Shown here piece after piece: positions 1 through 33,017 of a DNA stretch of 33,017 bases (positions are counted from its first letter, which is position 1; every line of letters begins with the position of its first letter). A program made the position numbers and the translations under genes. The notes beneath the pieces are model-generated. The model was given only the letters and a program-made list of their open reading frames with translations. It made no database searches and was not told the origin of the DNA. Source of the stretch: an uncultured Gammaproteobacteria bacterium (GTDB taxonomy: Bacteria; Pseudomonadota; Gammaproteobacteria; Arenicellales; JAANXG01); contig CAMYKW010000057.1 in the NCBI GenBank assembly GCA_947259175.1, forward strand, positions 1-33,017, written 5' to 3'.

Positions 1-1958
1 CCACGGAGGAGATAGAGAAAGCCCTGGTCGAGATCGATTGGAATGACATCTTCAGCGACCGCGCCCCGCGCGAAAAATTGTCGACAAACCGGAAGTTCGA
101 CGACGCGTTCTTTCTGATTAATAAGGGGCTGGGCTTCAAGGACGGGAAATTGCAGCTGGGCAGGGGACTCATTCAAGGCCGCAAGATGTATCTGAAACTC
201 AAGGACCTGACCTTGCCGGTATCCGGCGTCACCGATTTCGATAAATTGAGCATCCCGTTCCGCGCGGTGGCCAGCGACATCGCCACCGGCGAGGCGGTGG
301 TGTTGGATTCAGGTGATCTTGCATCGGCGATACACGCCAGCATGTCTATTCCCGGATTCTTCGCGCCGGTTGAAATCGGCGAGCGGCTACTGGTGGATGG
401 CGGCGTGACCAACAACTTACCGATCGATGTGGTGAGACAAATGGGCGCGGACGTGTCGATTGTGGTGGATATCAGTACGCCGTTGGCGCCCAAAGAGGAG
501 CTCGGAACCGTGTTTTCCATCGTGCTGCAACTCACCGGCATCATGACGCGCGGCAATACCGAGGAGCAATTGGCCACTTTGAACGACGACGACTTGTTGA
601 TCGTTCCGGACCTTGGATCGATCACCACCGGAGATTTCACCAAGGCAGCGGAGGGCGTCGAGTTCGGGGTTGCGGCGGCGCAATCGAACCAGGCGGCGCT
701 CAAACGCCTGGCGATGAGCGAAGCGGAATTTAATAGCCACGTCGCGGCACGCGAGGCGCGCGCACGCGGGTTGCCGGTTATCGAATTCGTGCGCCTTAAT
801 AATAATTCCAGTGTCGCCGACGAGGTGATCCGCGCCCGCCTGCGAGTGCAGCCCGGTAAGCCCCTGGATATAGCGGAACTCGAGGAGGATCTGGCGGCGA
901 TCTACGGATTGGACGTATTCGAAAACGTGAGTTACACCGTCGTCGAAGAAAACGGCCGCAGCGGCGTGCAGGTATCGGTCACGGAACGGCCTTGGGGCCC
1001 CAACTACCTGCAATTTGGTTTGAAATTTTCCAGCGATTTCGCCGACCAGAACCGTCTTGCCCTGCGGTTTGGCATCCTGCGGGTACCTATCAACCGCCTC
1101 AACGGTGAGCTGCAGCTAATCGCCGAACTGGGAGACGAGCCCGTGTTCGTGGCGGATCTCTACCAACCCGTGGGCGTGGGTTCGCCGTATTTCGTGCGCC
1201 CGCGTCTGTTCTTCAGCAGACAGTTATTCAATACCTTTGAGGGCGACCAGGTCATCGCCCAGAACCGGGTCCGCGACGCCGGCGCCAGTTTCGCGTTGGG
1301 CCGCGAGTTCGGCACTTGGGGACAGTTCGAGCTCGGTATTGCCCGCTCCACCGGCGATGTGGATTTACGCATTGGCGTCGAGACCGTCCCGCAAGGGGAC
1401 GTTGACAGCGGTGAATTGTTTGCGCAACTGCGCTTCGATACCCTCGACGACGTCAATTTTCCCCGTTCCGGCGTGCTGGGAACGCTGGGCGTGCTCAGCT
1501 CGTCCACCTCGCTGGGAGCCGACGCCGATTTCGACCAGGCGACACTGGACGTGTACGGCGCCGCGTCATGGGGGAAGAACACGCTGCTGGCGGGCGCCCG
1601 TTATCTGACGACCTACGACGGCGAAACCCCTATCCAACGCAGGTTTCGTCTCGGCGGACTGTTTGACCTGCCGGGTTTCGTGGATGACTCACTGAGCGGC
1701 CAGAATGTCGTCCTGGCGCGGGTGGGATACATGCGCGCCTTCGGCCGCCTGGCCTCATTCCCGGCGTATTGGGGCGCAACCCTGCAACAGGGTAACGTGT
1801 TCGAAGACGACGAGGATATTGCTTTCGACGACACACTGACCGCAGGCAGCCTGTTTTTCGGATTGGATACCCTCCTGGGGCCCTTCTATGTCGGATACGG
1901 CATCGCCGAGGGAGGAAACGATAGCGTCTATTTCTTATTGGGCACCCAATTTCGCTAA
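1..1958 (+). CDS. Patatin-like phospholipase with POTRA and Omp85-type barrel (5' truncated)
   Basis: The reading frame is already open at the window edge (first full codon at base 3), so the N-terminus and the patatin Gly-x-Ser-x-Gly serine lie outside the window. The visible part begins in the patatin fold and includes the catalytic Asp in a LLVDGGVTNN motif (Asp codon at 396-398). A single POTRA-like domain follows at about 775-1000, then a C-terminal segment of alternating strands ending near 'LLGTQFR', as in 16-stranded Omp85/TpsB-like barrels. This order is that of PlpD-type (type Vd) patatin autotransporters and of RssA-like patatin/surface-antigen fusions. The expected role is a lipase or phospholipase A exported to or held at the outer membrane. 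It converges on the next gene with only 4 bases between the stop codons. The domain calls are firm; whether the passenger is secreted or stays periplasmic cannot be seen. Confidence 0.93.
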   Translation, partial: TEEIEKALVEIDWNDIFSDRAPREKLSTNRKFDDAFFLINKGLGFKDGKLQLGRGLIQGRKMYLKLKDLTLPVSGVTDFDKLSIPFRAVASDIATGEAVVLDSGDLASAIHASMSIPGFFAPVEIGERLLVDGGVTNNLPIDVVRQMGADVSIVVDISTPLAPKEELGTVFSIVLQLTGIMTRGNTEEQLATLNDDDLLIVPDLGSITTGDFTKAAEGVEFGVAAAQSNQAALKRLAMSEAEFNSHVAAREARARGLPVIEFVRLNNNSSVADEVIRARLRVQPGKPLDIAELEEDLAAIYGLDVFENVSYTVVEENGRSGVQVSVTERPWGPNYLQFGLKFSSDFADQNRLALRFGILRVPINRLNGELQLIAELGDEPVFVADLYQPVGVGSPYFVRPRLFFSRQLFNTFEGDQVIAQNRVRDAGASFALGREFGTWGQFELGIARSTGDVDLRIGVETVPQGDVDSGELFAQLRFDTLDDVNFPRSGVLGTLGVLSSSTSLGADADFDQATLDVYGAASWGKNTLLAGARYLTTYDGETPIQRRFRLGGLFDLPGFVDDSLSGQNVVLARVGYMRAFGRLASFPAYWGATLQQGNVFEDDEDIAFDDTLTAGSLFFGLDTLLGPFYVGYGIAEGGNDSVYFLLGTQFR

Positions 1959-1962
1959 CGAG

Positions 1963-2748
1963 TCAACCGCGGGGGATCATGCTCAACTTCCCGATGCCGG
2001 GAAGACGCAGCGCGAGATCGTTGAGATCTATACCGGCGGACAGGCCGAGGACATTGAACTCGATGCCGTCCTCCCAGCCCAGCCCGACGCCCAATAAGCC
2101 TTTCAGCGACAGCTGCCAGCCGGTGCCGCTGGGCGTGCGATCGATGAACCCGCCGCCGACCAGGTAATCCTTGCCGATCGCGGTGGGCGGCAGGTCGAGT
2201 CCCAATTGCGGCACTTGGCGTGCGACAAACGCGGTGAATGTGTTGCTGTTCGGCCCCGGCCACACCCGGTATTGCCGCGGATAGGGATAGTCCGCAACCG
2301 CCGCTTCGACGCGGTCGATGAGCGCCTCGACGCCGGGTCCGCGGCGCTGCAACAATATCTCGGGCCTGGCGTTGAACCATAGCGCATCGGGTGGTCCGCC
2401 GCGGCTGACCGCCACCACCGGTCGGCCGCGGTACAGGTTCCAACCGATCGCCTGATACACCGTATAGTATTTGGCGCCGTGGCGTTTGGTGGCGAACCAG
2501 GTGTGCACACCGAACGCACCACGCCAATTGTGCGCCCGTGCCGCGTACACCTGGATAATCGCCGCGGGCTCATCCCGTGGATCCGGAGCCTGCTCGCTGC
2601 TGACGCGGCTGGCGACGCTCCAGTGGGTGCGCAGATCGAGATCGCCGAACGCGAGCACACCCAAGGGGCCCAGCAGCAGCACCGCAACCAAAGCCGCCGC
2701 TCGCAGCGGCCATTTCAGCCATTTATTTCGTGGACGACTTATACCCAT
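1963..2748 (-). CDS. DUF3750 family membrane-anchored protein
   Basis: The protein has about 261 residues, with a hydrophobic N-terminal segment (signal anchor) after a short basic stretch, then a soluble domain. I recognise the DUF3750 pattern: 'HNWRGAFGVHTWFATK', an RGG/PD-W region, 'YPYP..YRVWPGPNSNTF' and 'AIGKDY'. The molecular function of DUF3750 is unknown. The frame stays open up to a TTG at 2805, but the ATG at 2748 is preferred because the basic-hydrophobic leader starts there and a GGAG lies about 10 bases upstream. It is transcribed towards the patatin gene and appears to be a single-gene unit. The family is sure; the start is fairly sure. Confidence 0.85.
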   Translation of the reverse strand: MGISRPRNKWLKWPLRAAALVAVLLLGPLGVLAFGDLDLRTHWSVASRVSSEQAPDPRDEPAAIIQVYAARAHNWRGAFGVHTWFATKRHGAKYYTVYQAIGWNLYRGRPVVAVSRGGPPDALWFNARPEILLQRRGPGVEALIDRVEAAVADYPYPRQYRVWPGPNSNTFTAFVARQVPQLGLDLPPTAIGKDYLVGGGFIDRTPSGTGWQLSLKGLLGVGLGWEDGIEFNVLGLSAGIDLNDLALRLPGIGKLSMIPRG

Positions 2749-2986
2749 CGCTAAGCGACTCCGTTGCGCAACTCGGAATAACAGCACATGCCGGTATCCG
2801 ATCAATGTATCTGATAGTTAAGGACTGCACAAAACCGGTAAAATTCCATTCACGCCACTGTGCGCGCGCCGATGAATTGCGGTTGCACGTTGGCGACAAC
2901 AAACAAAAGTAGTGGGCAACCTGAAAATAATTGTAGAATGATCGCGCTTTCTGGCTAAAACACGGGGACGGACTAGTATTCTAGAC

Positions 2987-4183
2987 ATGAGACTGGCAAT
3001 CCTGGTGTCGTTCACCGCATGCATGGCCCTGTTGGGCGCGCCCTTCGCAGGCGCCGCCGCACCGCGCTATGACGTATCGTACCTATGGCACCACGACCTG
3101 CAGAAAGTCGCCGCATATCGGGTCAAAGTGGCGCGCGTGCTCGGCCCCAAAGTGACCAGAAAACTCAAGATAGTGCGCGGGTCCGGCAGTTACGGCCTCA
3201 TCTACCACCGGCGCGGCGACGCGCAGGGCGCGGATCGAGTTGCCTCCGTTCACACGTCGCTGCTCAAACCCCGGGGGCTGGAGCGCGCCGCACCGATTCG
3301 CTCCCGGCGATGGGTCGTCCTCCCTCGCGATCGCAGGCGCGCTACCGCACACACGGTTAAAGTCACCGCCGCTCCCGGACAATTCTGGGAGATTCGCGAT
3401 CTGGAGGCGGCCGTGGCCCGGTACATCACGCAGATGCGGCACAGCGGGCAACTCGCCCCCGACGAGCGCACCGCGTGGTCGGTCCACGATTTCACCACCG
3501 GCGAACGTCTGGTGTCTATCAATGAGGACGTGCAGTTACAAGCCGCGAGCCTGGTGAAGCCGTTTTTCGCACTGGCCTTTTTTCACAAGGTGCGGAACGG
3601 CGAGTTGATTTACGGGCGTAAGAGCAGGCGGCACATGGAGCGCATGATCCAACACTCAAATAACCGCTCGACGAACTGGATAATCCGTCACGTGGGCGGT
3701 CCCGATGCGGTACAGCGGATACTTAAGATCCACTATTCGCGGATTTTTCGGGATACACGCATCGTGGAATATGTGCCGGCGAACGGCCGCACCTTTCGCA
3801 ACAAGGCCTCGGTGAACGACTACGATCGTTTTCTCACCGCGCTGTGGAACAGAGAAATTCCCCGCGCCGATGAGATCATGCGGCTGATGCGCCTACCCGG
3901 GCCGGACCGCATCTACACCGGAGCCGCCAACATCCCACGCGGAACCCGGGTCTACAACAAAACCGGCAGTACATCTCGGCTCTGCGGCGACATGGGCATC
4001 CTGGTGATCAAAGGGAACGACGGCAAGCGCTATCCCTACACGCTGGTGGGCGTCATTGAAAAGCAACGGCGGGCTCGTAACTACACCACTTGGATCCGCT
4101 CGCGAGCAAACGTGATCCGCAAGGTATCCAGCCTCGTTTACCAGGGCATATCGCAGCACCATAATCTGCGCCGTTCATTTTAG
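2987..4183 (+). CDS. Class A beta-lactamase-like serine hydrolase, exported
   Basis: This 398-residue protein has a signal peptide (first ~23 residues, ending 'AGAAA'). The penicillin-recognising catalytic set is visible: SxxK as S188-L-V-K191, the SDN-like box as S224-N-N226, and KTG at 325-327. The C-terminal ~260 residues therefore form a beta-lactamase/D-Ala-D-Ala peptidase fold in the periplasm. The ~130 residues between the signal peptide and the catalytic domain are basic and not assigned, an unusual N-terminal extension for a class A enzyme. No class A 'ExxLN' omega-loop glutamate is obvious, so peptidoglycan peptidase or esterase activity is as likely as antibiotic hydrolysis. It stands alone, convergent with the GH5 gene. 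No strong ribosome-binding site precedes the ATG, but the signal peptide supports the start. Confidence 0.85.
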   Translation: MRLAILVSFTACMALLGAPFAGAAAPRYDVSYLWHHDLQKVAAYRVKVARVLGPKVTRKLKIVRGSGSYGLIYHRRGDAQGADRVASVHTSLLKPRGLERAAPIRSRRWVVLPRDRRRATAHTVKVTAAPGQFWEIRDLEAAVARYITQMRHSGQLAPDERTAWSVHDFTTGERLVSINEDVQLQAASLVKPFFALAFFHKVRNGELIYGRKSRRHMERMIQHSNNRSTNWIIRHVGGPDAVQRILKIHYSRIFRDTRIVEYVPANGRTFRNKASVNDYDRFLTALWNREIPRADEIMRLMRLPGPDRIYTGAANIPRGTRVYNKTGSTSRLCGDMGILVIKGNDGKRYPYTLVGVIEKQRRARNYTTWIRSRANVIRKVSSLVYQGISQHHNLRRSF

Positions 4184-4217
4184 TCTGCCTGACGAACTCG
4201 TAACCAACGCCGACACC

Positions 4218-5753
4218 TCAGTGCCGCGTCAGGTAGCGCTCGATTACCCGCAGGCTGTCGGGCCTGGCGAGATACGGCTGTTCGCCCGTGTAGATGCCGA
4301 TCCCCGGATATTCGGAATAGTACGTCCAGTAGGTCCAATGCAGTCCCTCAGCTTCGACGATATCCAGAATATCTTTCAGGTACTTGTCTGCGCTTCCGGC
4401 GATCGGGTTTGCGTGAGCGGTAAACTCACCTACATACACCGGTACCCGGTGCCAGGTTCTGAATCGTAATGCGTAGTCTATCTTTTCCCGCAGCCGGGGC
4501 TTGTTCACAACCGCCAACGTTTTTGCTTTATGCCACGAAAGTACGAGACGATTGTCCCCGCCCGCGCCGTCTGTCTTGACCCACGCGGACAGCGTATAAA
4601 CGCCTTTCACCACCGCGATGGGACTGCTGAGCATGGATCCCCGGTTCAAACATTGAGAAAACAGCGCGGCATGGCGACCGCTGCGGGCGCTGGTATCGTC
4701 CACCCGGCCGCAGGCGCCCCGATTCTCCCAGTTGATCCCCGGATAATCGATCTCGAATGAATTGTTCGCCACCAACGGTGCCGGCAGATCTATCGCGCGT
4801 CCATTGACCGAGAGCGACACATCATCGAACCATACGGCGCCGCGGGGCTCGTCCGACGACAAGATGACACGCACGATTTCGGCGTCTTCCGGCGGCGTCG
4901 CGGAAATCGTCACACGGCGCCACTCACGGCTGCCTGTTAACGGTTCCGTTTCTATGATTTCAATCGTTCGCCCGGTGGTCACCATCGGTCCGGGATAGCG
5001 AGTGATGGGGCGTTCCCGGGTGGTCGTATAGAACGTAAATTGAGGCGGATAGAAAAAATGGATGCTGTAGGCCACATTTTCGTCGTCTATGGTAACCAGC
5101 CGCTTACCCCGGTTAGGCAACAGCGCCTCCTCCACGATCAACATGTGTTTGCCGTCATACGCGCGGATCCTGTGGGCAGCGGTGTTCAGCACCCTCAGAT
5201 ATTGGACGATGTCAGGGGCCGTCCCCTCGTTGAGCAGATCATAACCGGCGACCACTTTACGCTGCGCATACCGTTTGGCGATGGTGGCCCACAACGCAAA
5301 GAACCGGTCTTGGTATCGGGTCTCGCTCCAGAAGCTATAGGACTTTTCGCGATGTACAACGAAGTCGTGGGGATTTTGTATGCCCGGCGCAAGATGCATG
5401 TCCAGGATCGCATAAAGCCGGTATTTCTCGCACCAGGCGAGGATCGCATCGAGCAGCGCGAAACCCGCCGCGTCGTAGGCGAAGGGCGCCGATTCCAGTT
5501 GCCGGTAATCAAGCACCAGGCGAATGACGTTCGCGCCGCTATCCGCGATGCGTTTAATGTCGGCCTCACCGAGGGTGGTTGCGAAATCCTTGAAGGCGAC
5601 ATTAAAACCTCTCAAAACGACAGGATTTCCAACGCCGTCAACCACCTGGTCGGCGCTCGCGCGAACGAAACCGGTCGCGGCATCGGCATTGGACGCAGCG
5701 GAAAGCGCCGTCGACAAAACAACGGCCAAAGCGAACCGCGGGAGCGTACGCAT
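4218..5753 (-). CDS. GH5-family glycoside hydrolase with inserted CBM4/9-like segment
   Basis: This exported enzyme has about 511 residues, with a signal peptide from the ATG at 5753 (an in-frame GTG at 5798 is a weaker start). The GH5 (beta/alpha)8 barrel is recognised from 'GVGNPVVLRGFN', 'GANVIRLVL', the acid/base Glu in 'DLLNEG' (residue ~176) and the nucleophile Glu in 'VYVGEF' (residue ~443), followed by 'WTYWTYYS'. The substrate would be a beta-1,4-glucan or related glycan. Between the barrel motif 'HFFYPPQF' and the nucleophile strand there is an insertion of roughly 160 residues. Its first half resembles the C-terminal half of a CBM4/9 jelly roll ('EWRRVTISATPPEDA', 'VWFDDVSL') and its second half the N-terminal half ('NNSFE', 'SARSGRHAAL', 'YTLSAWVKTDGA'). 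Both catalytic residues are intact. Specificity cannot be judged. Confidence 0.88.
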   Translation of the reverse strand: MRTLPRFALAVVLSTALSAASNADAATGFVRASADQVVDGVGNPVVLRGFNVAFKDFATTLGEADIKRIADSGANVIRLVLDYRQLESAPFAYDAAGFALLDAILAWCEKYRLYAILDMHLAPGIQNPHDFVVHREKSYSFWSETRYQDRFFALWATIAKRYAQRKVVAGYDLLNEGTAPDIVQYLRVLNTAAHRIRAYDGKHMLIVEEALLPNRGKRLVTIDDENVAYSIHFFYPPQFTFYTTTRERPITRYPGPMVTTGRTIEIIETEPLTGSREWRRVTISATPPEDAEIVRVILSSDEPRGAVWFDDVSLSVNGRAIDLPAPLVANNSFEIDYPGINWENRGACGRVDDTSARSGRHAALFSQCLNRGSMLSSPIAVVKGVYTLSAWVKTDGAGGDNRLVLSWHKAKTLAVVNKPRLREKIDYALRFRTWHRVPVYVGEFTAHANPIAGSADKYLKDILDIVEAEGLHWTYWTYYSEYPGIGIYTGEQPYLARPDSLRVIERYLTRH

Positions 5754-6045
5754 CTTTGGAGCTGCTTCGCTAGCTACCCGCGCGTACCCTGCACGCACCG
5801 GCCGGCGCCTCCACCGCCCCCTGACGGCACATTGGAGTTCTCACCGGGTGAATTCTCACCGCCCGTAACGTGCTACCCGGTGTCCAGGCGCGCGCCAGGA
5901 GTGATGGTATGAACTGTGCGCCCTAGCGGCGCTAGCTTGCTCGGTGTCCCCGCGAATGGGCGGGTAACCGGTTCGCTAACGAACGTCCCCGCCGCGAGAT
6001 CGCCGCCGCGGCGCTAACGAGTCGCTCTTCCGCGACACTCAGCGA
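5754..6045. other. Intergenic region between GH5 and HU genes
   Basis: No gene is seen. The part next to the GH5 start should hold its promoter and the alternating TCACC/GGTGA half-sites listed separately. A short perfect inverted repeat, CTAGC-GGC-GCTAG, lies at 5923-5935. The stretch before the HU stop codon is rich in CG but has no stem followed by a T-run, so no clear intrinsic terminator for HU is visible. Confidence 0.5.
5841..5860. promoter_or_regulatory. Alternating TCACC/GGTGA half-sites upstream of GH5 gene
   Basis: TCACC (5841-5845), GGTGA (5847-5851) and TCACC (5856-5860) give two overlapping inverted repeats with spacers of 1 and 4 bases. The site is about 90-105 bases upstream of the GH5 ATG, a position compatible with an operator. 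No known regulator motif is recognised, and chance occurrence is possible. Confidence 0.25.
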
Positions 6046-6339
6046 TTATTCCTCTACTCGGTCTTTGAGCCCCTTGCCGGCCTTGAAAAACGGATACGTC
6101 TTCGCGGCAATTGTAATTGTTGCGCCGGTGGCTGGATTTCGCCCCTGGCGGGCCGCACGGCTCTTGGTGCCGAACGTACCGAACCCGGCGATCTGCACCT
6201 TGCGGCCGGCATCGAGTTCTGTCGCAATTACGCCGGTACCCGGTTTGGTGTCGAAGATACAGCTTACAACCTCTTGGGCTTTGGCCTGGGACAGGTCACA
6301 CTTCTTGGCAAGTTTTTCGGCCATCTCATTTTTGTTCAT
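6046..6339 (-). CDS. HU/IHF-family DNA-binding protein
   Basis: This small basic protein (97 residues) belongs to the bacterial histone-like family. Visible signatures are the N-terminal helix pair 'MNKNEMAEKLAKKCDLSQAK', the 'GFGTF' turn, the minor-groove arm with 'RNPATG' and the C-terminal 'FKAGKGLKDRV'. It would bind and bend DNA as a dimer in the cytoplasm. The segment between helix 2 and the 'KVQIAGFGTF' strand is a few residues longer than in typical 90-residue HU and contains a Gly/Pro-rich 'TKPGTG'. The start is well supported by AAGGAG at 6345-6350, five bases before the ATG. It is a monocistronic unit. It is not clearly HupA, HupB or IHF, so no symbol is given. Confidence 0.93.
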   Translation of the reverse strand: MNKNEMAEKLAKKCDLSQAKAQEVVSCIFDTKPGTGVIATELDAGRKVQIAGFGTFGTKSRAARQGRNPATGATITIAAKTYPFFKAGKGLKDRVEE

Positions 6340-6741
6340 TGGTGCTCCTTAGCATCATGTTCTGAGGACTCAGTGGATAGGAGGCGCCCTCTTCGGTTAT
6401 CTACCAGACGGCAGTTGTGCGTATGCATCGAACGCCCGCTACCCGGCTGTATAAACCATGCGCCCACCGGAGGCAAGCGATAACCGCATTCCGCCACCAG
6501 ATTGCACACTAATTCCGCGGAAAAGGGTGGGTTTAAGGTCTTATTTGTTCCGTTGTTGCACCGCGACAGTGCGGTTTACCCTTTACTCTCAGGGGTAGAA
6601 TCGCCTGCCCGATGCCGTGACTTGGGATGCCGAACGCCACCGACAAAATCGCGTCCGGAATTCTTTGCCCGGTCGCACGACCGGTGCGTCGGTAACGTGG
6701 CATAATCCGAACCAGCAGAACAAGAAAGTGACATCCAATCC
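6340..6741. other. Divergent intergenic region (HU / outer-membrane protein)
   Basis: About 400 bases between two divergent genes, with no supported gene. It should contain both promoters. A perfect inverted repeat CTGAG-GA-CTCAG lies at 6362-6373, in the leader of the HU gene just upstream of its ribosome-binding site, where a hairpin or a bound regulator could affect HU synthesis. I could not pick out convincing -35/-10 pairs. Confidence 0.4.
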
Positions 6742-7698
6742 TTGCTCGCAACTCTGAAACTCCGCCATCGATGCGCAATCGGGCTTTTGTTCGCATTTTT
6801 CGCAACGGTCGGCATCATTGAGGCCGATCAGTCCGATGCCCGGGACGGCGCTCCTAAAAAATCTTTCTCGCCGGGTTGGTCGACATCGTGGGAAGGCGGA
6901 TTCGCCCGGCAGTTCAATGCAGACTTGGGCAGCGGGGGCGAATTTAACGTCAAGCGGTTCTTCATCCAAGGTGGCGCCGCCTACACCGTGAAACCAGGTA
7001 ATCGCATAAGCGTCTCGCTGGGATATGGCCGGCACAGTTACGATTTCTCCGGAACCACCGGCTTCGCCGGGCTCGTGCCTTGGAAGGATATCGATACTTT
7101 GCGCTTCGGCGTGCCGGTTAGTTACCGACTCGATGATAAACGCCAATTGTTCTTCTTGCCGACGCTGCGTTTCGCCGCGCAAAGCAGCGCCAGCCTCGAC
7201 GACGGCGCCGGTGGGGGCGCCCTTGGCGGATTTGTCTATCGTTTCAGCGATCGGTTGAACATCGGACCCGGTATCGGCGTATTGACGCGAATCGAGGACA
7301 GCACCGATGTATTCCCAATCTTGTTAATCGACTGGAAAATCACCGATCGACTCAGTCTGGAGACCGGCCGCGGCCTGGCGGCAACCGCAGGCCCCGGACT
7401 GACGCTCAACTGGCGCACCCACGGCAGCTGGCGTTGGCTGTTAGCCGCCCGCTACGAAAAACTTCGTTTCCGGCTGGACGAGGATGGCCCCGCGCCGCGG
7501 GGTGTCGGCGAAGACCGCTCGTGGCCGCTGGTCCTTGGCGCCAGCTATCGCTTTAACCCCAACACCGAAGTGACTGTTCTGGGGGGCGTGGAACTGGACG
7601 GGGAGCTTCGCCTGGATGACGAAAACGGCGATCCCATCGCCCGCCAAGACCATGACCAAGCGCCGTTTCTCGCGTTGACGTTCCGCGCCCGATTCTAA
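6742..7698 (+). CDS. Putative outer-membrane beta-barrel protein (DUF6268-like)
   Basis: The ORF of about 318 residues starts with a hydrophobic leader ('CAIGLLFAFFATVGIIEA') followed by a series of amphipathic strands. Aromatic and Gly-rich turns ('RISVSLGYGRHSYDFSG', 'FGVPVSYRLDD') and a C-terminal strand ending '...LTFRARF' with terminal Phe are typical of outer-membrane barrels. The pattern resembles DUF6268 proteins, whose function is unknown. An in-frame TAA at 6703 limits the start. The only near-N-terminal candidates are TTG codons at 6742 and 6787, and the former is chosen because it keeps the whole leader. No good Shine-Dalgarno sequence is seen, so the start is uncertain. No operon partner is evident. 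Confidence 0.75.
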   Translation: MLATLKLRHRCAIGLLFAFFATVGIIEADQSDARDGAPKKSFSPGWSTSWEGGFARQFNADLGSGGEFNVKRFFIQGGAAYTVKPGNRISVSLGYGRHSYDFSGTTGFAGLVPWKDIDTLRFGVPVSYRLDDKRQLFFLPTLRFAAQSSASLDDGAGGGALGGFVYRFSDRLNIGPGIGVLTRIEDSTDVFPILLIDWKITDRLSLETGRGLAATAGPGLTLNWRTHGSWRWLLAARYEKLRFRLDEDGPAPRGVGEDRSWPLVLGASYRFNPNTEVTVLGGVELDGELRLDDENGDPIARQDHDQAPFLALTFRARF

Positions 7699-7906
7699 CT
7701 CGCCCACAGCGAAACCCCGGCATCACGGCGACGGATCCGCCGGCCGGGCTCCGTTCGCACATCGCGGGTGGAAATCTATAAGTTGCTGATTTATCAAGCA
7801 CGCCTGAACGCGGTGGCGTAAGGAGTCAAATTTTCCCGCCAATCCGCTTCAAAATGCGGCAAACCGTACTACACTTTATAGGTAACAGGCATCGGGGGGT
7901 GTCGTC

Positions 7907-8320
7907 ATGCGGTCTGTTAAAAGCAGCTTCGATTATTCGCAATGCCTAGACATTGCGGTTTACGGCATCTGCGTCGGTTTGCTGATTGTTGCCGTCGCGA
8001 TGCCGGTGGTTGCGCTTGCCGGCGGTGGGGGCGGCAAAAAACAACTCATCTGCCATATCCCGCCCGGGAATCCGGATGCGAAACATACCCTCAACGTGGC
8101 GGCAGCCGCGGTCGCGGCGCATCTCGGTCATGGCGACTCGATCGGCAAATGCCCACCGGACGACGGCGATGGCCTTGGCGGTGGCGCGGTTGCGGGGCCG
8201 TCGTCCACGCTACCGACTTTCACATTTATATTTTGCGACAAACGTACCGGAGAAGTGGGTCGGAGTTATTCCGTACTCGCCTCCGGCCAGGGCGCCAGGG
8301 AAAACTATCAGTGCGACTAG
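7907..8320 (+). CDS. Small exported protein with ICHIPPGNP/HLxHGD motif
   Basis: This 137-residue protein has a basic N-terminus and a hydrophobic segment (~residues 16-38) that acts as a signal peptide or anchor. A Gly-rich linker and a compact motif follow: 'KKQLICHIPPGNPDAKHTLNVAAAAVAAHLGHGDSIGKC'-like, with conserved Cys, two His and Asp. A similar short module recurs in many bacterial secreted and cell-surface proteins; I know of no established function, and its Cys/His content would suit metal binding or a disulfide. The C-terminal ~40 residues contain two further Cys. A purine-rich GGGGGTG lies about 6 bases upstream of the ATG. It is followed by the pseudopilin gene after 29 bases, so the two may be co-transcribed. 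Confidence 0.8.
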   Translation: MRSVKSSFDYSQCLDIAVYGICVGLLIVAVAMPVVALAGGGGGKKQLICHIPPGNPDAKHTLNVAAAAVAAHLGHGDSIGKCPPDDGDGLGGGAVAGPSSTLPTFTFIFCDKRTGEVGRSYSVLASGQGARENYQCD

Positions 8321-8349
8321 TCCGAAGGATTGGTCTGAAAGCTTGAAAA

Positions 8350-8775
8350 ATGAAAGTCGCGCGTAGAAAACTCAACGCTCACCAGGGATTCAGCTTAATC
8401 GAGCTTACGGTGACCATGGTGGTCGGCGGCATACTACTGACGCTGGCGATACCGAACTTCAGGAATTTCGCCGCCGACAACGCACTGATTGCGTCCAGCA
8501 ACGAACTCGTCACCCATATCAACCTCACCCGCGCCCAGGCGATCAACCGCAATGTCCCGGTTTCCATCTGCGCCAGCGGAGACGCCTCCACCTGCAGCAA
8601 CAGCACCCGCTGGGACACCGGCTGGATCGTGTTTACCGACAACACCGGCGCCAAGGGGGAAATTGACGGCAGTGATGAGATTTTGCGCATACACTCGGAT
8701 CCAAACGGACACGTAAACATTCTCGGCGGCGGAACATATATTCGTTACGGTCCCACCGGGATTCGTCTGGACTGA
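8350..8775 (+). CDS. GspH/FimT family type IV pseudopilin, C-terminally short
   Basis: The 141-residue protein has a class III signal: a basic leader, a prepilin peptidase site at G|FSLIE and a hydrophobic helix 'LTVTMVVGGILLTLAIP'. The body matches FimT/GspH ('ALIASSNELVTHINLTRAQAINRNVPVSIC' region, two Cys in 'ASTC', 'GWIVF'). Family members normally continue for some 20-40 residues after the 'RYGPTGIR' strand, but here a TGA follows directly and no homologous continuation is obvious in the other frames. It stands alone with no pilV, pilW, pilX or pilY1 nearby. It could be a short functional minor pilin or a decaying gene. No clear Shine-Dalgarno sequence precedes the ATG. Confidence 0.85.
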   Translation: MKVARRKLNAHQGFSLIELTVTMVVGGILLTLAIPNFRNFAADNALIASSNELVTHINLTRAQAINRNVPVSICASGDASTCSNSTRWDTGWIVFTDNTGAKGEIDGSDEILRIHSDPNGHVNILGGGTYIRYGPTGIRLD

Positions 8776-8830
8776 AACCACCGCCCGCATCGCGCCAAAG
8801 GTCCCGGAAAATAGCTAACACGCCCGCGTG

Positions 8831-9232
8831 TCAGTTGACGTCAAAGCCGCGCATCACCATGTCGGCATAGCTGATCAATCCCAGCAACTTCCCGGCCTCG
8901 ATCACCGGAGCCTGAGTTAAGCCGAATTTATCAAACAGCCGGGCGCAATAGCGTATGTCCATGTTCGGGTCGACGGAGATGACGGGTTTTGACATGATTT
9001 CGTAAACATTGACGCGTTGCGGCGAACGGTCCTGGGCAAGCACCTGCCGCGCCATATCCGACAACAGCACGATTCCGTATTCGTCATCATCGCTGCGCTT
9101 GTTGACCAACAGGGCCTCGGCGCCCTGCTGCTTCATGATGCGCAGCGCATCTTGCACGGTGGTCAAACCATCCACCGTCTGGAACTTATCGGTCATTACA
9201 TCGCGCGCCCTGATTATGTTCCGGTTCGTCAT
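8831..9232 (-). CDS. CBS-pair domain protein of the DUF1538 operon
   Basis: A stand-alone cytoplasmic protein of 133 residues made of two CBS motifs. The first is around 'ARDVMTDKFQTVDGLTTVQDALRIM' and the second around 'YEIMSKPVISVDPNMDIRYCARLF', each ending in a Gly-[IL]-[VI]-x-x-[SA]-D-M-type strand ('GIVLLSDMARQ', 'GLISYADMVM'). CBS pairs usually bind adenosine nucleotides and switch an attached or neighbouring enzyme or transporter. Its ATG overlaps the stop of the P-II-like gene by ATGA, implying translational coupling. It is the last gene of the minus-strand unit with two DUF1538 transporters, so it is probably a nucleotide-sensing regulator of them (inference). Confidence 0.92.
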   Translation of the reverse strand: MTNRNIIRARDVMTDKFQTVDGLTTVQDALRIMKQQGAEALLVNKRSDDDEYGIVLLSDMARQVLAQDRSPQRVNVYEIMSKPVISVDPNMDIRYCARLFDKFGLTQAPVIEAGKLLGLISYADMVMRGFDVN

Positions 9233-9579
9233 AACTGATCCTCGACAATCTCAGTGAGTTGTTCCACCTGATGGGCGATGCCCACGGCGTCTTCGACATC
9301 GATCTGAAACGCGATGCCCGCCCCCGGCTGCCGATCGAACTCGCCGATCTCCGCAATCTGCTCGAGTATTTTGCGGCTAAGATGCTCTTCCACCAGGAAC
9401 AATAGCATGTTGCGCTGGGTTTCGAGGCTCAGGCCGAGGAACGTTTTCGGCACCTCGAGGCCTTCACCGCGGGCCTGATTGAGCACCGTGGCGCCGGTCG
9501 CGCCCGCCTTGCGCGCGGCCTTCATGACCGATTCGGTCTTGTCGTCGTCCACGAGCGCAATGAGTAATTTGAAATGCAT
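9229..9579 (-). CDS. P-II-like signalling protein
   Basis: A 116-residue cytoplasmic protein with the P-II ferredoxin-like fold pattern. It has an N-terminal strand 'HFKLLIALVDDDKTESVMKAARKAGATGATVL', a loop region with 'ARGEGL', and the C-terminal 'ILEQIAEIGEFDRQPGAGIAFQIDVEDAVGI', close to the P-II signature 'GxGIAFxxDVEDxVG'. The classical T-loop tyrosine sequence of GlnB/GlnK is absent, so it is P-II-like rather than a glutamine-cascade protein. A GAGAGGT lies about 8-9 bases upstream of the ATG. It sits 28 bases after the second DUF1538 gene and overlaps the CBS gene, an arrangement recalling SbtA/SbtB, where a P-II-like trimer gates a transporter. Its ligand is not predictable from sequence. 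Confidence 0.88.
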   Translation of the reverse strand: MHFKLLIALVDDDKTESVMKAARKAGATGATVLNQARGEGLEVPKTFLGLSLETQRNMLLFLVEEHLSRKILEQIAEIGEFDRQPGAGIAFQIDVEDAVGIAHQVEQLTEIVEDQL

Positions 9580-9607
9580 GATGTTCTACCTCTCGTAGTT
9601 GTGAGCA

Positions 9608-10411
9608 CTAATTGCCGTCATCCTTCTGGCTGGACCGCCGATGTTTTCGCCGCAGCGACCACCAGTCGCTGAGCTGGGCGTAGCCCATTACAGTGATAAT
9701 CGGAAACAAACTCGCGAATGCGATCAACCCGAATCCATCGATTAATACATTGCGTCCCGGCACCGTGCTGGCGAGACCCAGCCCCAATGCGGCGACCAGC
9801 GGGACGGTCACCGTGGAGGTCGTGACCCCACCTGAGTCATACGCAAGTGGAATAATCGCCCGCGGCGCAAACACCGTTTGCACCACCACGACCACATAGC
9901 CGGCAATAATGTAGTAGTACAGCGGTGTGCCGGTCACGATGCGGAAGGTGCCTAGGGCGATGCCGATGGCGACCCCCAACGCTACCGCGACCCGCAGCCC
10001 CCATACCCGAACGGTACCGCCGGAGACGTTCTGCGCCTTTACCGCCACCGCTATGAGCGCAGGTTCGGCAAGGGTGGTGGCGAAACCTATCGCCGCGGCG
10101 AACACGTATACCCATAAATAGTCCTGCCAGCGCACCAGTCCGTCGGTAGACACCGGATCCCCTCCGAGGAAATCCGGACTCGTCAGTTGATAGGCCATCA
10201 ATTTTCCAAGCGGGAACAAGGCACGCTCCAGTCCCGCCAAGAACAAAGTAAGGCCAATCAGCACGTAAACGAAACCGATGAGGGATTTCCCAAGATTTGG
10301 AATTGGCCGGCGCAAGATCAGCACCTGGAAACCGACTACCACCGCGACGATGGGAAATACATCGTGCAAGGTTGCGTACAGGGTGTGCGCGAGTCCGATC
10401 AACAGATCCAT
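9608..10411 (-). CDS. DUF1538 membrane protein, second of pair (UmpAB-like antiporter subunit)
   Basis: A polytopic membrane protein of about 267 residues. The DUF1538 signature is clear: 'LRRPIPNLGKSLIGF', 'ALGF/AIGFATTLAEPALIAVA', '[26 protein letters not shown]' and '[20 protein letters not shown]'. As I recall, a DUF1538 pair from Halomonas (UmpAB) was reported as a two-component Na+(Li+,K+)/H+ antiporter. The ATG at 10409-10411 shares its A with the TGA of the preceding DUF1538 gene (TGATG), so the pair is translationally coupled. The frame remains open upstream to 10675, but that extension reads non-membrane, His/Arg-rich sequence antisense-like to the first gene and is rejected. The C-terminus carries a short basic tail of ~20 residues. 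Confidence 0.9.
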   Translation of the reverse strand: MDLLIGLAHTLYATLHDVFPIVAVVVGFQVLILRRPIPNLGKSLIGFVYVLIGLTLFLAGLERALFPLGKLMAYQLTSPDFLGGDPVSTDGLVRWQDYLWVYVFAAAIGFATTLAEPALIAVAVKAQNVSGGTVRVWGLRVAVALGVAIGIALGTFRIVTGTPLYYYIIAGYVVVVVQTVFAPRAIIPLAYDSGGVTTSTVTVPLVAALGLGLASTVPGRNVLIDGFGLIAFASLFPIITVMGYAQLSDWWSLRRKHRRSSQKDDGN

Positions 10412-11124
10412 CAGATGAGCATTCCGTAAATCATCACAAAAATCATCGGCGTCAACGAGGCGAAGGCGATGAGCCCAAATCCGTCCACCAGTGGATTGCG
10501 CCCGCGAATACTGGATGCAAGACCCACCCCCAGTGCGGTCACCAGCGGCACCGTGACCGTGGACGTGGTGACGCCCCCGGAATCGTATGCGATGCCGATG
10601 ATCTCCGCAGGGGCGAACAGTGTAATCACCACTACACCCATGTAGCCGCCGATGATTAGATAATGCAGCGGCCATCCCTTGAGGATGCGGAACACACCGA
10701 CGACAATGGCGATGCCCACCGAGAACGCCACCGTCACCCGCAACCCCCTGCTGTAGCCGCGCATCGACGCGTCGTTGGCTTCAATCGCGCCGGCCTGCGC
10801 CGCCACTTTGGCGGCTTCATCGGCGATCGCGATCAGCGCCGGCTCCGCAATCGTGGTGCCGAAGCCCAGGGCAAAGGCGAAAAGCAGCAACCACAGCAGA
10901 CTTCCCTTGCGCGCGAAGGCGTGGGCAATCGCCTCGCCGATGGGAAACAAGCCTTGTTCCAGACCCCGGGTAAAAAACGTCAACCCCAGCACGACCAGGG
11001 CCACGCCGGTCAGCAGATCGCCGATGTTCGGGATCGGTTGGCGCAGTACGGCAAGCTGGAAAAACGCAATTACTAAAAAGATGGGTATAAGATCGCGAAT
11101 GCTCGATCGAATCAGCGACAGCAT
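10411..11124 (-). CDS. DUF1538 membrane protein, first of pair (UmpAB-like antiporter subunit)
   Basis: A 237-residue inner-membrane protein, paralogous to the next gene. It shares '[17 protein letters not shown]', '[20 protein letters not shown]', '[26 protein letters not shown]' and '[18 protein letters not shown]'. The polar AEPAL and [13 protein letters not shown] motifs inside predicted membrane segments are good candidates for the ion pathway. It is the first gene of the four-gene minus-strand unit, and a GAAGG lies about 8-9 bases before the ATG. The expected role, from the Halomonas UmpAB precedent, is monovalent cation/proton exchange as a heteromer with its partner. No direct evidence of specificity is visible. 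Confidence 0.9.
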
Positions 11125-11545
11125 CAGTCAGCCTTCGGGTCCGTGTGTTTTAACTGTCGCCGGCATGTCTACGATTGATACCCTCTGGGAACCGACCGCG
11201 CACTTGAATGTCCGCGACACGATTATTCGGATTATGGACGATAATCAATCTTTGATCGAAGATCGAGATCATGCAAGCGCCGCGGAAACCGCGGTAGCAG
11301 CGCCGTCGATCCTTGGTCGACACCCCGATTCTCCTCGTTTAGTTCGAAAAAACCTAAGTTTGATTTGCGTCAAAGCCGGATTATCGCCACGGTGATAAAA
11401 ACTTATGGTGCGCGGCGCCACCGAATGCGGGTGCACAGTGAGCAAGAGCATCGACGTAAAGGTGCAACATTACGACGCGCCTATCCGATATCGACGGAGG
11501 TGCGGTTAGACTCAACGCAATACTTTTCCGGAGCACAGAATCAAC
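11125..11545. other. Divergent intergenic region (DUF1538 operon / unknown gene)
   Basis: About 420 bases with no supported gene. It must hold the promoters of the DUF1538 operon (minus) and of the unknown gene at 11546 (plus). The only recognised element is an FNR-type box at 11360-11373. A Dam-like GATC cluster around 11250-11270 has no evident meaning. Confidence 0.45.
11360..11373. promoter_or_regulatory. Candidate FNR/ANR box
   Basis: TTGAT-TTGC-GTCAA matches 9 of 10 conserved positions of the FNR/ANR consensus TTGAT-N4-ATCAA. On the plus strand a weak -10 (TAAAAA at about 11396) falls where a class II activated promoter (box centred near -41.5) would place it, which would drive the gene at 11546 with a ~140-base leader. 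On the minus strand no good -10 is found at that spacing. The site is symmetrical, so control of the DUF1538 operon cannot be excluded. Confidence 0.45.
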
Positions 11546-12010
11546 ATGACGACCATTCATTCGGACACAGAGTTTAAAGCCGCTCTTTCCCAACTGACCC
11601 TGGCCCAACAGCGCCAGCTCGGCAAGCGTTTTATCGAACACGTCATCGAGCTCTCGGACAACCCCAGTGTCAACGGCGCCGTGACTTTCATCACCACCAA
11701 CGGTCAACCCACCGATGAAGAGATCGCCGCAGGCTACAAGGCGGCCAAGACAGCGGCAATTGACAGTTATACCTTATGCGGGCATGAGGGAGACTGGGGC
11801 CGGCAAGCCGGCCATTTCGTCGCTGCCGCCGCGGCAGCTTGTCTGACGCCCGAACCTCACGCTGGACAAGGCGGGCGCGTTGCATGGAGCACGGCCATGA
11901 ACGCGCGCATGGCGCGGGTCTGCGCTAAGATAGCCGACGGCCAGGGCGCGGATGACACCGAGGTGAAGAAACAATACGAGATACTGGAGGCGTTTTTAAA
12001 CACCGGTTGA
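11546..12010 (+). CDS. Conserved-looking cytoplasmic protein of unknown function
   Basis: A soluble protein of 154 residues without signal peptide or membrane segment. It is largely helical and Ala-rich, with the distinctive stretch 'YTLCGHEGDWGRQAGHFVAAAAAACLTPE'. I do not recognise a family. Two Cys and two His lie in the middle third ('LCGHEGD', 'GHFVAAAAAACL'), which could be a metal or cofactor site, but no standard motif is met. A GGAG lies about 12 bases before the ATG. It converges on the TlpA-like gene with 11 bases between stops. Codon usage and a regular Ala/Gly-rich core argue for a real gene. A possible FNR box lies ~175 bases upstream. Confidence 0.75.
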   Translation: MTTIHSDTEFKAALSQLTLAQQRQLGKRFIEHVIELSDNPSVNGAVTFITTNGQPTDEEIAAGYKAAKTAAIDSYTLCGHEGDWGRQAGHFVAAAAAACLTPEPHAGQGGRVAWSTAMNARMARVCAKIADGQGADDTEVKKQYEILEAFLNTG

Positions 12011-12021
12011 TTTCCGCAGTA

Positions 12022-12927
12022 TCACCGAACAGTACGCCGCCCCGCGTCTTCAAAAAATGCCAGGTATTCGGTCCAGTCCGTGATTGGACCGCGATGTGCA
12101 AAGATGACTACGCCGTTGCGGTCGATGACGTAGCTGGAGGGAAACACGCGGGCGATGTCCCGGTCCGGGATGTGAGTATGCACGGCGGTGGTGAGGCGGT
12201 GATCTTGCGCACCGCGGGAGCCTGAATCGTACAAAGGCAGGCTCTCCAGGCCCTGTTGTATGAGCCAATCCCGCGCCTGCTCGACGGGCTCTCGCATTTG
12301 TAGCAGTACCACCGCGACATCGGAAGGCAGCCGTTCACGTAGTATCCGGAAGAACCCGTGTAATGTAGGCAGTTCCCGCGCACACGGTGGACACCACGAG
12401 CCCCAGAAATGCAGCAGCACGATCTTCCCGCGCAGGCCCGCAACCGATAATCTGCGACCCTTGGCGTCGGTGAACGCGAGATCGGGGAAACGCTCGCCCG
12501 GCGCGGTGCCCTCCCTCGCCTTCGCCGCCTGTCCGGCGCTCGCATACGGTCCCCAGAGCCGCGGCCACTGCTGCCGGGAGAATGTAACTTGGTCATCGAC
12601 GGCATAGGGGACGCAACGTTGCCGGGTACGCTTGGCGCACTCCACCAGGGCTGCTCGTTCCGCCGCCGCGGCGCTTTTCTGCCCCGATGTCCACGCCCAT
12701 GCGCCCCCGGGCGCTATGACGAAAGCGCGGTGGCCTGGCGCATTGAGAAACAACTGATAGTAGCTGTCCCGCGCCGCATTGCCGACGTGAGGTATCGCAG
12801 CGGCGTCATACAAATCGTCCGCACTCATAACCGCAGGCGCGTTCCATAGCAAACCGAATAAGGCAAGCCCGCTGATCTTCCATGCAATACGCCGCCCCGC
12901 AAGTGTGGATCGTACGCGGATGGCCAT
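12022..12927 (-). CDS. TlpA/ResA-like thioredoxin-fold protein with extra N-terminal domain
   Basis: A 301-residue protein with a signal peptide or anchor (~residues 15-36). An N-terminal domain of about 90 residues contains 'HRAFVIAPGGAWAWTSG' and 'C-x7-C' plus 'PYAVDD', a pattern found in small proteobacterial exported domains of unknown role. The C-terminal half is a TlpA/ResA thioredoxin fold: 'LRGKIVLLHFWGSWCPPCARELP' with the redox CPPC at residues 179-182, and 'PSSYVIDRNGVVIFAHRG' with the cis-Pro region. It should act as a periplasmic thiol reductant or oxidant. A clear AGGAG lies five bases before the ATG. It is the last gene of the DUF302-octaheme cytochrome-cytochrome b unit (24 bases after cytochrome b), so it may serve haem attachment or substrate reduction there. 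Confidence 0.88.
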   Translation of the reverse strand: MAIRVRSTLAGRRIAWKISGLALFGLLWNAPAVMSADDLYDAAAIPHVGNAARDSYYQLFLNAPGHRAFVIAPGGAWAWTSGQKSAAAAERAALVECAKRTRQRCVPYAVDDQVTFSRQQWPRLWGPYASAGQAAKAREGTAPGERFPDLAFTDAKGRRLSVAGLRGKIVLLHFWGSWCPPCARELPTLHGFFRILRERLPSDVAVVLLQMREPVEQARDWLIQQGLESLPLYDSGSRGAQDHRLTTAVHTHIPDRDIARVFPSSYVIDRNGVVIFAHRGPITDWTEYLAFFEDAGRRTVR

Positions 12928-12951
12928 GAAGCTCCTGTCCTACGGTGCGCC

Positions 12952-13545
12952 TCAGTCGACCTCTTCCCAACCCGTGACCATCGCCTTGATGTGCGATGTC
13001 GGCGTATGACCGACGGTGGCGAGGTACACATGGGCGATAAAGAAGATCAACATCAGAAACGCGCCGATAACATGGCCAATGGCAATCCATTCGAGGTTGA
13101 GCCATGCCAGGCCCCAGCTGTCCCACGAGCTGTAGAACAAATACAGCAGGCCGGTTATCCAGATCAGCGGATTGATCACCAGTTTTACGAACAGGTACGC
13201 CAGCCGCTGCAATGGATTGTGCTTGGTCAGCGTGGACTGCCGGAACGGATGCGGGGCGTCGGTGAAGATTCCGCTCGCATAATATCGGAATACGGCCTGC
13301 GCCTTGTCCATCGTGGGAATGTATTGCTTCCACTCACCGGTCGTAAAGTGCCAGAAGATTGCGAATATCCACAGCACGATCAACACCCACGCCGCGGTGG
13401 TGTGATAGTCCACCGCCCGTTCGAATCCGAGCCAGGTATAACTGCCGTGGATCTCGAAGCCGGTCAACATCATGAACATGATCAATCCGGCCTGGGACCA
13501 GTGCCAGAAACGTTCGAACCGCTTAAAAATGTATATGCGTTGCAT
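12952..13545 (-). CDS. Membrane cytochrome b partner of the octaheme cytochrome
   Basis: A 197-residue integral membrane protein of the di-haem cytochrome b family (Ni,Fe-hydrogenase/formate dehydrogenase/thiosulfate reductase cytochrome b type). Four hydrophobic segments are visible. Candidate haem-ligating His lie in 'RFWHWSQAG', 'AVDYHTTAAWV', 'FAIFWHFT' and 'IGHVIGAFLMLIFFIAHVYLATVGH'. It would link the quinone pool to the periplasmic octaheme protein. Its ATG lies three bases after the octaheme gene stop, with a GAAGG ribosome-binding site inside the end of that gene, so the two are translationally coupled and probably form one complex. Direction of electron flow cannot be read from sequence. 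Confidence 0.92.
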   Translation of the reverse strand: MQRIYIFKRFERFWHWSQAGLIMFMMLTGFEIHGSYTWLGFERAVDYHTTAAWVLIVLWIFAIFWHFTTGEWKQYIPTMDKAQAVFRYYASGIFTDAPHPFRQSTLTKHNPLQRLAYLFVKLVINPLIWITGLLYLFYSSWDSWGLAWLNLEWIAIGHVIGAFLMLIFFIAHVYLATVGHTPTSHIKAMVTGWEEVD

Positions 13546-13548
13546 GAT

Positions 13549-15201
13549 CTATACCTTCTTTCTGCTGCTGACAAATATCCGAATCGCGCCGTGCACCAGC
13601 ACCGAGATCAATGCCAGTAAAGCGACGGAAAAACCCACGGTATCCATAAACACGATGCGGTCGCGCGCCGGAATGTAGACGCCGTCCACACCCGCCAGGC
13701 GACCTTTTTTTGTGTGGCACTGCTCACATTTGAGGGCGTCCTCTTTCGGCGCCACCATATGCGTGATCGGCCAACTCATCTCGGTTTCGACGAACCCCAT
13801 CGTGCCGCTGTATTCGGCGTCCACCGCTTTCATGCCGGCAGTGAGTGCTTTATCCCAGTCGTGATTTTTCCAAAACGCGGTGTCGTCATTCCCCGCGGTG
13901 TGAAGCACCGCCAGGGTTTTCAGTCCCTTGTCATACATTTGCTTGCCGCGAAATACACGCAACGGCCAGATGCGCGCATCGGGATCGTCGGGGCCGCCCA
14001 GGAACTCGTTGATTTTGACGACGCCGGACTCGTCGACGCGGTCTCCAAACAAAGTGTATTTCACTTTACCGTTGAACCATTGGTACTGGGGGATCACATA
14101 CCGATCGTAAGTGAAATGGCCCTTATTGCTGTCATAGTGAACCTTACCGATGCTGTTACGGGTCCTAATGCGCTTGCCCTGCTCATCCAATTTACCCGCC
14201 GTCGACCAGTCCCAACTCATCTTGGTGTGTCGCGGACCGCGGGCATAGGCCGGTATGTGGCAGGTCTGACAGGCGATCTTGCGCGTGTGATCGTTGAGCT
14301 TGGCATTGCCGCTATGGGGCCCGTTGCCGTGACACGCCTGACACGTGGCGGGATTGCGGTGCGTGTTGGCACCGCGCACCTGTACGCCGTTGGTATCGCT
14401 TGCGGTAGGCCCGTAGCGGCTGCCCGCGACTTCATGGCCGTCGGTAACGTGGCACTTCGCGCAGTTAAAATTCAACCCCTCGGCATCCATGTGCACATCG
14501 AGGTAACGCGCGGGCGTTTCCAGCGAGCTGTCCAGGTCACCGTGCTTCACGGCGTCGCCGCCGCCGCCGCGAAAATGGCACGCACCGCAGGTTTTGCGGC
14601 TGGTCTTGCCCACATGCTGCGCCACTTTCTTGAGGTCCGTAGGCGGCCGCAGGCGGCCCGATTTCGGCGGCCACTCCATGGTCTCGTAGTTGGGATGACC
14701 AGCCAGGCCCGGCAGCTTTTTATAGGCGCCGGTGGTGTCATGACATACCAGGCAGTCGACGTTTTCTTCCACGGTTAAATCAAACTCTCGATCCGCCCAA
14801 CCGTAACCGATGTGACACGCGGAGCAATGATCTTCATTGGATGCCACGGCGGTACAGAAATTGTTGATCACATGCTTTTTACCGAGCACCTGGCCGGTAT
14901 CCGGATTTCGATACTCCCAAGTCCAATGCTGGGTCTGGTGAATCTGCTTGGCGGCTTCGGTGTGGCAGCCAAGACACGCCCTGGTGACTTCGGGACCGTT
15001 CTTGAAGTCCGCCTGCAAGGCCTCGAACTTGGTGTGATCCGCGGTAGATGACGCCAGCGCCCGGGCCGCGTCTTGCTCGAGCGTGGGTTGAGTCGCCGCC
15101 GGCGCGGAATCTACCGCAGCAAAGCTAGATCCTGTTGCGGCTAGCGCCAGCGTCATGGTCGACGCGATAAGCGCAGCGCTGATGGTTTTGAGTAAGGTCA
15201 T
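13549..15201 (-). CDS. Octaheme c-type cytochrome, tetrathionate reductase (OTR) family
   Basis: A 550-residue exported multihaem protein. After the signal peptide (cleavage near residue 29) eight CXXCH haem-binding motifs occur at residues 76-80, 126-130, 150-154, 205-209, 247-251, 287-291, 311-315 and 492-496. The spacing and the landmark 'INNFC...HCSACHIGYGW' followed by 'NVDCLVCHDTTGAYKK' match the octaheme tetrathionate reductase family, whose Shewanella member has an unusual Lys-ligated active haem. A C-terminal membrane helix (~residues 521-543, then basic 'SSRKKV') anchors it to the inner membrane. The family reduces tetrathionate, and nitrite or hydroxylamine in vitro; the physiological substrate here is inferred. 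It is coupled to the cytochrome b gene and preceded by DUF302 after 60 bases. Confidence 0.94.
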   Translation of the reverse strand: MTLLKTISAALIASTMTLALAATGSSFAAVDSAPAATQPTLEQDAARALASSTADHTKFEALQADFKNGPEVTRACLGCHTEAAKQIHQTQHWTWEYRNPDTGQVLGKKHVINNFCTAVASNEDHCSACHIGYGWADREFDLTVEENVDCLVCHDTTGAYKKLPGLAGHPNYETMEWPPKSGRLRPPTDLKKVAQHVGKTSRKTCGACHFRGGGGDAVKHGDLDSSLETPARYLDVHMDAEGLNFNCAKCHVTDGHEVAGSRYGPTASDTNGVQVRGANTHRNPATCQACHGNGPHSGNAKLNDHTRKIACQTCHIPAYARGPRHTKMSWDWSTAGKLDEQGKRIRTRNSIGKVHYDSNKGHFTYDRYVIPQYQWFNGKVKYTLFGDRVDESGVVKINEFLGGPDDPDARIWPLRVFRGKQMYDKGLKTLAVLHTAGNDDTAFWKNHDWDKALTAGMKAVDAEYSGTMGFVETEMSWPITHMVAPKEDALKCEQCHTKKGRLAGVDGVYIPARDRIVFMDTVGFSVALLALISVLVHGAIRIFVSSRKKV

Positions 15202-15261
15202 GATGGTTCACCACAAGCTGGTCACTGGATTGACGTTGACGTGCTTTCTTAACCGGGCGCG

Positions 15262-15810
15262 TCAACAGCCGCTCAGCTCCTGTCCGCCCGCGCCCTTGCC
15301 TCCGCCGGGACGGGTCTTGATCAGGGGCGGCGCGGGTTTGTCCGCATCGAAGCTCAGAAAAGCCTTTTGGTCTTCAGCCACTTTATCCATGATGCTGCTC
15401 ACCTTTGAACCGAACATCTTGCCCATCAGCCCGGCATTCATGGTGCCGACATAGGTCTTTCCGTCATCTTTTTTGTAAACGGTGATGGTGCAGGGCATGA
15501 GAATCGACAGGATTCGGGTCGCGTCCTCCGCCAACAACGGTCCGGAGTACTTCGTGCTGCACGCCTCGACCAGCAACACCGGAGGCACGTTTTGCCCTGC
15601 GGCAGCCACCGACACCGACGGCGACCTGAGGCCGGACAGCTTCCAGCCATGATCGGACAGCGCCTGGATGTTGGCCTGGATACGGGCGGCGGTTTCTTCC
15701 ACGCCGAACGGACTTTCGTGTTCTGTCATCATCAGACCACCGGCGGTGTTCCAACCAACGATGGCCACCAGAGCGATACCCGAGAAAAAACCGGCGAAGA
15801 TCTTCAACAT
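15262..15810 (-). CDS. DUF302 family exported protein
   Basis: A protein of about 182 residues with an N-terminal hydrophobic signal or anchor ('IFAGFFSGIALVAIVGW') and a DUF302 domain. The DUF302 pattern is 'ESPFGVEETAARIQANIQALSDHGWKLSGL', 'VEACSTKYSGPLLAEDATRILSILMPCTITVYKKDDGKTYVGTMNAG'. A Gly-rich tail ends in Cys. The function of DUF302 is not settled; such proteins are frequent beside sulfur- and redox-metabolism genes. The ATG at 15810 is preferred to the ATG at 15828 because AGGAG lies eight bases before it. It is the first gene of the octaheme cytochrome unit and follows the FNR-box promoter region. The conserved Cys residues may bind a ligand or form a disulfide (inference). Confidence 0.88.
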   Translation of the reverse strand: MLKIFAGFFSGIALVAIVGWNTAGGLMMTEHESPFGVEETAARIQANIQALSDHGWKLSGLRSPSVSVAAAGQNVPPVLLVEACSTKYSGPLLAEDATRILSILMPCTITVYKKDDGKTYVGTMNAGLMGKMFGSKVSSIMDKVAEDQKAFLSFDADKPAPPLIKTRPGGGKGAGGQELSGC

Positions 15811-15845
15811 AGCGGCCACTCCTAGCATTGTGAGAAAGTAACTAT

Positions 15846-15851
15846 ATTATA
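15846..15851 (-). promoter_or_regulatory. Candidate -10 element for the DUF302/octaheme operon
   Basis: On the minus strand the bases read a perfect TATAAT, placing a transcription start near 15839, about 30 bases before the ATG at 15810. The hexamer 17 bases upstream reads GAGTAT, a poor -35, which fits an activator-dependent promoter. Confidence 0.55.
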
Positions 15852-15864
15852 ACATACTTATGTT
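15851..15864. promoter_or_regulatory. Palindromic operator candidate overlapping the -10
   Basis: AACATA-CT-TATGTT is a perfect 6+2+6 inverted repeat that shares one base with the -10 hexamer. A dimeric repressor bound here would block RNA polymerase. ArsR-type thiol or sulfide sensors use AT-rich palindromes of this kind, but no specific regulator can be named. Confidence 0.4.
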
Positions 15865-15883
15865 TTATATACTCTGTTTCGCT

Positions 15884-15897
15884 TTGATCTGGCTCAA
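15884..15897. promoter_or_regulatory. Candidate FNR/ANR box upstream of the octaheme operon
   Basis: TTGAT-CTGG-CTCAA matches 9 of 10 positions of the FNR-family consensus. It is centred about 51.5 bases upstream of the start predicted from the TATAAT, between the canonical -41.5 and -61.5 positions. Anaerobic activation of DUF302, the octaheme cytochrome, cytochrome b and the TlpA-like gene is the natural reading. Confidence 0.5.
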
Positions 15898-15922
15898 GTA
15901 ATTGCTCGTTAAACGCCGAAAA

Positions 15923-16690
15923 CTACGCCTCGGCGAACAGTGCCCTTCGCACCATGTTTGCACCGAGTAAAAACAACCCCCCGAGCACGACGTTGCGGAA
16001 CGCCGCGGCGGAAAGACGACTGGACAAGATATCCCCGATTTTCATGCCTATGAGTGCCGGCACCAGACAACCCATCGCGATGACGAAGCGCGTTAAGTCC
16101 AGGATGCCGAGCGTCCAATAGGAGCCGGCGACCAGCACGCCGGTGGCTACAAATAACATCGCCAAGGTGGTGAGAAACAGCTCCCGACTCAGATTCAGCC
16201 CGACCAGGTACATCACGAACAATGGACCGTTGGCGGTGATCAGTCCGCCCACCACTCCGGCAATCGTACCCACGCCCCATCCCGCGGGGCGCTCCCACCT
16301 GCGCGGGATTTCGAACCGGGGTACGTACACGGTCATCACCACAAATGCCATCACCAACACGCCCAAGATCAATCCCAGCACGACTTCATCCGCGGATCGC
16401 ACCAGAAACGCCCCGCAAAGCGCACCGGCCGAAAGACCGACAATCATCGGCCAGAATCGGTTGAACGTTCGGTATGCGAATCCGGTTTGCAGAAATTGCG
16501 CGATGTTGGTGAACACCATGGTCGCGGCATTAATCGCCAATGCCAGCTCAATGGGTAAGAAATAAGGCAGTATCGATATCGTTACCAACGGCAGCCCGAA
16601 TCCCATCGCGCCCTTGATGATCCCGCCTAATAAAAACGCGATGGTCAGCCCGAACGCCTCCCAGTTTCCCATGCCAAGTGTCGCTTCCAT
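15923..16690 (-). CDS. TauE/SafE family anion exporter
   Basis: A 255-residue inner-membrane protein with about eight hydrophobic segments. The repeated TauE/SafE topology is visible: first 'FLLGGIIKGAMGFGLPLVTISIL' and, after the central loop, 'GTIAGVVGGLITANGPLFVMYLVGLNL', each with the Gly-rich half-helix typical of the family. Members export sulfite, sulfoacetate or related anions, or take up sulfur compounds. In a window with sulfite dehydrogenase and a tetrathionate reductase family protein, a sulfur oxyanion is a sensible guess, not a demonstrated one. It lies upstream of the DUF302 gene on the same strand, but that gene has its own promoter-like region. Starts at 16690 or 16672 are both possible; neither has a good ribosome-binding site. 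Confidence 0.9.
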   Translation of the reverse strand: MEATLGMGNWEAFGLTIAFLLGGIIKGAMGFGLPLVTISILPYFLPIELALAINAATMVFTNIAQFLQTGFAYRTFNRFWPMIVGLSAGALCGAFLVRSADEVVLGLILGVLVMAFVVMTVYVPRFEIPRRWERPAGWGVGTIAGVVGGLITANGPLFVMYLVGLNLSRELFLTTLAMLFVATGVLVAGSYWTLGILDLTRFVIAMGCLVPALIGMKIGDILSSRLSAAAFRNVVLGGLFLLGANMVRRALFAEA

Positions 16691-17279
16691 CTACGAGATT
16701 GAGCGATGTTTGCGGCCGATCGACGATCCATCAAGGTTGGACGCAGCGATAAGTCCGCGAAATCCGCTCATGGTATCCGCGCCGATTTCAATCCATGATC
16801 CTTGATCCCGGACTAGGCATCGCATACCCGAATACACATGGAGCGCCGACACACCATATCCCCATCTGGGCCTTGGCCGCTGAATGCGATTTGTCAAGAG
16901 TTTCTTTGGCATAAATCACGCGCCGTTTCGTGACAATTACGTTATACTTAATTACCAAGTGTTGCCCTTGGCGCATCGAACCTAAACTATCTGTTCAAGG
17001 GTACCGGAACGACGGCGGTGTTGTGCACGTCCGGATTGATCGGAAAGCCTGAAGCGCTGCGGAGGTACCCACTTGGAACTCGTGTGATTTTGGTTCACGA
17101 TACGCGGGCAACACTTTTTTTTCGTGACGCCCGAGTAGTCCAGGCGTGATAATAAAACAAGTCGCGACGCGCCCTCCGTATCCGCTACCTTGCACCTCGT
17201 CTCGTGCATCCGACGACTCCGGGATTATCTCGCCGGCAATCCGCTGCAACACCGAATTCGTCGATCACCAACGCAGCAG
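16691..17279. other. Long intergenic region upstream of TauE/SafE gene
   Basis: Almost 590 bases without a supported gene; the short open frames here show no recognisable domain. On the minus strand a TTGACA hexamer (about 16890-16900) could be a -35 for the TauE/SafE gene, but no good -10 follows at 16-18 bases. The last part lies downstream of the cytochrome c gene stop, and no clear terminator stem with T-run is visible. Confidence 0.4.
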
Positions 17280-17804
17280 CTACCGCGCCTGCTTATCGAA
17301 GCGCTGCTCGTATTTTTCGTTTCGCTCCGCCCACAGGGCGTAGATCTCGTCCGGCCACAGCGACAACAGATAATCGATGATGTTGGAGATTTCGGATTCG
17401 GTCAGCGTGGCGCCGAACGACGGCATCACCCGCCCGCCGTTCTTTATGGTATTGGCCAATTGCCGGCGGGGATGATGCCAGGTGTGTGCGCTGCCATCCA
17501 ACGGCGGTGGCGGAAAGTTACCGGTGGCGTCGCGCCGTTGCCAATTGACAACCCCTTCGGCGCGGGGACCATGACATCGCGCGCAGTTTCTCGCATAAAG
17601 CTTCGCACCGTTCATTACCATCGAGAAGTCGCCGGGTCTTGATGGTGCGCTGTTTGCTTCATCGGCCAGGCGCTCATCGGCGGCACGTTGCAATTCATCG
17701 ACGGCGCGCTGCTGAGCCGCAGTTCCCGATGCGGATCCATCCGACTTGGCGTCGAAGAACGTGATCGACAGGATCATCAAGAAAAAAGGGAGAACTATTT
17801 TCAT
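17280..17804 (-). CDS. Exported class I cytochrome c (single haem)
   Basis: A protein of about 174 residues with a signal peptide from the ATG at 17804 ('MKIVLPFFLMILSITFF'). A charged helical spacer and a cytochrome c domain follow. The CARCH haem site is at residues 74-78, preceded by 'GAKLYARN', and the axial Met is in 'GGRVMPSFGATLTESEISNIIDYLLSLW' (Met127). The C-terminal ~20 residues are highly charged. The longer open frame up to 17930 lacks a leader and runs into the L,D-transpeptidase gene end, so it is not used. It would be a periplasmic electron carrier, perhaps for the octaheme or another reductase or oxidase (inference). It lies 79 bases downstream of the L,D-transpeptidase gene on the same strand. 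Confidence 0.88.
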   Translation of the reverse strand: MKIVLPFFLMILSITFFDAKSDGSASGTAAQQRAVDELQRAADERLADEANSAPSRPGDFSMVMNGAKLYARNCARCHGPRAEGVVNWQRRDATGNFPPPPLDGSAHTWHHPRRQLANTIKNGGRVMPSFGATLTESEISNIIDYLLSLWPDEIYALWAERNEKYEQRFDKQAR

Positions 17805-17883
17805 ATCAACGACGTTCCCTAGATCGCGCGGGAGTGAAGCACACGGATTTCGTATCGAAACATCCGCACCCTGCCCATGACGT

Positions 17884-19152
17884 TCAATTGGATTTGGTAA
17901 GCTTGGACCGCGCCGAGTAGGGTATTCCACGAAAGTGGATTGGCAGAAAACTGGCCTTTTTTTCGTAAACGATGCGCCACACGCCGTCGTCCTCTTGTCG
18001 CCAATACTGCCGTTTCCGCGACTGGGTGCTGAAATTACTGCTGCGGTAATCCTGGGCGAAGGAAACGACGATCAAATTCGGCTCCCCGGGATATTGAAAG
18101 ACGCTGATTTCGTCGAGCCCCACATTGATAAACGACTTTTGTTTCGCCACGCGGCGCTTGTGCCGGGTCCACCGCGCGTAATCCATATTGCCGCTGCGAA
18201 ACGTCTTCGAATAGTGCCTGGCATAACGCTTGTCATCGCGGCTCTCCCAATCTTGCCGCCACCGTTCGAGCCGCGCCAGAAAATGCTCGCGCTTGCGGGT
18301 GATTTCTTGCGTGGACACCCAGTTCACCTGGTCGGCGATTATCACCGGCGTTGCGCCCGGATCCACGGTCTTCGATAACAACGCCATGTCCCTGTTGGGT
18401 AACGCCAGGCACCCATCACTGATGAACGGTGCACGGTTGTAGGTGCTCGACGGTACGCCGTGCAGCCAGATGCCGTAACCGGTACGTCCCAGCCGGCGGT
18501 CCCATTCGTTGGGGTAATTGATGGGTAACGCGGCGGACCCGTAGAAATCGGACAATCCCCCGGGGTCCAGCCGTGAAGTGACGAAATAGACACCCACCGG
18601 GCTGCGCTGATCGCCTTCTTTGACCTTCAACATCCCTTTCTTGCCCACCGAGACGTAGGAGTCCCCCGCCAACCGCAAGCGGTTACCTTCGTCGTTGGCG
18701 AAGACATGGAGCCGCGACATGGAGGCATCCACCACGATCACGTGACGTTGCTTGGGCGACAATTGGAGTAAATATTCGGGCCACATCCCCTGGTCCCAGA
18801 CCGGGTCTTGCCGTTCGTGGGCGACCCGCCTCCGCGCCTCGTCCAGTAGCGCACTGACGCTATTATTGGTGTGCGCAAATTCACCGCCGAAGGCGGCCAC
18901 CGGGCGCTCTTGCGCCATCAGTAGATCCGCATAAACCAGCTGCGCCAGTCGGAATTTTGGGTTGCTGTCCACCAAACGCTGCGCCTTCTCCAGCGCCGAT
19001 GGTAGCCGCGCGGCACGAACGTCGGTCAGGATTTCCAACAACGCCCTTTCGTTTTCATCGATCCGGGCGGTTTCACTGGAGACCGGGTCTTGTGCGGCGT
19101 GAACAGCCGGCAAGAGCAGAAGCGCCGCGGCTACCAGCCACACCGTCCTCAT
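17884..19152 (-). CDS. L,D-transpeptidase (YkuD) with Cds6-like C-terminal domain
   Basis: A protein of about 422 residues with a signal peptide ('VWLVAAALLLLPAVHA'). A helical N-terminal region of ~110 residues precedes a YkuD catalytic domain. The active site is seen as 'YGIWLHGVPSS' (His) and 'FISDGCLALPN' (catalytic Cys within SDGC, residues 254-257 counted from the ATG at 19179). The C-terminal ~130 residues ('WRQDWESRDDKRYARHYSK', 'INVGLDEISVFQYP') resemble the Cds6/SnoaL-like domain that follows YafK-type enzymes. The role is peptidoglycan cross-linking, anchoring or editing in the periplasm. An ATG at 19179 is also possible; the one at 19152 places the basic residue right before the hydrophobic leader. 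Neither has a clear ribosome-binding site. Confidence 0.9.
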   Translation of the reverse strand: MRTVWLVAAALLLLPAVHAAQDPVSSETARIDENERALLEILTDVRAARLPSALEKAQRLVDSNPKFRLAQLVYADLLMAQERPVAAFGGEFAHTNNSVSALLDEARRRVAHERQDPVWDQGMWPEYLLQLSPKQRHVIVVDASMSRLHVFANDEGNRLRLAGDSYVSVGKKGMLKVKEGDQRSPVGVYFVTSRLDPGGLSDFYGSAALPINYPNEWDRRLGRTGYGIWLHGVPSSTYNRAPFISDGCLALPNRDMALLSKTVDPGATPVIIADQVNWVSTQEITRKREHFLARLERWRQDWESRDDKRYARHYSKTFRSGNMDYARWTRHKRRVAKQKSFINVGLDEISVFQYPGEPNLIVVSFAQDYRSSNFSTQSRKRQYWRQEDDGVWRIVYEKKASFLPIHFRGIPYSARSKLTKSN

Positions 19153-19258
19153 TCGGTTAATTGTGTTTGGCGCTATCATTCGTGCTTGAACATGAAGTAT
19201 ACGTCAACGATGGGATCTCGCCGAATCCAGCCTCACGAGTAGGGGATTATATCCCGGT

Positions 19259-19987
19259 TTACTCACCGGTCTGCGCTTTTTGCACATAACCGATCAGCTC
19301 TTTCGCGGGTACATAGCCTCCGATGAGGGAACCGTCGTCCAGTATGATCGTCGGGGTCCCCCCTACGCCCACCAGTTGCCCCATCTGATAATGCTCAGCC
19401 ACCGGATTGTCGCAGCGTTTGGCTTCGATGCGCTTTCTGGCTTTCGCATCCGTCATGGCCTGCAACGGGTCGTCGGCGCACCACACCGACACCATCTCGT
19501 CATACACCGGCGAGGGAACACCGGCACGGGGGAAAGCAAGATACCTGACCTTGATTCCGGCCTCGTTGAGTTGTCCGACTTCATTGTGCAGCTTAGAGCA
19601 ATAGGGGCAAGTCACGTCGGTAAAAACGGTAATCGTGCTTGTAACCTTTTGCGGTGCAAACACGACCATACTGTCCTCCCCCAGGCCGTTCACGGCATCG
19701 AGACGCACCTCCTTACGCGCCTTTTCACTGACGTTTTCACCGCGTTCGACATCGATGACATCACCGCGGATGATATAGCGGCCATCCGCCGATACGTACA
19801 ACAACCGCGGTCCCACCGTGAATTGGTACAAGCCGGGAACCGGCGACGCGGATACATCGTTCGCGGAAAAGTCCGGGATCAGACGGTTCCCGGTCGCGAG
19901 CACCGCGTCGGGAATAGGATCACCCGCCGCTGCAACAACCAAGGGTATCAGCATTGCTGCGGCCGGTAACACTGACTTTCTAGACAT
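19259..19987 (-). CDS. dsbC: Thiol:disulfide interchange protein DsbC
   Basis: A periplasmic disulfide isomerase of about 242 residues. After the signal peptide comes the N-terminal cystatin-like dimerisation domain ('GLYQFTVGPRLLYVSADGRYIIRGDVIDVE'). A linker leads to the thioredoxin domain with the active site CPYC (residues 127-130), 'VGGTPTII' with cis-Pro, and a second Cys pair ('VWCADD', 'KRCDNP') as in DsbC. The ATG at 19987 has GGAGAAA about nine bases upstream; the further open codons to 20002 begin with TTG and are not needed. DsbC repairs wrong disulfides, which matters in cells producing multihaem cytochromes. It is 106 bases upstream of the L,D-transpeptidase gene on the same strand. 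Confidence 0.94.
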   Translation of the reverse strand: MSRKSVLPAAAMLIPLVVAAAGDPIPDAVLATGNRLIPDFSANDVSASPVPGLYQFTVGPRLLYVSADGRYIIRGDVIDVERGENVSEKARKEVRLDAVNGLGEDSMVVFAPQKVTSTITVFTDVTCPYCSKLHNEVGQLNEAGIKVRYLAFPRAGVPSPVYDEMVSVWCADDPLQAMTDAKARKRIEAKRCDNPVAEHYQMGQLVGVGGTPTIILDDGSLIGGYVPAKELIGYVQKAQTGE

Positions 19988-20407
19988 CACACATTTCTCC
20001 AAATCGACAATATTTACGGAAGCTCTGAATACTCCATCCCGGTATTATCAGTACGTCCATTTACCGGCGGAACCTGTGACAATGAGAGTTTCCTCGAGGT
20101 TCATAAGACCGCGGTCCGCGGGCGATCGCCATCGGTCCAGGCAAGAGACACTTTACCATGCGCGTTCGACATTTGCGGTAACCCGCTGGATTGCGCGACC
20201 TTACTGGCTACTCTCAGTTTCTCGCTGTGCCCTTGTTTGAACACATTTCCTAAATTAAGTTGCTCGCGGCTTTTGACTGACTCCAGCCAAGTGACTATCT
20301 CGGTATCGGCATCGATATGCCGGCTAGCCGTTGGGCTTCGTACCAGGTAACATCATCAGTGATATTTGTCGTCTGAAAAGACAATTAACCGCATCGGAGG
20401 TTAACTG
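19988..20407. other. Divergent intergenic region (dsbC / YHS gene)
   Basis: About 420 bases with no supported gene; holds the promoters of dsbC and of the YHS gene. It contains two adjacent palindromes (listed separately), and GTCT-GAAA-AGAC at 20371-20382, a short stem with a GNRA-type loop in the YHS leader. No clear -35/-10 pair was found. Confidence 0.4.
20307..20330. promoter_or_regulatory. Two abutting palindromes upstream of the YHS gene
   Basis: CGGCAT-CGAT-ATGCCG (20307-20322) is followed with a two-base overlap by the perfect palindrome CGGCTAGCCG (20321-20330), 78-100 bases before the YHS ATG. This is a reasonable operator position for a metal-responsive regulator, but no known motif is recognised. 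Confidence 0.3.
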
Positions 20408-20716
20408 ATGGACGGTCTTTTGTTTTTACTGGTACTAATCGGCGCCTCCTTCTTTGTAATGACCCGATTCGCAGGCGGATCGCACGCCGCGCGAGGCCAT
20501 CACGATAGATGCTGCGGTCACCCGGCATTACAGAAAAAAATTGACAAAGTCGATCCTGTTTGCGGCCAAGAGGTATCCGATAATGCGGATTACAGCAGGT
20601 CTTACGGCGACCAGACATATATTTTCTGCTCCCGGGAATGCCTTGATGATTTTGAAGCAGACCCGAAAAAATATATAAAAAGTAACGAAGGCGGAGACGC
20701 CAGCTTGGCGGCGTGA
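20408..20716 (+). CDS. Membrane-anchored YHS-domain mini-protein
   Basis: This 102-residue protein has one N-terminal membrane helix ('LLFLLVLIGASFFVMTRF'). A short His/Cys-rich stretch ('HHDRCCGH', residues 31-37) and a YHS/TRASH-like metal-binding domain follow: 'DPVCGQEV' (Cys52), 'YGDQTYIFCSRECLDDFEADPKKY' (Cys74, Cys78). YHS domains occur in copper/heavy-metal handling proteins and P-type ATPases and probably bind soft metals. GGAGG lies seven bases before the ATG. No metal transporter is next to it; it is a single-gene unit. Both the start and the domain call are firm; metal specificity is unknown. Confidence 0.9.
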   Translation: MDGLLFLLVLIGASFFVMTRFAGGSHAARGHHDRCCGHPALQKKIDKVDPVCGQEVSDNADYSRSYGDQTYIFCSRECLDDFEADPKKYIKSNEGGDASLAA

Positions 20717-21217
20717 GCATGGTTCAGTTTTTGTAAGATCGTCGATACGTCGCGTGGTTATTTAACGCTACTGAAGCTGGTTATTACGTGACGCCATGGA
20801 CAGCCCTCCTGGAATCCTGGTCTCAGCAAGGACGTTTCAACAGACCGGAGATAAGTTCGAATTCGAAAAAATCTGGAGAAGTCTCGATGCGCGGACTTGA
20901 AGCAGCGATAGCGGGGACGCTTGCAGCCCCGTTCTCCGTTACCCACCGATGAAAACACCGTGAGACAAGGCGTCCATCATCACACGGAATTGACGCTGAC
21001 TAGATTTTAATGGCGGAATTAGGCCTGTTAGTTATCCGCCCTTTGCTCGTGATAGACAGCAATGACCTGGGGGTTGACTGGCTCGGTGTTGCTGCGAGGG
21101 CGTGGAAAATCCTGTAGAGTCGACGCCGAGTTTACCGCAACATCCCGCCGGCACTGCCTCGAGTTGAGCGTTTGGGACTGGCTCTGATTTGACCTCATTG
21201 GGAACCGTTGAAATACC
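20717..21217. other. Intergenic region, no gene seen
   Basis: About 500 bases between the YHS gene and the chaN-like gene. Short open frames on both strands show no domain, leader or composition typical of genes. A T-run follows the YHS stop (about 20726) but without a convincing adjacent stem. The region lies beside a broken gene and may be degraded sequence. Confidence 0.4.
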
Positions 21218-22475
21218 ATGACATCGTCGTTGAAATACCAGTTTTACTTTGTGGTCCTTTTGGGCCTCAGCACCGTAGTGGCCGCGTGCACACTGGTTTC
21301 AAAACCACTACCCGCGTCATCCCCGCATTCACACGCCGTTGCCGAGGCCGACCATGCGTGTCCGGACACCAGAGGCTGGTTCGACCCGGCCACCGGCGTC
21401 GCCATAGAATCCCCCGCGTTGATCGAATCGCTCGCCCGGCAGTCGGTAGTATTGCTTGGAGAGAGCCATCCCAGCGTCGAGGACCACCGTTGGCAACTGC
21501 ACACCCTGGCCGCCCTGTACGGACGCAATCCCGACATGGCCATCGGCTTCGAAATGTTTCCGCGATCGGTGCAACCGGCGCTGGACCGGTGGATCGCTGG
21601 AGAGCTCGACGAACGGTCGTTCCTGGCGGCGGCGAAGTGGGATCAGGTGTGGGGTTATGATGCGAAGCTTTATCTGCCCATATTTCATTTCGCGCGGCAA
21701 AACCGCATCCCGATGTTCGCCATCAATGTGCAGCGCAGCCTGATTGCGCGGGTCGGCGAGGAGGGATGGGCCGATATCCCGACGGCCGAGCGCGAGGGCG
21801 TATCCGACCCCGCGCCGGTCAGTGACGGGTACCGGCACCGGCTCGCCCATGTCTGCGGGGGAATCGTCCACGGATGATTCGGAACAGGAACTCTACAGCA
21901 AGATCCTAGAGGATCCCGCCTTCCAACGTTTCGTGGAAGCCCAATCGACCTGGGACCGGGCCATGGCAGAGGGCCTGACGGCCGGATTGCAGGCAACCGG
22001 AGCCACGCTCGCGGTCGGCATCATGGGCAGCGGTCACGTCGCCTACGGCCACGGGGTGGCCCACCAGCTGGCGGCATTGGGTGTCAACGACGTAGCGAAC
22101 GCGCTCACGGTTTCGCCCGCCCATGGTTGCTCGGAGATACGCGCCGGCGTCGCCGACGCGGTATTTATATTGCCCGAGAGCACCGTGCGCAAACCCGACC
22201 ATCCAATGTTGGGTGTCCACATCAAGGGCTCCGATGACGGCGTGCTGATTGAGCGTGTAATTCCGGACAGCGTTGCCGCAGCAGCGGGTCTCAAGCAGGG
22301 CGATGTGATCGTCAGCGCGGCCGGGAGTTACGTCAACAAAACTTCCGAGCTGGGACGCATCATCCGGCGGCAGGCGCCCGGAACCTGGTTGCTACCGCCG
22401 ACAACGCTTCGCAGAACAACAAGCTTTCCGGCCTCAACACACCCAGCCGCAAACCTTGAATGCGGAAAGTCATAA
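21218..22475 (+). pseudogene. ChaN-family lipoprotein with PDZ domain, frameshifted
   Basis: The first part (21218 to ~21850) encodes a lipoprotein leader with lipobox VAAC (Cys24). The ChaN/haem-binding-uptake domain follows: 'VVLLGESHPSVEDHRWQLHTLAAL', 'AIGFEMFPRSVQPALDRW', 'NIPMFAINV'-like and 'EREGVSDPAP'. It then stops at 21877. The rest of the domain continues in the next frame from about 21850 ('FQRFVEAQSTWDRAMAEGL', 'VGIMGSGHVAYGHGVAHQL') and is followed by a PDZ domain ('GVLIERVIPDSVAAAAGLKQGDVIVSAAG'). A single extra base, most likely in the GGGGG run near 21855-21861, explains the break. The last ~20 codons after 'RRQAPGTWL' also fit poorly, so a second shift near 22385 is possible. 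ChaN-type lipoproteins are linked to iron/haem uptake. This may be true decay or a homopolymer sequencing error. Confidence 0.85.
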
Positions 22476-22478
22476 CGA

Positions 22479-22781
22479 TCATGTGCCTTCCCGCCACGAA
22501 GCCAGGTATGCCTTCTGCGCGGCGCTCAATTGATCGACATCAATGCCCATCGCCGTCAGCTTGAGGTTGGCGACTTCCTGGTCCACCGCCGACGGCACTC
22601 CGTACACGGCATTCGCTAATTGGTCGTAATGGGCGGCCAGGTACGCGGCGCACAGCGCCTGGTTCGCAAAACTCATGTCTATCACCGCCGCCGGGTGGCC
22701 CTCCGCGGCAGCGAGATTGACCAATCTGCCCTCAGCCAACAAGCGGATTCGCCGCCCATCAGCCAGTTTATATTCGTCGAC
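22479..22781 (-). pseudogene. C-terminal remnant of S-adenosylhomocysteine hydrolase (ahcY)
   Basis: About 100 codons read the end of adenosylhomocysteinase: 'VDEYKLADGRRIRLLAEG', 'RLVNLAAAEGHPAAVIDMSF', 'VPSAVDQEVANLKLTAMGID' and the terminal 'YLASWREGT'. This is the compact archaeal/thermophile-type C-terminus. The catalytic and NAD-binding parts (over 300 residues) are absent. Upstream of about 22781 the frame reads unrelated Arg/His/Ser-rich sequence and runs into the divergent CheR-like gene. It is therefore a 5'-truncated gene left after a deletion or rearrangement; a functional copy is expected elsewhere. The frame remains open to 22916, but nothing before 22781 is homologous. Confidence 0.85.
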
Positions 22782-22839
22782 GTGAATTGCTCCGGCGGCA
22801 AGTGACGAACTCGGAGTAGATGACCGTGCGTGTTGATGA

Positions 22840-23670
22840 ATGAGGGACTGTGACTGCATCCGCCTGCTGCAGTGGGCACTTCCGCGCATGCGCATGCGGT
22901 GGCGCGGCTTCCGCAAGGTACGCGGTCAGGTCTGCAAGCGCATCCAGCGGCGCATGGGCGCGCTGTCGATTCAGGATGTAGACGACTACCGCGCCTATCT
23001 CGTACAACACGCGACCGAGTGGACGCTGTTGCGTGATCTGTGCCGGGTGACCATCTCCCGGTTCTGGCGGGATAAAGCGGCGTATTGCACGCTGCAGAAA
23101 GAAGTCCTGCCCACCCTGGCGCGGCAAGTGATTCAACGCGGCGATGACAGCTTGCATGTGTGGAGTGCCGGCTGCGCATGCGGCGAGGAGCCGTACTCGG
23201 TCGCACTGGCATGGCAACTGGCACTGCGTAACCGGTTTCCGTCGCTCACGTTGCAGGTGCTCGCCACCGATATTGATCGTGATGTCCTGGCGCGTGCCAA
23301 ACGCGCCTGCTACGGTCATGGCAGCCTCAAAGACCTGCCGACCGGCTGGCGCAACATGGCTTTTTCGCGGACCAATGACGCTTATTGTCTCCACCAGCGA
23401 TTCATCCTGCCGGTCACCTTCCGCCGGCACGATGTGCGCGACCCGCCGCCCGGGAAGCGGTTTGACCTGATAATCTGTCGCAACCTGGTGTTCACTTACT
23501 TTGACCACAAGCAGCAGCGTGCGGTGATCGGCCATTTCGTCAACGCGCTGGCGGGCGGCGGCGCGGTGATGCTCGGCACCCACGAACAACCACCCGCCGA
23601 TGACCGGCGGCTGACGGCTTGGCCGGCGTCACCGGGCTTCTTTGCGCTGCGGGGAACCCAGCGCGGGTAA
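22840..23670 (+). CDS. CheR-family SAM-dependent methyltransferase
   Basis: A 276-residue cytoplasmic protein. The N-terminal helical part ('LLQWALPRMRMRWRGFRKVRGQVCKRIQRRM', 'ITISRFWRD'-like) matches the CheR N-domain. The Rossmann domain has motif I 'VWSAGCACGEEPYSVAL', the adenine-ribose acidic motif 'VLATDIDRDVLARAK' and 'FDLIICRNLVFTYFD'. CheR enzymes methylate glutamates of chemoreceptors. No chemoreceptor, cheB or cheA is nearby and there is no C-terminal TPR, so the substrate is open; this looks like a stand-alone CheR-like branch. Earlier in-frame starts are cut off by stops, and no strong ribosome-binding site precedes the ATG. It begins only about 60 bases from the break point of the ahcY remnant, so its 5' region may have been altered. 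Confidence 0.87.
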   Translation: MRDCDCIRLLQWALPRMRMRWRGFRKVRGQVCKRIQRRMGALSIQDVDDYRAYLVQHATEWTLLRDLCRVTISRFWRDKAAYCTLQKEVLPTLARQVIQRGDDSLHVWSAGCACGEEPYSVALAWQLALRNRFPSLTLQVLATDIDRDVLARAKRACYGHGSLKDLPTGWRNMAFSRTNDAYCLHQRFILPVTFRRHDVRDPPPGKRFDLIICRNLVFTYFDHKQQRAVIGHFVNALAGGGAVMLGTHEQPPADDRRLTAWPASPGFFALRGTQRG

Positions 23671-23940
23671 CAACAAACGAATTCTTGATTCCGAGCAAGG
23701 ACTTCGGGGCTGTCACCGGTTTAAATAGGCGGCGCGGCCGGGGGTCGTTGCGCGCTGAGTCCGTAGCGGATGTTCGACCTGGTGCGGCCGGTTGCAGCGA
23801 TGTTGAACCAAAGGATCGGATAACAGTCGACGTCCCGGTGGCTGAAATTCGGCGGTGGCTCATGAGATAATGACTAACCACAGATCATCACAACCCGACC
23901 CAAGTCCAAAGCGTATCATTGTGTTGAATGAGAGCCGCCG

Positions 23941-25293
23941 ATGACTGTAATTCGATCCCTTAGCGTGCGTATCCTCTGGAGCCTGGCGTTATTGGCCAAT
24001 CTTGACGCGGTGAACGCACAGTCGATTCCACCGCAGGATGCCAATGAAATCGCGTCGGCGCGGTTCGTGGTGACGCTGGTCGAAAAGGACAAGCGTCACC
24101 CGTGGTTCGGCAAGGGTTTGGTTGGCCGTGGGCACGAAATCGCGTTCGCGGTGGACGGCGTGCCGGGCAAGGAGCTCACGCTGGTGCGGGGACAGACCTA
24201 TCAATTTGAAATACGCAGTGATCCGCTACACGATTTCTACTTGTCCACCAGCGCCGTCGGCCGGGGACGGGGCGTTCTCGCCGACGGCGTCGACGGCAAC
24301 TTTACCTTTGACGGAACGGTTACGTTTACCCCCACCGCACAAACGCCCGACGTGGTCTACTACCAATGTCAAAATCACACCTACATGGGTGGTCCGATCT
24401 TTATCGTCGATCGGGCGGGTCAAGCTCCGCAACGCGCCGCCTTGGATGACGCCGCCAGCGACGCGGTCAAGGAACCGGAAGTCGACCCCCAGACACTCGC
24501 CAAGAGCGTCAGAAGCAAGATCGCCTTCGCTAAATTGAGTGTACGCAGCTCCTCGGGCGCAAAACGCATAAAGACCAGCGATAATGCCGAGGCTAAAACG
24601 ATGATTGGTGACGCGGACCGCATGATCGTAAATGCGGAAACGGCGTTGCAGGCCGGCGACGCCGCGGGAGCCCAAACCTTAGTCGACGAAGCCATCCGCA
24701 CGTCCAGCGCCGCTTTCCAAATGGTGCCGGATAAAAAGGAGATCAAGAAACGGGCCAAGGCCGATTACCAGACACTCATGCGCCGCGTCGAGTCGTCGCT
24801 GGCGTCCTACCAGTCATACGACATCTCTAAATCCAAAAACGATGCGGCGGGTGTCCGCATCGACGCCGACACGCTGCGGCGGGATATGCTTGCGGCCCAA
24901 CGCCTGGCCGAGAAAGGAGACTACCCGGCCGCCAACCAGCTCCTGCGCGCGGCGCAAAAAAACCTGGACACCGCGGTCGCGAAGCTGTTGCATGCCCAGA
25001 CCCTCACCTTTACCCGCAGTTTTGCAACCCCCAAGGATGAATACCAGTACGAACGCAATCGCAACCAGGAATACGGCAGATTGCTGGCAACCGTGATCGA
25101 GAAATTGAACCCGTCCCAGGCCAAGATGAAGCTCATCAACGTGCTCAGCAAGCAAGGGGATGATCTGCTCGAGAAGGCCGATCGAAGCGCAACACAAGGC
25201 GATTTCAAGCGTGCAATAGAAACCGTACAGAATTCCACAACCCGTTATCAGAATGGGATAAAAATGGCCGGCGTCCGCTTATTCGGCCGCTAA
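23941..25293 (+). CDS. Exported cupredoxin-domain protein with long helical C-terminal region
   Basis: A 450-residue protein with a signal peptide ending at 'VNAQS' (residue ~27). Residues ~40-157 form a cupredoxin-like domain with a type-1 copper ligand set: His97 ('PLHDFYLS'), Cys143, His146 and Met149 ('YYQCQNHTYMGG'). Residues ~176-450 are almost wholly helical and Ala/Lys/Gln-rich and carry the signature 'DEYQYERNRNQEYGRLL'. I do not recognise this helical family. The next gene encodes a paralogue of the helical region without the cupredoxin. The protein is probably periplasmic; copper binding is strongly suggested, electron transfer or copper sensing is inference. GAG(AG) precedes the ATG. 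No other copper genes lie next to it except the YHS protein 3 kb away. Confidence 0.85.
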   Translation: MTVIRSLSVRILWSLALLANLDAVNAQSIPPQDANEIASARFVVTLVEKDKRHPWFGKGLVGRGHEIAFAVDGVPGKELTLVRGQTYQFEIRSDPLHDFYLSTSAVGRGRGVLADGVDGNFTFDGTVTFTPTAQTPDVVYYQCQNHTYMGGPIFIVDRAGQAPQRAALDDAASDAVKEPEVDPQTLAKSVRSKIAFAKLSVRSSSGAKRIKTSDNAEAKTMIGDADRMIVNAETALQAGDAAGAQTLVDEAIRTSSAAFQMVPDKKEIKKRAKADYQTLMRRVESSLASYQSYDISKSKNDAAGVRIDADTLRRDMLAAQRLAEKGDYPAANQLLRAAQKNLDTAVAKLLHAQTLTFTRSFATPKDEYQYERNRNQEYGRLLATVIEKLNPSQAKMKLINVLSKQGDDLLEKADRSATQGDFKRAIETVQNSTTRYQNGIKMAGVRLFGR

Positions 25294-25447
25294 ATCGGGT
25301 GTATTCCCAGCCGAGCTCGACCAATGCCGGTATCAGCGGTAGCCTTACCGCCAGGCACGTGCGATGGAATAAGTAGCGAATCCACGCGTCTTAATTCAGC
25401 AGTCCTTTTCGTTGGTACATGCGGGTCACACGCCAATCCTCAACATT

Positions 25448-26326
25448 ATGCTCGGCTTGACTACAAGGTTTTCGACCGGTGTCTTTTTAGTCGCCGCGGT
25501 TTCGTGTGTATGGAGCCAGGGGCTCGCGACTCCGGGCAAGGAACAGACCGCCGCACGTCTGAAATTTGTGGAGAAACTGATCGAGCATTCCTCCGCGGCC
25601 CGCCAGGTAAAGGCCAGCACCAACCCGGACGCGAAAGCACGCCACGCGCAAGCCCGCGTGCTGTATGCGAAAGCGGTTTCTGCTTACCACAGCGAAGATT
25701 ATACGAACGCCGCCGATCTACTGAACCAGGCATTGCGGACGATGTTTGCGGCGGTGCGTATGGCCGACAGGGATAAAGTCCTTGCCGAAAAGCGGGAACG
25801 CGACTTTCAGAACCGGCTGGGCAGCGTGAACGCCCTGACCGATGCCCACAACCGAGTCAGTGAAGAAAAGGGCGCCGGCGCCGCAAATTCCGAACTCAGG
25901 CAGTGGGTGGACCGCAAGGTGGCGCAGGCCCACCGCTTGCGCGAGGCGGGTAAACCGGTGGAGGGACGAAGCGCATTGGATGAGGCCTACGTGGCGATCA
26001 AAGTGGCGATCGAAGCGCTGCGCGGCGGTGACACCCTGGTTCGCGCTTTGAATTTTGCCACTAAACAGGAGGAGTACCAATACGAGGTAAATCGCAACGA
26101 CACCCACCGCATGCTCGTGGACGTGCTGTTGCGGGAAAAGATGGAAGGGAGCGACGCTATCAAAACGATGGTGCAGAGATTCATCGACAATGCCGCCGGA
26201 ACTCGCAACAAGGCCGAGGAGTTGGCCGGCAAGGGAGAATACGACGAAGCGGTGAAGACCATGGAGCAATCGACCAAAGACATCCTGCGGGCCATTCGCA
26301 GCGCCGGCATCTACATTCCCGGTTGA
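25448..26326 (+). CDS. Exported helical protein, paralogue of the preceding gene's C-terminal region
   Basis: A protein of about 292 residues with a hydrophobic leader ('FSTGVFLVAAVSCVWSQGLA') from the ATG at 25448; an ATG at 25412 is a weaker choice. The rest is helical, without membrane segments. It aligns along its whole length with residues ~190-450 of the upstream protein: 'VKASTNPDAKARHAQARVLY' against 'IKTSDNAEAKTMIGDADRMI', and 'EEYQYEVNRNDTHRMLV' against 'DEYQYERNRNQEYGRLL'. It lacks the cupredoxin domain. The gap to the upstream gene is 154 bases, so the two are probably co-transcribed and may form a heteromeric periplasmic assembly (inference). No family name is recognised; no Shine-Dalgarno sequence is evident. 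Confidence 0.8.
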   Translation: MLGLTTRFSTGVFLVAAVSCVWSQGLATPGKEQTAARLKFVEKLIEHSSAARQVKASTNPDAKARHAQARVLYAKAVSAYHSEDYTNAADLLNQALRTMFAAVRMADRDKVLAEKRERDFQNRLGSVNALTDAHNRVSEEKGAGAANSELRQWVDRKVAQAHRLREAGKPVEGRSALDEAYVAIKVAIEALRGGDTLVRALNFATKQEEYQYEVNRNDTHRMLVDVLLREKMEGSDAIKTMVQRFIDNAAGTRNKAEELAGKGEYDEAVKTMEQSTKDILRAIRSAGIYIPG

Positions 26327-26691
26327 TTGAACTGTATAAGTTGTGACTTCAGATTACAGACAGGAAAGTCAGGGGCGACTTGACCTTACAGATCACCCGA
26401 ATATTTCAAGCGCGGACATTCAACAAGGCCAACTACCCTTCCGCTCAATACTCAGGATCGTGTGAGAAAATTCAAAATCAAAATGATCGGTGGTAAAACA
26501 ATTCACCCATACACCATTAACAGGGCGGCTATGACGAGTTAAGGATTCGCGTAAGGGAAATATAAAACCCATGTGGCACGCCGTCCCAAGCGCCTTAAAA
26601 TTCGGCGACTTTTCACACAGTCCGTACTCGTTGCGGACATTGGCGGAACCTGGATAAACTGGTGTGGCGTTGACCATCATATGACGAAAAG
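26327..26691. other. Convergent intergenic region, no gene seen
   Basis: About 365 bases between the helical protein gene and the end of soeC. A minus-strand frame crosses it but continues antisense-like into soeC without a recognisable domain, leader or start signal. No terminator stem with T-run is clear on either strand. Confidence 0.4.
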
Positions 26692-27711
26692 TTAGCCCAT
26701 CGTTTGGTAGTAGAGGTTTTGCGGATGTTGGGCCTGAGCGAAAAAGAACCAGCGTTCGGCGAGTAACCCGATATATTGGGCGACAAAGGCGGCCGTTAAG
26801 ATTCCAGTCATTTTCACGGAAAGTCCCGCGACGATTAACAGTATTGGGACCGGGAAAACCAGTAACAGAAACAGCCACATCAGCCTTTGCAACCACGCCG
26901 GTGACGCGGAGTGAAAAAATTCGCGGGTATTGAATGAGCCGCCCATCAGGCCTTGGGAGCGTTGGGTAATGTGCTGGTGCTTGACGCCGGTCGCGGTTTG
27001 AAGCGTGGACTTCCGTCTTGAGCGCGTATTTCGTATAAGCGACGCGACGCGTGTTGCCAGCGCGACGAGGGTCACGACGACCGCCCACACGCCAAAAAAT
27101 AGCGTCATTTCCGCTGCATAGTGTTGCGCTAGAGCGGTGGCGAGAGTGAACCCGGAGGCGCTGCCCAACAAGGTGTAATTGAATACGGTCAGCGGTGTTG
27201 CCCACTCCTGTAGAAAGCGTATGCACGCATAGATCATTGCGGTGCACAGAAAAAGCGTAAGCACTGCAGCGGTGGCCACCCCCCCGATCCACAGTGTCCA
27301 GTAGCGCTGGACGAGCCACGGGGCAATGTCAGGCGACGATGCAACATAGTGCGCCGCCCCGTACAAAGCAACGAGGGCGACGACAATGGGCAGCACAATC
27401 ACTTCCCGCGACAGCCACGAGGTCTTCCACTGCGCCGCCGAACGCCACGCCCGCTCCGGACGCCCCAAATGAAAGAACGACGCCACCAGTCCGGCGATGA
27501 GCAGGCCCACTGACAGCACGCTGGCCGTTACATAGAACTCTCCGGAATCACGCAGGCCTGAATGTATACGCATGTACCATTCGCCGGCATACAACGCCAG
27601 GAACAAACCCTGTCCCACGCCGATCAGGGTGGTCAGAACAATCACTGAAAACGCAGGATGCACGGTGCTTAGTATTTGGACTCGAGTTGGTTGCGGTACG
27701 TTCGTAAACAA
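26692..27711 (-). CDS. soeC: Sulfite dehydrogenase membrane anchor SoeC (DmsC/NrfD type)
   Basis: A 339-residue polytopic protein of the DmsC anchor family with about eight to nine hydrophobic segments. The opening 'HPAFSVIVLTTLIGVGQGLFLALYAGE' and 'ASFFHLGRPERAWRSAAQWKTSWLSREV' are typical of DMSO reductase and SoeABC anchors. It would hold SoeAB on the cytoplasmic face of the inner membrane and exchange electrons with quinone; DmsC-type anchors carry no haem. A charged loop of ~45 residues after helix 6-7 ('RNTRSRRKSTLQTATGVKHQ') is prominent. The start codon appears to be TTG (27711), one base after the SoeB stop, implying translational coupling. The minus-strand order soeA-soeB-soeC matches known soe operons. 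Confidence 0.88.
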   Translation of the reverse strand: MFTNVPQPTRVQILSTVHPAFSVIVLTTLIGVGQGLFLALYAGEWYMRIHSGLRDSGEFYVTASVLSVGLLIAGLVASFFHLGRPERAWRSAAQWKTSWLSREVIVLPIVVALVALYGAAHYVASSPDIAPWLVQRYWTLWIGGVATAAVLTLFLCTAMIYACIRFLQEWATPLTVFNYTLLGSASGFTLATALAQHYAAEMTLFFGVWAVVVTLVALATRVASLIRNTRSRRKSTLQTATGVKHQHITQRSQGLMGGSFNTREFFHSASPAWLQRLMWLFLLLVFPVPILLIVAGLSVKMTGILTAAFVAQYIGLLAERWFFFAQAQHPQNLYYQTMG

Positions 27712-27712
27712 T

Positions 27713-28444
27713 TCACCAACTGGTCACGTCGTCGAGCGTCTGCTCGCGCACCGGGCCGACGGGTCGTTCACGTTCCTTCTTCAGCGGGTTGTCCGAGCGC
27801 ACCAATTCGTCCTCATGGATTCGGATACGGGTCTTACGCCGCGGCAGATAGTGGTTCGCCGGTTTCGTGCCCCATTCCGGCATGAGTGCGTAGCCGCCCT
27901 CCTCGCGGATGGCGACGGACACATTCGAATCCGGATCGTGAATATCTCCGAACAGGCGCGCACTGGTCGGGCAGGCCAGCACGCAGGCAGGTTTGCGCTC
28001 GCTTACCGGCAACGCCTCATCGTAGATGCGATCGATGCACAGCGTACATTTTTTCATCACCTTCTGATGGGTGTCGATCTCACGGACCCCATAGGGGCAA
28101 GCCCACGCACAATACTTGCAACCGATGCATTTGTCGTAATCCACCAGCACGATGCCGTCTTCGGGTCGCTTGTAGCTGGCACCGGTCGGGCATACGGGCA
28201 CGCAGGGCGGGTCCTCGCAGTGCAGACAACTCTTCGGGAAGTGCACGGTCTCGCAGTTGGGATACTCACCGACTTCGAAGGTCTGTACACGATTGAAGAA
28301 CGTGCCCGTCGGATCTTCCCCGTAAGGACGGTCGTCCGAGAGGTACCCTGCAACGCCGGACGTGTTCCATTCCTTGCAACTGGTCACGCAGGCGTGACAG
28401 CCCACACAAACGTTCAGATCGATCACCAACGCCAGTTGTGTCAT
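27713..28444 (-). CDS. soeB: Sulfite dehydrogenase iron-sulfur subunit SoeB
   Basis: A 243-residue cytoplasmic ferredoxin-type subunit of the DmsB/NrfC family. Four [4Fe-4S] cysteine groups are visible: 'CVGCHACVTSCKEWN', 'CLHCEDPPCVPVCPTGA', 'CIGCKYCAWACPYG' and 'CTLCIDRI...CVLACPTSA'. There is no Tat or Sec leader, in line with a complex facing the cytoplasm. It relays electrons from the molybdenum subunit to SoeC. The ATG lies six bases after the soeA stop. The family could also be polysulfide or DMSO reductase; the SoeB assignment rests on the partner sequences and gene order. Confidence 0.9.
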   Translation of the reverse strand: MTQLALVIDLNVCVGCHACVTSCKEWNTSGVAGYLSDDRPYGEDPTGTFFNRVQTFEVGEYPNCETVHFPKSCLHCEDPPCVPVCPTGASYKRPEDGIVLVDYDKCIGCKYCAWACPYGVREIDTHQKVMKKCTLCIDRIYDEALPVSERKPACVLACPTSARLFGDIHDPDSNVSVAIREEGGYALMPEWGTKPANHYLPRRKTRIRIHEDELVRSDNPLKKERERPVGPVREQTLDDVTSW

Positions 28445-28450
28445 GTGTGC

Positions 28451-31336
28451 TTACCGTTTTCCGCCGGCGAAAAAGGCCAACCACGATTTGGGCCTGGCTT
28501 TCATGCCCGGAAGCGGACGAACCGTTTTGAACTGCGGGTGCGTTTCGTGAGCTCCGGCTTCCGCCTTGGTCACCCGCACATGCACGTCGTACCAAGCGGC
28601 CTGTCCGGTCACGGGATCGGAATTGGATAAACGGTGACCGTCGGCGCCGGGCGGCAGTTCTTCGGATATCAGGTGGTTGAGCAAAAATCCCTTGCGCGAT
28701 TCGTTGGCGCCGGCCTCTAGGTTCCAGGCTCCGGACGCCTTGCCGATGGCGTTCCACGTCCACACCGTACCCGGCTCCACCGCCTCGCTGAACCGGCACA
28801 TGCAGCGCACCCGGCCCCACATGGATTCCACCCAAACCCAGTCACCGTCATCGAATCCACCTTGCCTCCCCACAGCCGGGCTCATGTAAAGATAATTATG
28901 CGCATGAATCTGTCGCAACCAGGCGTTCTGCGAATCCCAGGAATGGTACATCGCCATCGGACGCTGGGTGACGGCCTTGAGTGGATACATGCGCTTACCG
29001 GTCTGCTGGCTTTCCAGGGGATCAAAATAAAACGGTAGCGGATCGAAGTAGGTCGCTATGCGCTCGCGCAGGCGTTCCGGCGGCTGCCGGTACTCGGTTT
29101 TTCCCTGCGCCGCGAGCCGGAACTGCTGTAATACCTCTGAATACAGGTGTACGTTGATGGGTTCTGCATAGCGTATGAGCCGATGGCGCTGCGCCCACTC
29201 CAGGTAACCCTTGTTCCAGTTGCGCATGTATTGATACGACCTCGGCAACCGGTAGTGGTAGACGCAGTTGTTCTTTTCGTACATCTGCCATTGGTTGGGA
29301 TTGGGCTCGCCGCGCATGAACTTCTCGCCGCCTTTTCCACGCCACCCGGCAAGAAAGCCAATTCCCGATCCGGGCTCGGTTTCGTAATTGACGATGAAGT
29401 CCGGGTAGTCACGGTACTTGCGCGAACCTTCCTTAGTCACGAACGCCGGCAGCTTGAGGCGTGCACCCAGCTCGATGAGCACCTCCTGGAACGGCTTGCA
29501 CTCGCCGGTCGGCGGTACGACCGGAACGCGCACGGCGTCCACCGGCCCGTCGTATTCCGAGATCGGCCGGTCCAACATGGACATCACATCGTGGCGTTCG
29601 AGATAGGTCGTATCCGGCAGGACCAGATCGGCGAAGGCTACCATCTCCGACTGGAAAGCGTCGCATACGACGATAAACGGGATCTTGTACTCGCCGGTCT
29701 CGTCCCGGTCGTTCAGCATCTCGCGGACCCGCTGTGTGTTCATGGTCGAATTCCATGCCATGTTTGCCATAAAGATCATCAGCGTATCGATCCGGTACGG
29801 GTCTCCGCGCCAGGCATTGGTTATCACGTTATGCATCAGGCCGTGCACGGACAACGGATATTCCCAGGAGAACGCTTTGTCGATACGCACGGGCTCGCCG
29901 TCATCGTCCACGAACAGATCGTCGGGTTCCGCCGGCCAACCGAGTGGCATGCCTTCCAAAGGCATATTGGGACGCACGGTCTCGGGACCGGTGCCGGTCT
30001 TGGCGCAAGGGGGTATCGGGCGCGGAAAAGGCGCCTTATGGCGAAAGCCGCCCGGGCGATCGATGGTCCCTAACAAGGTCATCAACAACGACAGCGCGCG
30101 TATGCTGTGAAACCCGTTTGAGTGCGCCGCCAATCCACGCATGGCGTGGAACGCGACCGGATTGCCGGTGACTGTTTCGTGTTCGTTGTCCCACACATCG
30201 GTCCACGGGATGGGCAGTTCGATCTTCTGGTCTCGCGCCACGATGCCCATTTCATGGGCAATGCGGCGTATCGTGTCCGCCGGCACGCCGGTCACGTGCG
30301 CGGCCCACTCCGGGGTATAGTTTTTCACTCTCTCCACCAGAAGCTGAAACGCCGGCTTTACGGGGGTTCTATCGTCCAGCGCAAACTCGCCCATCAGCCG
30401 GGGATCGGCCCCCTTGCTATGGGTGACGACCGGGCGGTTGGTTATGCGGTCCCACCACAGCTTGTTCTGCGGATCGAAACACCCCTCTTCCTCGGGCACC
30501 TCGGTGCGCACGAACATGCCGAATTCGTTACCCTCCCGCAAGTTCACCAGCTCGGCGGCATTGGTGTACTGGATGAGAAACTCGCGATCGTAGAGGCCTT
30601 GCTTGATGAGTTCATTAATCAGGGCCAGCAACAGCGCGCCATCGGTGCCCGGCTTGATCGGTACCCACTCGTCCGCGATAGCGGAGTATCCGGTGCGCAC
30701 CGGATTGATGGAGATGAACCTGCCACCGTCACGTTTGAATTGGGAAATGGCGATCTTCAGCGGGTTGGAGTGATGGTCTTCGGCGGTACCGATCATGATG
30801 AACAATCTCGCCCGTTCGAGGTCGGGACCGCCGAACTCCCAGAACGAGCCGCCGATGCTGTAGATCATGCCTGCAGCCATGTTGACGGAACAAAATCCGC
30901 CGTGGGCGGCGTAGTTTGGTGTGCCGAATTGTTTGGCGAACATCCCCGTAAGCGCCTGCATCTGATCGCGGCCGGTGAACAACGCGAAACGCTTGGGGTC
31001 GGTGTCCCGGACACGATGCAAACGCTGTTCCAATATATCGAACGCCTGATCCCAGGAAATCGGTTCGAACTCGGCATCACCGCGCTCACTGTCCGGTCTG
31101 CGCAGCAGCGGCCGGGTCAGACGAGCGGGGGAGTATTGTTTCATGATGCCGGACGCACCCTTCGCGCAGATCACGCCCTTGTTCAACGGATGCTGCGGAT
31201 TGCCCTGAATGTACCGCACCTCACCGTCGCGCAAGGTCACGCGGATGCCGCAGCGGCAGGCACACATGTAGCAGGTGGTGTTCTTTACCTCGGTAATGCC
31301 CGTTTCCGATTGAGATTCTGGAATGTATGCGGTCAT
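28451..31336 (-). CDS. soeA: Molybdopterin oxidoreductase, sulfite dehydrogenase catalytic subunit SoeA
   Basis: A catalytic subunit of about 961 residues in the DMSO reductase superfamily. The N-terminal [4Fe-4S] motif C-x2-C-x3-C-x27-C is seen ('TTCYMCACRCGIRV' and 'GVICAKG'). The molybdenum-pterin domains follow with 'ALFTGRDQMQALTGMFAKQFGTPN' and a probable Mo-ligand Cys in 'HGGFCSVNMAAG'. The C-terminal cap has 'DGDWVWVESMWGRVR'. The absence of a Tat leader fits SoeA, which oxidises sulfite to sulfate in the cytoplasm of purple and other sulfur bacteria. The ATG at 31336 is chosen over 31381 because the extra codons coincide with a remnant of another gene; neither has a strong ribosome-binding site. 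It forms an operon with soeB and soeC. Polysulfide/thiosulfate reductase is the main alternative. Confidence 0.88.
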   Translation of the reverse strand: MTAYIPESQSETGITEVKNTTCYMCACRCGIRVTLRDGEVRYIQGNPQHPLNKGVICAKGASGIMKQYSPARLTRPLLRRPDSERGDAEFEPISWDQAFDILEQRLHRVRDTDPKRFALFTGRDQMQALTGMFAKQFGTPNYAAHGGFCSVNMAAGMIYSIGGSFWEFGGPDLERARLFIMIGTAEDHHSNPLKIAISQFKRDGGRFISINPVRTGYSAIADEWVPIKPGTDGALLLALINELIKQGLYDREFLIQYTNAAELVNLREGNEFGMFVRTEVPEEEGCFDPQNKLWWDRITNRPVVTHSKGADPRLMGEFALDDRTPVKPAFQLLVERVKNYTPEWAAHVTGVPADTIRRIAHEMGIVARDQKIELPIPWTDVWDNEHETVTGNPVAFHAMRGLAAHSNGFHSIRALSLLMTLLGTIDRPGGFRHKAPFPRPIPPCAKTGTGPETVRPNMPLEGMPLGWPAEPDDLFVDDDGEPVRIDKAFSWEYPLSVHGLMHNVITNAWRGDPYRIDTLMIFMANMAWNSTMNTQRVREMLNDRDETGEYKIPFIVVCDAFQSEMVAFADLVLPDTTYLERHDVMSMLDRPISEYDGPVDAVRVPVVPPTGECKPFQEVLIELGARLKLPAFVTKEGSRKYRDYPDFIVNYETEPGSGIGFLAGWRGKGGEKFMRGEPNPNQWQMYEKNNCVYHYRLPRSYQYMRNWNKGYLEWAQRHRLIRYAEPINVHLYSEVLQQFRLAAQGKTEYRQPPERLRERIATYFDPLPFYFDPLESQQTGKRMYPLKAVTQRPMAMYHSWDSQNAWLRQIHAHNYLYMSPAVGRQGGFDDGDWVWVESMWGRVRCMCRFSEAVEPGTVWTWNAIGKASGAWNLEAGANESRKGFLLNHLISEELPPGADGHRLSNSDPVTGQAAWYDVHVRVTKAEAGAHETHPQFKTVRPLPGMKARPKSWLAFFAGGKR

Positions 31337-31367
31337 CGACTTGCTAGCCGTATTGGGCGGCACCGAC

Positions 31368-31496
31368 CCGGGACAGGTCATTGACGGGATGTTTCAATCC
31401 CTGAAGGGTGGGTCCAATGGCCCCCGCCCGGCCGATGCGCTCGGCGAGCTTGTAGGCGATATTGCCGGATTCGATATTGGGGAACATCAGTGTGAA
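31368..31496 (-). pseudogene. C-terminal remnant of phosphate acetyltransferase (pta)
   Basis: About 43 codons read the end of the phosphate acetyl/butyryltransferase domain: 'LMFPNIESGNIAYKLAERIG' followed by 'AIGPTLQGLKHPVNDLSR', matching Pta C-termini ('FPDLxxGNIAYKLxQR', 'AIGPILQGLxKPVNDLSRG'). After 'NDLSR' the frame diverges into a few unrelated codons and stops at 31344, where Pta normally continues about 20 residues. Before 31496 the frame is unrelated. No other part of pta is present. It abuts the soeA start on the same strand, so it marks a recombination junction. Confidence 0.8.
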
Positions 31497-31855
31497 TCGG
31501 GTGACACATTTTTTGATCGGCCGTACTGAAAAACGGAAGATCTGGACGTCAGGCACAAGGTTACCATATACGTTCCCTTGTCTCATGCCATGGTCATGCC
31601 GACCCAAGGGGTTACAATGATCCCGCCAGAGATATACGACATAGTTTCAGCAGGACTGTCGGACGCATATGGTGTTCATTAGTTTGGTGAAAAATAGAAG
31701 ATCGACGGATTGATTTCCAATTCGTCTCTGACCGGCAAGTCGCGGCCATCAACGTGATGCAGTCATAACGTTTGTTTGTGGAACGATAAGCAGACACCTG
31801 CACCCAGCGTTACCTGTGGCGACAGTACCGATGGACAATATTCGTCGTTTCTTGG
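31497..31855. other. Intergenic region between CBS gene and pta remnant
   Basis: About 360 bases with lower GC than the neighbouring genes. Short open frames on both strands have no recognisable content. It should contain the promoter for soeABC, but no confident -35/-10 pair was found. Confidence 0.35.
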
Positions 31856-32284
31856 TTACCCCTGGATGTAGTGTATAAGCTGTTCAATCGTGAACTCTTG
31901 ATGAGCAATAGTGCTCTTGACCAGATCACCAATAGAGACCAAACCAACCAACCGTTTTTCGTCAACCACTGGAAGATGACGTATCCGCTTTTCAGTCATA
32001 ATGGCCATGCATTCTTCGATCGTACGGTCGAGTCGCACGCAAACAACGGGGGCAACCATGATATCTCGCACTGGCGTTTCAAGCGAGGATCTGCCCTCTA
32101 GAATGACATATCGCGCATAATGTCTCTCGGTAAGGATGCCGACGATTTGATCGTCCTCTAGAACGACCAACGATCCAATATTTTTCTCCGCCATTTTCTG
32201 AATGGCATCGTATACCGAATGACGCGGATGAATCGACCAAACTTCTTGTCCCTTTCTATCCAGCACCTGTTGCACTGTTGCCAT
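31856..32284 (-). CDS. CBS-pair domain protein
   Basis: A stand-alone cytoplasmic protein of 142 residues with two complete CBS motifs. The first is 'VWSIHPRHSVYDAIQKMAEKNIGSLVVLEDDQIVGILTERHYAR' and the second 'DIMVAPVVCVRLDRTIEECMAIMTEKRIRHLPVVDEKRLVGLVSIGDLV'. This arrangement is common in small inosine-monophosphate-dehydrogenase-like CBS proteins that bind AMP/ATP or related ligands. The C-terminal tail 'FTIEQLIHYIQG' is typical of this subgroup. It lies upstream of soeABC on the same strand but is separated by the pta remnant and ~470 bases, so a functional link is not shown. Residue-level ligand specificity cannot be assigned. Confidence 0.93.
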   Translation of the reverse strand: MATVQQVLDRKGQEVWSIHPRHSVYDAIQKMAEKNIGSLVVLEDDQIVGILTERHYARYVILEGRSSLETPVRDIMVAPVVCVRLDRTIEECMAIMTEKRIRHLPVVDEKRLVGLVSIGDLVKSTIAHQEFTIEQLIHYIQG

Positions 32285-33017
32285 TTGTCTTCATCTACTC
32301 AAATAGATCCGATAAGCCAAAGTATATGACGATCATGCGACTGTGACGAGCGGCTAAGACTGCTACTCATACTGGTTAATTGTGCAACTACTTTTGGCGA
32401 GTTCGATGCATTGATTCCCGAGTGTTTTAGGAGGGTGAACACAACATCATTGGAGGGTAGAGTCTTTAACAACTCACCGGGCTGAGTGGATATTATTGCC
32501 CTGCAGGACGAGCAGAATTGTGCCGCTCGTAATAGGCCAGCCAAGAGGAAGAATACATCTGCCGTTAGTAGAAGATGGGATCTTGAAGAAGGTCATCAGT
32601 CATCGTGACCTAATGAAGGTGGCAATAAATCAGATCGGAGTAACGATGCGGTTCGTAGATGACTACGCGAAGTCGAATGTGTGAATTGGCGTGTAGCGGT
32701 TTCACCCGAAACTTCGCCGACAATTGCTTATGAATCCAAGGGCAATGGGCAGCGGAACCAAGAGAGGTCATAACTATCGCGGAGTAAATGCTCTAGCGAT
32801 CGGGACCAGGGCCGGTGGAGCTTCCGGAGTGAAGATACCCACATAGGGAGTCTGCACATGGCGCATTATAGGTCAGGCCGTCAGGACGCGTTGGACTAGA
32901 TTTCGACAATGACGGTAGTTCTATGGGTTGTGAGTTCCAGCGCAACAACTCGTTCTGATGTTCAAACTGTAAGAGACTTTTACTGATCGTCCGATTTCTA
33001 GAAAAACTCTGATTTCT
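32285..33017. other. Terminal non-coding stretch with a CBS remnant
   Basis: About 730 bases up to the window end without an intact gene. It contains the CBS-like remnant at 32547-32684. The rest has no open frame of note, no tRNA-like fold and no repeat that I could recognise, and GC is lower than in the gene-rich part. Confidence 0.4.
32547..32684 (+). pseudogene. Remnant of a CBS-domain gene
   Basis: The frame reads 'GRIHLPLVEDGILKKVISHR' then 'DLMKVAINQIG', which matches the second half of a CBS motif ('RHLPVVEDGxLVGVISHRDLLRVA') followed by the usual short helix, and stops at 32684. No first CBS motif or start is found upstream: sequence before 32547 is unrelated and an in-frame beginning is lacking. 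It is on the strand opposite to the intact CBS gene next to it and is not a simple duplicate of it, because the SHRD version differs from the neighbour's motifs. Confidence 0.55.

Follow-up and report, generated by a model that had tools for sequence, protein, structure and literature searches.

A cupredoxin-helical fusion protein and its helical paralogue in an uncultured gammaproteobacterium as probable detached relatives of UetF

The closest described counterpart of the gene pair considered here is the Uet (undecaheme electron transfer) system of Tenderiales, a proposed route for electrons across the cell envelope, for which the portion of PMC10734462 available to us gives UetA as a tetraheme cytochrome, UetB as a PPIase, UetC as a porin, UetD, UetE and UetG as trihemes, UetH and UetI as NHL proteins and UetJ as an undecaheme, with UetF named just in a list of search references; the cluster name uetABCDEFGHIJ is taken from an excerpt of PMC12575090. 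For Candidatus Tenderia electrophaga, the accessible part of PMC5371394 describes Tel_16525, whose number falls between those of the triheme genes Tel_16520 and Tel_16530, as a tetratricopeptide-repeat protein that is apparently cotranscribed with the triheme genes and may help align the cytochromes in the bridge. The same part of that source reports a different cupredoxin complex in Tenderia, and Sideroxydans, according to excerpts, has other cupredoxins. In the sections of the Uet and Tenderia literature that were searched, we found no mention of a cupredoxin in UetF; the 2022 naming paper lies outside this set and may describe one.

We analyzed two adjacent genes, here called P1 and P2, in a 33,017-nucleotide stretch of DNA from an uncultured gammaproteobacterium (the window). 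Their features are as follows.

23941..25293, + strand: P1, exported cupredoxin-helical fusion of the UetF1 type, 450 aa (reading frame, model, tree)
23941..24021, + strand: signal-peptide-like stretch of P1, residues 1-27, cleavage point approximate (hydropathy)
24058..24420, + strand: cupredoxin domain of P1, residues 40-160 (predicted model, structural matches, conservation)
24229..24231, + strand: His97 of P1, predicted copper ligand (invariant in 23/23 aligned fusions)
24367..24387, + strand: Cys143-x2-His146-x2-Met149 of P1, predicted copper ligands (fusion alignment)
24421..24498, + strand: linker between the cupredoxin and helical domains of P1, residues 161-186 (pLDDT <50 at residues 169-180)
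24499..25290, + strand: helical domain of P1, residues 187-450, F1 side of the family tree (model, tree)
25039..25065, + strand: motif EYQYERNRN of P1, residues 367-375 (sequence)
25412..26326, + strand: P2, exported helical protein without a cupredoxin, UetF2 type (model, tree)
26072..26098, + strand: motif EYQYEVNRN of P2, residues 221-229 counted from TTG 25412 (sequence)

The two genes are on the same strand, and P2, which ends at 26326, starts either at TTG 25412 (304 aa) or, more likely, at ATG 25448 (292 aa). An earlier sequence-only reading of this DNA had taken the second half of P1 and nearly all of P2 for exported paralogues, with a type-1 copper site in P1. This description holds: residues 192-449 of P1 align with P2 at 27% identity (70/260 columns, E 2e-21), the motif EYQYExNRN is present in both proteins, both N termini are hydrophobic and signal-like by hydropathy, and the ligands are His97, Cys143, His146 and Met149 as proposed. 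Cys143 is the sole cysteine of P1, and the type-1 ligand set of two histidines, one cysteine and one methionine, spaced as required, lies on a domain predicted to be beta that matches the Greek-key barrels of solved cupredoxins. The C-x2-H-x2-M spacing is that of amicyanin. A copper site in P2 was rejected, its sole cysteine falling within the signal-like stretch.

The AlphaFold model of P1 comprises a beta domain followed by helices (pLDDT 81.6), with a pTM of 0.38, so that the relative placement of the two domains is not fixed by the model, and P2 is predicted to be all-helical (pLDDT 90.9, pTM 0.49). Solved cupredoxins that the beta domain matches include PDB 2dv6 (Z 10.0, 98 residues aligned, 2.8 Å) and the rusticyanin variant 2cal (Z 8.7, 101 residues aligned, 3.0 Å). 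The Pfam profile PF25489, named after the plant protein At5g54830, scores on the cupredoxin in 19 of the 23 fusions described below at E 0.01 (best 1.9e-8). For the helical domain, the comparison with solved structures yields a best Z of 9.4, but at an rmsd of 9.6-12 Å, and Foldseek returns no match with E <0.001. A search of PDB sequences retrieves mainly designed helical proteins, the top one (E 1.1e-7) being a designed chlorophyll protein, which we take as an effect of helix make-up.

In agreement with the initial view of the helical domain as an unrecognised family, neither P1 nor P2 scores above the cut-off of any Pfam or NCBIfam family; NCBIfam gives one weak PTS match to P1, far below cut-off, and none to P2. 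Assignment to the tetratricopeptide repeats was considered and rejected, given that the best scores are 22.4 bits for P2 (TPR_2, cut-off 27) and 10.9 bits for P1 (TPR_14, cut-off 23.5). At E 0.01, TPR_2 matches 6 of 43 and 1 of 23 family members, and the label of tetratricopeptide-repeat protein attached to the Candidatus Tenderia UetF in the accessible literature fits these weak scores. A different candidate is EfeO, which shares with P1 the general layout of a periplasmic protein with a cupredoxin ahead of an all-helical domain and appears at rank 23 of the Foldseek list, so that P1 might be an EfeO-like iron or copper binder serving metal storage or import only. The match is weak (E 0.014, TM 0.16-0.19), the M75 peptidase family of Pfam does not match even at E 1, the HxxE motif is absent from both P1 and P2, and the gene neighbors differ, the relatives of P1 and P2 being located among cytochrome genes; we consider this assignment very improbable.

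A search of 369 genomes of the class with a profile of the helical domain (A1, in which some frames include residues read upstream of the true start) produced matches in 45 genomes, of which 42 are strong and three weak (G196, G378 and G403; E 1e-4 to 1e-3), and revealed a recurring cytochrome cluster around the matches. In the class loci, the recurring gene order is tetraheme, PPIase, barrel, triheme, triheme, helical protein, triheme, NHL, NHL, 11-heme protein, ResB and cytochrome c assembly protein, with heme numbers given as CxxCH counts. In one locus (L110), Pfam and NCBIfam identify the PPIase, three c7 trihemes, two NHL proteins, doubled-CXXCH proteins with 4 and 11 hemes, ResB and the cytochrome c assembly protein, and no family is matched by the barrel protein. 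This order is the published uet order, which places the helical family at UetF: like the UetF of uet clusters, the relatives of P1 and P2 are encoded between triheme genes. Thus, the pair, for which the sequence-only reading could name no known system, can be placed by gene order, rather than by the sequence of the Tenderia protein, as the counterpart of UetF, which would be the helical component encoded between the c7 trihemes (UetD and UetE before, UetG after) of a porin-multiheme conduit.

Among the 40 class loci that we fetched, a subset of the A1 matches, 22 belong to a barrel-containing cluster and one to a cut cluster; in 6, the helical gene directly follows two trihemes with no barrel within the fetched stretch. 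The remaining 11 are located away from trihemes, which counts against the interpretation that we favor below. Some of these clusters are cut by the ends of contigs or stretches (e.g., L092). In 5 of the 22 barrel clusters, there are two tandem helical genes, both without a cupredoxin.

Fusions of the P1 type were picked by the pattern C.NH..M, the N-terminal extensions of helical frames also being read, so that the invariance of the cysteine, histidine and methionine among them is partly by construction. When 105 helical frames were compared with a cupredoxin profile built from these fusions, the 23 fusions matched and none of the frames without the pattern did. All 17 fusions outside the genus of the window are in barrel-bearing clusters (among the 22) and come from 11 families as counted by family code; in each of these 17 fetched loci the fusion is the lone helical gene at the F place, whereas cupredoxin-less helical genes occur there elsewhere singly or in tandem. 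These proteins resemble amicyanin, plastocyanin and rusticyanin in the cupredoxin fold and the His/Cys/His/Met ligands, and differ from such small blue-copper proteins by the attached helical domain and, in 13 of the 17 fusions outside the genus, by a lipobox-like pattern ahead of the cupredoxin. An in-cluster fusion used as the query against a plasmid collection gave no match.

A search across the phylum (profile A4, E 1e-8) matched 21 of 299 genomes, namely that of the window, one more in the class and 19 outside the class. One locus was fetched from each of the 20 genomes besides the window's own, further matches there being set aside. All 20 loci belong to the cytochrome cluster described above; 14 of them have two helical genes, 5 have one and 1 has three (in L152, the sequence ends at the helical genes). 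The order varies slightly, one NHL gene following the trihemes more often than two, with one or two extra trihemes. Neither the cupredoxin pattern nor a cupredoxin-profile match was found in these 20 loci. In the locus with three helical genes at the F place, the middle one (L146:9191-10234, - strand; genome G537) has an N terminus that looks PDZ-like by eye, i.e., another domain joined to this family. Frames of 469-541 aa in four genomes (G447:C119, G470:C14, G466:C208 and G482:C43) contain two or three consecutive matches to the C-terminal half of the helical profile, so the helical half-domain can occur as a repeat.

The association with trihemes extends to whole genomes. UetE-type trihemes (profile A5, E 1e-20) are found in at least 47 of the 369 class genomes, including all 42 with strong helical matches and at least 5 of the other 327 (G135, G249, G270, G308 and G370), the three weak matches being scored as negatives. 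Given that 23 of the 26 triheme rows of A5 were drawn from helical loci, that the candidates scored in each genome were limited in number and that kinship is ignored, the Fisher figure of 4e-50 is to be read as a strong association only.

To place P1 and P2 within the family, we rely on two midpoint-rooted trees, one of 66 rows and one of 100 rows after two long F1 rows (L097_G212_8855 and L096_G422_3908) had been dropped. In the smaller tree, a branch (99/99) sets apart all 23 fusions and 6 cupredoxin-less helical proteins; P2 belongs to another group, of 27 rows (100/98), that also contains the second helical gene of each of the five in-class tandems. In the larger tree, a branch with support of 95/88 separates the 23 fusions, 15 F1 proteins and 6 others from the F2 side, which holds all 20 second-position proteins, 6 singles, P2 and the rest, including 3 of the 18 F1 rows, all long-branched. 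The helical domain of P1 clades with the in-cluster fusions (99/99 and 99/91 in the two trees, respectively), and P2 with the in-cluster F2 proteins (100/98 and 100/99). With P1 on the F1 side and P2 on the F2 side, the succession of P1 and P2 mirrors the order F1-F2 within uet clusters. The suggestion that the pair arose by duplication with gain or loss of the copper domain is borne out as regards paralogy; a recent local event is ruled out by the separate clades and by the AU test, in which a single P1+P2 clade of the genus is rejected (lnL 74.6 lower, AU p 4.65e-12), and the split is old. The cupredoxin label requires 3 changes on the 66-row tree and 4 on the 100-row tree, which fits a single gain on the F1 side with few losses, a scenario that the trees accommodate rather than prove.

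Within the genus, P1 has orthologs in all 5 other genomes (60-74% identity), and P2 adjoins it in 4 of them, the exception being G004, where P1 has no P2 beside it. Both proteins are kept under purifying selection, with dN/dS of 0.09-0.16 for pairs that include the window at dS >1, near saturation. Within P1, the cupredoxin evolves most slowly (pN 0.075-0.117 vs 0.157-0.29 for the helical domain) and the signal-like stretch is the part under the least constraint. Among the loci fetched, the tandem of a fusion and a helical protein is confined to this genus (5 of 6 genomes), so that the exact pair is not conserved beyond it, whereas the F1-F2 tandem is. A search of 60 relatives with P1 matched 7 genomes, namely the six of the genus (that of the window included) and G006 of the same family, which has helical proteins without a cupredoxin; such patchiness close to home counts against the favored interpretation. 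A third helical paralog, 49% identical to P2, is encoded elsewhere in the genome of the window (G000:C9:86583-87476).

Unlike the UetF of uet clusters, P1, which carries a cupredoxin, and P2 are located outside such a cluster: their neighbors in the window are CheR, ChaN and Soe/Dms-type genes, with no trihemes, and this again counts against our preferred explanation. Because trihemes are lacking beside P1 and P2 but are present beside their homologs, the two proteins are relatives of UetF rather than in-cluster UetF. The ChaN-like heme-binding gene (PF04187; 21218-22472, + strand) is split over two overlapping frames; it is one long frame in 4 of 5 genus relatives, and the frameshift in the window is either real or derived from the assembly. 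At 22482-22916 (- strand), what remains of an S-adenosylhomocysteine hydrolase-like protein is 145 aa from the C terminus, compared with 421-441 aa for the counterparts in G001, G003 and G005, so that the stretch beside CheR seems to have been lost in the window. Further away, a patatin phospholipase fused to POTRA and Omp85 domains is encoded at 78-1955 (+ strand), an architecture that we take to be that of type Vd autotransporters.

Two other redox loci in the window deserve consideration as possible destinations of P1 and P2. The genes at 26692-31381 (- strand) encode a molybdopterin oxidoreductase, an FeS protein and a DmsC-type membrane subunit, which we assume to be possibly a Soe-type sulfite dehydrogenase. 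The run at 12025-15828 (- strand) has the appearance of an octaheme reductase operon: its products are an eight-heme cytochrome (PF11783; gene at 13552-15201), a cytochrome b561, a redoxin and a DUF302 protein. Recruitment of P1 and P2 within the genus to one of these pathways, e.g., the Soe/Dms-type molybdoenzyme or the octaheme cytochrome, would agree with their presence on the same contig, with the failure to find the uet porin in the genome of the window and with the gene run upstream of P1, which is common to G004, where the octaheme gene is 7 kb from P1, and partly to G001, whose contig ends before the octaheme position. A conserved link to the Soe/Dms-type genes is, however, rejected, as these genes do not follow P1 and P2 in the stretches of 4 of the 5 other genus genomes (G002, G003, G004 and G005), the contig of the fifth (G001) ending 0.8 kb past P2, and the relatives in other families sit in uet clusters. 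On balance, we regard such recruitment as unlikely.

In the genome of the window (97.7% complete, 121 contigs), UetC was not found, nor was a canonical UetJ: the undecaheme query gives only remote relatives, among them an 11-heme protein of 597 residues on contig C59. UetD and UetE are adjacent on contig C7 (L117:8611-9690). On the same contig, 4 kb from UetD/UetE, an open frame with 30 CxxCH runs off the contig end (L117:1-4635, G000:C7), and a frame with 27 hemes is similarly located in G004. The 11-heme protein belongs to a second cytochrome cluster (L119, G000:C59) with fused triheme units (9 hemes) and two NHL genes; clusters like this one are present in G002, G004 and G007. As for the uet cluster itself, G001, G002 and G005 retain it; at its F place, G001 and G005 have only a short helical remnant, and G002 has a short gap in which nothing matches. 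G004 has kept UetD and UetE, and its UetC is a broken remnant. In G003 (86% complete), P1 and P2 are present, and UetC, UetJ and separate trihemes were not found, which is the weakest point of the model that partners P1 and P2 with trihemes. Taken together, the genomes of the genus look like a progression: uetF seems to have moved out of the cluster or to have been reduced within it, and the conduit to have disappeared from some species, P1 and P2 remaining under purifying selection. With the porin and the canonical undecaheme not found and UetD and UetE kept elsewhere, P1 and P2 in the genome of the window probably serve a D-E-F module confined to the periplasm and not a complete conduit through the outer membrane.

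We propose, with a probability of about 0.62, that P1 and P2 are detached UetF1 and UetF2 proteins, partners of periplasmic trihemes, to which P1 adds a tethered copper relay. The most likely function of the helical domain is to dock or align the triheme cytochromes of the periplasm, a role suggested by the location of its relatives between triheme genes and by the barrel-less triheme-triheme-helical arrangement noted above. The type-1 copper domain, added ahead of the helical domain on the F1 side, would act as a tethered one-electron relay, the cupredoxin on its linker passing single electrons between the trihemes and other periplasmic carriers, and P2 would be the metal-free docking partner. 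The potential of a blue-copper site is higher than that of most c7 trihemes, which would suit electron uptake. Among the roles initially suggested for the pair, copper-linked electron transfer or scaffolding finds support as a broad role.

An alternative is that the UetF family consists of assembly factors, i.e., helical holdases for heme attachment or folding of the trihemes that work with the PPIase and biogenesis proteins, the cupredoxin delivering or sensing copper or redox state. The cluster does encode a PPIase, ResB and a cytochrome c assembly protein, P2 has no redox group and could hence have a structural or chaperone role, and weak matches to YfdX (PF10938) are seen at E 0.01 in 3 of 43 and 3 of 23 family members. 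The YfdX scores of P1 (16.3 bits) and P2 (11.5 bits) are nevertheless below the curated cut-off of 26.6, and membership in that family was rejected. The predicted ligand set of P1 is that of a blue-copper electron-transfer site and not of a copper chaperone, which also argues against assembly, and we view this alternative as rather unlikely.

By homology, P1 and P2 are a detached variant of a type of system already known, with a copper part that goes unmentioned in the portions of the literature that were searched. In the accounts accessible to us, electron uptake via porin-cytochrome conduits is described with reference to hemes. A tentative broader reading, which we consider less likely than not, is that a blue-copper domain is a regular, conserved part of porin-multiheme uptake across many families of Gammaproteobacteria, where a copper relay attached to a helical docking protein would bridge the periplasmic trihemes, and that in the genus of the window it became a free-standing module, in some species after loss of the conduit. 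The copper domain, which occupies a constant position in the uet clusters of 11 families, is a concrete candidate for the step between the outer-membrane conduit and the respiratory chain, and UetF, which in the literature available to us bore only the TPR label, gains a testable role. The detached pair, in a genus some species of which are without the porin, is a natural test of UetF function apart from the conduit.
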